Shown here one piece after another: positions 1-64,000 of a stretch of 64,000 nt of DNA. Location of the stretch: NCBI RefSeq assembly GCF_001766675.1, contig NZ_MJLT01000023.1, forward strand, positions 248,001 through 312,000. The letters run 5' to 3'. The DNA is from Arthrobacter sp. SW1. GTDB lineage: Bacteria; Actinomycetota; Actinomycetes; Actinomycetales; Micrococcaceae. The position numbers and the translations under genes were made by a program. Within the stretch, counting starts at the first letter, position 1, and every line of letters starts with the position of its first letter. Below the pieces are notes generated by a model, which saw nothing but the letters and a program-made list of their open reading frames with translations, was not told the DNA's origin and made no database searches.

Positions 1-999
1 GGCCGTGATCAGCAAGGCGAAACCCAGTGCGATGGTGGGCAGGCGGCCGGCCCGGTCGGTCAGCCAGCCCATCAGCGGCGAGAGCGCGAACATGCCTGCG
101 ATGTGCAGCGAGATCGTGAAGCCGATGATGGTCAGCGCGTCGGTGCCCACATGGTGCGTTCCGTGGTGGCCGGTCAGGGAACCCTCCACCAGTTGCTGCA
201 GGTGCAGCGGCGTCATGGACATGATGCTCACCATGATCCCGTGCGCCGCGACCACCGCGGCCAGCGCCAGCATGGACATCGGTGACGAGCGGACGGCCTT
301 CAGGCCCAGCGAAAGGGAACGGCCGCGCGGGGCCGGTGCGCCGCCGTCGGGCCCTGTTCCGCTCAGCCGGCGCGACAGCAGGAGCGGGTCCGGCCGCAGT
401 CCGGCGATCAACAGCACGGAAGCCAGCAGGAGCCCCGCCGCGGAGAAGACGAACGGTCCCGCCGTAGCGGGCAGCCCCAGGGCCTGGCCGACGGCGGCGC
501 CCGGCTGGATCAGGTTGGGCCCGGCCACCGCGCCGATGGTGATGGACCAGACCACCGTGGACAGGTCGCGGCCGCGGCGTTCCGGATCCGCGAGGTCGAC
601 GGCGGCGAAACGGGCTTGGAGGTTCGCGGCGGACCCGAGCCCCAGCAGTGCGCCGCCCAGCAGGAGCAGCACAAAGCTCCCGGCAGTCGCCGCGACAATG
701 ATGGACAAGGCCCCGAGCATGGCCGCAAGCATTCCGGTGACCAGCCCCACGCGCCGGCCCCTGCGCTCTGCGAGCCCGGCCAGCGGCAGCGCGGCGACGG
801 CGGCGGCGAGCGTCAGGATGGTGGTCACGGATCCTGCCCAGGCCTCCGAGCCGCTGAGCTGCACGGCCAGGAGGGAACCGATGGAAAGGGTTGCGCCGTT
901 GCCGATGCCGCTGAGCAGCTGCGCTGCGCTCAGGAACAGGACGGTACGCCGCTGGACTGCTGCGGGGTCGAGGGTTTCTGTCGGAGTCAAAGCCACCAC
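1..999 (-). CDS. MFS transporter, 3' part cut by the window start
   Basis: This frame reads in from position 999 and stays open to base 1, so the C-terminus lies outside the window. The translation starts VVALTPTETLDPAAVQRR and continues with alternating hydrophobic helices, and the segment after the second helix, LAERRGRRVGLVTG, is the cytoplasmic loop 2-3 signature of the major facilitator superfamily. It is therefore probably an inner-membrane secondary transporter; the substrate cannot be told. I chose the GTG at 999 because a GGATAT hexamer ends 6 nt before it, which would fit a leaderless message; GTG 996 or TTG 990 are alternatives. The long open frame on the opposite strand is codon-bias shadow. 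Confidence 0.8.
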   Translation of the reverse strand, partial: MVALTPTETLDPAAVQRRTVLFLSAAQLLSGIGNGATLSIGSLLAVQLSGSEAWAGSVTTILTLAAAVAALPLAGLAERRGRRVGLVTGMLAAMLGALSIIVAATAGSFVLLLLGGALLGLGSAANLQARFAAVDLADPERRGRDLSTVVWSITIGAVAGPNLIQPGAAVGQALGLPATAGPFVFSAAGLLLASVLLIAGLRPDPLLLSRRLSGTGPDGGAPAPRGRSLSLGLKAVRSSPMSMLALAAVVAAHGIMVSIMSMTPLHLQQLVEGSLTGHHGTHHVGTDALTIIGFTISLHIAGMFALSPLMGWLTDRAGRLPTIALGFALLITA

Positions 1000-1118
1000 C
1001 CGAGCATATCCCCGACGGCATCGCCCGCCTCCCGGAAACGGCGGAACCCCGGTCACAAGGTGACCGGGGTTCCAGACGTGTCTTGCTACGGACTGCTGTG
1101 CAGGCCGTAAGCGTGCTG

Positions 1119-2147
1119 CTAGTCGACGTCGCTGAGGCTCTTGCGCGAGTCTTCCTCGAGGCGGGCATCCAGCTTGGACTGCTTGGCCGCCGGGCTCAGG
1201 AGGCTGGCAACCACCGCGATGATGATGGTACCGATGATGACCGCCAAGGACACGAAGGTGGGGATCTCCGGAGCCCATTCGATGTGGTGGCCGCCATTGA
1301 TGAACGGCAGTTCGTTCACGTGCATGGCGTGCAGGACCAGCTTCACGCCGATGAACGCCAGGATCACCGACAGCGCGTGCTTGAGGTAGACCAGGCGGTT
1401 CATGAGGCCGCCGAGCAGGAAGTACAGCTGGCGCAGGCCCATGAGGGCGAAGATGTTCGCGGTGAACACGATGAAGGCGCTCTGGGTCAGGCCGAAGATC
1501 GCCGGGATGGAGTCGACCGCGAACAGCAGGTCCGTCATGCCGATGGTCACGAAGACGATCAGCATGGGGGTGAAGACCTTCTTGCCGTTCACCGTGGTAC
1601 GCAGCTTGCCGCCGTCGAACTTCTCGGACATCGGAAGGACCTTGCGGAGCCTGGCAACCAGCGGGTTCTCGGCGCCTTCTTCTTCGTCATGGCCGTCGTC
1701 CTTGGCCTGCTTCCAGGCAGTCCAGAGCAGGAAGGCACCGAAGATGTAGAACACCCAGCTGAACTGCTCAATGACCACGGCGCCCAGGGCAATGAAGATG
1801 CCGCGCAGGATCAGCGCGATGATGATGCCCACCATCAGCACTTCCTGCTGGTATTTCCGGGGCACGGCGAAGCGGGCCATGATGATGATGAAGACGAACA
1901 GGTTGTCGATGCTGAGGCTGTACTCGGTCACCCAACCAGCGATGAACTGGCTGCCGTATTCAACGCCGGTGAAGGCAAACATGGCGCCGGCGAAGGCCAG
2001 GGCGAGGGCCACGTAGAAGGCCACCCACAGGCCCGCCTCCTTCATGGACGGCTCGTGCGGGCGCTTGACGACCAGGAGGAGGTCGACAAGCAGGATGATT
2101 CCGAGGACGACGAACGAGCCGACCTCGAACCAGACAGGAAGCTGCAT
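1119..2147 (-). CDS. TerC family integral membrane protein (Alx/MneA-like metal exporter)
   Basis: 342 residues with about nine membrane helices. Two related halves each carry the TerC signature acidic residues, TEYSLSIDNLFVF near residue 70 and MTDLLFAVDSIPAIF near 205, and a charged cytoplasmic loop (KQAKDDGHDEEEGAE) separates them. Characterised TerC/Alx/MeeF-type proteins export or load Mn2+; older annotation links them to tellurite resistance. The ATG at 2147 follows GAAAGG with 7 nt spacing, whereas an extension to 2207 would overlap the riboswitch aptamer and has no ribosome site. The gene lies downstream of uvrB on the same strand with its own leader, and that leader is a yybP-ykoY riboswitch, which strongly supports a role in manganese homeostasis. 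Confidence 0.92.
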   Translation of the reverse strand: MQLPVWFEVGSFVVLGIILLVDLLLVVKRPHEPSMKEAGLWVAFYVALALAFAGAMFAFTGVEYGSQFIAGWVTEYSLSIDNLFVFIIIMARFAVPRKYQQEVLMVGIIIALILRGIFIALGAVVIEQFSWVFYIFGAFLLWTAWKQAKDDGHDEEEGAENPLVARLRKVLPMSEKFDGGKLRTTVNGKKVFTPMLIVFVTIGMTDLLFAVDSIPAIFGLTQSAFIVFTANIFALMGLRQLYFLLGGLMNRLVYLKHALSVILAFIGVKLVLHAMHVNELPFINGGHHIEWAPEIPTFVSLAVIIGTIIIAVVASLLSPAAKQSKLDARLEEDSRKSLSDVD

Positions 2148-2169
2148 GAAAATGCCTTTCGCAGGGTAC

Positions 2170-2302
2170 GTGAAAGCGGTGTAAGTCTCTCCGGCCTGCC
2201 TGCGCACTTGGTGCTGAATGGGTGGCCCGCTGCGTCCGGCGAGGCATCTGTGCCTGGCGTGTTGACGGACGTAGCGCTCGGGATACTCCCCTACGTTTCC
2301 AC
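2170..2302 (-). promoter_or_regulatory. yybP-ykoY (Mn2+-sensing) riboswitch in the terC leader
   Basis: On the - strand the leader carries both conserved loops of this class: GGGGAGTA at 2291-2284, and CCGGAGAGAC followed by TTACACC around 2194-2179. The outer stem is present: GTGGAAACG (2302-2294) pairs with CGCTTTCAC (2178-2170) over nine positions with one A-C mismatch. The class binds Mn2+ and switches on exporters, and TerC/Alx genes are its classic targets. The aptamer begins 10 nt after the uvrB stop codon, so the promoter must lie in the end of uvrB. The expression platform, between 2170 and the ATG at 2147, is too short for an obvious terminator, so control of translation is more likely. 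Confidence 0.85.
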
Positions 2303-2311
2303 TACTTTACC

Positions 2312-4429
2312 CTAGGCATGCCCGGCAGACTGCATCTGGCGCAGTTCACGCTTGAGTTCACCCACCTCGTCGCGCAGCCGGGCGGCGAGTTCGAACTGCA
2401 GCTCCGCGGCAGCGGCATGCATCTGCTCGGTGAGCTGCTCAATAAGGCCCACCAGGTCCTCGGCCGGAGCGGCAGCGAGTCCGTCGCTGCGTACCGTGGC
2501 CGCACCCTTCTTGGCCCCCTTGGCACCCTTCGCGGAGGCGATGCCGCGCTTGCCCTTGCCATAATCGAAGCCGCCCAGCAGTGCGTCGGTGTCGGCGTCT
2601 TCCCTGGCCAGCTGGTCCGTGATGTCCGCGATCCGCTTGCGCAGCGGCTGGGGATCGATCCCGTTCTCCTGGTTGTACTTCACCTGGATCGCACGGCGGC
2701 GGTTGGTTTCCTCGATCGCGTGCGCCATGGAATCGGTGATCTTGTCCGCGTACATGTGGACCTGGCCGGACACGTTTCGTGCTGCACGGCCGATGGTCTG
2801 GATGAGTGAGGTGGACGAACGAAGGAAGCCTTCCTTGTCCGCGTCCAGGATGCTCACCAGGGAGACTTCCGGCAGGTCCAGGCCTTCACGGAGGAGGTTG
2901 ATGCCCACCAGGACGTCGAAGACGCCGAGCCGCAGCTCACGGAGCAGCTCGACGCGGCGCAGGGTGTCGACGTCGGAGTGCAGGTACTGGACCTTGACCC
3001 CGTGACCGAGCAGGTAGTCGGTGAGGTCCTCGGCCATGCGCTTGGTGAGCGTGGTGACCAGGACGCGCTCGTCCCGTTCCACGCGGGTACGGATCTCGCC
3101 GAGGAGGTCGTCGATCTGGCCCTTGGTCGGCTTCACGATCACCTCGGGGTCGATCAGGCCGGTGGGACGGATGATCTGCTGCACGTAGCCGTCCGCCTTG
3201 CCGAGTTCGTACTTGCCCGGGGTGGCGGAGAGGTAGACGGTCTGGCCGATGCGTTCCAGGAATTCATCCCACTTCAACGGCCGGTTATCCATGGCCGAGG
3301 GCAGCCGGAAGCCGTGGTCCACGAGGGTGCGCTTCCGGGACATGTCGCCTTCGTACATGGCACCGATCTGCGGCACGGTGACGTGCGATTCGTCGATGAC
3401 CAGCAGGAAGTCGTCCGGGAAGTAGTCCAGGAGGCAGTGCGGGGCGGAGCCCGCCCCGCGCCCGTCGATGTGCCGGGAGTAGTTCTCGATGCCGTTGCAG
3501 AAGCCCATCTGCTGCATCATTTCGAGGTCGTAGGTGGTTCGCATGCGCAGTCGCTGGGCTTCGACCAGCTTGTTCTGGCCTTCCAGGACCTTCAGCCGCT
3601 CTGCCAGTTCGTCCTCGATTGCCTTGATGGCCCGGCTCATCCGTTCCGGACCGGCAACATAGTGCGAGGCCGGGAAGACGTACATCTCGGTCTCTTCGCG
3701 GATCACGTCGCCGGTGACCGGATGCAGGGTGTAGATGTTCTCGATCTCATCGCCGAAGAACTCGATCCGCAGCGCCAGTTCCTCATACATGGGAATGATC
3801 TCCACGGTGTCGCCCCGCACTCGGAAGGTGCCGCGGTGGAAGTCCATGTCGTTGCGGGCGTATTGCATGGAGACGAACTTCCGGAGGAGGTCGTCCCGGT
3901 TCATTTCTGCGCCCTTGCGGAGCGTGACCATGCCCGCGATGTACTCTTCCGGCGTGCCGAGGCCATAAATGCAGGACACCGTGGCGACCACCACGACGTC
4001 GCGCCGGGTGAGCAGCGCGTTGGTGGCCGAGTGCCGGAGACGTTCCACTTCCTCGTTGATGGAGGAGTCCTTCTCGATGAAGGTGTCCGTCTGCGGGACG
4101 TACGCCTCGGGCTGGTAGTAGTCGTAGTAGGAAACGAAGTATTCCACCGCGTTGTTGGGCAGCAGCTCCCGGAATTCGTTGGCCAGCTGCGCCGCGAGGG
4201 TCTTGTTCTGCACCAGCACCAGGGTGGGGCGCTGCACCTGTTCGATCAGCCAGGCCGTGGTGGCGCTCTTGCCGGTGCCGGTGGCGCCAAGCAGCACAAC
4301 GTCCTTTTCACCGTTGTTGATGCGTTCGGTCAGCTCCGCGATGGCGGTCGGCTGGTCACCCGCCGGCTGGTATTCGCTGACGACTTCGAAGGGCGCGACG
4401 ACTCGGTTGATTTCCTGGGCGAGGCTCAT
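2312..4429 (-). CDS. uvrB: UvrABC excision nuclease subunit B
   Basis: 705 residues, the normal UvrB length. Walker A GATGTGKS lies at 48-55, the damage-probing beta-hairpin ([12 protein letters not shown] and following) at about 101-135, the DESH box near 345, and TIGRAARN marks the last helicase motif. A C-terminal UVR motif for UvrC contact is at about 660-695 ([19 protein letters not shown]). UvrB loads onto lesions with UvrA and recruits UvrC in nucleotide excision repair. The ATG at 4429 is preceded by TAGATT with a 6-nt gap, so the message is probably leaderless. An unusual palindrome sits just upstream, over the promoter (see that entry). coaE lies upstream on the same strand. Confidence 0.98.
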
Positions 4430-4435
4430 GCATCA

Positions 4436-4479
4436 AATCTACCCCTGCCCGCGGACAGTTACTGTCCGCGTTCGCGGAC
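4436..4479 (-). promoter_or_regulatory. uvrB promoter with overlapping palindromes and a RecA-NDp/PafBC-like element
   Basis: On the - strand TAGATT (4441-4436) lies 6 nt before the uvrB ATG. Exactly 8 nt upstream of it is CTGTCCGCG (4458-4450), 6 of 9 matches to the mycobacterial RecA-independent damage promoter TTGTCRGTG-N8-TAnnnT used by PafBC. The 9-mer is one arm of a perfect inverted repeat: 10-nt arms at 4450-4459 and 4461-4470 around one T. The right arm is reused in a second perfect palindrome, gtccgcg-tt-cgcggac, at 4464-4479. The result is three alternating copies of CGCGGAC. This may be an operator or a pair of exclusive hairpins at the end of the coaE message. The assignment to PafBC is inference. 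Confidence 0.55.
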
Positions 4480-4492
4480 CCTTCCGAGCGTC

Positions 4493-5704
4493 CTAAGAAG
4501 AGTACGACGGCGGCTGCCAGCCGCTGCTGTCCGCCCAGGCTTCCATGAGGGGCAGCGCGTGTTCGGTGAACCAGGGCTCCTTCGCTTCGGCGTAACGGGC
4601 CGTGCTTGCATCCCCCGCGAAGCGTTCTGCGAGCTTTTCCTTTTCGGCCAGGTAGGCGGCCCTGCCGGACGGGTCGGCGCGGAGCCAGTCGCGGAACAAC
4701 AGGGCGTACCGCCACCCCGGGCTTCCCGCGACACGCACGTGGACATTGACCGGCTGGCCCGGATCGGCGCTGGCGTGGAAGCGCTTCAGCCAGAGGGCCG
4801 GGTCTTCGAATCCGGGTTTCGCCGTATCCCGTCCCGCCCCGGGCACCAGGGGAAAACCGGCGTCGCCGAGCGCGTCGGCGACGCGGTCCGCCGTCGCGAG
4901 TGAATCAACGGTGAGCTGCAGGTCGATGACGCCCTTGGCAGGCAAGCCGGGGACCGACGTCGAGCCGATGTGGTCCACGGCAAGCAGCTCCGGAACCGCC
5001 TTGCGGATGCGCGCGGCGAGCCGTTCGGCGATGGCCGGCCAGGCCGGATCGGACGGGACCATCCTGGCGCCGCCCTGACGTGCCGCGCGGGTCCGGGTCG
5101 CCAGGTTCCTGGCGAAGGGAAGCAGGCGCTCCTCCCAGAGTGCGTCCACCTGTGCCACGATCTCCCCGCGGGAGCCGGCGTTGTCCAGGACCACGTCCGC
5201 AGCCGCTAGCCGTTCCTCCCGGCTGGCCTGTGCGGCGATCCTTGAGCGGGCCTCGGCCTCCGACATGCCGCGCAGCGAGGTCATCCTTTGCACGCGGAGC
5301 TCCTCCGGTGCGTCCACCACGAGGACCAGGTGGAAGCTGCTCCCCTGCCCCGTTTCGACCAGTAGGGGGATATCCTGGACGACCACGCTGCCGGGGGACG
5401 CAGCCCGCATGAGTTCTGCGGCGCGGGCCCGGACCAGGGGATGGACAATCCCGTTGAGGACCTCACGGCGTGCGGGATCGGCAAAAACGATGCCGCCCAG
5501 CCGGGCACGGTCCAGCCTGCCGGCCGGGTCCAGGACCTCGTGGCCGAACGCCTCCGCCACACGCTGCAGGCCCTCGGTGCCGCGTTCCACCACCTCGCGG
5601 GCGATCACATCCGCATCGATCAGGATGGCGCCCAGCTCATTCAGGCGGGCGGCGACCAGGGATTTTCCGGAGGCGATTCCGCCCGTGAGTCCGATCTTCA
5701 ACAC
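4493..5704 (-). CDS. coaE: Dephospho-CoA kinase fused to a GrpB/UPF0157 domain
   Basis: 403 residues, about twice the size of a stand-alone CoaE. Residues 1-200 are the kinase, with P-loop GGIASGKS at 8-15 and the LID/CoA-binding segment ASREERLAAADVVLDN near 190; it phosphorylates the ribose 3'-OH of dephospho-CoA, the last step of CoA synthesis. Residues from about 245 (HIGSTSVPGLPAKGVIDLQL) are a GrpB domain, a nucleotidyltransferase-like fold. The same fusion is typical of actinobacterial CoaE, where the tail has been reported to help folding. I chose GTG 5704 (MLKIGLTGG) because TAGTCT ends 7 nt upstream, giving a leaderless message; GTG 5710 is the alternative. It diverges from the YigZ gene across 18 bp. 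Confidence 0.95.
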   Translation of the reverse strand: MLKIGLTGGIASGKSLVAARLNELGAILIDADVIAREVVERGTEGLQRVAEAFGHEVLDPAGRLDRARLGGIVFADPARREVLNGIVHPLVRARAAELMRAASPGSVVVQDIPLLVETGQGSSFHLVLVVDAPEELRVQRMTSLRGMSEAEARSRIAAQASREERLAAADVVLDNAGSRGEIVAQVDALWEERLLPFARNLATRTRAARQGGARMVPSDPAWPAIAERLAARIRKAVPELLAVDHIGSTSVPGLPAKGVIDLQLTVDSLATADRVADALGDAGFPLVPGAGRDTAKPGFEDPALWLKRFHASADPGQPVNVHVRVAGSPGWRYALLFRDWLRADPSGRAAYLAEKEKLAERFAGDASTARYAEAKEPWFTEHALPLMEAWADSSGWQPPSYSS

Positions 5705-5710
5705 GCACAC

Positions 5711-5717
5711 TAGACTA
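5711..5717. promoter_or_regulatory. Symmetrical -10 element shared by divergent coaE and yigZ
   Basis: The intergenic sequence contains ctagactag, symmetrical about one base. On the + strand TAGACT (5711-5716) lies 6 nt before the YigZ GTG at 5723. On the - strand TAGTCT (5717-5712) lies 7 nt before the coaE GTG at 5704. Both starts are where transcription would begin, so both messages would be leaderless and would be melted from the same 7 bp. No convincing -35 is seen on either side. Confidence 0.65.
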
Positions 5718-5722
5718 GCCCG

Positions 5723-6409
5723 GTGCCAGAACAAGAGAGCCGGGCCACCGGGTATACCACTTTGGCAGCCGGCGGGGACCTCCGCCACGAAATCGAGATC
5801 AAGCGTTCGCGGTTCATCACCGTGCTGCGCCGTTCCTCCGACGAGGAAGCGGCACGGTCCCTCGTGGCGGAGCTCCGCAAGGAATTCCACGACGCCCGGC
5901 ACCACTGCTCAGCCTTCGTGCTGGGGCCGGACCGGGATGTGCAACGTTCCAGCGACGACGGCGAACCGTCCGGAACCGCCGGAATTCCCATGCTGGAAGC
6001 CCTGGTCAAACGGGAGACCCTGCCCGGGGTGAGCGACCTCAGCGACATCAGTGCCGTCGTCGTGCGGTATTTCGGCGGAATCCTGCTGGGCGCGGGCGGG
6101 CTGGTGCGCGCCTATTCGGAGTCGGTGTCCTCGGCACTGGACGCCGCTCCCCTGGTGCGCCGGAGGCGCTTGCGGATCTGCACGGTCCCGGTGCCCCACG
6201 CCCAGGCAGGCCGGCTGGAAAACGAGCTGCGCGCTGCCGGATTCGTGATGGCGGACAGCAGCTACGAAGCGGACCACACAGTCCTGCGGCTCGCGCTGGC
6301 GGACAACGCCGAAGAGATCGCCGACGCCGGCACCCGCCTGGCAGCGCTGACGGCCGGCAGCGCCGGGCTGCTGCCGCAAGGCACCGAGTGGATCGATGGC
6401 GGAGCGTAG
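5723..6409 (+). CDS. IMPACT/YigZ family protein (UPF0029)
   Basis: 228 residues. The N-terminal UPF0029 domain carries the family motifs EIKRSRFI (about 26-33), DARHHCSAFVLG (about 56-67), DDGEPSGTAGIPMLEAL (about 78-94) and VVVRYFGGILLGAGGLVRAY (about 112-131). A small ferredoxin-like C-terminal domain (residues 150-215) follows. The eukaryotic relative IMPACT controls the GCN2 kinase, while the bacterial role is not settled; translation or RNA-related work is the usual guess. The start is GTG at 5723, placed by the -10 hexamer 6 nt upstream. It converges on rpsA across a large palindrome and a bidirectional terminator. Confidence 0.9.
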   Translation: MPEQESRATGYTTLAAGGDLRHEIEIKRSRFITVLRRSSDEEAARSLVAELRKEFHDARHHCSAFVLGPDRDVQRSSDDGEPSGTAGIPMLEALVKRETLPGVSDLSDISAVVVRYFGGILLGAGGLVRAYSESVSSALDAAPLVRRRRLRICTVPVPHAQAGRLENELRAAGFVMADSSYEADHTVLRLALADNAEEIADAGTRLAALTAGSAGLLPQGTEWIDGGA

Positions 6410-6434
6410 GCCGGGAGGCCCCTCGCGCTAAGAC

Positions 6435-6499
6435 CCAACGCGGGGTCAGTTACGGCCCATGTTCGGCGGCGACATGGGCCGTAACTGACCCCGCGTTGG
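6435..6499. repeat. Large perfect palindrome, REP-like element
   Basis: Arms at 6435-6462 and 6472-6499 are exact reverse complements over 28 bp (ccaacgcggggtcagttac... at the outer end), separated by 9 nt. It has no U-tract and lies in front of a separate, ordinary terminator, so it is not needed for termination. Its size and perfection suggest a dispersed palindromic (REP/REPIN-like) element inserted between convergent genes. I cannot test here whether other copies exist. Confidence 0.7.
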
Positions 6500-6510
6500 T
6501 GGTTAAAGGG

Positions 6511-6544
6511 GAAAGCCCCGTCCGGCGAACCGGACGGGGCTTTC
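6511..6544. terminator. Bidirectional intrinsic terminator between yigZ and rpsA
   Basis: Stem gaaagccccgtccgg (6511-6525) pairs perfectly with 6530-6544 across a cgaa tetraloop. The stem has A-rich and T-rich ends, giving a short U-run in each direction. It can end rpsA (- strand, stop at 6557) and the YigZ transcript (+ strand). Confidence 0.9.
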
Positions 6545-6556
6545 CTTGTGGCTGAA

Positions 6557-8032
6557 TTAGTTGCCGGTGAGCTTCTCGCGCAGGGCGGCGAGAGCCTCGT
6601 CCGAAGCCAGGGTGCCCGAGGAAACCTCGGAAGCGGCCGGCTCGGAGGAGTAGCTGGTGGCAGCGGACTCGTTGTCGCCGGAAGCGGCGGCAGCGGCGTC
6701 GTCAGCAGCGTGCTGCGCAACCTGCTTCTTGTGGGCTTCCCAACGAGCCTGGGCGTCAGCGTACTGCTGCTCCCATGCGGCGCGCTGTGCTTCGTAGCCT
6801 TCGAGCCATTCGTTGGACTCGGGGTCGAAGCCCTCGGGGTACTTGTAGTTGCCCTCTTCGTCGTACTCAGCGGCCATGCCGTACAGAGCCGGGTCGAACT
6901 CGGTGCTGTCGGCGTCAACGCCCTCGTTCGCCTGCTTGAGGGAGAGGGAGATGCGGCGGCGCTCGAGGTCGATGTCGATGACCTTGACGAACAGTTCGTC
7001 GCCAACGGAGACAACCTGCTCAGCCAGTTCAACGTGGCGGACAGCCAGCTCGGAGATGTGGACCAGGCCTTCGATGCCGTCTTCGACGCGAACGAACGCA
7101 CCGAACGGAACGAGCTTGGTGACCTTACCCGGAACAACCTGGCCGAGAGCGTGGGTGCGGGCGAAGGTCTGCCACGGGTCTTCCTGGGTGGCCTTGAGGG
7201 ACAGGGAGACACGCTCGCGGTCCAGATCCACTTCGAGGACCTCGACGGTGACTTCCTGGCCGACCTCGACAACCTCGGACGGGTGGTCGATGTGCTTCCA
7301 GGACAGCTCGGAAACGTGGACGAGGCCGTCTACGCCGCCCAGGTCCACGAAGGCACCGAAGTTGACGATGGAGGAAACGACGCCGGGACGGACCTGGCCC
7401 TTTTCCAGCTTGTTGAGGAAGGTGGAGCGGACCTCGGACTGGGTCTGCTCGAGCCATGCACGGCGGGACAGAACAACGTTGTTGCGGTTCTTGTCCAGCT
7501 CGATGATCTTGGCTTCGATCTGCTGACCGATGTACGGAGCGAGGTCGCGGACGCGACGCATCTCGACGAGGGATGCGGGGAGGAAGCCGCGCAGGCCGAT
7601 GTCGAGGATAAGACCACCCTTGACGACCTCGATGACGGTACCGGTGACAACACCGTCTTCTTCCTTGACCTTCTCGATGTCGCCCCAGGCACGCTCGTAC
7701 TGAGCACGCTTCTTGGAGAGGATCAGGCGGCCTTCTTTGTCTTCCTTGGTGAGCACCAGGGCTTCGACCTGATCGCCGACGGCGACAACTTCGCCCGGGT
7801 CAACGTCGTGCTTGATGGAAAGCTCGCGGGAAGGGATGACACCTTCGGTCTTGTAACCGATGTCGAGCAGGACTTCGTCGCGGTCGACCTTGACGACGGT
7901 ACCTTCGACGAGGTCACCGTCGTTGAAGTACTTGATGGTGGCGTCGACAGCGGCGAGGAAGTCCTCGGCGGTACCGATGTCGTTGATCGCGACGACGGGG
8001 GTACCGGGCTTCTCGGTGGAGGTGATGGTCAT
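6557..8032 (-). CDS. rpsA: 30S ribosomal protein S1
   Basis: 491 residues with four S1/OB RNA-binding repeats at about 35-105, 120-190, 205-275 and 290-362. Repeats three and four carry GVVSSIVNFGAFVDLGG-VDGLVHVSELSW and GKVTKLVPFGAFVRVE-DGIEGLVHISELA. The four-repeat form with an acidic Ala/Ser-rich tail (about residues 390-480) is the actinobacterial type; E. coli S1 has six repeats. It binds mRNA on the 30S platform and helps initiation. A clear promoter (TTGACC-18-TAGAAT) lies about 140 nt upstream, leaving a long leader that could carry autoregulation. A strong terminator follows the gene. Confidence 0.97.
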   Translation of the reverse strand: MTITSTEKPGTPVVAINDIGTAEDFLAAVDATIKYFNDGDLVEGTVVKVDRDEVLLDIGYKTEGVIPSRELSIKHDVDPGEVVAVGDQVEALVLTKEDKEGRLILSKKRAQYERAWGDIEKVKEEDGVVTGTVIEVVKGGLILDIGLRGFLPASLVEMRRVRDLAPYIGQQIEAKIIELDKNRNNVVLSRRAWLEQTQSEVRSTFLNKLEKGQVRPGVVSSIVNFGAFVDLGGVDGLVHVSELSWKHIDHPSEVVEVGQEVTVEVLEVDLDRERVSLSLKATQEDPWQTFARTHALGQVVPGKVTKLVPFGAFVRVEDGIEGLVHISELAVRHVELAEQVVSVGDELFVKVIDIDLERRRISLSLKQANEGVDADSTEFDPALYGMAAEYDEEGNYKYPEGFDPESNEWLEGYEAQRAAWEQQYADAQARWEAHKKQVAQHAADDAAAAASGDNESAATSYSSEPAASEVSSGTLASDEALAALREKLTGN

Positions 8033-8174
8033 GTAGTAGGGGCTCCGTTGTGGATAGTATGTCGGTCAGGCAAACCGCCCGCAGCCGGTTTCCGGGCCTC
8101 GGGACGCAGCACAAGGCCGGGTCATCCTGAATTGTGGATTGTATTGATCACGTGCACGTAGTACACGCCCGTTT

Positions 8175-8204
8175 ATTCTAGTCGTACGCGCCAACGAGGG
8201 TCAA
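8175..8204 (-). promoter_or_regulatory. rpsA promoter
   Basis: On the - strand, TTGACC (8204-8199) and TAGAAT (8180-8175) are separated by 18 nt, close to the housekeeping sigma-70/HrdB consensus. Transcription would start near 8168, giving a leader of about 135 nt before the rpsA ATG. A 10-bp palindrome, ACGTGCACGT, lies in the early leader at 8150-8159. Confidence 0.75.
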
Positions 8205-8232
8205 AAGCGGTGTCATGGCGACGGACGGCCGG

Positions 8233-9165
8233 CTACACCAGCCGCGCGCCCACCTCCGCGAGGTGCGCAAACTCCACTCCGCGCTCCAGCAGTTTCGGTA
8301 AGGCGGCCGCGTAACCGGCCGCGGTTCCGCCGTCCGGGCGGTTGAAGTGCGCGATCACGATGTCTCCGCCCCGCACCCCGGCCAGCGCAGCGGCGACCTC
8401 TGACGCAGCGAAGGTGGCTCCGGCGTCGCCGTTCACACTGAAGTTCACCGGCACCTGGCCGAGTTTCCGCGCGATGGCGGCCGCGACGTCGTCGTAATGG
8501 GCCGTCCCGGAGCGGAAGAAGCCGCACGGCTTGCCGCTGAGCTTTTCCAGCACCGCCTGGTTGCCGGTCAGTTCGTCGTACACCGCGCCGACGTCCGTGG
8601 TTCCGGGAATTCCATAAGCCTGCCGCCCGTCCACGGACAGCGGCAGGTGCGCGGTGCCGTGGTTGGCGAGCTCGAACAATGGCTCCTTGGCCAGCCCGGC
8701 GGCCAGTGCCGGATTGGCCGCGATCCAGCGTCCGTTGAGGAACAGCGTGGCCGGCACCTTCAACTCGCGGAGGGTGTCGAGGAGCCGTTCGTCGCAGGCC
8801 GTTCCCCCGGGTCCGCCGCAGGCATCGAAGGTCAGGACCGCCTTCGAACTGGTGCTGCGGGTGGCGACCCCCGGGACTTCCAAACCCCACTGCACCGGCC
8901 GCCGGCCACCGAACGCCGCGACGACGGACGCCCGGGACGGCAACGGCGGCCTGCTGGCTGCCGTCGGGGTGGCGGGCGCAGTGCGGACCGGTGCCGCCGC
9001 CGTCGGCCGGGCGGAAGGAACGGACGACGGCGGCGCGGGCACGGGCGGTTCCGGTGCCGTTCCGCTGCCCGAGCAGGCAGTGGCGGCACTGACAGCCATG
9101 CCTGCGGCGGCGAAGAGAACAGTGCGGCGGCCGGGCAGCCCGGCACCGGTGATGGAGTCCCCCAT
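8233..9165 (-). CDS. NodB-type polysaccharide deacetylase lipoprotein
   Basis: 310 residues. The N-terminus has paired arginines and a hydrophobic stretch ending in a lipobox-like ATAC (Cys31), followed by a Pro/Ala/Thr-rich linker to about residue 90, so it is probably an anchored exported enzyme. The NodB fold is shown by TFDACGG (112-118, catalytic Asp) and NHGTAH (168-173, the two zinc-ligand histidines spaced H-x3-H). DACGG in place of the usual DDGP places it in a divergent actinobacterial subfamily. It may de-N-acetylate peptidoglycan or another cell-wall glycan. The ATG at 9165 has AGGA about 5 nt upstream. The Eis-like gene upstream is on the same strand with a 54-nt gap. Confidence 0.85.
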   Translation of the reverse strand: MGDSITGAGLPGRRTVLFAAAGMAVSAATACSGSGTAPEPPVPAPPSSVPSARPTAAAPVRTAPATPTAASRPPLPSRASVVAAFGGRRPVQWGLEVPGVATRSTSSKAVLTFDACGGPGGTACDERLLDTLRELKVPATLFLNGRWIAANPALAAGLAKEPLFELANHGTAHLPLSVDGRQAYGIPGTTDVGAVYDELTGNQAVLEKLSGKPCGFFRSGTAHYDDVAAAIARKLGQVPVNFSVNGDAGATFAASEVAAALAGVRGGDIVIAHFNRPDGGTAAGYAAALPKLLERGVEFAHLAEVGARLV

Positions 9166-9219
9166 GGATTCCTGTTCTGTGATGGCCCGCCGGAGCGGGA
9201 ACTGTTGCGGAACGCGCTG

Positions 9220-10533
9220 CTAGAAGTGGGTGGCGCAGTGCGTTGGGCGTTCGACGGCGAAAAGCTGCTGCGCGCGGAAAGCGGCACCCGGAGTATGTTC
9301 CCGGATCCGCCCTGCCGCGAGCAAGGTCAGCGGGCTGACCGCGCCAAGGTAGATCGAGCCGAGGTCCGCGATGTCGAGGGAAAGATCCGTGGCGGCTCCG
9401 TCCGGCGCCTCGGTCACGACAGCATCGCTGCCCGCGGTATTGAGCAGCCAGCGGCCCTCGCCGTGGCCCTGCCCGTCGCTGACATCGAGCACCAGGGTGT
9501 CCTTCGCGGCGTAGCGTCGCGCGGAGAGCGCTGCGGGAACATCGAGGATCCTGAGCCAGAGCATGTCCCGGTGGTCGGAGGCGGACACGCAGCGCGGATC
9601 CACCAGGGCCCACGCCAGCGGGTCCTCCACCGGAGCGTCCTGCCAGCTGATCTGTTCCACGAGGTCGATGCTGCCCAGGAACTGCCACAGCTCCAGGTAG
9701 GCGGCGTCCGTGCCGGCCACAATGTCCAGGAGCTCCACGGTGGTGGGCTTGCTGTCCCATCCGGCGAACTTGTAGGAGACATACCCGTCCACAGTGCCGT
9801 CGGCGTCGTAATGCAGGGCGCACTTGACCGTGCGGTCTTCCTTGCCGTCGCGGCCGATCACACCTGAAACGAAGTTCCGGTAGAACTCCTGGCGGATGAT
9901 CGAGCCCGGCGTGCGGTGGTGGGCTTGGGCGAAAACGGCGGGAGCCAGGTCCAGCAGCACCTTCGGATCGGCGATTTCCACGCTTCCCACGGGGTCGTGG
10001 AGCAGCCGGAACTTCGGGCCCGTGTCGACCTTGACGCTGCGTTCGAAGGTGGCCACGCCGAATCCGAAGCGGCCGTAGATGGAGGCTTCGGAAGCGGTGA
10101 GGGCGGCCACCGCCGTGCCCGCTTCCTTGGCGGCTGCGAGGTCGCCTTCCATCATCCGCCGGAGCAGGCCCTTGCGGCGGTGCGTGCCGCGGACCGTCAC
10201 GGAGGTAATCAGGTGGGTCCGCAGCTGCCGGCCGAAGCCGATGTTCATGTCCTTTTCGAAGCTGCCGAAGGTGGCCACCGGATGGTCGGCGTCCAGCGCG
10301 TGGGTGGGAGCGCCGGCCGTGAGGTATGCGCCGGTCAGTTCGAAGTTGTCGGCGAGGTGCCTGCCGATGATCTTGTCGATGACCTCGTCAGCGCGGTGTT
10401 CGTCATGGAAGCCGTGCCCGACGGCGCGGATCCAGTCACGCGCGCGGCGGTAGCCTGCGTCGTTCCCGGAAGCGGTGTCCTTGGCCGCGGAGCGGAAGCG
10501 TTCGATTACGTATTTTTCCTTGGGATCTGCCAC
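9220..10533 (-). CDS. Eis-like GNAT N-acetyltransferase
   Basis: 437 residues. The first GNAT domain carries the acetyl-CoA loop VTVRGTHRRKGLLRRMM (about residues 140-156) and the segment SEASIYGRFGFG typical of the Eis/enhanced-intracellular-survival family. A second, degenerate GNAT domain and an SCP2-like C-terminal domain follow. The chain ends in Phe, as in Eis, whose terminal carboxylate takes part in catalysis. Eis proteins acetylate amines on aminoglycosides and on some proteins or peptides; the substrate here is unknown. I chose GTG 10533 (VADPKEKYVIERF) because TAGGCT lies 7 nt upstream, so the message is probably leaderless. Confidence 0.85.
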   Translation of the reverse strand: MADPKEKYVIERFRSAAKDTASGNDAGYRRARDWIRAVGHGFHDEHRADEVIDKIIGRHLADNFELTGAYLTAGAPTHALDADHPVATFGSFEKDMNIGFGRQLRTHLITSVTVRGTHRRKGLLRRMMEGDLAAAKEAGTAVAALTASEASIYGRFGFGVATFERSVKVDTGPKFRLLHDPVGSVEIADPKVLLDLAPAVFAQAHHRTPGSIIRQEFYRNFVSGVIGRDGKEDRTVKCALHYDADGTVDGYVSYKFAGWDSKPTTVELLDIVAGTDAAYLELWQFLGSIDLVEQISWQDAPVEDPLAWALVDPRCVSASDHRDMLWLRILDVPAALSARRYAAKDTLVLDVSDGQGHGEGRWLLNTAGSDAVVTEAPDGAATDLSLDIADLGSIYLGAVSPLTLLAAGRIREHTPGAAFRAQQLFAVERPTHCATHF

Positions 10534-10540
10534 CCGAGTA

Positions 10541-10546
10541 AGCCTA
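10541..10546 (-). promoter_or_regulatory. -10 element of the eis-like gene (leaderless)
   Basis: TAGGCT on the - strand ends 7 nt before the GTG at 10533, the same hexamer and spacing as at polA. No ribosome binding site can be placed between them. Confidence 0.55.
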
Positions 10547-10682
10547 GCCGCCGAGGGCCCCGAAGCGAGCGAAGCGAGCTTTGGGAGGCGGCCGGGCGCT
10601 GCCAGACGCACGCAGGGCGCGCCACCATTCCGGCGGCGCGCCCTGCGCGGTGTTTCGTGCCCGGTTTCCCGGGAGCGTCCGG

Positions 10683-13496
10683 CTAGTGGCCGGCGTCGTG
10701 CCAGCTGGTGCCGACGCCGATCTGCACGTCCAGCGGGACGCTCAGCTGCGCTGCGGAGCCCATCTGCTCGGCCACCAGCTTCTCCACGGCCTCGCGTTCG
10801 CCCGGGGCGACTTCCAGGACGAGTTCGTCGTGGACCTGCAGCAGCATGCGGGATTTCAGGCCCTGGCTTGCCAGTTCGGCGGACACACCCAGCATGGCGC
10901 GCTTGATGATGTCCGCGGCAGAGCCCTGGATGGGCGAGTTCAGCGCGATGCGTTCGGCGAGTTCGCGGTGCTGCCGGTTGGTGCTGGTGAGGTCCGGCAG
11001 GTAGCGGCGGCGGCCTTCGATGGTGGAGGTGTAGCCGTCCACGCGCGCCTGCTCGACGACGCCGCGCAGGTAGTCGCGCACGGCACCGAAGCGGTCGAAG
11101 TAGTCCTTCATCAGGGTCCGGGCTTCGTCCACCGAAATCTCCAGCTGCTTGGACAGGCCGAAGGAGGTGAGGCCGTACGCCAGGCCGTAGGACATCGCCT
11201 TGACCTTGGAACGCATGGCGCTGGTGACGTCTTCCGGGGCCACGTTGAAGATGTGGGAGCCTACGTAACGGTGCAGGTCCTCGCCTTCCTTGTACGCCTG
11301 GATCAGTCCTTCATCGCCGGACAGGTGGGCCATGATGCGCATTTCGATCTGCGAGTAGTCCGCGGACAGCAGGCATTCGTAGCCTTCGCTGACCACGAAG
11401 ATGCCGCGGACACGCCGGCCTTCCTCGCTGCGGACCGGGATGTTCTGCAGGTTGGGGTTGTTCGAGGAGATACGGCCGGTGGCGGCAACATTCTGGGCGT
11501 AGTCCGTGTGGATGCGGCCGTCTTCCGCCACGGACTTCTTGAGTGTTTCCACCATCTGGGCAAGCTTGGAGGATTCCCGGTGCGCCATGAGCTGGACCAG
11601 GAATTCGTGGCCGGTCTTCTCCAGGAGGGCCTTCAAGGACGCGGCATCCGTGGTGTAGCCGGACTTGATCTTCTTGGTCTTCGGCAGACCGAGCTCCTCG
11701 AAGAGGACGGTCTGCAGCTGCTTGGGCGAGCCGAGGTTCACCTCGTGTCCGATGGCTGCGAACGCCTGCTCCTGGGCGTGCTGGACCACCTTGGACAGGT
11801 CCGCGAGCTGTTCGTTCATGCGGTCCGTGGACACGGCGATGCCGGCCAGTTCCATGTCCGCCAGGACCCGCGCCACGGGCAGTTCCAGGGTGGTCAGCAG
11901 CGCACCGGCCTGGCGGTCGCTGAGTTCCTTCTCGAAGTGCTTGCTGAGGGTGTGCACGACGGCGGCCTGCCGCACCAGCTCGATGGCGGCGGCGTCGTCC
12001 GGGCCGTCGCCCAGGTCCAGTTCCAGTTGTCCGGAGGCGGTTGCTGCCGGCGCCAGGGTGATCTTGAGGTGATGCTGGGCGAGTTCCGCCAGCTCATAGC
12101 TGCGGCGGTCCGGCTCGATCAGGTAGCCGGAGATCGAGGTGTCATCCACCACGCCTTCAAGGCCCAGGCCGCGGTGGTGCAGGGCCTTCAGGGCAGCCTT
12201 GAACTCATGCATCACCTTGGCTTCTTCGGGATCCTTCAGCCAGGCAGCGACGACAGCTTCGGCCTCGGCGTCGAGCGAGGTGAGGTCAATGAAGGCTGCC
12301 CCGTTGGCGCGCACTACGGCCAGGGCATCGGCGTCGAAACCGATCCGGCCCGGCGCCATCTGGACCGCAAGGGCCGAGCGCATGCCGGCGCCGTCAGCGA
12401 AGAAAGCCTGAAGCTGTGCTGCCTCCACCAGGGCCGTGAACTCCGGAGCGTCGATGGTCTCCGGGGCTTCCCCCGCGGTGTCTTCGCCGTAGAGGTCGAA
12501 CAGGCGCGTGCGGAGGGTCTTGAATTCGAGTTCGTCGAAGAGTTCCTCGATGGCCTGGCGGATGGGCCGGGGCTCGGCAAGTTCCTGCAGGCCCACGGGA
12601 AGGTCCAGGTCCGTCAGGAGCCGGTTGAGCCGGCGGTTGCGCTTGACGGCTTCGATGTTCTCGCGCAGCGCGCCGCCCACCTTGCCGCCGATGGAGTCGA
12701 GGTTTTCGAGGATGCCCTCAAGTCCGCCATAGAGGTTGATCCATTTGGCAGCGGTCTTGGGGCCGACGCCCGGAACACCGGCCAGGTTGTCCGCAGACTC
12801 CCCCACCAAGGCCGCGAGGTCCGAGTAGCGGTCCGGAGTGACGAAGTATTTTTCCTCGATGGCCGCGGCGTCCATGCGCGGAATGTCGGAGACGCCCTTC
12901 TTGGGGTAGAGCACGAAGACGTTGTCCGTGATCAGCTGGAAGGAGTCGCGGTCGCCGGAGACCAGCAACACCTCGAAGCCGGCGGCCTCACCCTGCGCGG
13001 CGAGCGTGGCCAGGATGTCGTCCGCCTCGTAGCCGGGCATCTTGATGGTCTTGATGCCCCAGGCTTCCATGACGCGTTCAATCAGCTCGATCTGGCCGCT
13101 GAATTCGGCGGGCGTTTCGTTGCGGCCGCCCTTGTATTCGCTGTATTCGGCCTTGCGGAACGTGGTGTCATCCGAAACGTCGAAGGCCACGGCCACGTGG
13201 GTGGGCTTCTGGTCCCTGATGAGGTTGATCAGCATGGAAGTGAAGCCGTGCACCGCGTTGGTGTGCTGGCCCGCCGAGGTGGCGAAGTTCTCGGCCGGGA
13301 GGGCGTAGAAGGCGCGGAAGGCCATCGAATGGCCGTCGAGGACCAGCAGCCGGGATTGGCCGGCTGCGCCGGTTCCGGGAACGGCGTCCGGCAGGACGAC
13401 GCCTGACGCCGCTGGCTCTGCCGCCGAGACTTCGACAACGGCGTTTTCGACGGACGGGTTTTCGGCAACAGAGGCCGGTTTGGTTGTTTCGCTCAC
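10683..13496 (-). CDS. polA: DNA polymerase I
   Basis: 937 residues: a 5'-3' flap nuclease domain at about 50-340 (LLVLDGHSMAFRAFYAL, GYEADDILATLA, GDRDSFQLI), a 3'-5' exonuclease-like domain at about 370-550, and a family A polymerase domain with motif A DYSQIEMRIMAHLSGD, motif B KAMSYGLAYG and motif C QVHDELVLE. The exonuclease-like domain shows no DxE motif (the region reads AAFIDLTSLDAEAEA), so proofreading is probably lost, as in mycobacterial PolA. It fills gaps and removes RNA primers during repair and replication. An acidic, Ala-rich N-terminal extension of about 45 residues precedes the nuclease domain. The start is GTG 13496, 7 nt after a TAGGCT hexamer. Confidence 0.97.
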   Translation of the reverse strand: MSETTKPASVAENPSVENAVVEVSAAEPAASGVVLPDAVPGTGAAGQSRLLVLDGHSMAFRAFYALPAENFATSAGQHTNAVHGFTSMLINLIRDQKPTHVAVAFDVSDDTTFRKAEYSEYKGGRNETPAEFSGQIELIERVMEAWGIKTIKMPGYEADDILATLAAQGEAAGFEVLLVSGDRDSFQLITDNVFVLYPKKGVSDIPRMDAAAIEEKYFVTPDRYSDLAALVGESADNLAGVPGVGPKTAAKWINLYGGLEGILENLDSIGGKVGGALRENIEAVKRNRRLNRLLTDLDLPVGLQELAEPRPIRQAIEELFDELEFKTLRTRLFDLYGEDTAGEAPETIDAPEFTALVEAAQLQAFFADGAGMRSALAVQMAPGRIGFDADALAVVRANGAAFIDLTSLDAEAEAVVAAWLKDPEEAKVMHEFKAALKALHHRGLGLEGVVDDTSISGYLIEPDRRSYELAELAQHHLKITLAPAATASGQLELDLGDGPDDAAAIELVRQAAVVHTLSKHFEKELSDRQAGALLTTLELPVARVLADMELAGIAVSTDRMNEQLADLSKVVQHAQEQAFAAIGHEVNLGSPKQLQTVLFEELGLPKTKKIKSGYTTDAASLKALLEKTGHEFLVQLMAHRESSKLAQMVETLKKSVAEDGRIHTDYAQNVAATGRISSNNPNLQNIPVRSEEGRRVRGIFVVSEGYECLLSADYSQIEMRIMAHLSGDEGLIQAYKEGEDLHRYVGSHIFNVAPEDVTSAMRSKVKAMSYGLAYGLTSFGLSKQLEISVDEARTLMKDYFDRFGAVRDYLRGVVEQARVDGYTSTIEGRRRYLPDLTSTNRQHRELAERIALNSPIQGSAADIIKRAMLGVSAELASQGLKSRMLLQVHDELVLEVAPGEREAVEKLVAEQMGSAAQLSVPLDVQIGVGTSWHDAGH

Positions 13497-13503
13497 AGGT
13501 GCC

Positions 13504-13526
13504 AGCCTAGTTGCCATGATGGACAA
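13504..13526 (-). promoter_or_regulatory. polA promoter, leaderless, with TTGTC element
   Basis: TAGGCT (13509-13504) ends 7 nt before the polA GTG. TTGTCCATC (13526-13518) lies exactly 8 nt upstream of the hexamer, giving 6 of 9 matches to the RecA-independent damage promoter TTGTCRGTG-N8-TAnnnT. The region overlaps the start of the divergent thioesterase gene. Confidence 0.5.
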
Positions 13527-13983
13527 TTTCACGCCGGGCAGGTTCACCGATGAGCTCAACGCCGCAGGCGTTCCGCAGGAACTCCATGGCTGGCTGGAAC
13601 GCTATGGCGTGGGGGCCCTGGTGGTGAAGATGGGCATCCGTTTCCTGGAGCTGGCACCCGAACGGACCGTGGCCACCATGCCTGTGGAGGGCAACACCCA
13701 GGTGGCCGGAATCCTGCACGGCGGGGCGCACGTGGTGCTGGCCGAGACCTTGGGCTCTTTTGCGGCTGCGCTGCACGCCGGACCCGGCCGCCACGCCGTC
13801 GGCATCGAAGTGGGCGCCACGCACCACCGTTCAGTGGCCTCGGGCCTGGTCACCGGAACCTGCACGGCCATCCATTTGGGCGGCACCCTCGTGACCCACG
13901 AAGTCGTCATGACCGACGACGCCGGACGCCGCCTGTCCACCGCCCGCATTACGAACATGATCCGGGACAACCGGGGCCGCTGA
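13516..13983 (+). CDS. PaaI/YdiI-like hotdog thioesterase
   Basis: 155 residues with a single hotdog fold: VEGNTQVAGILHGGAHVVLAET carries the family's HGG helix and following acidic residue (Glu, the presumed catalytic base), and GIEVGATHHRSV is the next strand. The family hydrolyses aryl or medium-chain acyl-CoA esters, for example in menaquinone synthesis or phenylacetate breakdown. The start is ATG 13516 or 13519 (MMDNFTPGRF). It diverges from polA with only 19 bp between start codons, so the two promoters overlap. Confidence 0.85.
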   Translation: MMDNFTPGRFTDELNAAGVPQELHGWLERYGVGALVVKMGIRFLELAPERTVATMPVEGNTQVAGILHGGAHVVLAETLGSFAAALHAGPGRHAVGIEVGATHHRSVASGLVTGTCTAIHLGGTLVTHEVVMTDDAGRRLSTARITNMIRDNRGR

Positions 13984-13984
13984 A

Positions 13985-14016
13985 CGCCGGGACCACAGTG
14001 CGCCGGGACCACTGAG
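13985..14016. repeat. Two tandem 16-nt repeats
   Basis: cgccgggaccacagtg (13985-14000) is followed at once by cgccgggaccactgag (14001-14016), identical over the first 12 positions. It lies between convergent genes, and CAGTG...CACTG inside it could form a small hairpin. Confidence 0.6.
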
Positions 14017-14043
14017 CGGCTTGGACTCTGTGCCTGGCAGACC

Positions 14044-14598
14044 CTACCGGTCGGCGCCGCCCGGCAGCCGGTACCGCAGCTCCACCGCCGCCCCGCCGAT
14101 GGTGCGTGACGAGAGCAACTCAAGGGGCGGCGTCGGGCCGTCCACGGGGAGCAGCCGCTTGCCCGAGCCGAGCACCACGGGGATCAAGGTGACGATCATT
14201 TCGTCCAACAGGCCGGCCCGGGCGAACTGCGCCACGAGGTCCCCGCCGCCCACCAGCCAGACGTTGCGGCCCGCCGCGCTGTCGATGAGGTCTCCCGCGA
14301 ATTCGGCGACGTCTCCGCGGACGAAGGTGATGTCCGCACCGGCAGGCGCGGAGTACTCGCGGTGCGTGAAGATCCAGCACGGCAGGCCCGGATAAGGCCA
14401 CTTTCCGTCCTCGTGCTGCAGGAGCCAGCGGTAGGTCTGGCCTCCCATCACCACGCAGCCGACCCCGGCCATGAAGGCCTCATAGCCTTCGCTGACGCCC
14501 TCCGTGTGGTCGAACTGGAGCAGCCAGGCGAGATCGTCGTCAGGGGTCGCGATGAAGCCGTCAAGGGATGAAGCCACGTAGTACTGGAAAGCCGACAT
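14044..14598 (-). CDS. DHFR-like (RibD C-terminal type) reductase
   Basis: 184 residues with the DHFR/RibD-C fold: start QYYVASSLDGFIATPDDDLAWL, then CVVMGGQTYRWLLQ, the NADPH-loop NVWLVGGGDLVAQFARAGLLDEMIVTLIPVVLGSGKRLL. Stand-alone members are widespread in Actinobacteria and mostly uncharacterised. The ATG at 14598 is preceded by TACGCT with a 6-nt gap, so the gene is probably leaderless. It converges on the thioesterase gene. Two further members of the fold are at 54.2-55.4 kb. Confidence 0.85.
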   Translation of the reverse strand: MSAFQYYVASSLDGFIATPDDDLAWLLQFDHTEGVSEGYEAFMAGVGCVVMGGQTYRWLLQHEDGKWPYPGLPCWIFTHREYSAPAGADITFVRGDVAEFAGDLIDSAAGRNVWLVGGGDLVAQFARAGLLDEMIVTLIPVVLGSGKRLLPVDGPTPPLELLSSRTIGGAAVELRYRLPGGADR

Positions 14599-14604
14599 GG
14601 CCCC

Positions 14605-14610
14605 AGCGTA
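14605..14610 (-). promoter_or_regulatory. -10 element of the DHFR-like gene (leaderless)
   Basis: TACGCT on the - strand ends 6 nt before the ATG at 14598, and the intervening GGGGCC leaves no room for a spaced ribosome site. Confidence 0.55.
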
Positions 14611-14611
14611 C

Positions 14612-15514
14612 TCACCGCGGCGGAGGGTTCCCAGACCCCGGATTGCCGTACTCCACCCGCACGCTGCCGTCGTCCGGAAGCACCACCACGCGGCCGTCCT
14701 TCAGCGTCCAGCCGTCGTTGAGCAGGAAAATCCGGCCGCCGCTGACCACCAGGAGGCGCAGTCCGCTGTAGCGGTAGAGCGGCTCCGCGATACTCCCGGC
14801 GGACGCTTCGAGGACGTTCGGTGCCGAGACCGCCAGCCGTTCCTTGCTGTAGACGACGGCGGTGGGCAGCAGTGCGGAACGCTCCTGGTAGTCGACGGCG
14901 GCGCCCCGCCCCAGTGCCTGGGCATAGTCGGCTGTCCCCCAAAAGAGCAGCAGCGTCACCAGAACGAACATGAACGCACGCTCCAGCCCGCGCGGAGTCA
15001 GGACCGGACTGCGGACGGGCTGCTGCCGGGTACGGCGGCGCAGCGCCACCCCCCAGCTGCCAAGCAGGAGTCCACCGGCGATGAGGTACGGCACGTAGAG
15101 CAGCGTGCGTTCCGGCTGCACGGCGACGACGACCCACAGGACGGCGGCGAAAAGATACCCGCCCGCAGCCAGCAGCCCCGCAGCCGCCCGCAACGCCCGC
15201 GGGTAGCGGCCCGCGGCTATGAGCTTGTTCAGTGCCCGGTCGGCCATGAGCCAGGCGAGTCCGATGAGTGCCAGCCACGCGAGCGGACGGAAGAGGGACT
15301 GGATGCTGCGCAGGATGAAGTCCTGCACGGAGTAGCCGAAGAGGCTCACATCCAGGCCCATGGACTTGGCTTGTGCGTCGCTGCGGGCCCAGCCGAAATA
15401 CACCAGCAGGGCGGTGGCCACCGTAAGGGGCGGGCCGATGACGGAAAGGACTTCCAGGGTGCGCTGCCAACGCGTGTCCACGAGGGCTTTTCCGGCCGGT
15501 TCCTCCCCGCTCAC
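14612..15514 (-). CDS. Uncharacterised membrane protein with a C-terminal beta-rich domain
   Basis: 300 residues. I do not recognise the family. Helices lie at about 22-40 (LSVIGPPLTVATALLVYF), 64-95, 110-155 and 190-208 (AFMFVLVTLLLFWGTADYA). A soluble segment of about 90 residues follows (LLVVSGGRIFLLNDGWTLKDGRVVVLPDDGSVRVEYG), which reads like short antiparallel strands. The GTG start at 15514 overlaps the stop of the upstream lipoprotein gene as GTGA, so the two are translationally coupled and probably act together at the envelope. The sequence SMGLDVSLFGYSVQDFILRSI recalls an actinobacterial family of unknown role. Confidence 0.75.
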   Translation of the reverse strand: MSGEEPAGKALVDTRWQRTLEVLSVIGPPLTVATALLVYFGWARSDAQAKSMGLDVSLFGYSVQDFILRSIQSLFRPLAWLALIGLAWLMADRALNKLIAAGRYPRALRAAAGLLAAGGYLFAAVLWVVVAVQPERTLLYVPYLIAGGLLLGSWGVALRRRTRQQPVRSPVLTPRGLERAFMFVLVTLLLFWGTADYAQALGRGAAVDYQERSALLPTAVVYSKERLAVSAPNVLEASAGSIAEPLYRYSGLRLLVVSGGRIFLLNDGWTLKDGRVVVLPDDGSVRVEYGNPGSGNPPPR

Positions 15515-16512
15515 GGCGCGTCCGTGCTTCCGGGTCCTGCCGGGGCGCCGGGGCCTGCGGTGGCCGTTTCGCTCGGGGCCGGCCCGGCGGTTCCCGTCTC
15601 CGACGGCGTGCCGCCACCGGTGGGAGCGGCATCGTCGTAGAAGAACTGCGCTTCCCCGGGAGCGTCGAGTGTGTCCGTGATGGAAACGGTGATTGACTCC
15701 TTGCCGTTGGCCGGCGGCGTCCTGAAGTACACCGGGAAGTAGTCGCCTTCGCTGCGCGTCTCGACGCCCGCGGGCTCGCCGTCGAGCAGGACCTCGGAGA
15801 CCCGTACGTAGTAGCCGTCCAGGCGGACCCACGTTCCGCCGGACCGCGGCCCGGACGGGCGGCTGAGGCCGGGCACCGGCACGAAGTCCTCATCCACCAC
15901 TGTCAGCCCGCCGAGCCGCCGCGGGCAGGCCTCGCCGCTGCCGGCTTCCACTGCGACAGGCGCTGCCGGGTGGGCGTTGTGGTGCTCGACGGCGGCACGC
16001 GCCACTGCGAGGACGGCCAGTTCCAGGCAGCGGCCGTCCGGCGGTTGCTGGATGGTGGCCAGCGCTGCCGCGGCTTCCTGCCAGAGCGCAGCAGTGTTGT
16101 CCCGCAGGGCGTAGCAGACCGCACCTGTGGCCCGCCAGATGTCCTTGAAGGTGGTGCCGTCGACGCCGTCGCGCAGTTGATCGCAATCGCGGGCCTGGGC
16201 GAACAGGTACATCCGCCCTTCCTGGGGGTCGTTGGGACCAACGGGGCCGATGGGGATCCAACGGAGCACCGGCGCCTCGGCGGCAGGTGGCACGTCGGGA
16301 ACAGGCGGGCCGGGTTCCGGGAGGACCGTCGGTTCGGTGACGGGCGAAGGGCCGACGGGTGTTCCCGCCGTCGTGAGGGCAGGCCCACCCTGCGGGCCGC
16401 CACTTTCCGCCGGCGCGGGCGGTCCGCAGGAGACGAGCGCAACCGCGAAGGCGGCAGCAAGCACCGGAGGGAAGCCCCTCCGCGAACGTTTCCGCACCGG
16501 CAGTCCGTGCAT
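15511..16512 (-). CDS. Uncharacterised secreted lipoprotein
   Basis: 333 residues. The signal peptide has a basic n-region (RKRSRRG), a hydrophobic core and the lipobox LVSC near residue 29. A Pro/Gly/Thr-rich linker to about residue 80 follows, then a helical region with three cysteines (residues 110-165) and a beta-rich region (WVRLDGYYVRVSEVLLDGEPAGVETR...ESITVSITDT). The tail is a low-complexity Gly/Pro/Thr/Ser stretch (SETGTAGPAPSETATAGPG). I do not recognise the family. It is coupled by a 4-nt overlap to the membrane-protein gene 14612-15514. The start is uncertain; the GTG five codons in is possible. Confidence 0.75.
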   Translation of the reverse strand: MHGLPVRKRSRRGFPPVLAAAFAVALVSCGPPAPAESGGPQGGPALTTAGTPVGPSPVTEPTVLPEPGPPVPDVPPAAEAPVLRWIPIGPVGPNDPQEGRMYLFAQARDCDQLRDGVDGTTFKDIWRATGAVCYALRDNTAALWQEAAAALATIQQPPDGRCLELAVLAVARAAVEHHNAHPAAPVAVEAGSGEACPRRLGGLTVVDEDFVPVPGLSRPSGPRSGGTWVRLDGYYVRVSEVLLDGEPAGVETRSEGDYFPVYFRTPPANGKESITVSITDTLDAPGEAQFFYDDAAPTGGGTPSETGTAGPAPSETATAGPGAPAGPGSTDAP

Positions 16513-16643
16513 GGCCCCACACCCGACCCAGGGCGGCGCAATGGCCCCCGGAAAGGAGGCCGGTCAGCTTGCGCAGCTACACAGCCGATTATTCTCCCGA
16601 ATGGAGTGAACGGCCAGAGCCCGGCCGCCCGGAATCCGGGCCG

Positions 16644-16865
16644 CTACTTGCTGAAGTACGGGACGATCAGGTAGATGCCGAACAGCACGGCCGCACCGCA
16701 GGCGGCGAAGCATACGTATGCGAGGGAGCGTGCCAGCGCCGGCGACTTGTTGCCGGCGTCGGCAGCCACGGCGGTCAGGCGCACGCCCAGGGAGTACAGG
16801 ACCACCAGGACCACGGCAGAGACCAGGGTTGCACCGGCAACCTGCAGCAGTTCCAACCACTTCAT
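16644..16865 (-). CDS. Small two-helix membrane protein, Pit partner
   Basis: 73 residues with two hydrophobic helices (VAGATLVSAVVLVVLYSLGVRL and YVCFAACGAAVLFGIYLIVPYF) and a short polar loop between them. The ATG overlaps the pit stop codon as ATGA, so it is translated with the transporter. Small proteins of this type occur directly after pit in many Actinobacteria, and a stabilising or regulatory role is likely but unproven. Confidence 0.8.
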   Translation of the reverse strand: MKWLELLQVAGATLVSAVVLVVLYSLGVRLTAVAADAGNKSPALARSLAYVCFAACGAAVLFGIYLIVPYFSK

Positions 16866-18073
16866 CGCTGGGCGTCCTTGCTCTTGTTCTTTGCGGACTT
16901 CTTCTTCTGGAACCTGACGGCGGTCCCGGCTTCTTCGACCTCCACGGCGTTGTGGTGGCCCACGTGCGACTTCCGGGAGTAGAGGAACATGAACAGCACA
17001 GCGGCGCAGCCGACGACGGCGGCGATCACGACGCCGACGGTGCCGGTGCCCACGAGCAGCGCCGTCAGGGCACCCACCGCTGCGGCGGCCGGCAGGGTCA
17101 GGAGCCAGCCGACGCCGATCCGGCCCACCATGCCCCAGCGCACCGTAGTGCCCTTGCGGCCGAGGCCGGAACCGATGACGGAACCGGAGGCCACCTGCGT
17201 GGTGGAAAGCGCGAAACCTAGGTGGGAGGAGGCCAGGATGGCGGAGGCGGTGCTGGACTCGGCGGAGAAGCCCTGCGCCGGCTTGACCTCAGTGAGGCCG
17301 GAGCCCATGGTGCGGATGATCCGCCATCCGCCGGCGTAGGTGCCGATGGCGATGGCGAAGGCACAGGCTGCGATGACCCAGAACTGCGGGCCGCTGCCGG
17401 GCTCCTGGGTGCCGCCGGCGATCAGCACCAGGGTGATGATGCCCATGGTCTTCTGGGCGTCGTTGGTGCCGTGGGCCAGTGCCACAAGGCTTGAGGTGAA
17501 GATCTGGCCGGTACGGAATCCGCCGCGCTTCTGGGTGAGCTTGTCACCGGTTTCGGGATCGTGCCGGGACGTGAGCGCATAAGCCAGCCGGGTGCAGACA
17601 TAGGCCACTGCACCGGCGATCAGCGGGGCGAACACCGCGGGGAGGATGACCTTCATGAGCACGGTTTCGAAGTTGACCGAGTGGAAGCCGATGCCCACCA
17701 GCGCGGCACCGATCAGGCCGCCGAAGAGGGCGTGGGAAGAACTGGACGGCAGGCCCTTGAGCCAGGTGAACATGTTCCAGAGGATGGCGCCCATGAGTCC
17801 GGCAAAGATGATGTCCGGGGTGATGTGGATGCCTTCCGAACCTTCGCGGATCAGCCCGCCCGAGACGGTCTTGGCGACCTCGGTGGACAGGAACGCACCA
17901 ACCAGGTTCAGCACGGCAGCCAGGGCCACGGCGGTCTTGGGCTTGATGGCGCCGGTAGCGATGGGGGTTGCCATCGCATTGGCGGTGTCGTGGAAGCCGT
18001 TGGTGAAGTCAAAAAATAAGGCCAGCGCTATGACAAGCGCGACCATGAAGGTGATTTCCACCTGGTTGCCCAA
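16862..18073 (-). CDS. pit: Low-affinity inorganic phosphate transporter (PiT family)
   Basis: 403 residues with about ten membrane helices. Both PiT signature repeats are present: FDFTNGFHDTANAMATPI near residue 22 and LAHGTNDAQKTMGI near 200. LPSSSSHALFGGLIG is the matching conserved loop after the first. The family moves metal-phosphate with protons into the cell. The C-terminus is cytoplasmic and Lys-rich. The start is not fixed: TTG 18073, GTG 18061 and ATG 18046 are all in frame, and the family usually begins at MEITFMVALV, which favours 18061. The two-helix gene overlaps its end by 4 nt. A possible PHO box is upstream. Confidence 0.93.
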   Translation of the reverse strand: MGNQVEITFMVALVIALALFFDFTNGFHDTANAMATPIATGAIKPKTAVALAAVLNLVGAFLSTEVAKTVSGGLIREGSEGIHITPDIIFAGLMGAILWNMFTWLKGLPSSSSHALFGGLIGAALVGIGFHSVNFETVLMKVILPAVFAPLIAGAVAYVCTRLAYALTSRHDPETGDKLTQKRGGFRTGQIFTSSLVALAHGTNDAQKTMGIITLVLIAGGTQEPGSGPQFWVIAACAFAIAIGTYAGGWRIIRTMGSGLTEVKPAQGFSAESSTASAILASSHLGFALSTTQVASGSVIGSGLGRKGTTVRWGMVGRIGVGWLLTLPAAAAVGALTALLVGTGTVGVVIAAVVGCAAVLFMFLYSRKSHVGHHNAVEVEEAGTAVRFQKKKSAKNKSKDAQR

Positions 18074-18124
18074 TCTGCAGAGTCGACGTTCAGCAGTTCC
18101 ACTCCCCGCGCCGCCACATCACAA

Positions 18125-18148
18125 GTTCAACAGACGTTTACCTGTCAA
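18125..18148 (-). promoter_or_regulatory. Candidate pit promoter -35 overlapped by a PHO-box-like repeat
   Basis: The + strand reads GTTCAACAGAC (18125-18135) followed without a gap by GTTTACCTGTC (18136-18146). Two 11-nt direct repeats starting GTT-A-C resemble the actinobacterial PhoP/PHO box (GTTCACC repeats). On the - strand TTGACA (18148-18143), a perfect -35, lies inside the second repeat. The matching -10 is weak, so this is only a suggestion. Confidence 0.35.
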
Positions 18149-18192
18149 CCCTTGCGGAGGTCATCCATGGCTGGCATGAAACCTTTAGAATC

Positions 18193-18753
18193 CTACGTTG
18201 CATCGGGGGCAGCGCAAAACACTTCCGCGGCGGATTCCGGATCAAAGAAAGCCTCGACGGCATCGAGGTGCCGGGGCGTCAGTCCCCGCCTCGGATCGGG
18301 TGAAATATGGAGCATCCGCCTGCCCCACCCTTCGGCCCACGCCAAGGCCTGCGGCTCATGGTCGAGCTGGTCGTCCAGCCAGATCAGGCGATCGGCGGGA
18401 TTACGGGCCACATCGCGGCGGATGGCGTCCAACTTCCACCAGTTGCCGCCATGGTCCCGTCGGGCGCCGGAGAGCACCGGCCAGGCTCCGCCGTCGAGCA
18501 TGATCGCCGGACAAAGAAGTTCCGGAGCCATGCGCTCCCATGTGGTCAACCACACACATCTCATTCCGGGCCGGACCGCCAGCGCATTGAGCCTGCTGAC
18601 GAGTTCCGGAGCGAAGGCGACATCCAGGACGCCCGCGTCAGCCAGCACCCAGTCGCCTCCCCAGCCGGTGCGCCCGCATGCGCCATAAGGATTGATGACC
18701 CCGTCAACGTCGAGGTACAAGGTAGCGCTTGATGTGCGCATCTCCCCGGACAT
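18193..18753 (-). CDS. HAD-like hydrolase family protein
   Basis: 186 residues. LYLDVDGVINPYG near residue 14 is the HAD nucleophile motif DxDG, and LTTWE (motif II Thr) and LIWLDDQ (acidic motif) follow in order. This small HAD family, with the Trp-rich middle GGNWWKLDAIRR, is common in Actinobacteria and has no assigned substrate. I chose the ATG at 18753 because GGGAG sits 5 nt upstream; the next ATG in frame has its purine stretch directly against it. The gene diverges from kynU. Confidence 0.75.
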   Translation of the reverse strand: MSGEMRTSSATLYLDVDGVINPYGACGRTGWGGDWVLADAGVLDVAFAPELVSRLNALAVRPGMRCVWLTTWERMAPELLCPAIMLDGGAWPVLSGARRDHGGNWWKLDAIRRDVARNPADRLIWLDDQLDHEPQALAWAEGWGRRMLHISPDPRRGLTPRHLDAVEAFFDPESAAEVFCAAPDAT

Positions 18754-18965
18754 ATCAACTCCCGCGCCCGGCACCGCGTCCGCCGCGGCCGCCGGGGGTC
18801 CCAGCGTAGCGCCGCCACGGCCGGCAGAACAGGGCTGCGACCTGTTTTTCAGCCCGGCATTTCCGCGCTGAATTTCACTATCGCAACGACCGTCACGCAA
18901 ATGTTATCCTGAAGCCACTTGCGGCCCCGCAACCGCGCCCCGCACCGAGTGATGAGGAGCTTCCT

Positions 18966-20207
18966 TTGAGCACTGCCACCGCCCCGGATTTCGCCACTGC
19001 CTCGGCCGCGCTCGATGCCGCCGATCCCCTGGCCGCCTGCCGGGAGCTCTTCTACAGTCCAGCCCCTGACGTGCTTTCGGCCTACCTCGACGGCAACTCG
19101 CTTGGACGTCCCCTCAAGGCCACGGCGGAGAATCTTCCGCGCTTCGTCGAAGACGCCTGGGGCAGCCGGCTGATCCGGGGCTGGGACGAGAAATGGATGG
19201 ACGAGCCCCTGGCTGTCGGCGACCGCCTGGGCGAGGTGGTGCTCGGCGCCGCACCCGGCCAAGCGTTCGTGGGCGACTCCACCTCGGTGCTGCTGTACAA
19301 GCTGATCCGTGCCGCCGTGGACGCCAACCCCGGCCGCGACGAGATCATCGTGGACCGGGACAACTTCCCCACTGACCGCTTCATCGTCGAAGGCATCGCG
19401 GCCGAACGCGGTGCAACCATCCGCTGGGTGGAATCCCGGCCGTCCGACGGCGTCCGCCCCGCGGACCTGGCGGAACTACTCAACGAACGCACCGCCGTCG
19501 TGGTCCTGAGCCATGTGGCCTACCGCTCGGGGTTCCTCGCGGATGCCCCGGCCATCACGGCACTGGTGCACCAGGCCGGCGCCCTGATGCTGTGGGACCT
19601 GTGCCATTCCGTCGGCTCGGTGCCGCTCGAACTGGACGCCTGGGGCGTCGACCTCGCCGTCGGCTGCACCTACAAGTACCTCAACGGCGGCCCCGGCTCC
19701 CCCGCCTTCGCATACGTGAACAAGGCGCTGCAGGGCCAGCTCCGGCAGCCGATCCAAGGGTGGATGGGCGCACACGATCCTTTCGGCATGACGGACAGCT
19801 ACCGCCCGGCCGACAACCTCCGCCGCTTCATCACCGGAACTCCGCCCATCCTGGCGATGCAACCACTCAAGGACATGGTGGAGCTCATCGGCTCCGTGGG
19901 CATGGACGCGGTCCGGGAGAAGTCGGTCAAGCTGACGGAATACGCGCTCGAGCTCGCCGATGCGCTGCTGGTGCCGCTCGGCGCCAAGGTGGTCAGCCCG
20001 CGTGATCCCGCCGAGCGCGGCTCGCACATCACGGTGGACCACCCCCGCTTCGCCGAGGTCACGCAGAAACTTTGGGAGCGCGGCGTCATCCCGGACTTCC
20101 GTCCGCCGCACGGCCTCCGGATCGGGCTCTCCCCGCTCAGCACGGGTTTCGCCGAACTTGAGCACGGAGTGCTCTCCATCCGCGACGTGCTGCTCGAACT
20201 TTCGTGA
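18966..20207 (+). CDS. kynU: Kynureninase
   Basis: 413 residues, the usual length. It is a fold-type I PLP enzyme: Lys237 in TYKYLNGGPGSPAF forms the Schiff base, LWDLCHSVGSVPLEL carries the PLP-binding Asp, and LDGNSLGRP near residue 41 is the substrate-binding start of the family. It cleaves kynurenine to anthranilate and alanine, or 3-hydroxykynurenine to 3-hydroxyanthranilate. The start is TTG 18966, with GAGGAG 7 nt upstream. No tryptophan dioxygenase or formamidase gene is in the window. The PaaX-type regulator overlaps its stop by 4 nt, so the two are co-translated. Confidence 0.95.
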   Translation: MSTATAPDFATASAALDAADPLAACRELFYSPAPDVLSAYLDGNSLGRPLKATAENLPRFVEDAWGSRLIRGWDEKWMDEPLAVGDRLGEVVLGAAPGQAFVGDSTSVLLYKLIRAAVDANPGRDEIIVDRDNFPTDRFIVEGIAAERGATIRWVESRPSDGVRPADLAELLNERTAVVVLSHVAYRSGFLADAPAITALVHQAGALMLWDLCHSVGSVPLELDAWGVDLAVGCTYKYLNGGPGSPAFAYVNKALQGQLRQPIQGWMGAHDPFGMTDSYRPADNLRRFITGTPPILAMQPLKDMVELIGSVGMDAVREKSVKLTEYALELADALLVPLGAKVVSPRDPAERGSHITVDHPRFAEVTQKLWERGVIPDFRPPHGLRIGLSPLSTGFAELEHGVLSIRDVLLELS

Positions 20208-21058
20208 GCGCTTTCCTCGACGACCTGGACTCCCGCCCGGGGAGCACCACGTCACTGTTGCGCACGGTGATCGGACTGTACCTGCGCGACGCCGGAGGCT
20301 GGCTGCCGTCGTCGGCCTTCCTGCGGATCATGGAGGCACTGGAGGTGCCTGCCGCCGTCACCCGCACGACGCTCAGCCGCCTGAAGAAAAAAGCAGTCCT
20401 CGAGCAGGAGGCGCGCGACGGCGTCGCGGGCTATGCCCTGACGGCGGACGCCGCCGTGATGCTGGCCCGGGGCGACAGCCGGATTTTCGACCCGCAGGAA
20501 ATGGCCGAGGGCGAGCCGTGGTGCCTGGTTTCCTTCTCGATTCCGGAGACCGAGCGGGAGAAACGCCATCAGCTCAGGCGGCGGCTCCACTGGAGCGGCT
20601 GCGGCACGGTGGCGTCCGGCCTATGGATCGCCCCGGGATTCCGGCAGGCGGACATCGAAGAGGTCCTGGAAGCCCTGGATGTGCGGACGCAGGCGACGTT
20701 GTTCCTGACGTCTACCCCCTTGCCGGGCGGAAGCCTGCGGGCAGCCGTGGCGCAATGGTGGGATCTCGACGCCGTTGCCGGACTGCACCGCGGCTTCCTC
20801 CGGGACGCGGCGGGGTACTTCCGATCCGGGGAGCTGACGGAAGCAGCCGCCCTGGCAGCCTACGTGCGGAGCATCGACAGCTGGCGGGCCATCCCCTACC
20901 TGGACCCCGGCTTGCCCGTTTCCTGCCTTCCGGAGGACTGGCCCGGCAGGGAGTCTGCTGCCCTCTTCCGTGCTGCGACGGAAGCGTTCGCCGCTCCGGC
21001 CGCCGCCTACGTGCGCGAGGTGGTGGAAAGCGGTGCCGCACGGGCCGCGTCCCAGTAA
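20204..21058 (+). CDS. PaaX family transcriptional repressor
   Basis: 284 residues. The N-terminal winged helix (LRTVIGLYLRDAGGWLPSSAFLRIMEALEVPAAVTRTTLSRLKKKAVL, residues 20-65) and the central and C-terminal PaaX domains (WCLVSFSIPETEREKRHQLRRRLHWSGCG) match the repressor of the phenylacetate pathway. PaaX senses aryl-CoA thioesters. Here its GTG start overlaps the kynU stop (GTGA), so it probably controls aromatic amino acid breakdown, with an anthranilate- or kynurenine-derived ligand as a guess. No paa genes are nearby. Confidence 0.85.
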   Translation: MSAFLDDLDSRPGSTTSLLRTVIGLYLRDAGGWLPSSAFLRIMEALEVPAAVTRTTLSRLKKKAVLEQEARDGVAGYALTADAAVMLARGDSRIFDPQEMAEGEPWCLVSFSIPETEREKRHQLRRRLHWSGCGTVASGLWIAPGFRQADIEEVLEALDVRTQATLFLTSTPLPGGSLRAAVAQWWDLDAVAGLHRGFLRDAAGYFRSGELTEAAALAAYVRSIDSWRAIPYLDPGLPVSCLPEDWPGRESAALFRAATEAFAAPAAAYVREVVESGAARAASQ

Positions 21059-21061
21059 GCT
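21056..21061 (+). promoter_or_regulatory. -10 element of the YciO gene (leaderless)
   Basis: TAAGCT overlaps the paaX stop codon and ends 6 nt before the ATG at 21068. This suggests the YciO gene is transcribed separately from kynU-paaX as a leaderless message. Confidence 0.5.
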
Positions 21062-21067
21062 CGGGGC

Positions 21068-21688
21068 ATGGCCAGATTCTTCGACGTCCACCCGGATGAT
21101 CCGCAGCCCCGCTTCGTGTCCCAGATCGCGGAGATCGTACGATCCGGCGGCCTGATCGCCTACCCCACGGATTCCTGCTATGCCTTGGGCGCCCAGCTGG
21201 GCAACAAGGAGGCGCTGGAACGCATCCGCGCCATCCGCAGGCTCGATGACAAACACCACTTCACGCTGGTCTGCAAGGACTTCGCGCAGCTGGGGCAGTT
21301 CGTCATGATCGACAACGACGTCTTCCGCAGCATCAAGGCCGTCACGCCCGGCAGCTACACCTTCATCCTGCCCGCCACCAAGGAAGTGCCGCGCCGCCTC
21401 CTGCACCCGAAGAAGAAGACCGTGGGCGTGCGCATCCCCAAGCACAACTTCGTCCACGCGCTCCTCGATGAACTCGGCGAGCCCCTCTTGTCGAGCACAC
21501 TGCTGTTGCCCGGCGAAGAGGAGCCGCTGACCCAGGGCTGGGAAATCAAGGAGCGGCTGGACCATGCCGTGGACGCCGTCGTCGAGGCCGGGGACGTGGG
21601 TTCCGAGCCGACCACGGTGGTGGACTTCTCCGGCGGCGGTGCCGAGGTGGTCCGCCGCGGCACCGGCGATCCCTCGAGGTTCGAATGA
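21068..21688 (+). CDS. YciO/Sua5/YrdC family protein
   Basis: 206 residues, a single YrdC-like domain without the C-terminal Sua5 extension. GGLIAYPTDSCYALGAQLGNKEALERIRAIRRLDDKHHFTLVC carries the TDTVYGL-equivalent substrate loop and the KxR region, and SYTFILPATKEVPRRLLHPKKKTVGVRIP the second conserved block. The true tRNA threonylcarbamoyladenosine synthases (TsaC/Sua5) have a KRP motif. Here the equivalent is RRLDDKHHF, as in YciO, so the function may be related but distinct. It overlaps the following hydrolase gene by 4 nt. Confidence 0.85.
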   Translation: MARFFDVHPDDPQPRFVSQIAEIVRSGGLIAYPTDSCYALGAQLGNKEALERIRAIRRLDDKHHFTLVCKDFAQLGQFVMIDNDVFRSIKAVTPGSYTFILPATKEVPRRLLHPKKKTVGVRIPKHNFVHALLDELGEPLLSSTLLLPGEEEPLTQGWEIKERLDHAVDAVVEAGDVGSEPTTVVDFSGGGAEVVRRGTGDPSRFE

Positions 21689-22359
21689 GCGCGCCGGCTG
21701 TTGCTGAAGAACCCGTCTCCATCGACGTGGACGGCACCGCGGTCTCCGGGTTGTATGCGCGTCCGGAGAACCCCTACGCCACCGTGGTTGTGGCGCACGG
21801 GGCCGGCGCCGGGATGGAGCACCCGTTCATGGCGGGTTTCGTCCGGGCCTTGAACGACGACGGCGCCGCCACTTTGCGCTTCAACTTCCCCTACCGCGAG
21901 GCCGGCCGGAAGTTCCCGGACCGCCCGCCGCTGGCGATCGCTACGTGGCGCGCCGCCCTGGCCGAAGCGCAGGCCCGCTCGCAGGGGGAACCGTTGTGGG
22001 CGGCCGGCAAGTCCTTCGGCGGGCGCATGGCCTCGATGGCCGTGGCGGAAGGGATGCCCGCGGCGGGCCTCGTGTACCTGGGCTATCCCCTGCATCCGCC
22101 GGGTAAGCCGGACAAGCTCCGGGACGAGCACCTCTACGGCATCACAGTGCCGATGCTGTTCCTCCAAGGCACCAAGGACACCTTCATGACCCCGGAGGTG
22201 CTGGAAAACGTGGTTTCCAGGATCGGCCCGAACGCCGTCCTGGAGTGGCGGGAAGGCGGCGGCCACACCTTCGAGGTGGCCGGGCAGAAGCGCAGCCCCG
22301 CGGAACTGGGCGCCTCCCTGGCGCCCTCCGTGGCGGCGTTCATCCGGGCACGCCCGTAA
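21685..22359 (+). CDS. Alpha/beta hydrolase of the KANL3/Tex30 (dienelactone hydrolase-like) type
   Basis: 224 residues. VVVAHGAGAGMEHPFM carries the oxyanion region, AAGKSFGGRMAS the nucleophile elbow (Ser in GKSFGG), LFLQGTKDTFMTPE the Asp loop and GGGHTFEV the catalytic His. The substrate is unknown. It is translationally coupled to the YciO gene (ATGA overlap) and ends 16 nt from the convergent hrpB stop, with no terminator between. Confidence 0.85.
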   Translation: MSAPAVAEEPVSIDVDGTAVSGLYARPENPYATVVVAHGAGAGMEHPFMAGFVRALNDDGAATLRFNFPYREAGRKFPDRPPLAIATWRAALAEAQARSQGEPLWAAGKSFGGRMASMAVAEGMPAAGLVYLGYPLHPPGKPDKLRDEHLYGITVPMLFLQGTKDTFMTPEVLENVVSRIGPNAVLEWREGGGHTFEVAGQKRSPAELGASLAPSVAAFIRARP

Positions 22360-22375
22360 GCCGGCCCCTGGACGC

Positions 22376-25015
22376 TCAGCCCCGCGGTTTGGTGCGGGCC
22401 GTCGCCTGGGCGGTCCACGGGTCTTCGGGCCACGGATGCTTGGGGTAGCGGCCGCGCATTTCGGCCCGGACCTGCGCATAGGGCCCGGCCCAGAACGATT
22501 CGAGGTCGTCGGTCACGGCCAAGGGGCGGCGGGCCGGTGACAGCAGGTGGAACAGCAGCGGCACGCGCCCCCCGGCAATCCGTGGCGTCCCGGCCCAGCC
22601 GAAGCATTCCTGCAGCTTGACCGCCACCACCGGGCGGCCGCCGTCGTCGTCCGCTTCCGGGTACTCGATCATCACGTGTGAGCCGCTGGGCACCTCCAGG
22701 CGTTCCGGAGCCAGTTCAGCGAACCGGGAGGCGTCCGGCCAGGGAAGCAGCCGGCGCAGCGGCTCGGCCAGATCTATCCCGGCAGCCGCGGCACCGCCGG
22801 CCAGGGCGTCCAGTTCAGGGCCCAGCCACTCATCCAACCGTGCCAGAAGGGTGGCTTCCGAGACATCAGGCCACGGCTCCCCCAGTTCCCGGTGCAGCAA
22901 CGCCATCCTGCGCCGGAGCGTATCGGCGGCAGGCGACCAGCCGATCATCGCCAAGCCCTGCTCCGCCAATGCCGCAGCGACCGCGGCGCGGCCCTCCGGG
23001 TGCCCCGGCCGCACCGGCGTCGACGACAACACGATCGCTCCGAGCCGCTGCTCCCGGCGCGCAGTTACCTTGCCCTTCACGAAGCGGGCGTCGACCGTGT
23101 CCGAAAGCAGGTGGGAGGCGGCGGCTTCGGCGGCATCCGCCGGGAGGGGTACCGCGGCACGGATGACGGCGCCGGTCCCGGCTGCATCCCTGCCCGCTGC
23201 CCGCGACACCTCGGCCACGGCGAGCCAGTCATGCCCGGCCAAAGGACTTCCGGAGGGCAAGCCCGCCCGGGTCCCGGAGGCAAGGAGGTATTGCGGCGCG
23301 CCGTCGCCCGGAACGCGGCGCGCCACGCGGTCCGGGTACGCCAGGGCCACCACGAACGCCAGCGCGTCCTTGCCGCGCAGTCCTTTCGGGAACCCGCCGG
23401 GATCTCCGACGGCGTCCGTCTGGCTGCGCGCGATCGCTTCAAAACGGCGTACATCCTCGGCCCAGCGTTTGGCCCCGGGATCCTTGCCCTGCCGCAGGGC
23501 CGGCAGGAGTCCGGCCACATCCGCCCCGGAGGCGCGCTGCTCGCCGGAAACCAGGGCCACTGCTTCGGCGGCAGTGCGGGTGCCGACGACGGCGGCTCCC
23601 TCCAGCAGGGCACGCGCGAGCCGGGGCTCCGCGGGGACGCCGGCCAGGACGCGGCCGAGGGCGGTGGCATGCCCGGCGTCGTCCACGGCGCCAAGTTCGC
23701 GCAGGAGTTCCACGGCGTCCTCCATGGCAGCACGCGGCGGCGCATCGGGGAGGGCGAGCCCCGCCCCTCCGGGAGCGCCCCAACAGGCCAGCGTGAGGGC
23801 GGCTCCGCTCAGTTCGGCGACGGCGATCTCCGGAGTCCGGTGTGCCGGCGCGGCCGCGAAAGCCTTCTGCTCGTAACAGCGGACCACGGTACCGGGGCCC
23901 TGACGTGCCGCGCGGCCCGCGCGCTGTTCGGCGGATGCCCGGGAGCAGGACACCGTCACCAGCCCGGTCATGCCGCGGCCCGAGTCGCGGCGCGGTTCGC
24001 GGGACAGGCCCGCGTCCACCACCAGCCGGACGCCCGGAACCGTCAGCGAGGATTCGGCGAGCGCAGTGGACACGATGATCCTGGGTGCCCCGCCGGGCTC
24101 ACGCCCTGAGACGGCGCGGTCCTGGGCCGCGGGTCCGATCTGCCCGTGGAGTTCGAGGATTTCCGTGCCCTCCGCCTGCTGCCTGAGCCGTGCTGCCACG
24201 TGGGACACTTCCCGTGCTCCGGGGACGAAAACGAGGGCGTCCGTGGCGGGATGGGCAGCGAGCGCCGCCGTATGGGCGCCGGCGGCAGTGTCGGCCACAT
24301 GGTCGAGGAAGGCCCGGGTCACGCCCCGTTCGTCCAGCCGGGGCACCGGAGCGGGCGACCAGACTGTCTCCAGCGGGTACAGCGCGGAGGCGCAGTCGAC
24401 GACGGGAAGCGGCCCGTCGCCGTCGGAGGCCAGGAGAGCGGCGAAGCGCGGGGCGTCCACGGTGGCGGACATGGCCACCAGGCGGAGGTCGCCGCGGAGT
24501 TGGCGTACCTCGGAGAGCATGCCCAGGAGGAGGTCGCTTTCGAGTCCGCGCTCGTGCACTTCGTCGAGGACGACAGCCTGGGTTCCTTCAAGCCCGGGGT
24601 CCGCGAGGAGGCGGCGGAGCAGGATTCCGGGGGTGACGAATTCGACGGCGGTGCGCGGCCCGGCGAGCCGTTCGCCACGGACGGTGTAGCCCACTTCCTC
24701 CCCCGGCCGGCCGCCATGCAGGGCGGCGAGGCGGCGTGCGGCCGAGCGTGCGGCGACGCGGCGCGGCTGGGTGACGACGACCTTGGGCGTACCGCTTCCA
24801 GCGGGCCCGGCAGCACACAGCTCCGCGACGAGCGGCGGAACCAGCGTGGTTTTGCCGGTCCCGGGCGGCGCCTGTACCACGGCAGCGGATCCCGGGTCCT
24901 CGAGTGCCGCGGCCAGTTGCGGCAAGGACCGGGCAAAGACGAGGCCCGCGCCAATGCGGTGGAGGTCGAACAGGGCATGTCCGACGGCGGCACCGGACGA
25001 AGAAGCTGAGGTCAC
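22376..25015 (-). CDS. hrpB: ATP-dependent helicase HrpB
   Basis: 879 residues. It is a DEAH-box helicase: motif I APPGTGKTT near residue 50, motif II DEVHER near 155, motif III SAT, motif VI QRAGRAAR near 370, then the ratchet and the C-terminal HrpB domain (about 560-879). HrpB proteins resemble eukaryotic DEAH splicing helicases; their bacterial RNA substrate is not known. The start is GTG 25015; GGAAAG lies directly against it and GACAAT 6 nt upstream could be a -10 of a leaderless message. It is convergent with the hydrolase gene. Confidence 0.93.
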   Translation of the reverse strand: MTSASSSGAAVGHALFDLHRIGAGLVFARSLPQLAAALEDPGSAAVVQAPPGTGKTTLVPPLVAELCAAGPAGSGTPKVVVTQPRRVAARSAARRLAALHGGRPGEEVGYTVRGERLAGPRTAVEFVTPGILLRRLLADPGLEGTQAVVLDEVHERGLESDLLLGMLSEVRQLRGDLRLVAMSATVDAPRFAALLASDGDGPLPVVDCASALYPLETVWSPAPVPRLDERGVTRAFLDHVADTAAGAHTAALAAHPATDALVFVPGAREVSHVAARLRQQAEGTEILELHGQIGPAAQDRAVSGREPGGAPRIIVSTALAESSLTVPGVRLVVDAGLSREPRRDSGRGMTGLVTVSCSRASAEQRAGRAARQGPGTVVRCYEQKAFAAAPAHRTPEIAVAELSGAALTLACWGAPGGAGLALPDAPPRAAMEDAVELLRELGAVDDAGHATALGRVLAGVPAEPRLARALLEGAAVVGTRTAAEAVALVSGEQRASGADVAGLLPALRQGKDPGAKRWAEDVRRFEAIARSQTDAVGDPGGFPKGLRGKDALAFVVALAYPDRVARRVPGDGAPQYLLASGTRAGLPSGSPLAGHDWLAVAEVSRAAGRDAAGTGAVIRAAVPLPADAAEAAASHLLSDTVDARFVKGKVTARREQRLGAIVLSSTPVRPGHPEGRAAVAAALAEQGLAMIGWSPAADTLRRRMALLHRELGEPWPDVSEATLLARLDEWLGPELDALAGGAAAAGIDLAEPLRRLLPWPDASRFAELAPERLEVPSGSHVMIEYPEADDDGGRPVVAVKLQECFGWAGTPRIAGGRVPLLFHLLSPARRPLAVTDDLESFWAGPYAQVRAEMRGRYPKHPWPEDPWTAQATARTKPRG

Positions 25016-25054
25016 CTTTCCATTGTCGCCGCCGCTGACGGGTGCCCCTCAAAC

Positions 25055-25085
25055 TTGATAAGCATGCTTACTAATGCCATGATGT
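25055..25085 (+). promoter_or_regulatory. Stress-island promoter A with a perfect 12-bp palindrome
   Basis: TTGATA (25055-25060), 17 nt, then CATGAT (25078-25083) form a plausible promoter. A perfect palindrome, TAAGCATGCTTA (25059-25070), overlaps the -35 and would act as an operator. The extended pattern GATAAGCA-nn-CTTA...TGCC-n-TGATGT recurs at 33561-33591 in front of another stress operon. The regulator is unknown; the dyad is of the size seen with MarR-type proteins. Confidence 0.55.
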
Positions 25086-25251
25086 GAGGTATGGGACGGT
25101 TTTGCCGCAGGACCCGCACGGACACAGCACCGTGACCGGCACCGCGGCACTCCGCCGCTGACCATCCTTCGGACGAGGCCGGGGCGCCCGACGGGATCGC
25201 CGCACTTGATGCCTTCACGGCGCAGTGCATACGTCGAAAGGAAATCCCATC

Positions 25252-25422
25252 ATGAATACCCTCCTCATCGTTGCAGGCGTCATTGCAATCGTCCTGCTGC
25301 TCGTCGGCGGATTCACGCCGGCACTGAACTTCCTCCTCTGGGTAGGAGTCATCCTGCTCGCCATCGCGGCCATCGGCTGGCTCCTGAGCTACAGCAACGG
25401 CCACCGCACGACGGGACTTTAG
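25252..25422 (+). CDS. Small two-helix membrane protein
   Basis: 56 residues beginning MNTLLIVAGVIAIVLLLVGG, then a second helix (LNFLLWVGVILLAIAAIGWLL) and a short polar tail. The ATG has GAAAGG 10 nt upstream, so it is a real gene despite its size. I cannot assign a family with confidence. It is the first gene of a + strand run with two more membrane proteins and topoisomerase IB, behind promoter A. Confidence 0.75.
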   Translation: MNTLLIVAGVIAIVLLLVGGFTPALNFLLWVGVILLAIAAIGWLLSYSNGHRTTGL

Positions 25423-25446
25423 AGGGGGCTACGAAAGGAGCACGGG

Positions 25447-25704
25447 ATGTACATAGGCACCTCGATCTTCCTCATCGCAGTGGGGGCCATCCTGGCCTTC
25501 GCCCTGACACCCGGCATCATTCCGTTCCTGGACCAGCAAATGGCCGGGTACATCCTGATTGTCGTCGGAGCCATCGGCCTGATCGCATCGTTGATCTGGG
25601 CCGGCCCGCGCCGCCGGCACAAGACCAGTGAAAGCCACCGGTCCGTGGATCCGGACACCGGCGAAGCAGTCACCCGCAGGGAGACCCGTGACACCGGCAT
25701 CTGA
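25447..25704 (+). CDS. Small membrane protein, DUF6458-like
   Basis: 85 residues with two helices (IGTSIFLIAVGAILAFAL and GYILIVVGAIGLIASLIWAGP) and a basic, Arg-rich cytoplasmic tail with VDPDTGEAVTRRETRD. This layout matches the small actinobacterial DUF6458 family, whose function is unknown. ATG 25447 has AAAGGAG about 8 nt upstream. It lies 24 nt after the previous gene. Confidence 0.75.
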   Translation: MYIGTSIFLIAVGAILAFALTPGIIPFLDQQMAGYILIVVGAIGLIASLIWAGPRRRHKTSESHRSVDPDTGEAVTRRETRDTGI

Positions 25705-25737
25705 TCCACTCCACACCGCGCCGTTCCCGGACGCACC

Positions 25738-26553
25738 ATGAACCGGGCGGCGCGGAACGCCGCCAAGTCCGCCGAGGCCGCGAGCAATTCCACGTCACTG
25801 GAAACCGCGGCCCGGGCGGGCTTTGCTGCGAGCGGCGTGCTGCATGTCCTCATTGGGGCGATCGCCCTGCAGCTGGCGCGCGGATTGAACGGAGAAGCGG
25901 ACGTGGGTGGCGCCGTCGCGCAACTCGCCGCCCGGCCGGGCGGCCCCTTCCTGTTGTGGACCTGTTTTGCCGCGTGCGCGGCCCTGGCCCTGTGGCAGGC
26001 AGGCAACGCCGTCTTCGGCAAGCCGCGGGCACACGGCAAGAAGCCCACCACGCGCCTGAGTGCCGCAGCCCAGGCGGTTGCCTTCTCAGCGATGTCCCTT
26101 ACGGTGCTTGTCTTTGCCCTCGGGGGCCGCAGCGACAGCCGCGAATCCACCAGCGACTTGAGCGTGGCGATCAGCCGGGCGCCCTGGGGCACAGCACTCC
26201 TTGCCGTGATCGGCCTTGCCATCATCGGCACCGGAATCTTCTTTGCCGCACGCGGAGCCCGCGGCGGCTTCAGGAAGGACCTCTTCCTGCCCGGCGCGAC
26301 GCTCCCCCGCAGGCTTGTGCTGGTGGCCGGGACGGCCGGGTACCTGGCCAAGGGCCTTGCCCTCCTCCTGGTGGGCCTGCTGGTCATCATGGCCGCGGTG
26401 CACCGGCAGCCTGAGCAGTCCACGGGTCTCGACGGCGGCCTGAAGGCCCTGCGTGAACAACCATACGGACCGTACCTCTTGGCAGCATTGGCGCTCGGCC
26501 TGGTCTGCTACGGCTGCTTCCTGATCCTCAAGTCCAAGTACGCGCGGATGTAG
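25738..26553 (+). CDS. DUF1206 membrane protein
   Basis: 271 residues with six hydrophobic helices in three internally similar pairs: AARAGFAASGVLHVLIGAIAL near 25, AAAQAVAFSAMSLTVLVFAL near 110, and VLVAGTAGYLAKGLALLLVGLLVI near 200. Each pair starts with a small-residue RxG...GVLH/Y-type motif, which is the DUF1206 repeat. Function is unknown; the family is often found with stress genes in soil Actinobacteria. It is followed after 6 nt by the topoisomerase gene. Confidence 0.8.
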   Translation: MNRAARNAAKSAEAASNSTSLETAARAGFAASGVLHVLIGAIALQLARGLNGEADVGGAVAQLAARPGGPFLLWTCFAACAALALWQAGNAVFGKPRAHGKKPTTRLSAAAQAVAFSAMSLTVLVFALGGRSDSRESTSDLSVAISRAPWGTALLAVIGLAIIGTGIFFAARGARGGFRKDLFLPGATLPRRLVLVAGTAGYLAKGLALLLVGLLVIMAAVHRQPEQSTGLDGGLKALREQPYGPYLLAALALGLVCYGCFLILKSKYARM

Positions 26554-26559
26554 CGGGCG

Positions 26560-27516
26560 ATGGTCCGGCTCAAGCGCAGCGATCCCGCCCGCCCGGGCAT
26601 CCGGCGGCGGCGTTCCGGCCGCGGTTTCAGCTACCGCGACGCTGACGGCCGCCCGCTGGCGCCTGAGGAGCGGGAACGCGTCAGGCAGCTGGCGATCCCG
26701 CCGGCGTGGCGGGACGTGTGGATCTGCCCGTTTCCGAACGGCCATATCCAGGCCACCGGAACCGACGGCGCCGGCCGCCTCCAGTACATCTACCATCCGC
26801 TCTGGCGCGAGCGGCAGGACGCCGAAAAGTTCCAGCGCGCCGCACGCCTTGGCCTGGCCTTGCCGAAGCTGCGCGCCATGGTTGCCCGCCACTTGCGGGA
26901 AGCAGCCTCCCCGAAGACCCGTACCCTGGCAGCGGCCGTCCGTCTGATGGACCGTGGCGCCCTGCGCATCGGCGACGAAAGCTACCGGAAGCAAAACGGC
27001 TCGCACGGACTGACCACGTTGCGCTGCCGCCATGTAAGCATCGACGGCAACATGGTGCATCTTCGCTTTCCAGGAAAGAGCGGGCAGCGGTTCGAATGCA
27101 GTTTTGCCGACGCGCGGCTGGCTGCCTTCCTGGAGCCCCTGGCCGCGCGTGCCCCGCGCGAGCCGCTTCTCGCCTTCGAGTTGGACAGCGGTCGGTTTGC
27201 ACTGGAGGCAGGAATGCTCAACGACTACATCCGCCGCTGCGCCGGCGACGGCTTTACCGCGAAGGACTTCCGCACGTGGAAAGGGACCGTTACGGCGGCA
27301 CTCAGCCTCATCCGGGCCTCCAGCGACACCCCGCCACGGGCCGCCCTGGCACAAGCCTTCGAGGACGCGGCGGCGCTGCTGGGCAACACCGTGGCGGTCG
27401 CCCGGGATGCCTACGTGGACCCGCGCGTCATAGCGGCCTTCCAGGACGGCACGCTCCGGACCCTCCCGCCGCGGGAGGCCGCCGTCGCGCAGTTCCTCAC
27501 GGACAAGGCCAGCTAA
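26560..27516 (+). CDS. DNA topoisomerase IB, poxvirus/Deinococcus type
   Basis: 318 residues. RRRRSGRGFSYRDADGRPL and IPPAWRDVWICPFPNGHIQATGTDGAGRLQYIYHP are the N-terminal clamp. The catalytic domain has RIGDESYRKQNGSHGLTTLRCRHV, KDFRTWKGTV and ARDAYVDPRV with the nucleophilic Tyr near residue 287. Type IB enzymes relax both positive and negative supercoils without ATP through a 3'-phosphotyrosine. The bacterial version is non-essential and patchily distributed. Its stop codon overlaps the convergent MerR gene (shared ctaa). It ends the membrane-protein run in the stress island. Confidence 0.93.
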   Translation: MVRLKRSDPARPGIRRRRSGRGFSYRDADGRPLAPEERERVRQLAIPPAWRDVWICPFPNGHIQATGTDGAGRLQYIYHPLWRERQDAEKFQRAARLGLALPKLRAMVARHLREAASPKTRTLAAAVRLMDRGALRIGDESYRKQNGSHGLTTLRCRHVSIDGNMVHLRFPGKSGQRFECSFADARLAAFLEPLAARAPREPLLAFELDSGRFALEAGMLNDYIRRCAGDGFTAKDFRTWKGTVTAALSLIRASSDTPPRAALAQAFEDAAALLGNTVAVARDAYVDPRVIAAFQDGTLRTLPPREAAVAQFLTDKAS

Positions 27517-27845
27517 CCGGCCGGTTTTCGCCGCCGGGCCTCGGCCGCCTGGGACTCCGCTGCCTTGGACTTGGCGAGGTCTTCGCTGAGGGAGCGGTTT
27601 TCCGCCTCAAGCTCAAGGACCATGCGGATCCCGGCCAGATTCAGGCCCTCCTCCAGGAGGACCGCTATGCGTCGCAGGACAACAAGGTCCAGCTCGCTGT
27701 AAAGACGGGTGCCGCCGGCCGTCCGCGCCGGCGTCACCAAGCCCCGACGCTCATACAGGCGAAGATTCTGCTGCCCGGTGCCCACCAGCTCAGCTGCCAC
27801 CGAAATAGCGTAGACGCCGCGCGCCTCAACTCCGGGACGGGCCAT
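27513..27845 (-). CDS. MerR family regulator, HspR-like
   Basis: 110 residues. The winged-helix domain is YAISVAAELVGTGQQNLRLYERRGLVTPARTAGGTRLYSELDLVVLRRIAVLLEEGLNLAGIRMVL, and QNLRLYERRGLV...R(L)YS is the HspR-type variant of MerR. A short coiled coil (LELEAENRSLSEDLAKSKAAE) provides the dimer. There are no metal-binding cysteines. ATG 27845 has AGGAGG 5 nt upstream. It faces away from hsp20 across a 122-bp region with an inverted repeat, so it most likely represses hsp20 and the J-domain gene, as HspR does for dnaK. Confidence 0.85.
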   Translation of the reverse strand: MARPGVEARGVYAISVAAELVGTGQQNLRLYERRGLVTPARTAGGTRLYSELDLVVLRRIAVLLEEGLNLAGIRMVLELEAENRSLSEDLAKSKAAESQAAEARRRKPAG

Positions 27846-27869
27846 GCAACTCCTCCTGATAAAAAGCTG

Positions 27870-27930
27870 TTGCACCAGCTGGGTGCCGGTGCTATAAGAA
27901 ATATATACCCGCTGATATAGATTTAGCGGG
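27870..27930 (+). promoter_or_regulatory. hsp20 promoter and inverted-repeat operator
   Basis: TTGCAC (27870-27875), 17 nt, TATAAG (27893-27898) form the promoter. Just downstream, CCCGCT (27908-27913) and AGCGGG (27925-27930) are a perfect inverted repeat 11 nt apart. It lies at about the transcription start, a repressor position, and is not the mycobacterial HAIR sequence. The divergent MerR/HspR-like protein is the obvious candidate to bind it. Confidence 0.6.
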
Positions 27931-27967
27931 CTGAAGGGTAGTAATCATCCGTAAGGAGTGAGAGACC

Positions 27968-28390
27968 ATGCTGATGCGCACCGATCCCTTCCGCGAGTTC
28001 GACAGGCTCGCACAGCAGGTGTTCGGTACCACCGCCCGCCCGGCCGTCATGCCGATGGACGCCTGGCAGGAAGACGATGAATTCATTGCCGCGTTCGACC
28101 TTCCAGGCGTGGACCTGGAAACCATCGACCTCGATATCGAGCGCAACGTCCTGACCGTCCGCGCCGAACGCAAGGCTCCCGCTGGAGAAGGCACGGAACT
28201 GGTCGCGGCCGAGCGCCCGCAAGGTGTCTTCAGCCGCCAGCTGATCCTCGGCGACGCGTTGGACACCGAAGGCGTCAAGGCAAGCTATGACGCCGGCGTC
28301 CTGACCGTCCGGATTCCGGTTGCCGAAACAGCGAAGCCCCGGAAGATCGAAATCTCCTCCAGCGAGCAACGCCAGGAGATCAGCGCCTGA
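27968..28390 (+). CDS. Hsp20/alpha-crystallin small heat shock protein
   Basis: 140 residues with a short N-terminal arm ([20 protein letters not shown]), an alpha-crystallin domain at about 35-125 ([42 protein letters not shown]) and a short tail. It lacks an exact IXI motif, with the segment KPRKIEI instead. It acts as an ATP-independent holdase for unfolding proteins. GTAAGGAG is well placed upstream of ATG 27968. It is transcribed from a promoter shared with a back-facing MerR regulator and followed by a J-domain gene. A second Hsp20 at 53.6 kb is only distantly similar. Confidence 0.93.
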
Positions 28391-28482
28391 CCCATCCCTA
28401 TCCCCCGATCACACCGTCCGTTCGATGGCCTCCGGTACCGCCCGGGGGCCATCGGCACCTGCCGCACGAAAAGCGCCTGTCC

Positions 28483-28800
28483 ATGCTTCCCGACTACTAC
28501 GCCCACCTTTCTGTGTCCCCCGCTGCCACCCGGGCCGACATCGCCCGCGCCTACCGGATGCTCATGCGCACCCACCACCCCGACGCCGGCACTCCCGACG
28601 GCGGGGCCGACCCGCAGGCTCTCCAGCAGGCCATGGACGCTTACGCCGTGCTGTCCAGCCCAAGTCGCCGTGCCGCCTACGACCGTGCGCTGAAGCAGCA
28701 GGCACGGCCGGACCGCCCCGCCGCTCGGCCACGCAGATCCCGCACCCAGGCAGACGGGCTACTCATCGCCGTCGGGCCCGTCCGCATCGAAAGGCGCTAG
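28483..28800 (+). CDS. J-domain (DnaJ-like) protein
   Basis: 105 residues. The J-domain fills residues 3-68 (DYYAHLSVSPAATRADIARAYRMLMRTHHPDAG... DAYAVLSSPSRRAAYDRAL) with the HPD motif that stimulates DnaK ATPase. There is no zinc finger or client-binding domain, and the tail is basic. It may recruit DnaK to a particular partner, with Hsp20 upstream an attractive one. ATG 28483 has no clear ribosome site. Confidence 0.85.
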   Translation: MLPDYYAHLSVSPAATRADIARAYRMLMRTHHPDAGTPDGGADPQALQQAMDAYAVLSSPSRRAAYDRALKQQARPDRPAARPRRSRTQADGLLIAVGPVRIERR

Positions 28801-28832
28801 GCTACCGGAACGGGGCGCTACTGGAACGGGAC
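28801..28832. repeat. Two tandem 16-nt repeats upstream of the isochorismatase gene
   Basis: gctaccggaacggggc (28801-28816) is followed by gctactggaacgggac (28817-28832), 14 of 16 matching. It lies between the J-domain stop and the ribosome site AAGGAGG of the next gene. Confidence 0.6.
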
Positions 28833-28846
28833 ACCAAGGAGGCAGA

Positions 28847-29413
28847 ATGATCGCGGTGCTGGTCATCGACATGCAGAACGCCTACTTTGAGGATCCGGCA
28901 CTGGACGTGCACCGCGAACGGACCATCCAGGGATGCAATGCCCTGATCGCCTCCGCCCTCAGCCACGCGGTGCCGGTGCTGCTGGTGAAAACGGAACACG
29001 AACAGGACCGCTCCACCTGGACCCTGAACATGCTTGATGACAATCAGGGCTTCATCTTCCGCGGAAGCAGCCAGGCGGAGTTCCTGCCCGGACTGATCAC
29101 GGCGGGCCTGCCGCAGCTCACCAAGATCCGCGACAGCGGTTTCATCGGAACCGAACTGCTCTGGCGCCTGCACAACTGGCGGGTGGACACCTTGGTCCTG
29201 GCCGGGGTCTCGGCCCACAACTGCATCGCCCAGACGGCCGCGGATGCCTTCGCGCACAACTTCCGCGTGATCCACGCCGTGGAGGCGATCGCGGGCAACG
29301 ATCCGGAGCTGGAAGACAGGACGCGGGAGCTCCTGGCTCGCGAATACCGGCAGAAAATGCTCAGCAACGCGGACATCACGGCACTGTTTGCCACGGCGGG
29401 CGCCACCCCTTGA
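28847..29413 (+). CDS. Isochorismatase-family cysteine hydrolase
   Basis: 188 residues. The family triad is visible: Asp8 in VLVIDMQNAY, Lys in LTKIRDSGFIGTEL near residue 94, and Cys in VSAHNCIAQTAADAF near 127. Members hydrolyse amides (nicotinamide, peroxyureidoacrylate, biuret) or vinyl ethers such as isochorismate. No neighbour shows the substrate. AAGGAGG lies 6 nt before the ATG. The next gene has its own promoter, whose -35 overlaps this stop codon. Confidence 0.88.
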   Translation: MIAVLVIDMQNAYFEDPALDVHRERTIQGCNALIASALSHAVPVLLVKTEHEQDRSTWTLNMLDDNQGFIFRGSSQAEFLPGLITAGLPQLTKIRDSGFIGTELLWRLHNWRVDTLVLAGVSAHNCIAQTAADAFAHNFRVIHAVEAIAGNDPELEDRTRELLAREYRQKMLSNADITALFATAGATP

Positions 29414-29438
29414 ACCCGCCTGCCCTTGGTCCTAGCGT
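29410..29438 (+). promoter_or_regulatory. Promoter of the SRPBCC gene at 29503
   Basis: TTGAAC (29410-29415), 17 nt, TAGCGT (29433-29438). The -35 overlaps the isochorismatase stop codon. Transcription would begin near 29445, giving a leader of about 58 nt with a GGAGG site. Confidence 0.65.
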
Positions 29439-29502
29439 GGAAATGAGGCCAAAGGCCCTCGAACCGTCCAGGGCCTGACCGGGATCGCAGGAGGGATCTG
29501 CC

Positions 29503-29967
29503 ATGGCCACTGTCCACGAATCAATCCGCGTCAACGTGCCGCTGTCCCAGGCGTATAACCAGTGGACACAATTCGAGGAATTCCCGCACTTCATGAGCGG
29601 AATCCAGGAGGTCCGCCAGGTTGACGAAGCCCTGGTCCACTTCACCACCGGGATGGCCGGTGTCCGCCGGGAATTCGACGCACGGATCACCACCCAGGTG
29701 CCGGACGAGAAGATCGCCTGGGAAAGCGTGGATGTCCCGCACAACAAAGGCGAAGTGACGTTCCACGCCTCCAGTCCCACCGAAACCGAAGTCACCGTGG
29801 ACCTGGACTGGGAGCCGGAATCGCCGGCCGAACGGCTGGGCGCAGGCGCCCACCTCGACGAACGCCTGGTGAAGAAGGACCTCCGGAAATTCAAGGAGTT
29901 CATCGAAGGCCGCGAAGTCGAGACCGGCGCATGGCGCGGAACCATTACCGAAGGGCACGTGGAGTAG
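29503..29967 (+). CDS. SRPBCC (START-like, cyclase/dehydrase-type) protein
   Basis: 154 residues forming one SRPBCC ligand-binding fold: ESIRVNVPLSQAYNQWTQFEEFPHFMSGIQEVRQVDE is the N-terminal strand and the helix-grip opening, and IAWESVDVPHNKGEVTFHASSPTETEVTVDLDWEPES the central strands. The family binds hydrophobic ligands; this short type is common in multiple copies in stress regions of Actinobacteria, with unknown ligands. A paralogue with the same VxVPxxxAYNQWTQFExFPxFMSG core lies on the other strand at 32952-33488. It converges with the CYP152 gene across 22 nt. Confidence 0.88.
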   Translation: MATVHESIRVNVPLSQAYNQWTQFEEFPHFMSGIQEVRQVDEALVHFTTGMAGVRREFDARITTQVPDEKIAWESVDVPHNKGEVTFHASSPTETEVTVDLDWEPESPAERLGAGAHLDERLVKKDLRKFKEFIEGREVETGAWRGTITEGHVE

Positions 29968-29989
29968 CCGGTTTCAAGGAGCGGCGCAG

Positions 29990-31285
29990 CTACCGCCGCC
30001 TGCGCCGCTCCAGTACCAGGCCGCTGCGCGGCAACGCCGGGATCTTCGCCAGGTCCACAGTGAGGTCCTGCGCGGGCACGGTCCATCGCTCATCCGTGGC
30101 CAGGATCCGCAGCGCACGGTGCAGCAGTTCCATGGTCATGTCTTCCCCCGGGCAGCGGTGGCCTTGCAAAGGATCGCCCGCGCCCTGCGGAATGAGGCCG
30201 AACGGCCCCGGCTGCACGTCCCCCGTGGCGGCGGGCCGGAACCGTTCGGGCTGGAACGCCCCGGGATCCTCGAAGATCCGCGGGTCGTGGTTGCTTCCGT
30301 ACAGGTCGAGGATGGCCCAGTCACCCTGCGTGAAGGAGTGGCCGTGCCACTGCAGGGCCTGCCTGGCCGTGCCCGCCACGAAGGGGAAGAACGGATAGAA
30401 GCGGCGGACTTCCTGCGCGAAGCATTCGAGGTCCACCTTGTCGCCGCCGGCCAGGACGGGCCGCCACTCCGGATGGCGGTGCAGTGCCAGCGCGGCGAAG
30501 ACGATGTACCGGCCCACGGCCACCACCGGGCGGAACAGGTTCAGGAGTTCGACGGCGGCAACCTCCTCGGGGAGCAGCCTCCCCTGCAGGTCGCGGTGGA
30601 GTGCGACGGCGAGCGCCGGGGCCAGCTGCGCGAGCATCGCGTGGTGCCCGGCGCTGTCCGTGTCCCCGATACGGCTGCCTCCGGCACCGTCCGCGCCGGA
30701 ACGGAGCCGCCGGACGCAGTCCCGGGCCCAGGCTTCTGCCGCGCGGCGCCGCCGTCGGGCATGCCAATTGGCCGGTCCGAAACCCGCGGCCTGTTCGACC
30801 ATCAGCTGCAGGTCCCTCGCCCGCAGGGCCGCCGTGCCGGGATCCACCGGGAGGCCGGACCAGCGGAACACGGCGGAGGCCAGCACCGCAGAGACGTCTT
30901 CGTACAGGATGATCCTACGCGGCCGGCGGACCTCGGCACGGTCCCATTCTTCGTCGAAATAGTGGCCGAGCTCCTGCGCTCCATGCCCCTCGGCCACATC
31001 GATGAAGAGGTCCTTGCGGTGGCGGTGTGCTTCGCCTTCGAGGGCCTGGACGCTGCCGGCATCCTGCAGCAGGTGCTTGGCTGAGCGGGGTATGGCACGT
31101 GCGCGGACGAAGCGTCCGCCGTCGTAGAAGAACTCGGCCGCCTCGGCGCCCCGCATGCACACCACCGGGCGCAGGAACAGGCGGGTCCGGAAAGCATCCG
31201 TTCCCAGCCTGTCACAGGTGGCTGAGACAAAGGTGTAACCCTGCCTCAGGAGAGGCAGGGTACTGTCGGGCAGGCGCGGGATCAT
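29990..31285 (-). CDS. Cytochrome P450 of the CYP152 fatty-acid peroxygenase family
   Basis: 431 residues. QDAGSVQALEGEAHRHRK near residue 74 holds the CYP152-type distal region, with LFRPVVAVGRYIVFAA around 250 carrying the Arg-Pro that replaces the usual acid-alcohol pair and binds the fatty acid carboxylate. FYPFFPFVAG, EVRRF and the haem-thiolate loop GHRCPGE near 373 follow. CYP152 enzymes use H2O2 directly to hydroxylate or decarboxylate fatty acids, so no redox partner is needed, and none is nearby. It ends a - strand operon with baeRF2, after a gap of 4 nt, and a stress role (peroxide plus lipids) is plausible. Confidence 0.9.
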   Translation of the reverse strand: MIPRLPDSTLPLLRQGYTFVSATCDRLGTDAFRTRLFLRPVVCMRGAEAAEFFYDGGRFVRARAIPRSAKHLLQDAGSVQALEGEAHRHRKDLFIDVAEGHGAQELGHYFDEEWDRAEVRRPRRIILYEDVSAVLASAVFRWSGLPVDPGTAALRARDLQLMVEQAAGFGPANWHARRRRRAAEAWARDCVRRLRSGADGAGGSRIGDTDSAGHHAMLAQLAPALAVALHRDLQGRLLPEEVAAVELLNLFRPVVAVGRYIVFAALALHRHPEWRPVLAGGDKVDLECFAQEVRRFYPFFPFVAGTARQALQWHGHSFTQGDWAILDLYGSNHDPRIFEDPGAFQPERFRPAATGDVQPGPFGLIPQGAGDPLQGHRCPGEDMTMELLHRALRILATDERWTVPAQDLTVDLAKIPALPRSGLVLERRRRR

Positions 31286-31289
31286 GCGG

Positions 31290-31538
31290 CTAGTCGCTCG
31301 GGCTCAGCTTCGTGGTCAGGCTGCGGTCGTCCACAGTGGCATCGTCCTTTTCCTCCGCGGGCCCGCTGGGGTCCTTGGACCCTGCCATTCCGGGCAATCC
31401 CGTGGATTCTCCGCCCAGGTTTCGCGGCGCACGGACTTCGGGCCCGTCGTCGCCGGCTTCCCCATAGGCGTCGCGGGGCACCAGGTGCGCGGGGTTCTGG
31501 ATGCCGTCATGGACCAGTGGCGCGCTCTTGCGCTTCAT
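31290..31538 (-). CDS. Small uncharacterised hydrophilic protein
   Basis: 82 residues beginning MKRKSAPLVHDGIQNPAHLVPRDAYGE. It is charged and Gly/Pro/Asp-rich, with no hydrophobic helix, so probably disordered. AGGAAAGAG precedes the ATG. It lies between baeRF2 and CYP152 in the same operon (13 and 4 nt gaps). I do not recognise the family. Confidence 0.7.
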   Translation of the reverse strand: MKRKSAPLVHDGIQNPAHLVPRDAYGEAGDDGPEVRAPRNLGGESTGLPGMAGSKDPSGPAEEKDDATVDDRSLTTKLSPSD

Positions 31539-31551
31539 TGCTCTTTCCTCC

Positions 31552-32712
31552 TCAGGCCGCAGGTTCAGCCGGGGTGGGCGGCCCCACCGGCCACCTCAGC
31601 AATGCGGCGATTTCCACTCCTCCGGGCATTTCCGCGCCCGGAAGCATTGCAACGCCGGCGTCCGTCAACACGGCCGCGCGCAGCAGCGCAGCGGGTGCGG
31701 GAGCCTCTCCCAGCACGCCGGCGCCGGAGCTTTCGGCTTCGGTGGACGCGATCCAAGGCTCGGCGTCCAAGGCCAGGACGCGGCGTTCGCGCAGGGCCTC
31801 ATCGCCAAGGATGAGGGTGTCCACCTGGGCCTGCTGCAGGGCGTGAACCACTGAACCCAGTCCGGTGACGCACAGCGGTGCGGCCTGTCCTTGTTCCTCG
31901 GCAAGCCGGTTCACCAGCGCTTCGTCGTCCTCGGCCCATTCCCGGGCCACGATCACGGCCACTTCGGCGTCGAGGGCATCGGGGTCCGCGCCGCCGGTGC
32001 GACTGTGCAGGTCCACGGTGCGCAGTTTGGCACGGGTCTCTTCAGCAAGGGCACCAGCCACCAGTTCGCGCGCCTTCACGTCGCCGGCGAGGATCACGAT
32101 CCTGGCACCGCTTTCCCGGGCGAGCGCGTCCAGCCGGGCCGCAACCTCGGTGGCGTTCTGGCGCCATACCTCTTCGGTCCGGTGCTGGTAGCTGTACTGC
32201 GCCCAGCCGCCGCCGGGATGCTTGCTGACGTTTTCGCCGGAGCCCTTTACTTCTTCAGTGCGGACGGCGTCCTTGGCGTGGCCGGCCAGCGAGCGCCCTG
32301 CCCGGTGCAGCCGGATCTCCGCGTCCTGGCGCCCCACTTCTGCCACCACATAGGGGTAGTCGTCAGGTTGGTGCAGCGCCAAGGGCAGCAGGTCCGGAAT
32401 GACGCCGGCAGTTACCTGCTCGGCGATCACGGGCGGCCCCGGAAGGATCTCGTTGACGTCCACCTGGCCATGGCTCACCACTGCGAAGCGGCTCACCGGC
32501 TGCGGTTCTCCGGCGGCCGGCTGGAGGACCTCCACCAAGGCGTCGACGTCCGTGCGCGCGGCGCCTTGGCCGGCGAGGGCGTCACGGATGTTCCCGGGCG
32601 CGGCATCGGCGGCCTCCATGCGCTCCACCGTTCCGGCACCGGCATCCACGTAGGCCGTGCACCAGGGGCCACGGCGGCGGAGCAAGGGTGCCAGGTCTGC
32701 GAGGCAGGTCAT
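31552..32712 (-). CDS. baeRF family 2 protein (Rv2629-like, Vms1/eRF1-related)
   Basis: 386 residues. A bacterial version of the archaeo-eukaryotic release factor domain: VKGSGENVSKHPGGGWAQYSYQHRTEEVWRQNATEVAARLDAL (about 155-197) matches the baeRF2/Rv2629 core, including the glycine-rich GGGWAQ segment that corresponds to the GSQ/GGQ loop of Vms1 and eRF1. A Rossmann-like middle domain and a C-terminal L7Ae-like domain (VVHALQQAQVDTLILGDEA) follow. Eukaryotic Vms1/ANKZF1 releases stalled chains from ribosomes; the bacterial role is not established. Here it sits with SRPBCC and CYP152. Its ATG overlaps the stop of the upstream small gene. Confidence 0.85.
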   Translation of the reverse strand: MTCLADLAPLLRRRGPWCTAYVDAGAGTVERMEAADAAPGNIRDALAGQGAARTDVDALVEVLQPAAGEPQPVSRFAVVSHGQVDVNEILPGPPVIAEQVTAGVIPDLLPLALHQPDDYPYVVAEVGRQDAEIRLHRAGRSLAGHAKDAVRTEEVKGSGENVSKHPGGGWAQYSYQHRTEEVWRQNATEVAARLDALARESGARIVILAGDVKARELVAGALAEETRAKLRTVDLHSRTGGADPDALDAEVAVIVAREWAEDDEALVNRLAEEQGQAAPLCVTGLGSVVHALQQAQVDTLILGDEALRERRVLALDAEPWIASTEAESSGAGVLGEAPAPAALLRAAVLTDAGVAMLPGAEMPGGVEIAALLRWPVGPPTPAEPAA

Positions 32713-32942
32713 CGTTCATCGCCGCCTCGGTCGTCGCCAGTGGCGCCCTCGTCCGCGTCATCCCTGTCCGTGTCATCGGGGAATGGTTCGGTTTCCCGCC
32801 ATTCTTCAACGTGGGCGGGCTTGTTGCCCTTCATGGCCCCCTGGGTTTCCTGTTTCATCTTGTCGTCGAGCCGCGGGCCGTGGGTGGTGTTTCCCCGCTC
32901 GGCTTCCTGCGCGGCTCCGGATTCAACTCCGTAGTCAGCCAT
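32709..32942 (-). CDS. Small acidic hydrophilic protein
   Basis: 77 residues, very acidic C-terminal half (PFPDDTDRDDADEGATGDDRGGDER), with no hydrophobic core and probably disordered. It overlaps the baeRF2 start by 4 nt and begins 9 nt after the SRPBCC stop, so it is part of the operon. The ATG has GAGGAGCA upstream. Family not recognised. Confidence 0.7.
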   Translation of the reverse strand: MADYGVESGAAQEAERGNTTHGPRLDDKMKQETQGAMKGNKPAHVEEWRETEPFPDDTDRDDADEGATGDDRGGDER

Positions 32943-32951
32943 GGCTGCTCC

Positions 32952-33488
32952 TCAGAAGTCCCTTCCGCCGGTGGGCGGAGGCGGCTCCTCGTCCAGCATG
33001 GTTCCGCCGGAGCCTGCCGGCGGCTCGTCGACTTCGCCAGCCACCACGGTGGAGCGCCAGGCGCCGGTCTCCGTGCCGCGGTTCTCGATGAACTTCTTGA
33101 ATTTGTTCAGGTCTGCGCCCACCTGGAGTTCGTCGACTCCGACGGCGGCACCGGTCTTCTCAGCGACGCCTTCCGGCGTCCACTCGATGGTGACGTTGAC
33201 GCGCGTCCGGTCCGGGCCCAAGGGCTCGAAGCGCACCAGTCCGGCGTTGCGCGGCCCGTCCACGCTTTCCCAGCTGATGACGGAGTCCGGCACCTGGTCC
33301 AGGATCCGGGCATCGTATTCACGGTGCACGCCCGCGGTGTTGGTCGAGAAATGGAGGGTGGTGTCATCAAGTTGCCTGACGGACTCCACCCCGCTCATGA
33401 ATTCGGGGAAGGTTTCGAACTGTGTCCACTGGTTGTATGCCGTGGTCACCGGAACCTCAACCTCAATGGTCTGATCGACAGTAGCCAT
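32952..33488 (-). CDS. SRPBCC (START-like) protein, paralogue of 29503-29967
   Basis: 178 residues. TVDQTIEVEVPVTTAYNQWTQFETFPEFMSGVESVRQLDD and VISWESVDGPRNAGLVRFEPLGPDRTRVNVTIEWTPEG are the same fold and core as the gene at 29503. A Pro/Gly-rich C-terminal tail of about 30 residues (PPAGSGGTMLDEEPPPPTGG) is extra. I chose ATG 33488 with GGAG 7 nt upstream rather than the GTG just before it. It heads the SRPBCC-baeRF2-CYP152 operon behind promoter motif B. Confidence 0.85.
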   Translation of the reverse strand: MATVDQTIEVEVPVTTAYNQWTQFETFPEFMSGVESVRQLDDTTLHFSTNTAGVHREYDARILDQVPDSVISWESVDGPRNAGLVRFEPLGPDRTRVNVTIEWTPEGVAEKTGAAVGVDELQVGADLNKFKKFIENRGTETGAWRSTVVAGEVDEPPAGSGGTMLDEEPPPPTGGRDF

Positions 33489-33560
33489 CACGTTCTCCTC
33501 ACATAGTGGATTCGATGGGATGCGGTGCTACCTTTTTCACGCTATCGAGGGCTCCGGCGA

Positions 33561-33591
33561 ACATCAAGGCATTTTGCTAAGTCTGCTTATC
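33561..33591 (-). promoter_or_regulatory. Stress-island motif B, overlapping the GH13 stop codon
   Basis: On the - strand GATAAGCA-GA-CTTA (33591-33578) followed by TGCC-T-TGATGT (down to 33561) repeats the layout of motif A at 25057-25085. The dyad TAAGCAGACTTA (33589-33578) is imperfect only at its two central bases. The motif overlaps the last codons and stop of the upstream GH13 gene and lies 72 nt before the SRPBCC ATG. Confidence 0.5.
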
Positions 33592-35337
33592 TTTTTTGCC
33601 GGAAGTGTTCCGGGCCTCCGCTTCCTTGGCGGAGTAGGTGGTCTGGACCTCGGGAACAACGCCCTGGCCGCCACCGTCCGAGGCCAGCCGGAGCCAGCGG
33701 AAACCGTAGGGCCCCAGCCGAAGCCGCAGCGCACCGCCGTCGCCGATGTCCCGGCCCGGCCCGCCAAGCAGGTCCCGCACGGTGGCTCCTTCGTGCTCCG
33801 CGCCGAGCTTGAGGGTCACTGTTGCCGGTTTCGCGGCGAAGTTGTGCACCGCGATCATCGAAGCCCCGTCCCAGCTGCAACGGTGGGCCAGCACGTTCGG
33901 CACCGGCTGTTCGAGGAGCTCGAAGCTCCCCCACGCCATTTCCGGGTACTCGCGGTAGATGCGGATCAGCTCGCGGATGAAGTTGAAAAGCGACGCCGGG
34001 TCCCGCTTCGCTGCTGACACGTTGACGTGCCGCGGCCCAAAGCTGCCCTTCACCGGCGGGCGGGCCAGTTCGGACGCCGGGCGCGCCGAAAACCCGCCGT
34101 TGGGTGCGGAGCCCCACTGCATCGGGGTACGGACCGCCATCCGGTACCCGAGCGAGGCATCCTCCCCCATGCCGATTTCCTCGCCGTAGTACAGCGACGG
34201 CGTGCCCGGGAGCGAGAACAGCAGCGAGTAGGCAAGCCTGAGGCGGGCGGGATCGCCGTCGAGCATGGGGGCGAGCCGCCGCTTAAGGCCGCGGTTGTAC
34301 ACCTGGAACTTCTTCTGCGGCCCGAAGGCGGCAAAGACCTCGGCGCGTTCGGCTTCCGTCAGCAGGTCCAGCGCAAGCTCGTCGTGGTTCCGCAGGAACG
34401 TGGCCCACTGGACGGCGGCCGGCACCTCCGGGCGGTTCTTCAGCACGCCGGCCACCGGCCCGGCATCTTCCCTGGCCATGGCGAGGTAGCAGCTCTGCAT
34501 GAGCGGGAAGTCGAAGATCATGTCCAGTTCTCCGCCGTCGGATCCGCCGAACAGCTCCAGCTGGTGGCGGTACATCAGGTCCACCTCGCCCAACAGCACG
34601 GAGTGCCCGCGGCGGCGGCCCATGAAGGTGCGCAGCTCGCGGAGGAAACCGTGCGGATCGGTGAAGCCAAGTTCGTTTTCGATGGTGTCGTGGATGCCCA
34701 CCGTCAACAGCTGCGGGACCGCATCCACGCGGAAGCCATCGAAGCCCAGCTCCAGCCAGAAGCCGATGATCTTGGCGATTTCGTCCCGCACCTTCGGGTT
34801 GGCCATGTTCAGGTCCGGCTGGTGGGCGTAGAAGCGGTGCAGGTACCAGTGCCCCGTGATGGGATCGTGGTTCCAGATGCTGTCCTCTTCCTCGTGGAAC
34901 ACCACCGCGTCCGAGGTGTCCGGCGGCGGGTCGGCCCGCCACACGTAGTAGTCGCGGAAGCGGTTGTCCACGCTGGAACGCGACTCCTTGAACCAGGGGT
35001 GCTCGGTGCTGGTGTGGTTGACCACGAGGTCCGCGATGACCCGGATGCCGCGGTGGTGGCACGCCCTGAGGACCTCCACCAGGTCGCCCAGGCTGCCCAG
35101 CCGCGGGTCGACGCCGTAGAAGTCGGTGATGTCGTAGCCGTCGTCGCGGTTGGGGCTCGGATAGAACGGCATCAGCCACAGGCAGGTGACCCCGAGGTCG
35201 GCGAGGTAATCAATCCGTTGGGCCAGGCCGGCGAAGTCACCCACGCCGTCGTCGTCCGAGTCCATGAACGTTTCCACGTCCACGCAGTAGATGACCGCGC
35301 TCTTCCACCAGAGATCGGCGGAGTCCGAGATGCGCAT
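33577..35337 (-). CDS. Trehalose synthase-like GH13 alpha-amylase family enzyme
   Basis: 586 residues. The barrel starts WWKSAVIYCVDVETFMDSDDDGVGDFAGLAQRIDYL, as in TreS. The catalytic residues are visible: nucleophile Asp in GFDGFRVDAVPQL near residue 200, acid/base Glu in VLLGEVDL near 248, and the third Asp in FLRNHDEL near 320. The conserved insertion regions of TreS (maltose-trehalose isomerase) are partly changed, for example LLGEVDL instead of LLAEANQ, so the product is uncertain. There is no fused maltokinase. AAGGAG lies 6 nt before the ATG, within the stop of the upstream LLM gene. Motif B lies across its 3' end. Confidence 0.88.
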   Translation of the reverse strand: MRISDSADLWWKSAVIYCVDVETFMDSDDDGVGDFAGLAQRIDYLADLGVTCLWLMPFYPSPNRDDGYDITDFYGVDPRLGSLGDLVEVLRACHHRGIRVIADLVVNHTSTEHPWFKESRSSVDNRFRDYYVWRADPPPDTSDAVVFHEEEDSIWNHDPITGHWYLHRFYAHQPDLNMANPKVRDEIAKIIGFWLELGFDGFRVDAVPQLLTVGIHDTIENELGFTDPHGFLRELRTFMGRRRGHSVLLGEVDLMYRHQLELFGGSDGGELDMIFDFPLMQSCYLAMAREDAGPVAGVLKNRPEVPAAVQWATFLRNHDELALDLLTEAERAEVFAAFGPQKKFQVYNRGLKRRLAPMLDGDPARLRLAYSLLFSLPGTPSLYYGEEIGMGEDASLGYRMAVRTPMQWGSAPNGGFSARPASELARPPVKGSFGPRHVNVSAAKRDPASLFNFIRELIRIYREYPEMAWGSFELLEQPVPNVLAHRCSWDGASMIAVHNFAAKPATVTLKLGAEHEGATVRDLLGGPGRDIGDGGALRLRLGPYGFRWLRLASDGGGQGVVPEVQTTYSAKEAEARNTSGKKDKQT

Positions 35338-35339
35338 GC

Positions 35340-36314
35340 CTACTCCTTCCCGTCCCGCGCCTCAACAAACGGCAGGACCTCCCGGCCGAAGCAGTCGATG
35401 AAGGGCCCCAGTTCCTGGCCCACGTGGTGCAGGTAGATCTCCTCGAAGCCCAGCCGGGCGAAGCCCGTCAGCCACTCAATGTGCCGGGCCGGATCCGCAG
35501 ACACCAGCACGGCCTCGGTGACATCGTCGACGGCGGCGCCGGCCGAATGCTGTTCGAACTCTTCCGTCGTGGCCAGGTCCCAGGCATGCGGCGGCGACAC
35601 CGTCGCATTGCGCCACTGCCGGAGCGCGAGCTCCTCCGCCTCGGCTTGGGTTGCCGCCCAGCTGAGATGGACCTGCAGCACGGCCGGACCGCGCCCTCCG
35701 GCGGAACGGTACGCGTCCAGCACATCGCGGAGGGCAGGCTCCGGCTGGTTCACCGTGATGATGCCGTCGGCCCAGGCCGCCGAGCGCCGTGCCGTCTGCG
35801 GGGACACCACGGCGGCCAGCAAGGGCGGCCGTTCGGCGGGCCGGTCCCAGACCTTGGCGCCGCTGAGCCGCACCAGGCCGTCATGGTCCACGGTCTTGCC
35901 CTCGTGCAGGGAACGGATGGCCTGCGCGCATTCCTCCAGGCGGCGCTGGCGGGTTTCCTTGTCCGGCCAGGCATCCCCGGTAATGCTTTCGTTGATGTTT
36001 TCGCCGCTGCCCAGGGCCATCCAGAACCTGCCCGGGAACATGTCGGCCAGGGTGGCCGAGGCCTGGGCGATGACCGCCGGGTGGTAGCGCTGGCCGGGCG
36101 CGGTGACGGTGCCGAAACGGAGCCCGGTATCCGCCAGCGCCGCCCCCAGCCAGGACCAGGCGAAGCCGGAATGCCCTTGCTCGCGGGACCACGGGTTGAA
36201 GTGGTCCGAGCACATGGCTGCGGCGAAACCGGCGGCTTCCGCGCGGCGCATGTCCGCGAGCAGGCGGCCGGGCCCGATTTGTTCGTGCGAAGCGTGGATT
36301 CCGATAAGCACCAT
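35340..36314 (-). CDS. LLM-class flavin/F420-type oxidoreductase
   Basis: 324 residues, a luciferase-like TIM barrel: MVLIGIHASHEQIGPGRLLADMRRAEAAGFAAAMCSDHFNPW, then GQRYHPAVIAQASATLADMFPGRFWMALGSGENINE, and the flavin-phosphate region near WADGIITVNQPE. It resembles the group of LLM oxidoreductases, thought to use flavin rather than F420, that is often next to TreS-like GH13 genes, as it is here (2 nt between stop and start). I chose ATG 36314 because family members begin close to GxHASHEQ; ATG 36332 is possible. The substrate is unknown. Confidence 0.8.
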   Translation of the reverse strand: MVLIGIHASHEQIGPGRLLADMRRAEAAGFAAAMCSDHFNPWSREQGHSGFAWSWLGAALADTGLRFGTVTAPGQRYHPAVIAQASATLADMFPGRFWMALGSGENINESITGDAWPDKETRQRRLEECAQAIRSLHEGKTVDHDGLVRLSGAKVWDRPAERPPLLAAVVSPQTARRSAAWADGIITVNQPEPALRDVLDAYRSAGGRGPAVLQVHLSWAATQAEAEELALRQWRNATVSPPHAWDLATTEEFEQHSAGAAVDDVTEAVLVSADPARHIEWLTGFARLGFEEIYLHHVGQELGPFIDCFGREVLPFVEARDGKE

Positions 36315-36392
36315 TGCCTTCCGGTCTATCATCGCCCCGGGGGTCGTGTCGATGCCCCCGGGCCCGTTGAGCCAGGCGGCATGGCCGCAGGC

Positions 36393-38240
36393 TCAGGGCG
36401 CCGGGGTGACCACCATGGCCGAGCCGCCGCCCCGGCGGCGCGGCTCCGCGGCGGCGAGCAGGCCGCCGTCGGGCAGGAATTCGATGGCCGTCGCGGCCCC
36501 GATCTCGGCCGCCGAGGTGAAGGCGTCACCGGACGGGACCAGCTTGTGCCCGAACGGGGCCAGCTGGCTTCCGTAGGCCGTGATGAACTCCGGTTCGGCC
36601 GTGACATTGGCTGTATTCCGTTGGGCCGCCCGCGGTGCGGCGAGCGCCTCCGGCGTGGTCATGCCGCGGTCCACCCGGTTCAGGATGGTCTGCAGCACGG
36701 TGGTGATGATCGTGGAGCCGCCGGGCGAACCGAGGGCCAGGAAGGGCTTGCCGTCCTCCAGGATGATGGTGGGCGACATGGACGAGCGCGGCCGCTTGCC
36801 GGGTTCGATCCGGTTGGGATCGGCCGGGTTGTACACGGTGGAGAAGTCCGTGAGCTCATTGTTCAGCAGGAAGCCGCGGCCCGGCACCACGATGCCCGAG
36901 CCGCCGGTCTGTTCGATGGTCAAGGTGTACTCGGCCACGTTTCCCCACTTGTCGGCGACGGTCAGGTTGGTGGTGGAGATGTTCTCCGTGTCCGCCTCTT
37001 CGGCGAAGGCCGCAGCGGCGGCCGGGCACGCGCCGTCGTAGTTGGTGACGTCACCGGGGGCCACGGGCTTCACCACCGCCTGCAGCGGATCGACTTCGCA
37101 GGCACGCTCCTTGCCGAACAGCTCATCGGTGAGGGCCGCCGTCGGGACGTCCACGAAGGCGGGGTCGCCCACGTACTTGCCGCGGTCGGCGAAGGCCAGG
37201 GCACTTGCCTCCAGGTAGTGGTGCAGCGCGTCGGCGTCGGGCATCTCCGACACGTTGAAGGTGTCCAGGATGTTGAGCGCCTCGCCCACCGTGGTGCCGC
37301 CGCTGCTGGACGGCGCCATGCCGTAGACGTCCAGGCCGCGGTAGTTCACGTGGCTCGGGGCCTGGTCCAGCACGCGATAGGCGGCCAGGTCGGCTGCCGT
37401 CATGTGGCCGGCCGGGACGGGCAGCTGCGTGTCCGGATCCTTCGGCGGGGCCTGGACCGTGGCGGCAATCTCTTCGGCGAGCGCGCCGCCGTAAAAGGCG
37501 CCCGCTCCCTGTTCCGCGAGCAGCCGGTAGGTGGCGGCGAGCTCATGGTTCCGGAAGACGCTGCCGACGGCGGGAGCGTCGCCGCCGGGGAGGAACAGCT
37601 TGCTGGTGGAGGTGAACGCCTCGAAGCGGAGCTTGTTGTCCAGGGTCTGCTGGCGGAAGGTCTGGTCCACGATGAAGCCGCGGGTGGCCACCTTGATGGC
37701 CGGTTTGAGCGCTTCGCCAAGCGTCAGGCTGCCCCAGCGGTCCAAGGCGCGGTTCCAGGTGGCAGGCGTCCCGGGAACGCCGACCGAGACGCCGCTGGTG
37801 ACCAGCTCTGGGGTGAAGCGGTAGGGGCTGCCGGCGGGGTTCTCCGGGGTGACGGTGGCAGGGTCGATGAACGCGTCGTGCGGCATCGCTGCCGGCGCGG
37901 TTTCGCGGCCGTCGATGGTGCCCACCTCGCCGCTGGCGGCATCGTAGTAGACGAAGTAGCCGCCTCCACCGATGCCGGCGCTGTACGGTTCCGTGACGCC
38001 GAGCGTTGCGGCGGCTGCGACGGCGGCATCGGCCGCGTTGCCTCCCTTGCGCAGGACCTCGATCGCCGCTGCCGAAGCCTCCGGGTCCACGGTGCTCACC
38101 GCTCCCCCGTAGCCGGTGGCGGTTGCGGTCTTGGTTACCGTCCGGGGGTCTGCGCTGGCCGGGCTGAGGACGGCTCCGCTGGTGATGCTGAGGGCCAGGA
38201 CTGCCGTTGCTGCGGCGAGACGGCGTTTCACTTCAGGCAT
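36393..38240 (-). CDS. ggt: Gamma-glutamyltransferase
   Basis: 615 residues with an N-terminal signal peptide (LAAATAVLALSITSGAVLSPASA). The large subunit contains EPYSAGIGGGGYFVYYDAASG and GRETAPAAM. The autoprocessing site is ENISTTNLTVADKWGN, whose Thr becomes the catalytic N-terminus of the small subunit; the usual following His is Asn here. PRSSMSPTIILEDGKPFLALGSPGGSTI is the oxyanion loop. It is exported and splits glutathione and other gamma-glutamyl compounds. GGGAG precedes the ATG by 5 nt. The neighbours are transport genes on the same strand. Confidence 0.95.
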   Translation of the reverse strand: MPEVKRRLAAATAVLALSITSGAVLSPASADPRTVTKTATATGYGGAVSTVDPEASAAAIEVLRKGGNAADAAVAAAATLGVTEPYSAGIGGGGYFVYYDAASGEVGTIDGRETAPAAMPHDAFIDPATVTPENPAGSPYRFTPELVTSGVSVGVPGTPATWNRALDRWGSLTLGEALKPAIKVATRGFIVDQTFRQQTLDNKLRFEAFTSTSKLFLPGGDAPAVGSVFRNHELAATYRLLAEQGAGAFYGGALAEEIAATVQAPPKDPDTQLPVPAGHMTAADLAAYRVLDQAPSHVNYRGLDVYGMAPSSSGGTTVGEALNILDTFNVSEMPDADALHHYLEASALAFADRGKYVGDPAFVDVPTAALTDELFGKERACEVDPLQAVVKPVAPGDVTNYDGACPAAAAAFAEEADTENISTTNLTVADKWGNVAEYTLTIEQTGGSGIVVPGRGFLLNNELTDFSTVYNPADPNRIEPGKRPRSSMSPTIILEDGKPFLALGSPGGSTIITTVLQTILNRVDRGMTTPEALAAPRAAQRNTANVTAEPEFITAYGSQLAPFGHKLVPSGDAFTSAAEIGAATAIEFLPDGGLLAAAEPRRRGGGSAMVVTPAP

Positions 38241-38294
38241 GATCGCTCCCTTGGGTCAGGTGGAGTCGGTGCGGGTGGAAGTGCGCCCACCCTA

Positions 38295-38308
38295 CTCCGG
38301 CGCCGGAG
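38295..38308. promoter_or_regulatory. Perfect 14-bp palindrome upstream of ggt
   Basis: CTCCGGCGCCGGAG lies 55 nt upstream of the ggt ATG, in the 124-bp gap after the ABC ATPase gene. It could be an operator, but GC-only palindromes occur by chance in this genome. Confidence 0.3.
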
Positions 38309-38364
38309 CGGACTCAATGGCGGGCCGGTGCGCGGGCCTCGGGCCCCACGGCCCGGCCAGCAGC

Positions 38365-39972
38365 TCAGTCAGCTGCGGAGACGAGCCTGCCGAGGTGCAG
38401 GCCCTTGCACGGGATGGAGGCTTCCACGAGGGCGCGGCTGTGCTCGTGCTGCGGCGCCGAGAAGAAGGTTCCGGTGTCCGCGAGCTCCACCAGGGAACCC
38501 TGGTACATGACGGCAACGCGCTGGCACATGTAGCGGACCACGTCCATGTCGTGGGTGATCATCACCAGGCTGAGCCCGCGTTCCCGCTGCAGCCGGCGCA
38601 GGAGATCCAGGATGGTCCGCTGGGTGAGGGCGTCCAGCGCCGAGGTGGCTTCGTCGCAGATCAGCACCTGTGGTTCCAGGAGCAGGGCGCGGGCGATGGT
38701 GGCGCGCTGGAGCTGGCCGCCGGAACACTGCCGGGGACGGTGGTCGAGCAGGGCCGGGTCCAGGCCGACCTCCACGACGGCAGCCCGGATGCGGCCCTCA
38801 CGCTCCTCGTTGCTCAGCGGGCTCTGCCGGAGGGGCGCTTCCAGGCTGCTCCGGAGGGTCATCCGGGGGTCGAAGGAGTCATAGGGTTCCTGGAACACGA
38901 GTTGGACCGCGCGGCACATCGATGCGGTGTGCGCAGTCCCGGTACCGGCGATGGCGACCGTGCCGGCGTCGGCCCGTTCCAGTCCGAGGACCAACCTGGC
39001 CAGCGTGCTCTTACCCGAGCCGGACTGGCCCAGGACCCCGAGGATCTCGCCCTTCCGCAGTTCGAGGGACACACCGTCGACGGCGGCCCTGGCCTTGCGG
39101 CGCGGCGCGAAGCTCTTGCTGACGCCCCGGAGGGAGAGGGCTGCCTCCGGCTCGGCGTGGACGCCGTTGCGCGCCGAGGAGGTCCCGTGCGGTTGCAGGA
39201 TGGACGCTTCCAGGAGAGACCGCGTGTAGGGTGACTTGGGCTGGGCCAGGACCTCGCGGGTGGGCCCGGACTCCACCAGCCGGCCCTGTTCCATCACCAG
39301 CACACGGTCTGCGAAGGCGGCAACGGACGCCAGGTTGTGGGTGATGTACAGGATGCCCAACCCTCGGTCCCGGCGTTCCTGGTCCAGCAGCTGCAGGATC
39401 TGGCGTTCCAGCACCTTGTCCAGGGCCGAGGTCGGTTCGTCGGCCAGGAGGAAATCGGGCCGGCCTGCCAACGCCAGCGCGGCCATCGCCCGCTGGGCCA
39501 TGCCGCCGGACAATTGGTGCGGGAAGGAACGGGCACCGGCTGCGGGGTCTTCGAAGCCCACTTCGGCCAAGAGCTCAATGGCCTTCCGCTGTGCAGCGGT
39601 CCCGCGCAGGCCGGCGTGCAGCTTCAGGGGCTCGCGCAGGTGCCTGCCGATGCGCCGGTTCGGGTTGAACATGCGCTTGGGCTGCTGGAAGAGCATGCCG
39701 ATCCGGCCGCCGCGGATCCGGTCCAGCTCCGCGTGCCCGGCGGTGGTGAGTTCGGTCTCGCCCAGCCGGATCGATCCTCCGCTCACCGCCAGCCCCTGGG
39801 GCAGCAGCCCGAGCACGGACATCGCCGTCATGGTCTTGCCGGAACCGGAACCTCCCACCAGGGCGACAAACTCGCCGGGCGCCACGTCCAGCGCTACTCC
39901 GTCAAGGAGCGGAGCCCCGGGGCGCGCCGTGTCCCTGACAGTCAGGCCGTCCACGGTCAAATGGTCACGCAT
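38365..39972 (-). CDS. ABC transporter ATPase, two domains fused (DppD-DppF type)
   Basis: 535 residues with two nucleotide-binding domains. The first has Walker A GGSGSGKT near 40, signature LSGGMAQRAMAALALA near 154 and Walker B FLLADEPTS. The second has GQSGSGKST near 315, CSGGQLQRATIARALL near 430 and VLICDEATS. The DppD/DppF-like order and FP(H)QLSGGM context are those of peptide/nickel/opine importers. Both sites look active. It overlaps the upstream permease by 8 nt and is the last gene of the importer operon. Confidence 0.93.
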   Translation of the reverse strand: MRDHLTVDGLTVRDTARPGAPLLDGVALDVAPGEFVALVGGSGSGKTMTAMSVLGLLPQGLAVSGGSIRLGETELTTAGHAELDRIRGGRIGMLFQQPKRMFNPNRRIGRHLREPLKLHAGLRGTAAQRKAIELLAEVGFEDPAAGARSFPHQLSGGMAQRAMAALALAGRPDFLLADEPTSALDKVLERQILQLLDQERRDRGLGILYITHNLASVAAFADRVLVMEQGRLVESGPTREVLAQPKSPYTRSLLEASILQPHGTSSARNGVHAEPEAALSLRGVSKSFAPRRKARAAVDGVSLELRKGEILGVLGQSGSGKSTLARLVLGLERADAGTVAIAGTGTAHTASMCRAVQLVFQEPYDSFDPRMTLRSSLEAPLRQSPLSNEEREGRIRAAVVEVGLDPALLDHRPRQCSGGQLQRATIARALLLEPQVLICDEATSALDALTQRTILDLLRRLQRERGLSLVMITHDMDVVRYMCQRVAVMYQGSLVELADTGTFFSAPQHEHSRALVEASIPCKGLHLGRLVSAAD

Positions 39973-40807
39973 GCGCCACCGCCTCCTGTTTCGTGCGGGC
40001 CGCCGCCGTGGCGTGCTGGCCGATCAGGGTGACGCACAGGGCAACCAGGAAGATCGCCAGGCCCGGGGCGATGATGCCCATCGGCGCCCGCTCGGCGTAC
40101 GGCTGCGCGGCCGCCAGCATGGACCCCCAGTCCGATTGCGGCGGCTGGACGCCCAGCCCCAGGTAGGACAGGGCGCCGACGCTGATCAGCAGCTGGCCGA
40201 ATCGGAGCGTCGCCTGCCCGAGCATCGGAGCGGCCAGATGCGGCAGGATGTGCCGGAAGACGATGAACGACGGCGGGCAGCCCACCACGCGGGCCGCTTC
40301 CACAAAGCCGCGGGCCGAGACATCGTAGGCCAGGGTGCGGGCCAGGCGGGCGAACGGGGTCCAACCGGTAACGGTCAGCGCGATCAGCAAGGGCCCGAAG
40401 CCGGTGCCCATCGCGGCCACGATGAACAGGGCCACCACCATTTCCGGAAGCGCGAGGAGCACGTCGTTGCTGCGGGTGAGGAACTCGTCCAGCCACCCCC
40501 GTCGGCGCGCACTGGCCACGCCCACGGCGGTGCCGAGCACGGCGGTGAGCACGGTGGCGGCCACAGCCATCAGCATGGAGAAGCGTCCGCCGTCGAGCAG
40601 CCGGCTCAGCAGGTCACGGCCCAGGTGGTCCGTTCCGAGCCAGTGCTCCGGCCCGGGTGGCGCCAGCCGCCGCGCGAGGTCCTGCGCTTCCGGCGCGTAG
40701 GGGGCGATCCAGGGCGCCGCGGCGACGGCGAGGACGACGACGGCGAGCACCGCGAGTGCGGCGCGGTCCGCCGTGATCCGGGTACGGACGTTACACAAGG
40801 GCGGCAC
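39965..40807 (-). CDS. ABC transporter permease (DppC type)
   Basis: 280 residues with six helices, the HWLGTDHLGRDLLSRLLDGGRFSM N-terminal motif of DppC/OppC, and the EAA loop EAARVVGCPPSFIVFRHILPHLAAPM. The start GTG 40807 overlaps the end of the first permease by 17 nt; TTG 40798 is the alternative. It pairs with the DppB-type permease upstream. Confidence 0.92.
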   Translation of the reverse strand: MPPLCNVRTRITADRAALAVLAVVVLAVAAAPWIAPYAPEAQDLARRLAPPGPEHWLGTDHLGRDLLSRLLDGGRFSMLMAVAATVLTAVLGTAVGVASARRRGWLDEFLTRSNDVLLALPEMVVALFIVAAMGTGFGPLLIALTVTGWTPFARLARTLAYDVSARGFVEAARVVGCPPSFIVFRHILPHLAAPMLGQATLRFGQLLISVGALSYLGLGVQPPQSDWGSMLAAAQPYAERAPMGIIAPGLAIFLVALCVTLIGQHATAAARTKQEAVAHA

Positions 40808-41732
40808 CCGCCTTCGGGCTCAGGAGGCGATGGACGAAGTCCGCGAGGGTGGTAATGCCGACGGCCAGCGCCACGACGACGACCACCCCGCCCTGCGCCA
40901 GCGGGATATCGCTGTTCACGACGGCGTCGTACAGGAGGCGTCCCATGCCCGGCACCGCGAAGATCACCTCGACGATCACCGAGCCGCCCAGCAGGCCTGC
41001 GAACCAAACGGCCAGCAGGGTGGCGAGGGGAAGCAGTCCGTTGGGGATGACATGGTCCAGGACGGTGCGTGTCCGGCCGAGGCCCCGGGCGCGGGCCGCG
41101 AACACGTGCTCCGCGGACAGGGCGTCGATCATGCCCGATCGCACGGCGGCCGTGAAATAGCTGGCCGGGCGCAGGGCGAGGGTCGCGGCCGGAAGGACCA
41201 CCGAGGAGGCGTCGTTCCAGCCGGCGGAAGGCAGTACCGCCAGCTTCAGCGCGAACAGCAGCACCAGCATGGGAGCCAGCCAGTATTCGGGCATCGCGAT
41301 GAAGGACTGGGTGACCGCGGTGATCCACCGGTCGGTCCGGCGGCCCTGCCGGAGCGCGGCAGCGGTTCCCAGCGGCAGCGAAGCCAGGACGGCGGCACCC
41401 AGGGCCACCGTTACAAGGCTCACCGTCACGCCGAGGGCCGGCATGACCTGTTCCACCACCGGGGTCCGGCTCACGTAGGACAGGCCCATGTCTCCGGAAA
41501 AGAAGCTGCCGAGCCAGCGCAGGTACTGGACGAAGAGTGCGTCCTGCAGGCCCAGGCTTTGCCCCAGAGACTGCACCACGGATTCGTCCACCACGTCTCC
41601 GGCCACGCGGGACCGGATGATCTTGCGCACGGGGTCGCCCGGCGTGACATAGGGAATCAGGAACACCGCGAAGGACGACAGAAGAACGGCGGCCACGAGG
41701 GTCGCCGTTCTTCTGGCAATGAACTTCAGCAT
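40791..41732 (-). CDS. ABC transporter permease (DppB type)
   Basis: 313 residues: LKFIARRTATLVAAVLLSSFAVFLIPYVTPGDPV is the DppB/NikB start, FSGDMGLSYVSRTPV the conserved periplasmic loop, and VFAARARGLGRTRTVLDHVIPNGLLPLATLL the EAA loop. It sits between the binding-protein gene (16 nt upstream) and the DppC-type permease. Confidence 0.93.
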   Translation of the reverse strand: MLKFIARRTATLVAAVLLSSFAVFLIPYVTPGDPVRKIIRSRVAGDVVDESVVQSLGQSLGLQDALFVQYLRWLGSFFSGDMGLSYVSRTPVVEQVMPALGVTVSLVTVALGAAVLASLPLGTAAALRQGRRTDRWITAVTQSFIAMPEYWLAPMLVLLFALKLAVLPSAGWNDASSVVLPAATLALRPASYFTAAVRSGMIDALSAEHVFAARARGLGRTRTVLDHVIPNGLLPLATLLAVWFAGLLGGSVIVEVIFAVPGMGRLLYDAVVNSDIPLAQGGVVVVVALAVGITTLADFVHRLLSPKAGAALV

Positions 41733-41748
41733 GACGCCGGGAGTAAAG

Positions 41749-43323
41749 CTAGGAGCCGGACTTGGCAGTCTGCGCCGTCAGGACGTAGCGGGACAGCGGG
41801 TCCTGGACGAAGCCCTGGACCTCCTTGCGGACGGCGTCCGTTGCCTGTTCGTTGACGAGCCACAGGTTCACGGCCTGCTCATCCAGGATCTTCCCGGCCC
41901 GGGCGTACAGCTTGTAGCGTTCCTTGCTGTCCGCGGCGCGGGAGGCTTCGCCGATGAGGCGGTCGTATTCGGCGTCGCAGAAGTGGCTGAGGTTGTAGCT
42001 GCCCTCGCAGCTGTAGTCGGCGGTGAGGAAGCCGATGGGATCGGCGATGTCGATGAGCCGGTTCCGCTGGCTGAGCAGCATGTCGTACTTGCCGGCCATG
42101 ACGTCCGGCTCCGCGGCCGCGTATTCCTTGCTCTGGACCGCCACCGGGACGCCGATCTTCTTCAGGTTGTCCTGGAGGACGGTAGCGACGTCGGCGAATT
42201 CGGCGCGTTCGACGATCGCGATGACTTCGAGGGGCCGCTCCGGGGTGTAGCCGGCCTCGGCGAGGAGCTTCTTTGCCGCGTCCAGGTCCTGCTTGGGCGG
42301 GACCGCGCCGTCGATCGCCCACGGCTCGGAGGGCGCGAAGGGACCGGAAGCCGGCAGGGCGGCTCCTTCGTAGACGCTGGCGGCGAGCGCTTCGAGGTCA
42401 AGGGCTGCGCGGAGGGCCTTGCGGACCTTCGGGTCGTTAAGGGGCTTGCGCTTGTTGTTCAGGTAGAGAGTTGCCGTGCGCGGCGAGTCCGCCTTCAGGA
42501 CGGTGACGTCGCGGGAACCTTCCAGGGAGGGAAGGCTGGCGACGGGGATGGACATGGAAATGTCCGCCTCGCCGGTCTGGACCTGCGCTGCCCGGGTGGC
42601 GCCGTTGGTGATGAAGCGTACCTCGGCGCCGGCCAGCTGGACCTTGCCGCCCCAGTAGTTCTCGTTGCGGTCAAGCGTGATGGACTGCTTCGCCTTTTCC
42701 GATACCGGAACGAACGGGCCGGTGCAATGCCCGAACGGATCCACCGACGTTCCCTTGTACGCCGCCGGGGCGAGCACGCCGGTGTTGACGCTGGCGAGGC
42801 GATACGGCACCAAGGGGCTTTCCACCGGGGTGGACACGCGGACCGTGCGGGCGTCGACCGCCTTGACGCCGCTGACCACCTTCTTGCTGAAGGCGCGCGC
42901 GGGAACCTTGGCCTCCAGCACGTGCTTGAGCGATGCCACGACGGCGTCCGCGGTGAGCGGGGTGCCGTCCTGGAACTTCACGTCGTCGCGGAGGGTGAAG
43001 TCCCATTCCAGGTCCGAAACCTGCTTCCAGCTGCTGGCCAGGAACGGCACCACCTTGCCTTCGGCGTGGTCGTACTTCGTCAGCGTTTCCAGGCAGCCGG
43101 ACAAGGACAGGATGTACGCGGCATCGGATTCCGGGGCCCAGTCGGCAACGGGAGCGCGGAAGTTGTCCACGACGATCCGCTGGTTCGTGTCCACCGCCTT
43201 GTCCGTGCTTCCGGGATTGCCGCCGGTGCCGTTGCCAAGGCCGCAACCGCCGAGGGCGAGGACGGCAACCACTCCGAGGGCCGCGCGGGACCCCTTGAAA
43301 ACACGCAAAAGAACCACCTGCAT
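41749..43323 (-). CDS. ABC transporter substrate-binding lipoprotein (family 5, DppA/NikA type)
   Basis: 524 residues. The signal peptide ends in the lipobox ALGGC (Cys near 27). The family 5 signature WDFTLRDDVKFQDGTPLTADAVVASLKHVL lies near residue 105 and YLNNKRKPLNDPKVRKALRAALD near 285. Family 5 proteins bind peptides, nickel chelates, opines and metallophores. I start at ATG 43323 rather than the in-frame upstream codon at 43353 because the signal peptide begins here. An IdeR/DtxR-like box sits over the promoter, which points to an iron-linked ligand, such as a chelate, rather than nutrition by peptides. Confidence 0.92.
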   Translation of the reverse strand: MQVVLLRVFKGSRAALGVVAVLALGGCGLGNGTGGNPGSTDKAVDTNQRIVVDNFRAPVADWAPESDAAYILSLSGCLETLTKYDHAEGKVVPFLASSWKQVSDLEWDFTLRDDVKFQDGTPLTADAVVASLKHVLEAKVPARAFSKKVVSGVKAVDARTVRVSTPVESPLVPYRLASVNTGVLAPAAYKGTSVDPFGHCTGPFVPVSEKAKQSITLDRNENYWGGKVQLAGAEVRFITNGATRAAQVQTGEADISMSIPVASLPSLEGSRDVTVLKADSPRTATLYLNNKRKPLNDPKVRKALRAALDLEALAASVYEGAALPASGPFAPSEPWAIDGAVPPKQDLDAAKKLLAEAGYTPERPLEVIAIVERAEFADVATVLQDNLKKIGVPVAVQSKEYAAAEPDVMAGKYDMLLSQRNRLIDIADPIGFLTADYSCEGSYNLSHFCDAEYDRLIGEASRAADSKERYKLYARAGKILDEQAVNLWLVNEQATDAVRKEVQGFVQDPLSRYVLTAQTAKSGS

Positions 43324-43356
43324 GGGACTGCCCGCGCTACGGCACGGACGCACGAA

Positions 43357-43388
43357 ACATAACGACCACTAAGGTTAGCCTTACCTCG
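43357..43388 (-). promoter_or_regulatory. Iron box (IdeR/DtxR type) and -10 of the ABC importer operon
   Basis: The box at 43370-43388 reads TAAGGTTAGCCTTACCTCG on the + strand and matches the consensus TTAGGTTAGCCTAACCTAA at 15 of 19 positions, with the dyad core AGGTTAGCCT intact. A -10-like TTATGT (43362-43357, - strand) lies 7 nt downstream, so the box covers the -35 region, the standard repressor position. Iron-loaded IdeR/DtxR would silence the importer. Confidence 0.75.
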
Positions 43389-43477
43389 GCACGTTCGTAT
43401 AACCGGCCCGTTCCGCGCGGGGTAACAAAGCGGCTGCGCGCCCCATTCCCCTAAGCAGGTTCAGCCCGTATGCAGGC

Positions 43478-44491
43478 TCAGTCCCGGAGCAGGTCCGCGT
43501 GCTGGGCGGCGACGACGTTCGGGTGGGCCCGCATGCGGTAGCGCAGGGCGTTGTCCCCGTAGGTTTCCAGGATGGGGCTGTTGGTAGGGTCCACCGAGAG
43601 CCCACGGGCCCGGGCCTGGAATTCCGGGCTGACGGCGAGCTGCGGCATGCGTGCGTCGAGGGCCGGGTTGTAGAAGAACGGCAGGGAGATCCGGTCCGTG
43701 CCCCGCAGCGGCGAGATGACCCGGTGCAGGGTGGCCTTGAGGTAGCCGTTGGTGGCGAGCTCCAGCATTTCGCCGATGTTCACCACGAAGCTGCCGGGGA
43801 CCTGCGGGGCGTCGATCCAGTCGCCGTCGTGTTCCACCTGCAGCCCGCCCTTGCCCGGTTCCACCAGCAGCAGGGTCAGCACGCCGCCGTCGCGGTGCGA
43901 ACCCACGCCCTGCTTGGGATCCGGATCGGATTCCCCCGGGTAGCGGACGATCTTCAGGACCGGGAACGCCCGGGCGGCAAAGGCTTCGTCGAAGGTGTCT
44001 TCCGGGGCGCCCAGGGAGACCGCGAGCGCGCGCAGCAGCTCCAGCGAGACGGCGCTCAGCCGTTCCATCCATTCGGCCACGATGCCCCGCATTTCGGGCA
44101 GCGCCTCCGGCCAGAGGTTGGGGCCTTCCAGCCGCCAGTAATCGGCGACGCCGGGCCCCGGCGCCACTGGGTCCCGTTCGACCCCGATATCGATCTGTTC
44201 GCGCCAGTCCACGGCGCCGGCGGTCAGCTCACCGCCCATCCGGGTGTAGCCGCGGAACTGCGGGCTGTGGATGTTTTCGAGGGCGAGCTTCTGCTCTTCC
44301 GGCAGCTCGAAGAAGCGCCGCGAGACATCGAGGATGGCGTCCGTGAGTTCCTGCGGGATGCCGTGCCCGGACAGGTAGAGGAAACCAACTTCGTGCATGG
44401 CATCCCGGAGCTCGTCGCGGAACCGGGCCGCCTCTTCCGGACCCGCGTGCAGGCGGGAGAAATCAAGGACGGGCAGGGTTTCGAGCGACAT
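43478..44491 (-). CDS. 2-oxoglutarate/Fe(II) oxygenase, isopenicillin N synthase-like
   Basis: 337 residues. N-terminal DIOX_N: LPVLDFSRLH...VGFLYLSGHGIPQELTDAILDVSRRFFELP. The catalytic fold has GSHRDGG (His and Asp ligands near 210) and ATLHRVISP (second His near 268), followed by RISLPFFYNP where Arg binds 2-oxoglutarate. Plant and bacterial relatives include ethylene-forming, flavonoid and gibberellin-type oxygenases; the substrate is unknown. ATG 44491 has AAGGAG 8 nt upstream. The iron box of the ABC operon lies just after its stop, and it needs Fe(II) itself. Confidence 0.9.
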   Translation of the reverse strand: MSLETLPVLDFSRLHAGPEEAARFRDELRDAMHEVGFLYLSGHGIPQELTDAILDVSRRFFELPEEQKLALENIHSPQFRGYTRMGGELTAGAVDWREQIDIGVERDPVAPGPGVADYWRLEGPNLWPEALPEMRGIVAEWMERLSAVSLELLRALAVSLGAPEDTFDEAFAARAFPVLKIVRYPGESDPDPKQGVGSHRDGGVLTLLLVEPGKGGLQVEHDGDWIDAPQVPGSFVVNIGEMLELATNGYLKATLHRVISPLRGTDRISLPFFYNPALDARMPQLAVSPEFQARARGLSVDPTNSPILETYGDNALRYRMRAHPNVVAAQHADLLRD

Positions 44492-44638
44492 TTCCGGGCT
44501 CCTTCCGGAGGGCTTCACAGCCGAACGCGTGTAGTGGCACCAATACTACGGAGCGAAACCGGGCGTTGCCACGAATCCCCGGCCGCGTTGCTAGCGTTGA
44601 AGGCCCATCCGAAATCACTCCGGCAGAAAGCAGCCTCC

Positions 44639-45916
44639 ATGACGTCAGCAGCCCCGGCTTCAGAGCTGGCCCCGCGCACCCGCCGGACGGCGCCGGATCC
44701 CCGCCTGCTGCTGGCCAGCCAGCTGATCTTCAACATCGGTTTCTTCTCCGTGGTGCCCTTTCTTGCCACCGTCATGCGGGACGATTTCGGCATGGGCGCG
44801 CTCGCCGTCGGCGTTGTCCTGGGTGCCCGGACCTTCGCGCAGCAGGGGATGTTCCTCTTCGGCGGCGCACTGGCCGACCGTTGGGGCGCGCGCCGCTCCA
44901 TGGTCACCGGAACCCTGGTCCGGGTCACCGGATACCTCCTGCTGGCGTGGGCCACGGACTTCCCCACGTTCCTGGCGGGTGCGATCGTCACCGGGATCGG
45001 CGGTGCCCTCTTCTCCCCCGCGCTCGAGAGCCTCCTCGCCACCGCCGAAGCCGCGCGCAAAGCCGGCGCAGGCCACAAGACCAGCCTGTTCACCCTCCTG
45101 GTGATCTGCGGGGAAACGGGCGCGGTGACCGGCCCGCTGCTCGGCTCGCTGCTCCTGGGAATCGGCTTCGACGCCGCGCTGCTGGCGGGAGCGGCGGTGT
45201 TCGCGGTGATGGCCGCCGTCTTCCACCGATTCCTGCCCGCACACCGGCCGGCCACAACGAAAGCAGGCCCTGCCGACGGCACGAACCGGCCCGCCCGGGC
45301 AACCCCGTCGGGCGCGTGGTCCTGCCTGCGGGAGCGCCGCTTCGTGCTGTTCGCGGCGTTCTACAGCGTGAACCTGCTCGCCTACAACCAGCTCTATTTC
45401 GGCCTGACGGTGGAACTCGAACGCAGCGGTGCGGACACCGGCGCGCTCGGACTCCTGTTTTCCTGCGCCTCCGTGATGACCATCGCCTTGCAGTGGCCTG
45501 TGTCGAAGCTGGTGCGGCGCATGGGCCGGACGCCGGCGTTCGCGATCGGCTTCGGCCTCCAGGGTGCCGGGTTCGCCGCACTCGCGGCCTTCGCAACGCA
45601 GCCCCCGGGCGCGGCGCCGATCGTGCCCGCCCTGGTGATGGTGGCGGCACTGTGCCTCGGCCACATGTTCGTGACTCCGCTGGCCATGGGCCTGGTAATC
45701 GATTTCGCCGCCGGCCGGCCCAGCGGCGCCTACTACGGCCTGCTTGCCAGCAGCGGCGGCGTGATGGTCCTGCTCGGCAACGCCGTGCTCGGCCCGCTCT
45801 ACGAATTCGCGCGGACGCCGTCGCCGGCGGCCGCGGCGCCCTGGCTGCTGATGGCGGCTTTCACCGCCGTGTCCGCGGTGTTCCTGCCCCGCTGCCTGCC
45901 GCTTCCCCGGAGCTAA
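44639..45916 (+). CDS. MFS transporter
   Basis: 425 residues with twelve helices. Loop 2-3 reads GGALADRWGARRSMVTGT, the MFS signature, with its relative GWPVSKLVRRMGRTPAFAIG in the second half. It has the layout of the MdtG/YceL-type drug exporters. ATG 44639 has no strong ribosome site; TAGCGT 44 nt upstream is a possible -10. It faces away from the oxygenase gene, and its stop overlaps that of the NodB-GT gene (shared ctaa). Confidence 0.88.
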   Translation: MTSAAPASELAPRTRRTAPDPRLLLASQLIFNIGFFSVVPFLATVMRDDFGMGALAVGVVLGARTFAQQGMFLFGGALADRWGARRSMVTGTLVRVTGYLLLAWATDFPTFLAGAIVTGIGGALFSPALESLLATAEAARKAGAGHKTSLFTLLVICGETGAVTGPLLGSLLLGIGFDAALLAGAAVFAVMAAVFHRFLPAHRPATTKAGPADGTNRPARATPSGAWSCLRERRFVLFAAFYSVNLLAYNQLYFGLTVELERSGADTGALGLLFSCASVMTIALQWPVSKLVRRMGRTPAFAIGFGLQGAGFAALAAFATQPPGAAPIVPALVMVAALCLGHMFVTPLAMGLVIDFAAGRPSGAYYGLLASSGGVMVLLGNAVLGPLYEFARTPSPAAAAPWLLMAAFTAVSAVFLPRCLPLPRS

Positions 45917-47718
45917 CTCTCCGCCTGGGCCGCGCCCGGGCCGGCCGGCGGGACGCGCAGGCTGCCGTAGCGTTCCATCCTGTGCCAGCGCAGCCGGACC
46001 CCGGTGAGGGCGGTGACCACCGACTGGATCACCACCAGGTACATGAGCTGCCGGTAGACGAACTGCTGGAGCGGAAGCGTCCACAGCGGCCGGAGCGGTT
46101 CCCTGTCCAGGCGGAAGGCGTAGGCAGCCATAAGGAACTGGACCAGCAGGAAGGCGAGCCAGAGGGCGGCGATCCGGACCGGGTCCAGGAAGATCAGTCC
46201 ATAGACGGCGAACACGTCGACCACGGGCGCGAACAGCGGGAGCAGCACCTGCAGGACCAACAGGTACCCCAGCCCGCGCCGGCCGAGCTTGCCGGCAGCC
46301 CCGCGCTGCACGACGGCGCCCCGGTGCTTCCACATGGCCTGCAGGGTGCCGTAGCACCAGCGGTAGCGCTGGCGCCAGAGCGCCCCGAGGCTGGCCGGCG
46401 CCTCGGTCCAGGCACGCGCGTCGTCCTGGTAGACCACGCGCCAGCCGGCGCGGCAGAGGGACATGGTGAGGTCGGTGTCCTCGGCGAGGGTGTCGTCACT
46501 GATGCCGCCCAGCTGCAGCAGCGCGTCGCGCCGGAAAGCACCGATCGCGCCGGGGACAGTCGGCATGCACTCGGCCACATCGAAGAGCCGGCGGTCCAGG
46601 TTGAAGCCGACGACGTACTCGATGTGCTGCCATGCCCCCAGGATTCCGCCCCGGTTGGCCACCTTGGTGTTGCCCGATACCGCGCCCACCATCGGATCGG
46701 CGAGCGGCTGCACGAGGGCCCGGACCGTGTCCGGTTCGAAGACGGTGTCGCCGTCGACCATCACCACCAGCTCGTGGCTGGCCGCGCGCGTGCCGCCGGC
46801 CTGCTCAGCGGCGCTCGCCTCGCGCATGCTCGCGATGCCGACGGCGTCGCCGACCGTGGTCACGCGGTACCCGCCGTCGGCGAGGCGGGCCAGGGAAGCA
46901 TCGAGCGCGGCGACCGTCTGCTCCCGGTTCCCGCCGCCGTCGTGCAGGAGGACCACCTGGCCGTCATTGCCGGGCCGGCTCAGCCGCTTCTCGATCTCTC
47001 CGACGCCCGGCTCCTGCCAGTCCTTGCTGTCGAGGGTGCTGAAAACGGTCAGGTAGCCGGCATCCGCCGCCGCTTCCATGGCCTGCCAGCCGGCGTCGGT
47101 GATGGCCCGGTTGTGGGAGCTGTACGGGGGCCGCAGGAGGGAAACGACCCGCCCGGTGGTTCCGGTGATGGCCTGTTGCGCGCCCTGGAGCTCAAGCTGC
47201 CGCCGCCATCCCGGGGCGCCGGCAAGTTCGGTATGGGTCAGCGTGTGGGCACCGACTTCGTGGCCCTCCTGGACGATCCGGCGCATGAGGTCCGGGTGCT
47301 CGATCGCGGCCGATCCGAGGACGAAGAAAGTGGCGCGGACATGGTGCTTGCGGAGGACGTCGAGGATCCTGGGTGTCCACACGGGGTCCGGGCCGTCGTC
47401 GAACGTCAGGGCGAGGGTGCGGTCCGCCGGCCGCGCGGTCCTGACGGTTCCGCCGCGGGAGTCGACCACGGGACCGCCCTGGGAAACCGCCTTCGGCACT
47501 GAGTCTGCGGTTACGGGGCCTGCGGTTGCGGCGCCTGCGGTTGCGGGGCCCGGCGTCCCGGCCGCCTGGCGGGAATCGTCGGCCGCTCCGGCGAGGTGAT
47601 GCATGTAGCCCTGCACGGTGAGTGCGGCAGCGAGGGCGAGGACGCATGCAAGGAGGATGAACCAGTGCGCCTTGGCGGCTGCCGGGGCGGTGCGCCGGGC
47701 AGCCCGGCGGGCGGTCAC
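45913..47718 (-). CDS. NodB deacetylase-glycosyltransferase 2 fusion with an internal deletion
   Basis: 601 residues; relatives of this layout are 100-150 residues longer. Residues 18-38 form a membrane anchor and 103-290 a NodB domain (LTFDDGPDP, HTLTHTE, RPPYSSHN). A GT2 domain resumes at about 310 with HELVVMVDGDTVFEPD, then EDTDLT near 416 and QRYRW near 441, and three C-terminal helices. The GT2 start (VSVIVPAYNE and the DDGSTD nucleotide-binding part) and the membrane helix that normally separates the domains are absent. Only about 25 residues (291-316) join the halves. The glycosyltransferase is probably inactive and on the wrong side of the membrane. GTG 47718 overlaps the previous stop. 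Confidence 0.85.
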   Translation of the reverse strand: MTARRAARRTAPAAAKAHWFILLACVLALAAALTVQGYMHHLAGAADDSRQAAGTPGPATAGAATAGPVTADSVPKAVSQGGPVVDSRGGTVRTARPADRTLALTFDDGPDPVWTPRILDVLRKHHVRATFFVLGSAAIEHPDLMRRIVQEGHEVGAHTLTHTELAGAPGWRRQLELQGAQQAITGTTGRVVSLLRPPYSSHNRAITDAGWQAMEAAADAGYLTVFSTLDSKDWQEPGVGEIEKRLSRPGNDGQVVLLHDGGGNREQTVAALDASLARLADGGYRVTTVGDAVGIASMREASAAEQAGGTRAASHELVVMVDGDTVFEPDTVRALVQPLADPMVGAVSGNTKVANRGGILGAWQHIEYVVGFNLDRRLFDVAECMPTVPGAIGAFRRDALLQLGGISDDTLAEDTDLTMSLCRAGWRVVYQDDARAWTEAPASLGALWRQRYRWCYGTLQAMWKHRGAVVQRGAAGKLGRRGLGYLLVLQVLLPLFAPVVDVFAVYGLIFLDPVRIAALWLAFLLVQFLMAAYAFRLDREPLRPLWTLPLQQFVYRQLMYLVVIQSVVTALTGVRLRWHRMERYGSLRVPPAGPGAAQAES

Positions 47719-48206
47719 TGGCCCTTCGGGCCGGACGGACGCTTGGCCTGGCCCGGGGCCGTGTCGCTCTTGCCCTTGCCCGCATCCGCGCCGCCGGCGG
47801 CATCCGCGGCACTGCCGGGGGTGGTGGCGGAAGGAGCGGGGTTACCGGTGGCCTGCGGGGCCGGCACCGACTCGGACGGCGGCGCGGCCGGGAGATCCTG
47901 GGCCGGAACTGGCTGCGCGGGGACGGAAGGGGCTCCGGCGCCGCTTGGGGACGGCGCCGGTGTACCCGTGGAGGACCCGGGAGCCGCTGCGGGCAGCGCG
48001 GGCAGCGGAAGGTAGGGTGCGCCGATATTGGGACCTCCGCTCACGGCCACCACCAGGAGGGCCATGTATCCGGCCACGAGCCCGAGGGCTCCGAGGCCCA
48101 GCAGCTTCACCCACCGCCGGCGCCTGCCGGAAGAGTCCAGAAACACCGGCCCATGGGGAGGGACGGTGGGCTGCGGCTGGGTGGGAATGTCATCGAAAGA
48201 GGTCAT
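47715..48206 (-). CDS. Membrane-anchored Pro/Ala-rich protein, partner of the NodB-GT gene
   Basis: 163 residues. A short cytoplasmic N-terminus (TSFDDIPTQPQPTVPPHG) is followed by RRRRWVKLLGLGALGLVAGYMALLVVAVSGGP, a single membrane helix. The extracytoplasmic part is a low-complexity Pro/Ala/Ser/Gly region ending in basic residues. It overlaps the NodB-GT gene by 4 nt. Genes of this kind precede NodB-GT fusions in other Actinobacteria, so it is likely a membrane partner; the function is unknown. Confidence 0.75.
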   Translation of the reverse strand: MTSFDDIPTQPQPTVPPHGPVFLDSSGRRRRWVKLLGLGALGLVAGYMALLVVAVSGGPNIGAPYLPLPALPAAAPGSSTGTPAPSPSGAGAPSVPAQPVPAQDLPAAPPSESVPAPQATGNPAPSATTPGSAADAAGGADAGKGKSDTAPGQAKRPSGPKGQ

Positions 48207-48275
48207 TGGTCATCAATTTTACCGGATCGTTACACCGCAGGCCAAAGTCGCTCCCCTCCGGCCGGAACGGGCGTG

Positions 48276-48650
48276 CTACTCGGGCTTGGCGTAGCTGGCG
48301 GCGCTCATAAGCTCGTAGCCCACAAAGGGTTCATCGCCCTCCACCCAGGCGTCGTGCCCCGCCGGCACGGTATAGGCGTCGCCGGCCCTGACCGTGACGC
48401 GCGTTCCGTCCTCCATTTGGACGGTCAGGGTTCCCGAAGTGCAGAAGCCCAGGTGGTTGACCTGGCAGCTATCGGTGTGGACCACGGTTTTGACGGTTTC
48501 GGACCAGCGCCAGCCGGGTTCGAAGGTGAACCTGCCAAGGGTGGTTCCGCCGAGCGTGACGACGTCGACGGCGGTCTTAGGTGGGCGCCTTTTCTCATCG
48601 GGGTTGTCGAAGGACTTCGATTCAAGGCCAGTGACGGTAATTGCGGACAT
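48276..48650 (-). CDS. Cupin domain protein
   Basis: 124 residues with a single cupin barrel: FEPGWRWSETVKTVVHTDSCQVNHLGFCTSGTLTVQMEDGTRVTVRAGDAYTVPAGHDAWVEGDE. Motif 1 (normally G(X)5HXH) reads HTDSCQVNHLGF and motif 2 has PAGHDAW with a His, so metal binding is possible but not certain. GGCAGGAAA leads directly to the ATG. The role is unknown. It stands alone between the NodB-GT partner and the TetR gene. Confidence 0.82.
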   Translation of the reverse strand: MSAITVTGLESKSFDNPDEKRRPPKTAVDVVTLGGTTLGRFTFEPGWRWSETVKTVVHTDSCQVNHLGFCTSGTLTVQMEDGTRVTVRAGDAYTVPAGHDAWVEGDEPFVGYELMSAASYAKPE

Positions 48651-48749
48651 TTTCCTGCCTCCCCATCGGAGAGCTGTTTACAAGGTCATCCCAGCGACTT
48701 CAGGGTGCTCCGCACAGGCGCCCGCGTCAAGGGTTCCGGCTGGCCGGAT

Positions 48750-49343
48750 TCAGGCCTTGGCGACGCCTCTGAGGAAGGACTCCAATTGCGCGCGGAGCTG
48801 CCGCGGGGAATGGTGCGACGGCGAGAGCGTGGCGGTGATCTGCGCGCCGAGGACAAAGGTCATCAGGCCGCCCACCACATCGTCGTCGTCAAGCCCGTCC
48901 CGCAACTCGCCGGCGTCGCGCGCTTCGCGCAGCCTGCCGAACAATTCCCGGCGCCACTGCTCCATGGAGGCGTCATGCAGGGCAGCCTTGTCCGGGTCCG
49001 TCAGGGCACGCTGCCAGTACGCGATGGCAATCCGCGCCTCGCTCAGCCGTTCGGCATCCAGCGGAAGGATTTCATGGCAGAAACTGCGCAGCGCGGCCAG
49101 GCCCTTCTTCTTCCCCGAAGAACCGGCGATCCGGGCGTTGGTCTGGTTGAAGACGTGAGCGAAGGCGAAGGACAGCAGATCGTCCTTGGTGGGGAAATAG
49201 GGCTTCAACGCACCGTTGGCGAAGCCGGCTTCCGTGGCGATCTCGCGCATTGTGGCGCCCTCGATCCCCCGCCGGGCGATGATCCGCCACGTGGCTTCCA
49301 CCAGCTCAAGCCGGCGTTTGTCGTGGTCGACGATCTTCGGCAC
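48750..49343 (-). CDS. TetR family regulator (BetI-like)
   Basis: 197 residues. The DNA-binding domain is LVEATWRIIARRGIEGATMREIATEAGFANGALKPYFPTKDDLLSFAF (residues 14-61). The C-terminal domain resembles the BetI_C group (YWQRALTDPDKAALHDASMEQWRRELFGRLREA). It diverges from the amine oxidase gene across 102 bp containing an odd-centred palindrome at the oxidase -35, so it is very likely the local repressor, relieved by an amine or aldehyde. Confidence 0.88.
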   Translation of the reverse strand: MPKIVDHDKRRLELVEATWRIIARRGIEGATMREIATEAGFANGALKPYFPTKDDLLSFAFAHVFNQTNARIAGSSGKKKGLAALRSFCHEILPLDAERLSEARIAIAYWQRALTDPDKAALHDASMEQWRRELFGRLREARDAGELRDGLDDDDVVGGLMTFVLGAQITATLSPSHHSPRQLRAQLESFLRGVAKA

Positions 49344-49366
49344 GTACTCCCCGCCTCTTTTTTTCT

Positions 49367-49402
49367 ACAACCGTTGTGACTCAGCTTACACGCTGCTATT
49401 GT
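49367..49402 (+). promoter_or_regulatory. Amine oxidase promoter with a TetR-type operator
   Basis: TTGTGA (49374-49379), 17 nt, TATTGT (49397-49402) form a good promoter for the oxidase. The palindrome ACAACCGTTGT (49367-49377) overlaps the -35. A second small dyad, TCTAcgcacaTAGA, follows the -10 at 49402-49415. The divergent TetR protein is the likely ligand-sensing repressor. Confidence 0.6.
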
Positions 49403-49445
49403 CTACGCACATAGAAAATAAACCGCCCATTCCCAAGGGGTTTTC

Positions 49446-51404
49446 ATGAGCACTTCCGCCATTCCGGGCACCTCCGCCAATCCCGCAGCGACTCAAAGCA
49501 GCGCCTATGCACCCGTCACCGCAGACGAGGTCAGCGCCGTCACGGCCGCCCTCAACAACGCCGGGCTCTTCGACGAACACGCCCGCATCGCCTACCTGGG
49601 CCTGATGGACCCGCCGCGCGGCCACAACGCGGAAGCCGGCACCGCCCGTCGCCGCTTCCGGGTCTTCCTGCACGACGTCGCCACCGGCGCCGCCCGGGAC
49701 GTCGTCGTCGCCGCTAGCGGGGACATCCTCCGGAACACCGGACTGGACACCGCCGCCACCGGCGGCCTGCCCGTCATCGGCGAGGAATTCGAATTGGTGG
49801 AGGCCGTCCTGGCCCAGGACGAACGCTGGCTGAAGGCGCTCGCGGACCGGAACCTCGACCTCGCCAAGGTCCGGGTGGCTCCCCTGTCCGCCGGCGTTTT
49901 CGAGTATCCCGAGGAGAAGGGCCGGCGCATCCTGCGCGGGCTGGCCTTCGTGCAGGAATTCCCGGAGGACAACGCCTGGGCGCACCCCGTGGACGGCCTG
50001 GTGGCCTACGTTGACGTGGTCAACAAGGAAGTCACCCAGGTGCTGGACTTCGGTGCGATGCCGATCCCCGCCGAACACGGCAACTACACGGATCCCGAAT
50101 TGACCGGGCCGCTGCGCACCACCCAGAAACCGCTGCACATCACCCAGCCGGAGGGCCCCAGCTTCAGCATCGAGGGCGGGAACCACCTCGAATGGGAAAA
50201 GTGGAGCCTGGACATCGGTTTCGACATCCGCGAAGGCGTGGTGCTGCACAACGTCGCGTTCGACGACGGCGGCCGCCGCCGCAGCATCCTCAAGCGTGCG
50301 TCCATCGCCGAAATGGTGGTCCCTTACGGCGACCCCTCCCCCGTGCGTTCCTGGCAGAACTACTTCGACACCGGCGAATACCTGGTGGGCCAGTACGCCA
50401 ACTCCCTGGAACTGGGCTGCGACTGCCTCGGCGAAATCACCTACCTGAGCCCGGTGGTCAGCGATTCCTTCGGCAAGCCGCGCGAGATTCGCAACGCCGT
50501 GTGCATCCACGAAGAAGACTGGAGCATCCTCTCCAAGCACAGCGACCTGTGGAGCGGAGTCAACTACACGCGCCGCAACCGCCGCCTGGTGGTCAGCTTC
50601 TTCACCACTGTGGGCAACTACGACTACGGCTTCTACTGGTACCTCTACCTGGACGGCACCATCGAATTCGAAGCCAAGGCCACCGGCGTGGTGTTCACCA
50701 GCGCCTTCCCCGACGGCGGCTCGGACAATATCTCCCAACTGGCGCCCGGCCTGGGCGCGCCTTTCCACCAGCACCTGTTCAGCGCCCGCCTGGACTTCGC
50801 GCTGGACGGTTTCACCAACCGGGTGGAGGAAGAGGACGTGGTCCGCCAGGCCATGGGCGAAGGGAACCCGCGCGGCAACGCGTTCTCCCGCAAGCGCACC
50901 GTGCTCACTCGCGAATCCGAGGCTGTCCGGGAAGGCGACGCCCGCAACGGCCGCAGCTGGGTGATTTCCAATCCGGAATCCCGCAACCGCCTCGGCGAGC
51001 CCGTGGCCTACAAGCTGCACTCCGAAAACCAGCCCACCCTGCTGGCAGACCCCGCCTCCTCGATCGCGCGCCGCGCCACCTTCGCCACCAAGGACCTGTG
51101 GGTGACCCGCTACGCCGAGGACGAGCTCTACCCCACCGGCGACTTCGTCAACCAGCACCCCGGCGGTGCCGGCCTGCCCGCCTACATCGCCCAGGACCGG
51201 GACATCGACGGCCAGGACATCGTGGTGTGGCACACCTTCGGCCTCACCCACTTCCCGCGCCCGGAGGACTGGCCCATCATGCCCGTGGACACCGTGGGCT
51301 TCAAACTGCGGCCGGAAGGCTTCTTCGACCGCAGCCCCGTGCTGGACGTCCCGGCCTCCGCCAAACCCGCCGCCGCCGCCGGCCACTGCCACAGCGGCAG
51401 CTAA
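49446..51404 (+). CDS. Copper amine oxidase (primary amine oxidase)
   Basis: 652 residues. The topaquinone precursor is Tyr392 in [13 protein letters not shown]. The copper-binding histidines are in [14 protein letters not shown] (HxH) and [17 protein letters not shown]. The catalytic base Asp is expected in [12 protein letters not shown] or near [11 protein letters not shown]. It belongs to the same family as the Arthrobacter globiformis phenylethylamine and histamine oxidases, cytosolic enzymes that turn RCH2NH2, O2 and H2O into an aldehyde, NH3 and H2O2. An aldehyde dehydrogenase gene follows, after a membrane protein, to finish the pathway. No signal peptide is seen. Confidence 0.95.
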
Positions 51405-51423
51405 ACCTGAACGGTCCAAGCCG

Positions 51424-51939
51424 ATGCAGGCCTTCCTTACCGCCGTCATGCTGGCCTGCTGCGGCATCGGCATGCTGTGCCCGCTGCTGGAAAGGAAGCC
51501 CGGCCAATGGGTACCCATGGCCGTCATGCTCGCCGCCATGGCGGACACCACGCTCGGCCCGGGGATCCTGCCGGGCGTGGTGTGGGGCCTCCTCCTGCTG
51601 CTGGCGGTGCCCCTCCCACTGCTGTCCTCGCGCAGGGAGCGGCGCAGCGGCATGGAGCTCCACCGGGCATTCTCGGTGCTGGGAATGTTCGCGCTCCTCG
51701 TCACCGGCCTCCACGCGGCGGGGCTGGACACGGCACAGCCAAGCCATGCTCACCCCGCTGCCGGCGGCTTCGCACCGCTCCTCGCCTCGGCGCTCGCCAT
51801 CGCCGTCGCCGGCTATTCGCTGGCGATCGCCGCACGAATGCTCCGGCACGGCAAAGCTGCCGGCCGCGCTCTGCACCCGCTCGAGGCGCTGTCCTCGGCC
51901 GGGGCGCTCGGCGCCATGTTGTTCATGGCCGCCGCCTGA
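51424..51939 (+). CDS. Uncharacterised membrane protein, possibly DUF5134-like
   Basis: 171 residues with five hydrophobic helices (AFLTAVMLACCGIGMLCPLL; WVPMAVMLAAMADTTL; VVWGLLLLLAVPLPLL; AFSVLGMFALLVTGLHAAG; ALAIAVAGYSLAIAARML). His residues lie in the loop LDTAQPSHAHPAAGG. The layout resembles the actinobacterial DUF5134 group, but I am not sure. It starts at ATG 51424, 19 nt after the oxidase stop, so it is probably in the oxidase operon. Confidence 0.7.
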   Translation: MQAFLTAVMLACCGIGMLCPLLERKPGQWVPMAVMLAAMADTTLGPGILPGVVWGLLLLLAVPLPLLSSRRERRSGMELHRAFSVLGMFALLVTGLHAAGLDTAQPSHAHPAAGGFAPLLASALAIAVAGYSLAIAARMLRHGKAAGRALHPLEALSSAGALGAMLFMAAA

Positions 51940-52076
51940 ACTTGTTCGCCCCGCATCAAGTGCCCTTCCCGGATCGACAAGCCCGCCCCGGCCGGGGCAG
52001 GCAGACTCGACGCAACGCTTCACAGCCGTCCATACCAACCATCCAGCGCAGCACCTACTCGAAGTGGAGTAAACCC

Positions 52077-53486
52077 TTGGAAAGCTACGACGCCCTCCTG
52101 GCTTCAATCACCCCGGACACCGGCGAAACCCGGACCATCCTCGATCCCGCCACCGGAACCGCCGTCGGCGAAGCCCCCGTGCACTCCGTCGAGGACCTGG
52201 AAAACGCCATCGCCGCCGCTGCGGCTGCCCAGCCGGCCTGGGCCGCCCTCGGCCACGAGGCCCGCAGCGCCGCGCTGCTCAAGGCCGCCGACGCCGTCGA
52301 GCGCTCCGCGGAGGAGCTCGCCCGCCTGCTCTCCCGCGAGCAGGGCAAGCCGCTGAACGGCCCCAACGCCCGTTTCGAAGTCGGTGCGTGTGCCGCCTGG
52401 CTGCGCGCGGCAGCCGGCACGCCGCTGGAGGCCGAAACCGTGGTGGATGACGGCGAAACCCGCGCCGAACTGCACTACCGGCCCATCGGCGTCGTCGGCG
52501 CAATCGGACCGTGGAACTGGCCCATGATGATCACCGTGTGGCAAGTAGCTCCTGCGCTGCGGATGGGCAACGCCGTGGTGGTCAAGCCCTCCGAGTACAC
52601 CCCGCTGAGCGTGCTGGCACTGGTCAAGGTGCTCAACGAAGAGCTCCCGGAAGGACTGGTCCAGGTGGTGTCCGGCGGCCGCGAGGTGGGCGCCCGGCTC
52701 GCCGAACACCCCGCCGTCGGCAAGGTCATGTTCACCGGCTCCACCGCCACCGGCAAGGCGATCATCAAGTCCTCCGCGGACACGGTCAAGCGCCTCACCC
52801 TGGAGCTCGGCGGCAACGACGCCGGCATCGTCCTTCCCGACGCCGACCCCAAGGCGATCGCCGAGGGCCTGTTCTGGGGCGCGTTCATCAACACAGGCCA
52901 GACCTGCGCCGCCCTCAAGCGCCTGTACGTGCACGACTCGATTTACGATGCCGTCTGCGAGGAGCTCACCGCCGTGGCGAAAGCCATGCCGATGGGCGTC
53001 GGGCTCGAGGAAGGGAACGTCCTGGGCCCGCTGCAGAACAAGCAGCAGTTCGACATCGTTGCGCGCCTGGTGGACGCCGCCCGCGACTCCGGCGCCCGGG
53101 TGCTGCTGGGCGGCGAGCCGGACGCGGACCAGGCCGGCTACTTCTACCCCACCACCCTGGTGGCCGATATCGACAACGACAATCCGCTGGTCGCCGAAGA
53201 GCAGTTCGGCCCGGCCCTGCCGATCATCCGGTACAGCTCGGTGGACGAGGCGGTCGCCAAGGCGAATGCGCTCGACGTCGGACTGGGCGCCTCGGTCTGG
53301 TCCGCGGACCCTGCCGCGGCCCGCGAAGTCGCCGCGCGCATCCAGGCCGGCACCGTCTGGATCAACAAGCACGGCGCAGTTGACCCACGCGTCCCCTTCG
53401 GCGGGGCGAAGCAGTCCGGCTACGGACTTGAGTTCGGCGTCGAAGGCCTCAAGGCGCTCGGCGTGCCGCAGGTCATCAACGGCTGA
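52077..53486 (+). CDS. Aldehyde dehydrogenase (NAD(P)+ dependent)
   Basis: 469 residues. Catalytic Cys277 lies in FINTGQTCAALKR and the general-base Glu in LTLELGGNDAGIV near 243. The cofactor site is GPWNWPMMITVWQVAPALRMGNAVVVKPSEYTP and FTGSTATGKAI. It oxidises aldehydes to acids and, by position, probably those made by the amine oxidase. The start is TTG 52077, with GGAG 7 nt upstream; upstream frame extension is excluded because it would overlap the previous gene in another frame. A strong terminator follows. Confidence 0.93.
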   Translation: MESYDALLASITPDTGETRTILDPATGTAVGEAPVHSVEDLENAIAAAAAAQPAWAALGHEARSAALLKAADAVERSAEELARLLSREQGKPLNGPNARFEVGACAAWLRAAAGTPLEAETVVDDGETRAELHYRPIGVVGAIGPWNWPMMITVWQVAPALRMGNAVVVKPSEYTPLSVLALVKVLNEELPEGLVQVVSGGREVGARLAEHPAVGKVMFTGSTATGKAIIKSSADTVKRLTLELGGNDAGIVLPDADPKAIAEGLFWGAFINTGQTCAALKRLYVHDSIYDAVCEELTAVAKAMPMGVGLEEGNVLGPLQNKQQFDIVARLVDAARDSGARVLLGGEPDADQAGYFYPTTLVADIDNDNPLVAEEQFGPALPIIRYSSVDEAVAKANALDVGLGASVWSADPAAAREVAARIQAGTVWINKHGAVDPRVPFGGAKQSGYGLEFGVEGLKALGVPQVING

Positions 53487-53512
53487 CTCCGCGCTCTCTG
53501 CGGCTAAAGCAC

Positions 53513-53556
53513 GACGGCGTCCGGCTCCTTTCGAACGGAAGGAGCCGGACGCCGTC
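53513..53556. terminator. Bidirectional terminator between aldehyde dehydrogenase and hsp20
   Basis: An 18-bp perfect stem, gacggcgtccggctcctt (53513-53530) with its complement at 53539-53556, around an 8-nt loop. It ends the + strand amine oxidase operon and can also end the convergent hsp20. There is no long U-tract. Confidence 0.75.
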
Positions 53557-53594
53557 GGCGGCTGTGTTCCGGCCGGCGATCTGCTTCAGGCCGC

Positions 53595-54029
53595 TCAGCC
53601 GCGGCGGATCGGGATGGTCCGCTTCGAGCCTTCCTCGCCGCGTTCGGGCAGCGGGGCCCGGATCTCCAGCACACCGTCCTTGTACGTGGCGCAGATGTCC
53701 TCTTCGTTGACTCCCTTCGGCAGCGGAATGCTGCGGAACATCGAACCGTAGCGGAATTCGGAGCGATAGCTGTCGTCCTCCTTCTTCTCGCTGCTTTCCC
53801 TGCGTTCGGCCTTGATCTGCAAGGTGCCGTCGGTGACGGCAATCTCGACGTCCTTGTCCGGGTCGACGCCCGGCAACTCCGCACGCACGGTCAGCACGTT
53901 GTCCTTGATCTCTTCTTCGACCCGCATCATGGAGCGCTCGGGTTCGCCTTCGAAGAGCCTGCGGAAGGGCTCCATCAGCTCCATGGCGTTGCGGCGGTCG
54001 AACGGCGGCCACCGCAGAAACTCATTCAT
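53595..54029 (-). CDS. Hsp20/alpha-crystallin small heat shock protein
   Basis: 144 residues. The alpha-crystallin domain spans about 35-125 ([78 protein letters not shown]) and the C-terminal IPIRR supplies the I-x-I oligomer motif, which the copy at 28 kb lacks. The N-terminal arm MNEFLRWPPFDRRNAMELM is typical of Hsp18-type actinobacterial proteins. ATG 54029 has AGGAGG 5 nt upstream, so the longer frame from 54086 is not used. It is a holdase. Confidence 0.92.
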   Translation of the reverse strand: MNEFLRWPPFDRRNAMELMEPFRRLFEGEPERSMMRVEEEIKDNVLTVRAELPGVDPDKDVEIAVTDGTLQIKAERRESSEKKEDDSYRSEFRYGSMFRSIPLPKGVNEEDICATYKDGVLEIRAPLPERGEEGSKRTIPIRRG

Positions 54030-54056
54030 GGTTCCTCCTGTGTGGATGTGGCTGTT

Positions 54057-54073
54057 GCCCCGCCCGGCGGGGC
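54057..54073. repeat. GC-rich hairpin in the hsp20 leader
   Basis: GCCCCGCC (54057-54064) and GGCGGGGC (54066-54073) are a perfect inverted repeat around one base, 28-44 nt upstream of the hsp20 ATG on the - strand. The stem would not cover the ribosome site, so an RNA-thermometer role is not supported. Confidence 0.4.
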
Positions 54074-54240
54074 GCGGATCCGGCACTCTCCATAGGCACC
54101 ACCTACTTCCTTTTCCACTTAACCCGCGTCAGCGGCCGGACGGTAGGGGCCCCGGCAGATTGCTTCCCCGGCGACCCGGTTCCCGCTAGCGTGGGCGGTG
54201 CTGACGTGCACGCGACGAGCCACCACTACCGGAGGAAATC

Positions 54241-54837
54241 ATGAACACTGTCACCTGCGACCTCACCGTTTCCCTGGACGGCTATGTGGCCGGCCCGAAC
54301 CAGACCCCGGAAGAGCCCCTCGGGGAGGGCGGCGAAGAACTGCACCGCTGGATGTTCGAAGAACCGGAGGCCAACGCGGAGGCAGTCAAGGGAATCCTTG
54401 AATCGGGCGCCTACATCATGGGACGCAACATGTTCGCCGGGCCGGGCGCCGGACCTTGGGCCCCGGACTGGCGCGGCTGGTGGGGTGAAGAACCGCCGTA
54501 CCACGCACCGGTCTTCGTGTTGACCCACCACCCGCGCCCGCCCTTGAAGATGGAGGGCGGAACCACTTTCCATTTCGTGGCGGACGGGATCGAGTCTGCG
54601 CTGGCGCAGGCGCGGAACGCCGCCGGTGACCGCAACATCGCGGTCGCGGGCGGCGCGGAGACGGCCGCGCAGTTCCTGTCAGCCGGGATCATCGACGAAC
54701 TGCGGCTCCACATTGCCCCGATCATCCTGGGCGGAGGCGCCCGGCTGCTCGACGGCGTCGGGAAGCTGAAACTGGAGCCGACGGAAACGCGCGGGACGGG
54801 TCTGGTGACCCACATCCGTTACCGGGTGACGCGTTAG
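54241..54837 (+). CDS. DHFR-like (RibD C-terminal type) reductase
   Basis: 198 residues: TCDLTVSLDGYVAGPNQTPEEPLG, YIMGRNMFAGPGAG, NIAVAGGAETAAQFLSAGIIDELRLHIAPIILGGGARLL. The NADPH-binding GG loop and the dinucleotide site of the DHFR superfamily are intact, while the folate-binding residues are not obvious. GGAGGAAATC precedes the ATG. It converges with a second member of the family at 54834-55448; the two stop codons overlap (shared ttag). Confidence 0.85.
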   Translation: MNTVTCDLTVSLDGYVAGPNQTPEEPLGEGGEELHRWMFEEPEANAEAVKGILESGAYIMGRNMFAGPGAGPWAPDWRGWWGEEPPYHAPVFVLTHHPRPPLKMEGGTTFHFVADGIESALAQARNAAGDRNIAVAGGAETAAQFLSAGIIDELRLHIAPIILGGGARLLDGVGKLKLEPTETRGTGLVTHIRYRVTR

Positions 54838-55448
54838 CTCCTGAGCACGGTGGGCACGTACTCGAGGAGTTGCAGGCGGCCGTCGAAGGTGCGGCTGTCC
54901 ACCATCTCGAGGAGGACATCGGGGTATCCGTCATAGATCCGCTCCCGCCCGGTGATCCCCGTGATCACCGGGAAGACAACCAGGCGGAACCTGTCCACCA
55001 GGCCGGCGGTCAGCAATGAACGGGACAGGCTGATACTGCCCAGCGTGCTGAGGGGTCCGACGCCGTTGCGCTTCATTTCGCGCACGGTTTCCACGGCGTC
55101 CGCCCGGACGAGTTTCGAGTTCGGCCAGCTCAGCGGCGCTTCGAGGGAGGCGGAGAAAACCACCTTCGGCACCGCCGCCAATCCGCGGAGCGCGGCGCCT
55201 TCGGTGTCCGAGAAACCGGAGTCTTCGGCGGCCGCCTGCTCGGACATTCCGGACATCACGCGGTATGTGTTGGCGCCCATGAGGAAGGTGTAGCCCTTCT
55301 TTTCCTCCTCGCCGAGCCAGGCCAGGTATTCCGGGGCTTCCATGCCCCACCAGCCGGGCCAGCCTTCGGCCGAGGCGTAGCCGTCCAGCGAGATGATCAG
55401 ATCCACCATCAGGGCGGACCCTTTGCCGTTCATGGCTGCCTGGTTCAT
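54834..55448 (-). CDS. DHFR-like (RibD C-terminal type) reductase
   Basis: 204 residues: VDLIISLDGYASAEGWPGWWGMEAPEYLAWL, YTFLMGANTYRVMSG, PLSTLGSISLSRSLLTAGLVDRFRLVVFPVITGITGRERI. The Trp-rich region after the first strand is unlike the other two copies in the window, so the three are not recent duplicates. GGGAGG lies 5 nt before the ATG at 55448, which overlaps the stop of the upstream hydrolase gene by 4 nt. Confidence 0.83.
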   Translation of the reverse strand: MNQAAMNGKGSALMVDLIISLDGYASAEGWPGWWGMEAPEYLAWLGEEEKKGYTFLMGANTYRVMSGMSEQAAAEDSGFSDTEGAALRGLAAVPKVVFSASLEAPLSWPNSKLVRADAVETVREMKRNGVGPLSTLGSISLSRSLLTAGLVDRFRLVVFPVITGITGRERIYDGYPDVLLEMVDSRTFDGRLQLLEYVPTVLRS

Positions 55449-56350
55449 GGCTGCCTCCCCGCTTGCGGCTGGGACTCAAGAACGGACCGCAGGGTAGCGC
55501 CGAACTCGGCCGGCTTGCCGGCGTAGGGATTCTCCGGCCCGCCACCAGCAAAGCCGCCGTGGTGGCTGGGGAAGACAACGGGCGGCGTGCCGAGCCGCTC
55601 GGCGACCGCTTGCGCGGTCCGCGCCGTGATGGTGTTTCCGGTTTCTTCGCCGATGCCCAGGACCACCCGGGCCGGAGAGGCCTTGACGGCGTCAAGGTCG
55701 TACTCGTAGCGGGTGACGGTCAGGCTGCGCTCCGACAGCAAGGGATCGTTGCGGTTGCCGTCGTCCTGGACCGGCATCCCGAACATCGCGGGGTCCGCCG
55801 GCGGCTGCGCGAAGTACTCGCTGGTGAACTCGCCGGGCCACATGGTCAAGGCGATGAACTGTGCCATGCCGTGGCCGAAGCCGGCTTCCTGGTAGCTCTG
55901 GCGTACCTTCGCGAAGGCCCGGTCCGCCTCCTGTGCGTCACCGGGAAGCACCCAGGTGGAGGGCGGCTCGTGCGCCACCAGGATGTTCACGTCGTCCGGG
56001 TAGCGCGCCACCCACGCCAGGCCGGCTACGGCTCCGCCGCTGCTGCCGAAGACGTCCACCTTGCCCGCACCCAGGTGTTCCACCAGGGCGTGGAGATCAT
56101 CCGCCTGGTCCTCGGGCCGCTGGTCATTGCGCCCATCGCGGCGGACACTGCTTCGGCCGAGGCCACGCGGGTCATAGGTCACCACGGTCCGCTCCGGGAA
56201 CTGCGCCGCCAGGTCCGCGAACCCTTCCGCCGTCATTGGTTGGCCGATCATCACCAGGACCGGCCGGCCGCCGTCGCCCGGCTGCGGCCCGTGGACGTCA
56301 TAGACCAGGTCGACGTCGGCGAGCTCCAGGGTGTGCGTTGCGGGGGTCAT
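55445..56350 (-). CDS. Alpha/beta hydrolase
   Basis: 301 residues: VLVMIGQPMTAEGFADLAAQF (oxyanion region), TYDPRGLGRSSVR, DVFGSSGGAVAGLAWVARYP with the nucleophile Ser in GSSGG near residue 102, and a catalytic His in PSHHGGFAGG near 265. Likely an esterase or epoxide-hydrolase-like enzyme; the substrate is unknown. AAGGAGG lies 5 nt before the ATG. It is coupled to the DHFR-like gene downstream. Confidence 0.85.
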   Translation of the reverse strand: MTPATHTLELADVDLVYDVHGPQPGDGGRPVLVMIGQPMTAEGFADLAAQFPERTVVTYDPRGLGRSSVRRDGRNDQRPEDQADDLHALVEHLGAGKVDVFGSSGGAVAGLAWVARYPDDVNILVAHEPPSTWVLPGDAQEADRAFAKVRQSYQEAGFGHGMAQFIALTMWPGEFTSEYFAQPPADPAMFGMPVQDDGNRNDPLLSERSLTVTRYEYDLDAVKASPARVVLGIGEETGNTITARTAQAVAERLGTPPVVFPSHHGGFAGGGPENPYAGKPAEFGATLRSVLESQPQAGRQP

Positions 56351-56396
56351 GTGAGCCTCCTTGCGGGCTGTCCATCAGGGTTGGTTTCGCTTCCGT

Positions 56397-57914
56397 TCAC
56401 GCTTCCCCGGCTCCTACTTCGCCCGGGGGCTCCTTGGCTGCGGCCTCGGCATAGGACGCCGACACCCGGCGGTACACCGGAGTCAGGAAAGCCAGCAGGG
56501 CGGTGACGATCATGATGCTGCCGGCCACCAGGAACACCAGTGCGATGCCGCGGGATACCCCTTCGCCAAGCAGCGGCTCCAGCGCGGCCGCGCCCTCGCC
56601 GGAACGCGCCCACGGGATGATCCAGAACTGGGCGATCGGGGCGATCAGGAAAGCCGTGACCGGCGCCGCCGCGGATTCGAAGGCCATCGCGAAGCCGAAC
56701 ACCCGGCCCTGACGGTTGAGCGGCACCACCTGCTGGATGACGGTCTGTTCGGCCGCTTCCACCACGGGTACCAGCACGAGGTAGAGCCAGATGCCCAGGA
56801 TGTACAGCCATGCCCATTCACGGACCGTGAACAGCGCGCCAAGGACGCCCATCACCACCACGGCGAGGAGCATGGACCGCAAGGGATTCCTGCCGAGGCC
56901 GAACTTGCCCACCAAGGCGCCACCCACGATGAAACCGGTGGAGCCCAGTGCGAAGACCAGGCCCCAGCCTTCCACCGGGAACATTTCCAGCCCATAGGGA
57001 TCCATCAGGGCCATGTACACGCCGCCGATGAAGTTGTTGAAGGTGGAAAACAGGATCAGCGCGAACAAGCCGGCGATTGCCAGGACAGCGGCGATCGAGC
57101 CGCGCAGGTCGAACGCGCCGTGGGCGTCCGTGGCTGCCACGCGCACTTCCTCGGGCATGCGCAGCGTCAGCAGGTGCGCGAAAGCGAGCGCCGTCAGGGC
57201 CACCGCCACGACGACGGTCCAGCCCATGCCCAGCAGGCCCACGGAGAGTCCGGAGAGCACCGAGGTGACGATGAACGCCAGCCCCTGCACCATGCCCACC
57301 ATCCCGTTCGCGTTGGCGCGGCGGTCAGGCTCGATGAGGATGGTGACGGTGGTGGACAGTGCCACGTTGCGCATGTTCTCCACGACGGCACCGATGAGGA
57401 TCACCAAAGTGAAGACCCAGAACCACGGCTGCCCCAGGTCCAGGAGCGCGGCCTTGGGAAGCAGCGCGAACATCACGCCGGACAGGATGAACATCACCAG
57501 GGTGAAGACCGCCGCGAAACGCATGACGGCAAGTTTCCGGTACCGGTCCACGAAGGTGCCGAAGCTGATGCTGGAGAGCGCGATCAGCAGCATGTAGGCG
57601 CCGCCCACCACGCCCGTGGCGATCACGTTCCGCGTCTCCAGGTACACCCAGAACGTCAGGGCGAACCAGAGATAGCTGGTGGTGATGTTGGCGAGTGCGG
57701 TGTTCACCAGGATCCCGGTGAACGTCCGGGAGCGTTCGGCGGGGCTGCGCAGGGAGGTGTCGACGGCGTCAGGATCCAGGAGCCCTGGAATTTCTTCTGT
57801 TCCGGCCTCCGCGGCAGGAGTCACCGCCGCGTCCGTGCGGACCTTGCTGTCCGGCACCGCGGCGCCGTGGGGAACTGCAGCGGCCCCGGGAGGGGCCGGT
57901 TCCTGCCCGGTCAT
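56397..57914 (-). CDS. MFS transporter (MFS_3-like)
   Basis: 505 residues with twelve helices and a soluble N-terminal extension of about 60 residues (Pro/Ala-rich). Loop 2-3 is SISFGTFVDRYRKLAVM. The second half carries VVPLNRQGRVFGFAMAFES, typical of the enterobactin-exporter (MFS_3) type. The substrate is unknown. The ATG at 57914 follows TACACT with a 7-nt gap, so the message is probably leaderless. The gene lies 46 nt upstream of the hydrolase. Confidence 0.87.
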   Translation of the reverse strand: MTGQEPAPPGAAAVPHGAAVPDSKVRTDAAVTPAAEAGTEEIPGLLDPDAVDTSLRSPAERSRTFTGILVNTALANITTSYLWFALTFWVYLETRNVIATGVVGGAYMLLIALSSISFGTFVDRYRKLAVMRFAAVFTLVMFILSGVMFALLPKAALLDLGQPWFWVFTLVILIGAVVENMRNVALSTTVTILIEPDRRANANGMVGMVQGLAFIVTSVLSGLSVGLLGMGWTVVVAVALTALAFAHLLTLRMPEEVRVAATDAHGAFDLRGSIAAVLAIAGLFALILFSTFNNFIGGVYMALMDPYGLEMFPVEGWGLVFALGSTGFIVGGALVGKFGLGRNPLRSMLLAVVVMGVLGALFTVREWAWLYILGIWLYLVLVPVVEAAEQTVIQQVVPLNRQGRVFGFAMAFESAAAPVTAFLIAPIAQFWIIPWARSGEGAAALEPLLGEGVSRGIALVFLVAGSIMIVTALLAFLTPVYRRVSASYAEAAAKEPPGEVGAGEA

Positions 57915-57921
57915 GCGTCCC

Positions 57922-57927
57922 AGTGTA
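57922..57927 (-). promoter_or_regulatory. -10 element of the MFS gene at 57914 (leaderless)
   Basis: TACACT on the - strand ends 7 nt before the ATG, with GGGACGC in between and no separate ribosome site. Confidence 0.5.
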
Positions 57928-58019
57928 CTGACGGGGTCCGGGCGTGGGTACCGTCGGGTGAAACTGCAGAGACTCAGTTCCGAAAGGGCGGCGGCCTGCG
58001 TAGGCCTGCCGGGCGGGCA

Positions 58020-58211
58020 TCAGCCCCTGAGGCGTGCTTTGGCTGCCCGTTCGACAAGGAGGGGAACAAAATCACGGATCCGGCCGTCGTCGAGCTTGCT
58101 GTGTTCCTCGGCGACCACCGACTCGATCTCGGCGCGCGGCTGGTCAGGAAATTTCCCGGCAAGGCGGTCAACAACGGCCAACAAAGCCAGGACTTCAGAC
58201 TCCATTGTCAT
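58020..58211 (-). CDS. Small helical protein, family unassigned
   Basis: 63 residues: MTMESEVLALLAVVDRLAGKFPDQPRAEIESVVAEEHSKLDDGRIRDFVPLLVERAAKARLRG. It reads as a three-helix bundle with a conserved-looking FVPLLVERAA end, as in a family of short actinobacterial proteins of unknown function. A GTG start at 58238 is also in frame. Neither has a strong ribosome site. It diverges from dinB. Confidence 0.6.
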   Translation of the reverse strand: MTMESEVLALLAVVDRLAGKFPDQPRAEIESVVAEEHSKLDDGRIRDFVPLLVERAAKARLRG

Positions 58212-58309
58212 TGGAAAAGGATGGTCCCCCGCGGTCACGGCGTCAATGGTTTCCTCCTTGCCTCCGGGGACCCGGTGCTTGCTCCCGCGGATTGGGGCAC
58301 ACTGTTCCT

Positions 58310-59383
58310 GTGGGCGGAATCCGGTGGGTGCTGCACGTTGACCTCGACCAGTTCATTGCGGCGGTCGAGGTACTCCGGCGGCCGGAGCTCGCGGGCAGGC
58401 CGGTGATCGTGGGCGGCCACGGTGATCCGAACGAACGTGCTGTGGTGTCCACCGCGTCCTACGAAGCCAGGGCCCTCGGTGTGGGTTCCGGCATGCCTTT
58501 GCGCATCGCCGCCCGGAAAGTCCCCGAGGCGGTCATCCTTCCCGTGGACCACGAGGCCTACATGGAGGCATCCGATGCCGTGATGGCCACGCTGCGCTCG
58601 CAGCCGGGAGCCACGGTGCAGGTCCTGGGCTGGGACGAAGCCTTTGTGGGGGTCGAGACGGAGGACCCGGAAGCCTATGCCCGGAGCCTGCAGGCGGCGG
58701 TCCTGGCACGGACCCGGCTGCATTGCAGCGTCGGGATCGGCGACACACTGGTCCGCGCGAAGAACGCCACGGACTTCGGCAAGCCGGCCGGCATCTTCCG
58801 CCTCACCAAGGAGAATTGGCTCGATGTCATGGGCGAAAGGCCCACGAAGGAGCTGTGGGGCGTGGGAAACAGGATCTCCGCACGCCTGGCCGCGCTCGGC
58901 ATCACCACGGTTTCCGGGCTTGCCGCCGCAGATCCCCTCAGCCTGGTGCCGGAATTCGGCCCGAAAATGGGGCCATGGTACGCCCAGCTCGGCCGGGGTG
59001 ACGGTACCGCCGTCGTCGACGACACCCCCTGGACAGCGCGCGGGCACAGCCGCGAGACCACTTTCCAGCAGGACCTCACCGAGGCGTCCCAGGTGGACGA
59101 CGCCGTCCGGCAGCTGACGGCGCAGGTGCTGGAGGATGTCGCGGCCGAAGGGCGGCCGGTCACCGGGCTGACCCTGAAGGTCCGCTACGCGCCCTTCGTC
59201 ACGAAGACCCATGCGAAGAAGATTCCCGAAACCTCCGATCCGGAAATCGTGCTCGCCCGCGCCTTGGACCTTGCGGCTGCGATCGAGCCGGACCGGCCGG
59301 TCAGGCTCCTGGGATTGCGGGCCGAGATGGCCATGCCGGACGATGCCCGGAAGGGACACACGCCGACCCGCAGCGGTTGGTGA
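58310..59383 (+). CDS. dinB: DNA polymerase IV (Y-family)
   Basis: 357 residues: WVLHVDLDQFIAAVEVLRRPELAGRPVIVGG (first metal-binding Asp), SYEARALGVGSGMPLRIAARKVP, and CSVGIGDTLVRAKNATDFGKPAGIFRL with the second acidic motif before it (VLGWDEAFVGVE). The chain ends soon after the little finger and has no C-terminal beta-clamp motif that I can see; the final residues are DARKGHTPTRSGW. It performs error-prone bypass of lesions. GTG 58310 is the likely start. No LexA box (GAAC-N4-GTTC) is upstream. The stop lies 2 nt from the convergent NCS1 gene. Confidence 0.92.
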   Translation: MGGIRWVLHVDLDQFIAAVEVLRRPELAGRPVIVGGHGDPNERAVVSTASYEARALGVGSGMPLRIAARKVPEAVILPVDHEAYMEASDAVMATLRSQPGATVQVLGWDEAFVGVETEDPEAYARSLQAAVLARTRLHCSVGIGDTLVRAKNATDFGKPAGIFRLTKENWLDVMGERPTKELWGVGNRISARLAALGITTVSGLAAADPLSLVPEFGPKMGPWYAQLGRGDGTAVVDDTPWTARGHSRETTFQQDLTEASQVDDAVRQLTAQVLEDVAAEGRPVTGLTLKVRYAPFVTKTHAKKIPETSDPEIVLARALDLAAAIEPDRPVRLLGLRAEMAMPDDARKGHTPTRSGW

Positions 59384-59385
59384 CT

Positions 59386-60849
59386 TCAGCTCAGGACAGT
59401 TCCTGGACTCGTTTCCGAGGCTGCCGCCGCCCGCACCGATTCGGCCAGGGTCGTGTCGTTGCGCGACATGGCGTAGTGCACCGCCGCGGCCAGGATGGCT
59501 CCGATGAACCAGGAAAACGCTGAGAAGGCGGCGAGGGCGGGAAGCAAGGCAAAGACCACGGCCGGAACAGCCGAGACCATAAAGGAGAGGATTGCCTTGC
59601 GGTTCCAACCGCCCGTGTAGCTGTAGTAACCGTCCTCCCTGAAGAGGTCCGGCACCACTACGTGCTGCCTGCGAAGCACAAAGTAGTCCACCATGATGAT
59701 CCCGAACAACGGACCCAGCAGCGCTCCCAGGCCGCCGAGGAAGAGGTTGATCACCACCGGGCTGTTGAACAGGTTCCACGGGGTGATGACCAGGGCGATC
59801 ATCGCCGAGATCAGGCCGCCGCGTTTGAAGTCGATGCGCGAAGGCCAGGCATTGGCGAGGTCGTACGCCGGCGAAACGAAGTTCGCCACCACGTTGATGC
59901 CGAGGGTTGCCACTGCGAAGGTGACGGCACCGAGCAGGAGCGCCCAGATGCTGTCGATCCGGCCCACGATTTCAACGGGATCGTAGATGTACTCGCCGTA
60001 CACCTTGAACGTGCCCGCCGTAACCACCACGGACACCACGGAGAACGCAATGAAGTTGACCGGAAGTCCCCACAGATTGGCCGTCCATACCGCCCTGCGA
60101 GAGGGGGCGAACCGTGAAAAGTCGCAGAAGTTCAGCAGCAGGGTGGAGAAGTAGGTCACCGTGAGGGCGGTAGCTGCGAAGAAGGCGTGCGTCACGCCCC
60201 ACGTCGCGTTGCCGCCGGGCAGGTCGAAGGAAATGTCCCAGCCGGCGTTGATCAGGATGTAGATCACCAGCAGGCCCATCACCGCCCACACCGCGGGGCC
60301 GGCCCAGTCCTGGAAGCGCCGGATGGTCTCCATGCCGTTGCGCAGCAGGAGCAATTGCAGGGCCCACATCAGCAGGAACGCCAGCCAGCCCAGGGTCGAT
60401 TCGCCCAGGAAGTCATTCTCGGTCAGGGCGCCCAGCTCCGGCCAGATTTCGAGCGCGATGATGATCACGGCACGGGACGCCAGCCACGTCTGGATGCCGT
60501 ACCAGGCGATCGCCACCAGGGCACGGATCAGGGCGGGCAGGTTGGCGCCGAAGGTTCCGAAGGAAATCCGGGCGAGTACCGGGTAGGGCACCCCGGTCTT
60601 CTGGCCTGCGTAGCCGGAGAAATTCATCAGGAAGAAAACGATCAGGATCCCCGCAACCAGGGCGAGGAAAACCTGCCAGGCCCCCAGGCCCAGTGCGAAG
60701 AGACCTGCGGCGAATGTGTAGCCGCCGAGTGAGTGGATGTCCGACATCCACATCGCGAACAATGAATAGAAACCCCAGGAGCGGTGTTCGGCCGGCGCGA
60801 GATCTTCGTTGTAGAGCCGCGGGCTGGCCCCTGTTGGCATGACGTGGGA
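59386..60849 (-). CDS. NCS1 family nucleobase/hydantoin:cation symporter
   Basis: 487 residues with twelve helices. NEDLAPAEHRSWGFYSLFAMWMSDIHSLGGYTFAAGLFALGLGAWQV is the NCS1 start, FLMNFSGYAGQKTGVPYPVLARISFGTFGANLPALIRALVAIAWYGIQTWLASRA the helix 2-3 signature. Members import uracil, allantoin, cytosine or hydantoins with Na+ or H+. The GTG at 60849 with AGGAAC just upstream is favoured; ATG 60840 is possible. No catabolic genes adjoin it. Confidence 0.9.
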   Translation of the reverse strand, partial: SHVMPTGASPRLYNEDLAPAEHRSWGFYSLFAMWMSDIHSLGGYTFAAGLFALGLGAWQVFLALVAGILIVFFLMNFSGYAGQKTGVPYPVLARISFGTFGANLPALIRALVAIAWYGIQTWLASRAVIIIALEIWPELGALTENDFLGESTLGWLAFLLMWALQLLLLRNGMETIRRFQDWAGPAVWAVMGLLVIYILINAGWDISFDLPGGNATWGVTHAFFAATALTVTYFSTLLLNFCDFSRFAPSRRAVWTANLWGLPVNFIAFSVVSVVVTAGTFKVYGEYIYDPVEIVGRIDSIWALLLGAVTFAVATLGINVVANFVSPAYDLANAWPSRIDFKRGGLISAMIALVITPWNLFNSPVVINLFLGGLGALLGPLFGIIMVDYFVLRRQHVVVPDLFREDGYYSYTGGWNRKAILSFMVSAVPAVVFALLPALAAFSAFSWFIGAILAAAVHYAMSRNDTTLAESVRAAAASETSPGTVLS

Positions 60850-60981
60850 CACCTGTTCCTCACTTTCAACACCTTCATGCGGAAAGTCGGTCCGGAACCC
60901 TTTGGACCCGCACCGGCAGCGCATCCAATGCTGTCAATATACCCAGCGCGCGCCTGTGGAAACAGGGGTTGTGGACGCGGA

Positions 60982-61008
60982 GGAGGGCGCACGGGGTGCA
61001 CGCCCTCC
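60982..61008 (-). terminator. Hairpin downstream of the secreted-protein gene
   Basis: ggagggcg (60982-60989) pairs with cgccctcc (61001-61008) around an 11-nt loop, 27 nt after the stop at 61035. It lacks a U-run. Confidence 0.45.
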
Positions 61009-61034
61009 CCCTCGGGATGCTCCGCTACAGCCGG

Positions 61035-61844
61035 CTATTTCCTGCCGCTGAGGAGGATGACGCGTTCTTCGAAGTCAACGCCGCAGGCGAACATCCCGCA
61101 GGCCACGGCGAAGGTGACGCTGGCCGCTTCGCCGCCCTTGAAGACACCGTTGGAGCCCACGATCTCCATGGACCACGGCCGGGTGACGCCGTCGCATGTC
61201 AGGCCGGCGCCGCCGGCGCCGGTGATCTTGAACCGCCCCACCTGCTGGGTGAGTTCGGCGTTCAGGAAGGCGAAGTCAGCGGCACCCGTGCAGCTGACCT
61301 GCCCGCTGATGATCGCCGAACCGGTCCTGGAGAATTGGCCCGTCGGGTTGACGGTCACGTCGAGTGCGGGCGGAGGTGGAACCTCGTCGATGGTCAGTTG
61401 CATTGCCCCGCCGTTGCCGCCGCCGTCGCTCTGGTCATCGATCACGGCAATCGCGTAAGTTTGGCCGGCGACGGCGGACCAGGACGCCGCTCGCGGCGCA
61501 CAGGCCTGCACGACGAATGATCCGGGACTGCCGCTGGCGATGAAGACTCCGGCGCCGTAGCCGGACTTGCTCACATCGGCCACGAGTGTGGCATTTTCGG
61601 TGGCCGTGAATTCGTACCAGACACTCGCGTCCATGGCCGGCGCACCGCACGTCCCGTTCAATTCGGCATCAATGGCATCCGTCGTTGCCTCGGACGTGTC
61701 CTGGGTGAGGGTGGCCGGGAACGACGGGATGGCGATCCGCCCGGCGTACGTGTCATTGTCCGGCGGTGCCGCCGATGCCGGAGCGGCAGCTCCGAGAACA
61801 GTCATTGCCACGGCAAAGGGTATTGCGAGGAACTGCAATTTCAT
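61035..61844 (-). CDS. Secreted protein with a bacterial pre-peptidase-like beta-domain
   Basis: 269 residues. The signal peptide is MKLQFLAIPFAVAMTVLGAAAPASA with cleavage at APASA. The mature part has two beta-rich regions: PPDNDTYAGRIAIPSFPATLTQDTSEATTD...SVWYEFTATENATLVADVSKSGYGAGVFIASG (residues 30-110), which resembles the pre-peptidase C-terminal/DUF6299-like fold, and a second Ig-like domain (LDVTVNPTGQFSRTGSAIISGQVSCTGAADFAFLNAELTQQVGR) with four cysteines. ATG 61844 has GAGAGGGAA upstream. It is an extracellular protein of unknown role. Confidence 0.78.
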   Translation of the reverse strand: MKLQFLAIPFAVAMTVLGAAAPASAAPPDNDTYAGRIAIPSFPATLTQDTSEATTDAIDAELNGTCGAPAMDASVWYEFTATENATLVADVSKSGYGAGVFIASGSPGSFVVQACAPRAASWSAVAGQTYAIAVIDDQSDGGGNGGAMQLTIDEVPPPPALDVTVNPTGQFSRTGSAIISGQVSCTGAADFAFLNAELTQQVGRFKITGAGGAGLTCDGVTRPWSMEIVGSNGVFKGGEAASVTFAVACGMFACGVDFEERVILLSGRK

Positions 61845-62159
61845 GGAATTCCCTCTCAACCTAAGGCGGCCTCCCGCGCCGGATTTATGAAAATCGCCAA
61901 ACGAAGTCATCGAAGACTATTCCCCCGGAAATCCGTGTAACAACAATTCAAAAAACATTCCTTCGGACTTTTCTTCCTCGGTTCAGGATTCCTTGCTGAA
62001 ACGGAGCCTAGGCATATTGGGACTAATCTTCCCGGGTTATTTCAGCCGTCGCAGGCTCCGTGACTTTTGGCCCTGTTGCCGCCACCGGCACGCCACCATG
62101 CTTGGAACAAAGGCGACCGCGACACATGTGGAGAAAGGAACTCCGGGAAGGAGGGAACG
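61845..62159. other. 315-bp intergenic region with divergent promoters
   Basis: No gene seen. It separates the secreted-protein gene (-) from the DUF3040-SHOCT-USP cluster (+). The part 61910-61990 is unusually AT-rich for this genome. A DosR-like half-dyad is at 62016-62035. An open frame running from 62067 into the DUF3040 gene is an extension without a start site; the real start is 62160. Confidence 0.7.
62016..62035 (+). promoter_or_regulatory. DosR/DevR-like site upstream of the universal-stress-protein cluster
   Basis: ATTGGGACTAATCTTCCCGG matches about 13 of 20 positions of the mycobacterial DosR dyad TTSGGGACTWWAGTCCCSAA. The left half GGGACTAA is perfect and the right half is degenerate. 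DosR regulons in Mycobacterium are rich in universal stress proteins, and two follow here. This is suggestive only. Confidence 0.3.
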
Positions 62160-62489
62160 ATGGCCCTCACCGATCACGAGAAGCGCCAGCTGGAGATGCT
62201 GGCCGCCCGGCTGCTGCAGGAGGATCCGCGCCTGGCTGCGAAGCTGTGCGGCGGGCCGGCCGAATCCGTGCGCCCTACGCACCTCGCGGCCGGAGCTTTC
62301 ACCCTCTTGGTGGGGTCGTTCGTCTTCCTGGCAGGAATTGCCGCCCAGTCAACACTCCTGGGCCTCCTGGGGTTCATCATCATGGCGTCCGGAGCGTACC
62401 TGATCTTTGCCCGGACCAGCCTGCGGCTCAGGCGCCGGCCTGCCGCACCGCCCGCGGAGCCGGGCGATCCAACAGCCGGCACGATGTAA
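62160..62489 (+). CDS. DUF3040 membrane protein
   Basis: 109 residues. The N-terminal MALTDHEKRQLEMLAARLLQEDPRLAAKL is the DUF3040 hallmark (L-x-E-x-E-x(3)L-x(3)L-x(2)DP). Two helices follow (HLAAGAFTLLVGSFVFLAGIAA; LLGFIIMASGAYLIFA). GAAGGAGGG lies 6 nt before the ATG. Function is unknown; the family is confined to Actinobacteria. Confidence 0.88.
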   Translation: MALTDHEKRQLEMLAARLLQEDPRLAAKLCGGPAESVRPTHLAAGAFTLLVGSFVFLAGIAAQSTLLGLLGFIIMASGAYLIFARTSLRLRRRPAAPPAEPGDPTAGTM

Positions 62490-62499
62490 AGGACCTGCC

Positions 62500-62796
62500 A
62501 TGTATTGGAACACGCAAATGGGCGGCTGGGGTTATGTGCTGATGGCGGTGACCATGCTGTTCTTCTGGGGGACGCTGATCGCCGCCACCGTCCTCTTTGC
62601 CCGATCCCTCTCCAGGCCGCAGCAGCCCGGCCCGCAGCAGCCCGGCCCGCAAGCGGCCGGACCCTACGCCGCTTTCCCGACGCCGGCCGCCCGCCCGGCC
62701 GAGGACATCCTGGCCGAACGCTTCGCGCGGGGAGAGATCAGCGCCGAGGAGTACCAGCGGTCCCTCGCGGTCCTGCGGGGCCGCCCGCAGACATAG
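62500..62796 (+). CDS. SHOCT-domain membrane protein
   Basis: 98 residues: one membrane helix (YVLMAVTMLFFWGTLIAATVLFA), a Pro/Gln-rich linker with tandem QQPGP units, and a C-terminal SHOCT domain (EDILAERFARGEISAEEYQRSLAVLRG). SHOCT modules are short membrane-associated regulatory pieces of unknown function. It lies 10 nt after the DUF3040 stop and 29 nt before the USP gene, in one operon. Confidence 0.85.
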   Translation: MYWNTQMGGWGYVLMAVTMLFFWGTLIAATVLFARSLSRPQQPGPQQPGPQAAGPYAAFPTPAARPAEDILAERFARGEISAEEYQRSLAVLRGRPQT

Positions 62797-62825
62797 CAGC
62801 CCCGTTTCGACAGCCAGGAGGAACC

Positions 62826-63266
62826 ATGGAAGATAACGGCAACGGCAGGATCGTCGTGGGCGTGGACGGATCGGAGGCTTCCATCGAAGCCCTCCGTCAG
62901 GCACAGCAGCTCGCAGCCTCCTTGGGCCTGCGGGTCGAGGCCTCCGCCTTTTGGGACTATCCGCAGATGTACGCCGGGTACGTGGCCATGGGCATTGAAC
63001 GCTTTGAAGAGGCCGCCGGAAATACCCTCCGTGAGGCGGTCGAAAAGGCCTTTGGCCCGGAGCTGCCGGACAACGTTGTTTCCCGCCTGGTCCGCGGCCA
63101 CCCCCGGAGCATGCTCATCGAGGCCAGTAAGGACGCCGACATGATTGTGGTGGGCCGGCGTGGCCATGGCGGTTTCGGCGGCTTGCTGCTTGGCTCGGTG
63201 AGCTCGGCGGTGGTAGCCCACGCCCATTGCCCGGTGCTCGTCGTCCACGCGCCGGAGAAGGAGTGA
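62826..63266 (+). CDS. Universal stress protein A family
   Basis: 146 residues, a single UspA domain. IVVGVDGSEASIEALRQAQQLAASLGLRVEA is the N-terminal strand-helix and MIVVGRRGHGGFGGLLLGSVSSAVVAHAHCPVLVV carries the ATP-binding G-x2-G-x9-GS motif (GHGGFGGLLLGSVS). It is therefore likely ATP-binding, as UspFG and mycobacterial USPs are. AGGAGGAACC leads to the ATG. It is followed after 5 nt by a tandem-domain USP. Confidence 0.93.
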   Translation: MEDNGNGRIVVGVDGSEASIEALRQAQQLAASLGLRVEASAFWDYPQMYAGYVAMGIERFEEAAGNTLREAVEKAFGPELPDNVVSRLVRGHPRSMLIEASKDADMIVVGRRGHGGFGGLLLGSVSSAVVAHAHCPVLVVHAPEKE

Positions 63267-63271
63267 CCGCC

Positions 63272-64000
63272 ATGGGGACAATCGTCGCAGCCTACGACGG
63301 CTCACCGGAGGCGGCCATCGCCGTGCGCTGGGCCGCGCGGCAGGCGTCGCTGCGGAACGACGCACTCACCGTGGTCCATTGCTCCATGTGGCCTGCCTTC
63401 ACGCATGACCTTGGCCCTGTTCCCGGCATCGCCGACAGCGGCCTGCGGCATGCGGCCGAAGCCGTCCTGGCGGAAGGCGCGGTCATCGCCCGCGAGGAAT
63501 CCCCCGGCGTCCCGGTCACCACTGTGCTGAAATACGGCTGGGCCGCCGGGCTGCTGCGCGATGTCGCCGGCGGGTCCGGCGCCGCCATGCTCGTGGTGGG
63601 CAGCCGTGGCATCGGCGGATTCATGGGCCTCCTGCTCGGTTCGGTGAGCCTTGAACTTGCCGCCACGGCGGACTGCCCCGTGGCGGTCATCCGTGAGGGA
63701 ACGCATCCGGACGGGCCCGTCGTCGTCGGTATCGACACCGCGCACCCGCATTGGGAACCGATCGTCCGGCAGGCCTGCACCCTGGCGACGCTCACAGGGG
63801 CGTCCCTGAAGATTGCGCACGTCCACGCCAAGCACGGCGGAAAGCGCCACACTGCACCGCCCGGGCCACACCGGCCCGAGGAAGTGCTCGACGACGTCGA
63901 ACGCACCGTGCGCCGCTGGTCACCCGTGCTCGACGTCAAGGCACACACGCTCCCCGGAAGCTCGACGGCGGGGACGCTGCTCGAGGCGGCGCGCGATGCG
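63272..64000 (+). CDS. Universal stress protein, tandem-domain, cut by the window end
   Basis: 243 codons are seen and the frame is open at the window end. Domain 1 (residues 1-150) has IVAAYDGSPEAAIAVRWAARQASLRND and MLVVGSRGIGGFMGLLLGSVSLELAATADCPVAVI with the ATP motif GIGGFMGLLLGSVS. Domain 2 starts at VVVGIDTAHPHWEPIVRQACTLATLTGASLKIAHV. Tandem USPs of about 290-310 residues are common in Actinobacteria (Rv2623-like). It is in the operon with the single-domain USP. Confidence 0.92.
   Translation, partial: MGTIVAAYDGSPEAAIAVRWAARQASLRNDALTVVHCSMWPAFTHDLGPVPGIADSGLRHAAEAVLAEGAVIAREESPGVPVTTVLKYGWAAGLLRDVAGGSGAAMLVVGSRGIGGFMGLLLGSVSLELAATADCPVAVIREGTHPDGPVVVGIDTAHPHWEPIVRQACTLATLTGASLKIAHVHAKHGGKRHTAPPGPHRPEEVLDDVERTVRRWSPVLDVKAHTLPGSSTAGTLLEAARDA

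Follow-up and report, generated by a model that had tools for sequence, protein, structure and literature searches.

The window, a stretch of 64,000 nucleotides from Arthrobacter sp. SW1, contains a run of five minus-strand ORFs from position 33488 down to 29990, and a sixth gene converges on the end of this run:

SRPBCC1, 32952..33488, minus strand, 178 aa, first gene of the run, Polyketide_cyc/SRPBCC protein
sm77, 32709..32942, minus strand, 77 aa, acidic small protein, overlaps baeRF2
baeRF2, 31552..32712, minus strand, 386 aa, Rv2629/Balon-type protein, predicted ribosome-hibernation factor (the factor in the following)
sm82, 31290..31538, minus strand, 82 aa, small protein without family
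CYP152-type P450, 29990..31285, minus strand, 431 aa, predicted H2O2-dependent fatty acid hydroxylase
SRPBCC2, 29503..29967, plus strand, convergent paralogue of SRPBCC1, 22 nt from the end of the CYP152 gene

The five genes were as tightly packed as a sequence-only reading of this DNA had described, with gaps of 9, 13 and 4 nt, none exceeding 13 nt. That reading had counted two overlaps, of which only one was found, a 4-nt ATGA overlap between sm77 and baeRF2. Between positions 29000 and 36500, a scan for sigma-70-type sites only detected no promoter-like site (0.4 expected in shuffled sequences), and the three terminator-like sites (4.6 expected) were all located on the opposite strand. A single transcript for the five-gene run is plausible.

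The gene identities proposed earlier were also confirmed. SRPBCC1 matched the Polyketide_cyc (SRPBCC) profile with 65.6 bits (cut-off 23.4), and SRPBCC2 was 56% identical to it over 154 aa. Against the profile of the Rv0910-type SRPBCC toxin of type II toxin-antitoxin systems (NF047960, cut-off 100 bits), SRPBCC2 scored 16.2 bits and SRPBCC1 gave no match at E 0.01. The best PDB match of the P450 was the fatty acid alpha-hydroxylase 3awm_A (E 2.9e-90), with which its GHRCPGE and FRPVV segments aligned, indicating similarity to the CYP152 peroxygenases. Over the 422 residues aligned with P450 SP-alpha (CYP152; compare BS-beta and OleT), the haem cysteine motif GHRCPGE and the R-P segment, whose arginine presumably binds the carboxylate, were kept. 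The window gene differed from these peroxygenases in scoring 392.5 bits on the CypC equivalog profile (NF053744, cut-off 600) and in a genomic context that recurred in no other genome searched. For sm77 and sm82, no Pfam or NCBIfam family was detected at E 0.01.

The baeRF2 product matched baeRF_family2 (PF18844) with 141.9 bits against a cut-off of 26.9 over profile positions 1-149 of 149, the whole domain of family 2 of the baeRF-1 clade (Burroughs and Aravind 2019, PMC6514570). On the profile of the Rv2629 family ribosome hibernation factor (NF052289) it reached 191 bits over positions 3-357 of 357 against an equivalog cut-off of 320, and it is therefore classed as Rv2629-type only, not as an Rv2629 equivalog. 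Comparison with the Balon Rv2629 (8v9k_z) by phmmer gave E 2.3e-19. The AlphaFold model was of modest confidence (pLDDT 69.9); in a Foldseek search PDB ranks 1-5 were all Balon entries (E 1.1e-19 to 1.2e-9), and the fit of the model to Balon was likewise modest (TM 0.56-0.64, rmsd 6-7 A). By sequence the factor is similar to Balon, and its predicted fold is eRF1/Pelota-like and closest to that of Balon, in agreement with the baeRF2/Rv2629 kind assigned in the sequence-only reading.

Recognition of Balon as a hibernation factor dates from 2024, and little is known to us of the control of its activity. The available parts of PMC10901736 describe Rv2629 as hypoxia-induced, consistent with the sequence-only reading, which had placed this gene in the DosR regulon, and as a hibernation factor of the ribosome, bound at the A site and devoid of GGQ and NIKS. 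They also report that Rv2629 and Msmeg1130 inhibit translation in vitro and that Balon genes sit in stress operons, with RaiA, Hsp20, OsmC/OsmY, HdeD, RtcB, MarC/EmrB and Hrp1 named as neighbours. The window factor resembles Balon, Rv2629 and Msmeg1130 in sequence, predicted eRF1-like fold and stress-gene neighbourhood. It differs in scoring under the NCBIfam equivalog cut-off and in its partner, since the neighbours named in those parts of PMC10901736 do not include the sm77 family, whereas the window factor may be translationally coupled to sm77. For family 2 of the baeRF-1 clade, the available parts of PMC6514570 describe HPF in the neighbourhood and name no sm77-like small partner.

The sequence-only reading had suggested translation rescue for this protein, which found no support: the solved homologue Rv2629 is an A-site hibernation factor without GGQ/NIKS (PMC10901736, available parts), and the hydrolase-loop glutamine Q172 was retained by no more than 18 of the 65 factors aligned, including the window protein; W170 was kept in 63 of the 65. 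As judged from this alignment, the loop is degenerate family-wide, and a degenerate loop is also described for baeRF families 1, 2 and 6 in the available parts of PMC6514570. The window factor itself carries a GGWAQ loop resembling the GGxSQ loop of acVLRF-1, and it was also matched by the acVLRF1 (40.8 bits) and baeRF_family10 (43.2 bits) profiles. Because it keeps the glutamine and lies below the equivalog cut-off, peptidyl-tRNA hydrolysis by the window protein may occur.

The proposed coupling of the factor to a lipid peroxygenase was likewise not supported. Among 149 family genomes, strong CYP152 was detected in 14, strong baeRF2 in 49 and both in 5, showing no excess (odds ratio 1.15, p 0.77); these counts leave out 17 of 66 genomes whose baeRF2 matches were all weaker or partial and 15 of 29 with weak or partial P450 matches, including a 58-residue CYP152-like fragment in G008, and count two fragments of one CYP152 gene in G109 once. 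Only the window genome, one of the 14 with strong CYP152, had the two genes within 20 kb. In the genus sample CYP152 was present in 3 of 61 genomes, weak P450 matches not being counted. The two besides the window genome lacked baeRF2, and their CYP152 loci (L086-L088) had different neighbours and none of the other operon genes. With neither excess co-occurrence nor adjacency beyond the window genome, CYP152 was ruled out as part of a conserved system. A literature search joining CYP152, fatty acid peroxygenase and gene cluster found no paper.

SRPBCC1 homologues were common in the genus (56 of 61 genomes, including each of the 18 whose factor gene is full-length), yet only in the window genome was one located within 6 kb of the factor (1/18), and SRPBCC1 was rejected as a partner. 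Homologues of sm82 were found in 28 of the 101 genomes of the genus searched. Thirteen stretches from other genus members were compared, and in six of them (L323, L325-L329) sm82 was 0.6-3.4 kb from an SRPBCC gene, together with a hydrophobic protein of about 52 aa. Neither the factor nor CYP152 was found in any of the 13 (E 1e-5, >38% identity), and sm82 was likewise rejected as a factor partner.

Conservation of the gene order had been named as a check in the sequence-only reading, and lack of a conserved neighbourhood as grounds for refuting it. The five-gene order was absent from every other locus examined, and CYP152, SRPBCC or sm82 adjoining baeRF2 did not recur; the neighbourhood was thus not conserved for CYP152, but sm77, one of the two small charged proteins of that reading, proved to be a conserved partner. 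The conserved part of the run is the sm77-baeRF2 pair only.

The small family recurrently lay near Balon-type factors and co-occurred with them, in several gene orders. In the class sample (296 genomes, window genome included) the sm77 family was detected in 87, an Rv2629-type gene in 116 and both in 67, where Rv2629-type is a loose term: 15 of the 296 genomes exceeded the curated cut-off, and the profile at E 0.001 also matched 4 of 14 genomes of archaea and Thermus used as controls. Additional fragments of a factor gene that was already counted were ignored. The odds ratio of co-occurrence was 10.9, the Fisher values treating genomes as independent of phylogeny. The two genes were within 6 kb of each other in 30 of the 67 genomes with both, compared with 0.16 expected under uniform placement, which ignores stress-gene clustering and genome kinship. 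These 30 loci were distributed over 8 bacterial families and 18 genera, and all of their factors matched at E 1.1e-47 or better. The small gene was upstream on the same strand in 16, divergent in 11, downstream in 2 and convergent in 1. In the other 37 genomes no factor was detected closer than 6 kb to the small gene, some being hidden by contig breaks, and 20 of the 87 sm77-family genomes had no detected Rv2629-type gene; such absences are soft, as the genome searches score limited first-look candidates.

The narrower samples displayed the same association. In the family sample, a strong factor was present in 24 of 27 sm77-family genomes (odds ratio 31), and the two genes were adjacent in 11 of the 24, window included. 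The factor was counted in 19 of 61 genus genomes, one of them (G202) with a broken gene outside the 18 full-length loci. The small gene was kept at 11 of these 18 loci, window included, and was missing at 7; it is therefore dispensable for the factor. A set of 80 named loci comprised the best of 336 and was biased towards the query type; in 31 of them the factor was inside the 4-kb flanks, with the factor preceding the small gene in 16 Nocardia and 3 Streptomyces and following it in 12 Streptomyces. A tree of 65 factors gave 5 gene-order changes among the linked rows against a minimum of 3 for four states, although this was a quick tree with long branches, one linked state was a single row, and the unlinked factors came from the family only. 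In 29 class loci, chosen out of 87 and leaning towards strong matches, the factor was the sole neighbour recurring in at least five bacterial families, the small family itself aside; the latter was merged with CBS proteins in this single-linkage clustering through its fused members.

The conserved module of sm77, (A)ERGNTTHGPRLDDKMKQETQG..HVEEWRETEP, was about 45 residues long. The model of sm77 was modest (mean pLDDT 61), with one predicted helix at residues 23-39 (HGPRLDDKMKQETQG) and low-confidence chain elsewhere, and the remainder outside the module is acidic and probably disordered. The family was under purifying selection (median dN/dS 0.14 over 73 pairs); a family alignment comprised 18 of 21 members. 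In ten family members scanned per library (Pfam, NCBIfam), all matches listed (E up to 1; the best 25 rows for the longest lists) were from about residue 60 on. They belonged to DUF2795, to CBS or to CBS-bearing families, apart from two weak ones that fell below cut-off in these regions as well; no named family covered the N-terminal module among them. Elsewhere the module was fused to DUF2795 (PF11387) or to a CBS pair (PF00571), and in two Pfam-confirmed CBS-fused forms (G406, G308) the factor was on other contigs.

A search across the whole Actinomycetota found the module in 15 of 246 genomes, and of two plasmid searches, one returned two records and the other a single one, none of them annotated. 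In a full-text literature search none of three short sequence motifs typical of the family was matched, DUF2795 was mentioned in two papers, and the family was not found in the titles and abstract openings of literature on Rv2629 or CBS/Hrp1 hibernation. On these comparisons of sequence, sm77 is a member of an undescribed Actinomycetota small-protein family. CBS modules are tied to ribosome hibernation in the archaeal HibA and Dri (PMC13324472, available parts), which recalls the fusion of the sm77 module to a CBS pair in some actinobacteria. However, the actinobacterial fusions are known from genes and had no Pfam HPF domain in the forms scanned, and the likeness is an analogy only.

On balance, and without great confidence, we consider the locus a local stress operon that has at its core a conserved dormancy unit of two genes, sm77 and the Balon-type factor. 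By homology, we infer hibernation activity for the factor: under stress it would enter the ribosomal A site and shut down translation with no peptide release. Production of sm77 and the factor would be coupled through the ATGA overlap. The sm77 module could serve for docking or regulation: as a peptide bound to the Balon-type factor, or to the complex of factor and ribosome, it would determine the start or end of hibernation, and the CBS or DUF2795 domains carried on the module in other genomes might add sensing. SRPBCC1, sm82 and CYP152 would have been added locally, as stress genes that are probably co-expressed, and CYP152 would have no particular link to translation.

It is a real possibility, if on the improbable side, that the locus is a co-regulated stress island, in which both genes of the pair belong to one regulon and are neighbours for co-expression only, the small protein having its task elsewhere, such as general protection. 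The stress operons reported for Balon genes (PMC10901736, available parts), the clustering of sm82 and SRPBCC homologues without the factor in relatives and the many small-family genes away from it agree with such an island, whereas the factor being the sole other neighbour to recur in at least five families among the 29 chosen loci, SRPBCC homologues near it in 1 of 18 genomes and a pair that persists while gene order changes argue for a more specific tie. An antitoxin-like brake, by which, in the manner of a toxin-antitoxin pair, the upstream acidic protein would restrain the translation-blocking factor while cells grow, seems unlikely: the overlapping upstream gene, its mostly low-confidence chain and the in vitro inhibition by Rv2629 and Msmeg1130 (PMC10901736, available parts) would suit it, but 7 of 18 genus loci had the factor without the small gene, unexpected for such a pair, and in 16 Nocardia loci the small gene was downstream. 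Peptidyl-tRNA hydrolase rescue coupled to handling of lipid damage by SRPBCC and CYP152 is very improbable, for all the tight packing in the window genome, the acVLRF1 and baeRF_family10 matches and the GGWAQ loop, given that CYP152 was unlinked in the other genomes searched, the loop glutamine is mostly lost and the closest solved relatives of the factor are hibernation factors.

The attractive idea of a link between a peroxygenase and translation is thus corrected as unsupported. Beyond the dormancy unit at this locus, the sm77 family might, though we regard this as rather doubtful, form a new Actinomycetota-wide class of hibernation cofactors, docking modules for Balon-type factors or the ribosome complex that, alone or fused to CBS/DUF2795, would tie hibernation to energy or stress signals. 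In Actinobacteria, the phylum of Streptomyces, Nocardia and the mycobacteria, the sm77 family accompanies Balon-type genes in more than one gene order and is a candidate regulator or cofactor of these factors.

The five minus-strand genes of the run (33488-29990) encode SRPBCC1, a 77-aa protein (sm77), the baeRF2 protein (here the factor), an 82-aa protein (sm82) and CYP152, in a genome of 4.1 Mb, apparently that of a Micrococcaceae-like actinobacterium. The positions given by the sequence-only reading agreed with the ORFs found. The tight packing it described also stood, with successive spacings of 9, -4 (an overlap), 13 and 4 nt, but there is one overlap rather than two. Pfam and NCBIfam named gene 1 as SRPBCC (Polyketide_cyc), gene 3 as baeRF_family2 and gene 5 as P450/CYP152, while no family of either database was assigned to sm77 or sm82. 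SRPBCC1 has a 56% identical paralogue that converges on the run's end. On the plus strand, window 25252-29413 holds a stress-type gene run including small membrane proteins, Hsp20 (27968) and isochorismatase (28847); the genes at 26560 and 28483 within it encode a possible type IB topoisomerase and probably a DnaJ-like protein, respectively.

The coupling of baeRF2 to CYP152 proposed earlier was not borne out. Among 149 family genomes, strong CYP152 was detected in 14, strong baeRF2 in 49 and both in five, which is the chance level (odds ratio 1.15, p 0.77), and the two genes lay within 20 kb of each other only in the window genome. CYP152 was found in three of the 61 genus genomes, two of which lacked baeRF2. 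The window CYP152 enzyme itself appears intact.

The conserved partner of the factor is sm77. Many baeRF2 loci have directly upstream an ORF of ~70-80 aa that follows the pattern ERGNTxHGPxLDDxMKHExQG...HAEEWRETEPFPDDTD. Of the 18 full-length factor loci in the genus, 11, the window counted, carried an sm77-family gene and seven did not. At locus L116, a short ORF with MAERGRAPFILFSKEEGKQ lies just upstream of the factor gene, at the small gene's place in relatives; it looks like a remnant of the small gene after internal deletion. Among the 27 family genomes with the small gene, 24 also had a strong factor, and the two genes were adjacent in 11 of them. When codons were compared across 20 members, differences favoured the third position (3812 of 6317), and median dN/dS was 0.14 (73 pairs); therefore, sm77 is a real protein gene. 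No description of the family was found in the mainly open-access journal papers searched.

A profile from 18 members detected the small family in 87 of 296 Actinomycetes genomes. An Rv2629-type gene was detected at E 0.001 in 116 of the 296, 15 genomes being above the curated cut-off; since four of 14 control genomes (archaea and Thermus) also matched, the label is a loose one in this survey. Both genes occurred in 67 genomes (odds ratio 10.9; relatedness among the genomes inflates significance). The pair lay within 6 kb in 30 of these, the window genome included, against 0.16 expected under uniform placement, although stress genes cluster; in the other 37 it was not close, partly through contig breaks. 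The 30 linked pairs span 8 families and 18 genera, and all their factors scored E 1.1e-47 or better. The two genes shared a strand in 18 pairs, the small gene leading in 16 and the factor in two; 11 pairs were divergent and one convergent. Among the best 80 of 336 named small-family loci, the factor was inside the 4-kb flanks in 31 and absent there in 49. Of the 31, 16 are Nocardia loci with the factor then the small gene (23-48 nt between in 14) and three are Streptomyces loci in that order; in the other 12, all from Streptomyces, the factor follows 1.5-2 kb after the small gene. A quick phylogeny of 65 factor sequences gave five gene-order changes among linked rows (minimum three for four states), and its long branches make the support for repeated rearrangement modest. 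When the neighbours of 29 chosen class loci were clustered, the factor alone recurred in at least five bacterial families, apart from the small family itself. The small family is under selection and recurrently linked to Balon-like factors.

The factor is Balon-like. Its sole match below E 0.001 among PDB sequences was ribosome-bound Balon Rv2629 (8v9k_z, E 2.3e-19, residues 10-325). The top five PDB matches of its AlphaFold model (pLDDT 69.9) were three entries for the two mycobacterial Balon proteins and two for the Psychrobacter Balon, at TM-scores between 0.56 and 0.64; one more Psychrobacter entry ranked seventh, followed by archaeal and eukaryotic release factors. The protein did not reach the NCBIfam Rv2629 equivalog cut-off, hence the label Rv2629-type. 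According to PMC10901736, Rv2629 and Msmeg1130 bind the A site, associate with EF-Tu, inhibit translation in vitro and lack GGQ and NIKS. Burroughs and Aravind had earlier suggested that families of this kind block the A site without catalysis (PMC6514570). The loop carries tryptophan in 63 and glutamine in 18 of 65 aligned factors; GGWAQ is present in that of the window protein, which may thus retain activity, judging from this motif.

The Micrococcales form of the sm77 family has about 65-80 aa, other members of about 120-140 aa carry a C-terminal DUF2795 domain, and still others carry a CBS pair, the two confirmed by Pfam having 197 and 232 aa. The N-terminal module had no match in Pfam or NCBIfam among the members scanned, and the predicted structure of sm77 is a single helix (23-39) in an otherwise low-confidence chain. 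In Phytoactinopolyspora species (L223-L226, about 3995-4591 in local coordinates) an sm77-type module forms the N-terminus of a 196-198-aa protein, a form also seen at L134 and L145, where it matches the Pfam CBS family. Two archaeal hibernation factors likewise contain CBS modules, one of them binding AMP (PMC13324472); this parallel is suggestive and no more.

Several Micrococcaceae-like genomes encode a second small acidic family, about 95-115 aa with a motif near RRGHGKMPEDVDDDDYQ, whose gene follows the Rv2629-type gene or precedes the sm77-family gene (coordinates local to each locus):

L110, 9110-9397, minus strand, second small acidic family
L115, 9316-9603, minus strand, second small acidic family
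L213, 5202-5507, minus strand, second small acidic family
L216, 5171-5518, minus strand, second small acidic family
L222, 4581-4913, plus strand, second small acidic family

At L192, L197, L214 and L217, small genes which we take to be ChaB-like lie near an sm77-type gene, with no factor nearby.

The SRPBCC, sm82 and CYP152 genes are local members of the operon. Of 13 stretches examined from relatives, 6 hold SRPBCC and sm82 homologues side by side in the same stretch and show no factor. In these six (L323 and L325-L329, from other genus members), the homologues are 0.6-3.4 kb apart, accompanied by a ~52-aa hydrophobic protein homologous to that of window 25252-25422, and neither factor nor CYP152 was seen beside them. 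This gene group is a separate stress-type island. Since such homologues cluster where no factor is seen, the operon, which ends with CYP152, looks like a stress island merged with a dormancy pair. In the window organism the factor would put ribosomes into hibernation, the small protein may dock on the factor or the ribosome complex and tune the factor's action, and the sm77/baeRF2 overlap would tie the amounts of both proteins.

Follow-up and report, generated by a model that had tools for sequence, protein, structure and literature searches.

The window analyzed here, a stretch of 64,000 nucleotides from Arthrobacter sp. SW1, encodes on its minus strand (45913–47718) a matB-like gene from which 420 nucleotides are missing in frame. 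Most probably, this is a recent loss-of-function deletion in a MatB-type PNAG synthase/deacetylase gene of this soil bacterium, as a result of which synthesis of PNAG, a sticky polymer of the cell surface, would have been lost. Taken together, the data are best read as a PNAG synthase allele that has recently lost its function, although an earlier note on this DNA, which pointed out the deletion, did not put this reading first.

The deletion and the lost segment

The open reading frame starts with GTG, encodes a protein of 601 amino acids and contains no internal stop codons or frameshifts. Two domains are recognized in the product, NodB/CE4 (PF01522, E-value 1.9e-34; 118.7 bits against a cut-off of 23.1), with the match ending upstream of residue 290, and a GT2 glycosyltransferase domain (PF13632, E-value 5.1e-32). 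Protein and DNA alignments place the deletion junction between T310 (46789–46791) and R311 (46786–46788), that is, at 46786–46791 of the minus strand, and the DNA alignment with the three nearest species breaks at 46785/46789. This position lies inside the interval 46771–46848, where the earlier note had located an in-frame deletion in a NodB-glycosyltransferase fusion. The alignment to full-length homologues that the note had proposed as a check bears out this claim: all 24 close relatives aligned contain exactly 420 additional nucleotides (140 residues), in frame, at 46788/46789, and in four more distantly related NodB-GT2 fusion proteins the surplus at the junction is 393 nucleotides. Given that the sequence on either side can be aligned with the relatives from the genus, at 65–71% identity for the NodB part and mostly 87–93% for the GT2 part, the gap is not due to chance.

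In the numbering of the full-length relative L061, the lost residues are 296–435, which comprise the middle membrane helix (314–332 by hydropathy; helix 288–349 in the L061 model), a linker rich in basic residues and some 72 residues of the GT2 domain. The lost portion of the GT2 domain includes the first three strands of the GT fold (365–371, 392–398 and 417–421 in the L061 model), the nucleotide-sugar Asp motif VVDDGS and the motif NGGKPSALN, together with D398, D399, G426 and K427, each conserved in at least 90% of the 32 aligned proteins. The deleted segment holds the start of the GT2 domain, so the GT2 profiles enter the window protein only part-way, at positions 79 (PF13641), 73 (PF00535) and 114 (TIGR03937), compared to positions 2, 1 and 44, respectively, in L061. 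The earlier note had inferred the loss of a membrane helix and of the first 80–100 residues of the GT2 domain with the Asp motif; the losses of the helix and of the motif are borne out by the alignment and the profile matches, whereas the extent of the GT2 loss proves to be smaller and is accompanied by that of the linker.

The remainder of the protein is preserved. The N-terminal membrane helix (residues 17–35, window 47614–47670, minus strand) is evident from hydropathy, is preceded by five lysine or arginine residues and appears as helix 14–48 in the AF2 model. The Pfam match to the NodB/CE4 core (47095–47430, minus strand) encompasses the motifs TFDDGPD (47386–47406), HTLTH (47233–47247) and RPPYSS (47116–47133), and DSKDW (47017–47031) and LLHDG (46936–46950) lie just outside of it, all on the minus strand, so that the five CE4 catalytic motifs, including the Asp/His metal site, are all intact. 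The top structural matches of the window protein model are CE4 deacetylases (best match, 5o6y; E-value 3.2e-17). Profiles, alignment, hydropathy and the model concur in delineating a GT2 remnant (45943–46788, minus strand) without strands 1–3 and VVDDGS, in which the DxD motif VDGD (46747–46758), the (T/E)DD motif AEDTD (46471–46485) and the QxxRW motif QRYRW (46357–46371), all on the minus strand, are present and the three C-terminal hydrophobic helices are kept. The AF2 confidence for the remnant (pLDDT of about 54–87 per block, with lower values over the final 30 residues) is biased by the intact relatives in the alignment and is no evidence that the remnant folds.

Under the proposed scenario, a simple 420-bp deletion would have removed the second membrane helix along with the N-terminal half of the GT2 nucleotide-binding fold, rendering the product unable to bind the nucleotide sugar (UDP-sugar) or to polymerize it. 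Since one membrane span is missing, the GT2 remnant would come after the NodB domain on the outer side of the membrane and the C-terminal helices would be in the wrong parity; this is the topology problem raised by the earlier note, which is supported by the hydropathy profile, where the joining helix is absent. The NodB deacetylase might still be produced, anchored by the first helix.

Origin and age of the deletion

The three nearest species, as judged by a neighboring gene (G168, G145 and G127; 85–87% identity), carry matAB at the same syntenic site, flanked, as in the window, by 2OG-oxygenase and TetR/amine-oxidase genes, and in all three the middle region of matB is present. Descent of the window gene from a full-length matB at the same locus is indicated by this synteny and by its position in the tree beside L021 and L024. 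A search of the 205 other genomes of the genus identified the gene region in 37, none of which gives a single unbroken match over the junction. The same holds for the 41 others with the gene region among 395 genomes sampled across the family, a sample that shares genomes with the genus set (206 genomes). The deletion is likewise absent from the 80 public loci that were fetched and checked, in nearly all of which a single match spans the middle; three of these (L110, L120 and L138) have other gaps or frame changes at different sites. One of them, a matB copy from a Micrococcaceae MAG (L110, 1–1435), combines a gap at L061 residues 441–464 with a frame change, which is a different lesion. Because the middle is intact in the nearest species and the deletion is not seen in the other genomes examined, these comparisons indicate that the full-length form is ancestral and the deletion, known from one genome of one strain, is derived. 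The earlier note had regarded relatives with the full middle region as a potential refutation; such relatives exist, at the same locus, but they reveal the direction of the change rather than refute it.

Misassembly, whereby the chromosome would contain the 420 bp and the flanks would have been wrongly joined, was among the explanations offered by the earlier note. The genome sequence is a draft in 69 contigs (4.1 Mb, 99.98% complete), the region is richer in GC than the window as a whole (75.5% vs 67.9%), the deletion occurs in a single genome, and the assembly alone leaves some room for an error of this kind. However, the flanks meet in frame at a clean junction, and the missing piece is on no other contig. 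In the window, the two flanks have no repeat of at least 9 bp in common, and a search for repeats that could mediate recombination at the deletion edges found only out-of-register 6-mers shared by the edges in two relatives; there was, therefore, nothing for a k-mer graph to collapse on. We consider an assembly or sequencing error quite unlikely.

The substitution pattern bears on the age of the deletion. The 284 residues of the GT2 remnant (628 nonsynonymous sites) include only 2 that are private to the window protein with respect to all orthologues and 4 with respect to the genus set. For a remnant that has evolved without constraint from the deletion onward, the age of the deletion has a 95% upper limit of about 0.010–0.015 substitutions per site (a rough Poisson limit that counts all private changes as post-deletion). 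Hence, provided that the remnant is under no constraint at present, its undecayed state implies a young deletion, roughly less than 0.015 substitutions per site. The frame, too, stays open through all 601 codons and shows no second lesion. Together with the scarcity of private residues, this is a counterpoint to loss of function, since a remnant that selection still maintains would explain it as well as a young deletion would.

The NodB half behaves differently. The terminal branch leading to the window protein is of ordinary length for GT2 (0.044) but the longest in the set for NodB (0.318), and pN in the NodB part is 0.198, whereas other pairs of similar pS have 0.129. Within the NodB half (46842–47442), 8 changes fall in columns that are invariant in 24 relatives, against 0–3 for the other proteins. 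This acceleration coexists with intact catalytic motifs; it is a second counterpoint to the loss-of-function reading, in that simple recent loss of the GT2 activity does not account for it.

The earlier note had also proposed a deacetylase with a vestigial tail. A working stand-alone deacetylase that is anchored in the membrane, acts on other polymers of GlcNAc and carries the GT2 remnant along as a passive tail, so that the deletion is tolerated or favored, is structurally possible given the complete set of CE4 motifs, the similarity of the NodB model to solved deacetylases and the retained N-terminal anchor. However, the tail is undecayed and NodB is the faster-changing half, which, to judge from the aligned sequences, is the reverse of the pattern that an old conversion predicts; furthermore, the tail would add hydrophobic helices in the wrong parity, and the genus and family searches revealed no second genome in which such a form is kept. 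This possibility is accordingly rated as unlikely, and its adaptive version, conversion to an anchored extracellular deacetylase maintained by selection, in which the remnant would be refolded or have a use outside the membrane, is very unlikely.

Frame-breaking changes in matB were detected in three other members of the genus: around positions 3291–3300 of L025 (genome G024), around 3297 of L026 (G025) and in the NodB half of L022 (G131). Those in G024 and G025 run in different directions. The gene may have been lost repeatedly in the genus, bearing in mind that single-base frame changes in these drafts can be sequencing errors. In addition to its full-length gene, G150 has a separate 385-aa open frame with an 84% match to the GT2 half (contig C15, 4208–4411).

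Genomic context and expected phenotype

The missing 140 residues (420 nt) were sought in the whole genome, as protein and as DNA, and were not found; the best protein match is an ordinary GT2 (E-value 3.4e-7). The window frame is the only MatB-type protein encoded in the genome, with no second MatB or PgaC detected; no protein reaches the PgaC/IcaA cut-off (422 bits), the best other one scoring 77 bits. Because there is a single MatB and no PgaC-like protein at cut-off, the strain is not expected to have a PNAG-type matrix. The only other polysaccharide deacetylase match to PF01522 in this genome is located in the same window (8233–9165, minus strand; core 8455–8847).

Directly upstream of matB, with an overlap of 4 nt at the matB start, lies a gene in the position of matA (47715–48206, minus strand), which is intact and encodes a protein of 163 aa with one membrane helix predicted by hydropathy. 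The profile searches produced no family match for this protein, and its designation as matA-like comes from comparison with the same-place gene of L061 (47% identity, E-value 3e-33). The intact state of this gene and the conservation of the remnant would fit a functional variant whose truncated GT2 half remains active, for instance, because another protein contributes the missing half. However, half of the nucleotide-binding fold, with three strands and the UDP-binding Asp motif, is gone, as is a membrane helix; the genome does not encode the missing segment at any other place, and none of the other genomes examined shares the deletion. The new variant suggested by the earlier note thus has no support, and we regard a working enzyme of this kind as extremely unlikely.

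Downstream, an MFS-like transporter frame (44566–45916, plus strand; part of the 43499–45916 open reading frame) lies between the 2OG-oxygenase gene and matB, convergent with matB and with overlapping stop codons; the label comes from reading the translation by eye. The insert that contains this frame (44550–45949) is absent in the nearest relatives (positions 44550 and 45949 of the window are 31 bases apart in L167) and is not part of the matB deletion. On the other side, the nearest relatives have about 12 kb between matA and the TetR gene (4500–16900 in L167, with similar spacing in L166 and L168), which in L167 encompasses tad/Flp pilus genes (TadA, TadB/C-like, CpaB and Tad) and a histidine kinase; the window has a cupin gene alone between the matA-position gene and the TetR gene. 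A wholesale loss of adhesion genes was considered on account of this absence and rejected, given that a 70%-identical TadA is encoded on another contig.

Comparison with known polysaccharide synthases

Provided that the deletion is real, the strain represents a naturally occurring matB loss-of-function mutant outside Streptomyces, and work on PNAG in Arthrobacter-type bacteria could use it as a negative control. The gene would also exemplify those that are still labeled deacetylase/glycosyltransferase fusions when annotated by domain matches. Knowledge of the family itself is unchanged: this would be an ordinary loss mutation in a known kind of enzyme.

The full-length L061 aligns with the Chlorella virus hyaluronan synthase (7sp7) and the cellulose synthase BcsA (4p00) over about 435–476 columns; the window protein, in contrast, lacks strands 1–3 of the GT fold and has CE4 deacetylases as its top structural matches. 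PgaC/IcaA (TIGR03937, poly-beta-1,6-GlcNAc synthase) is the best NCBIfam match of the GT2 part and has the same DxD, (T/E)DD and QxxRW motifs, but the window protein scores only 114 bits against the cut-off of 422, with the match starting part-way through the profile. PgaC/IcaA is not known to carry a NodB domain.

The closest known counterpart is MatB of Streptomyces, a PNAG synthase in which an intracellular GT2 and an extracellular CE4 domain are joined by a membrane helix (PMC5972031). MatAB makes PNAG in Streptomyces, and matA, matB and matAB null mutants lose it (PMC5972031); a precedent for loss in PNAG synthase genes comes from S. aureus isolates with mutations in icaA, icaD and icaC (PMC5130281). 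Relatives in Streptomyces reach up to about 79% identity in their best segment. Compared to MatB (SCO2962) and MatA (SCO2963), the window copy has lost the helix that connects the two domains and, with about the first 72 GT2 residues, a complete GT2 domain with VVDDGS, and no icaC-like gene adjoins it, but it shares with them the outside NodB/CE4 domain with all its motifs, a GT2 part with C-terminal helices and the small, matA-like gene directly upstream.
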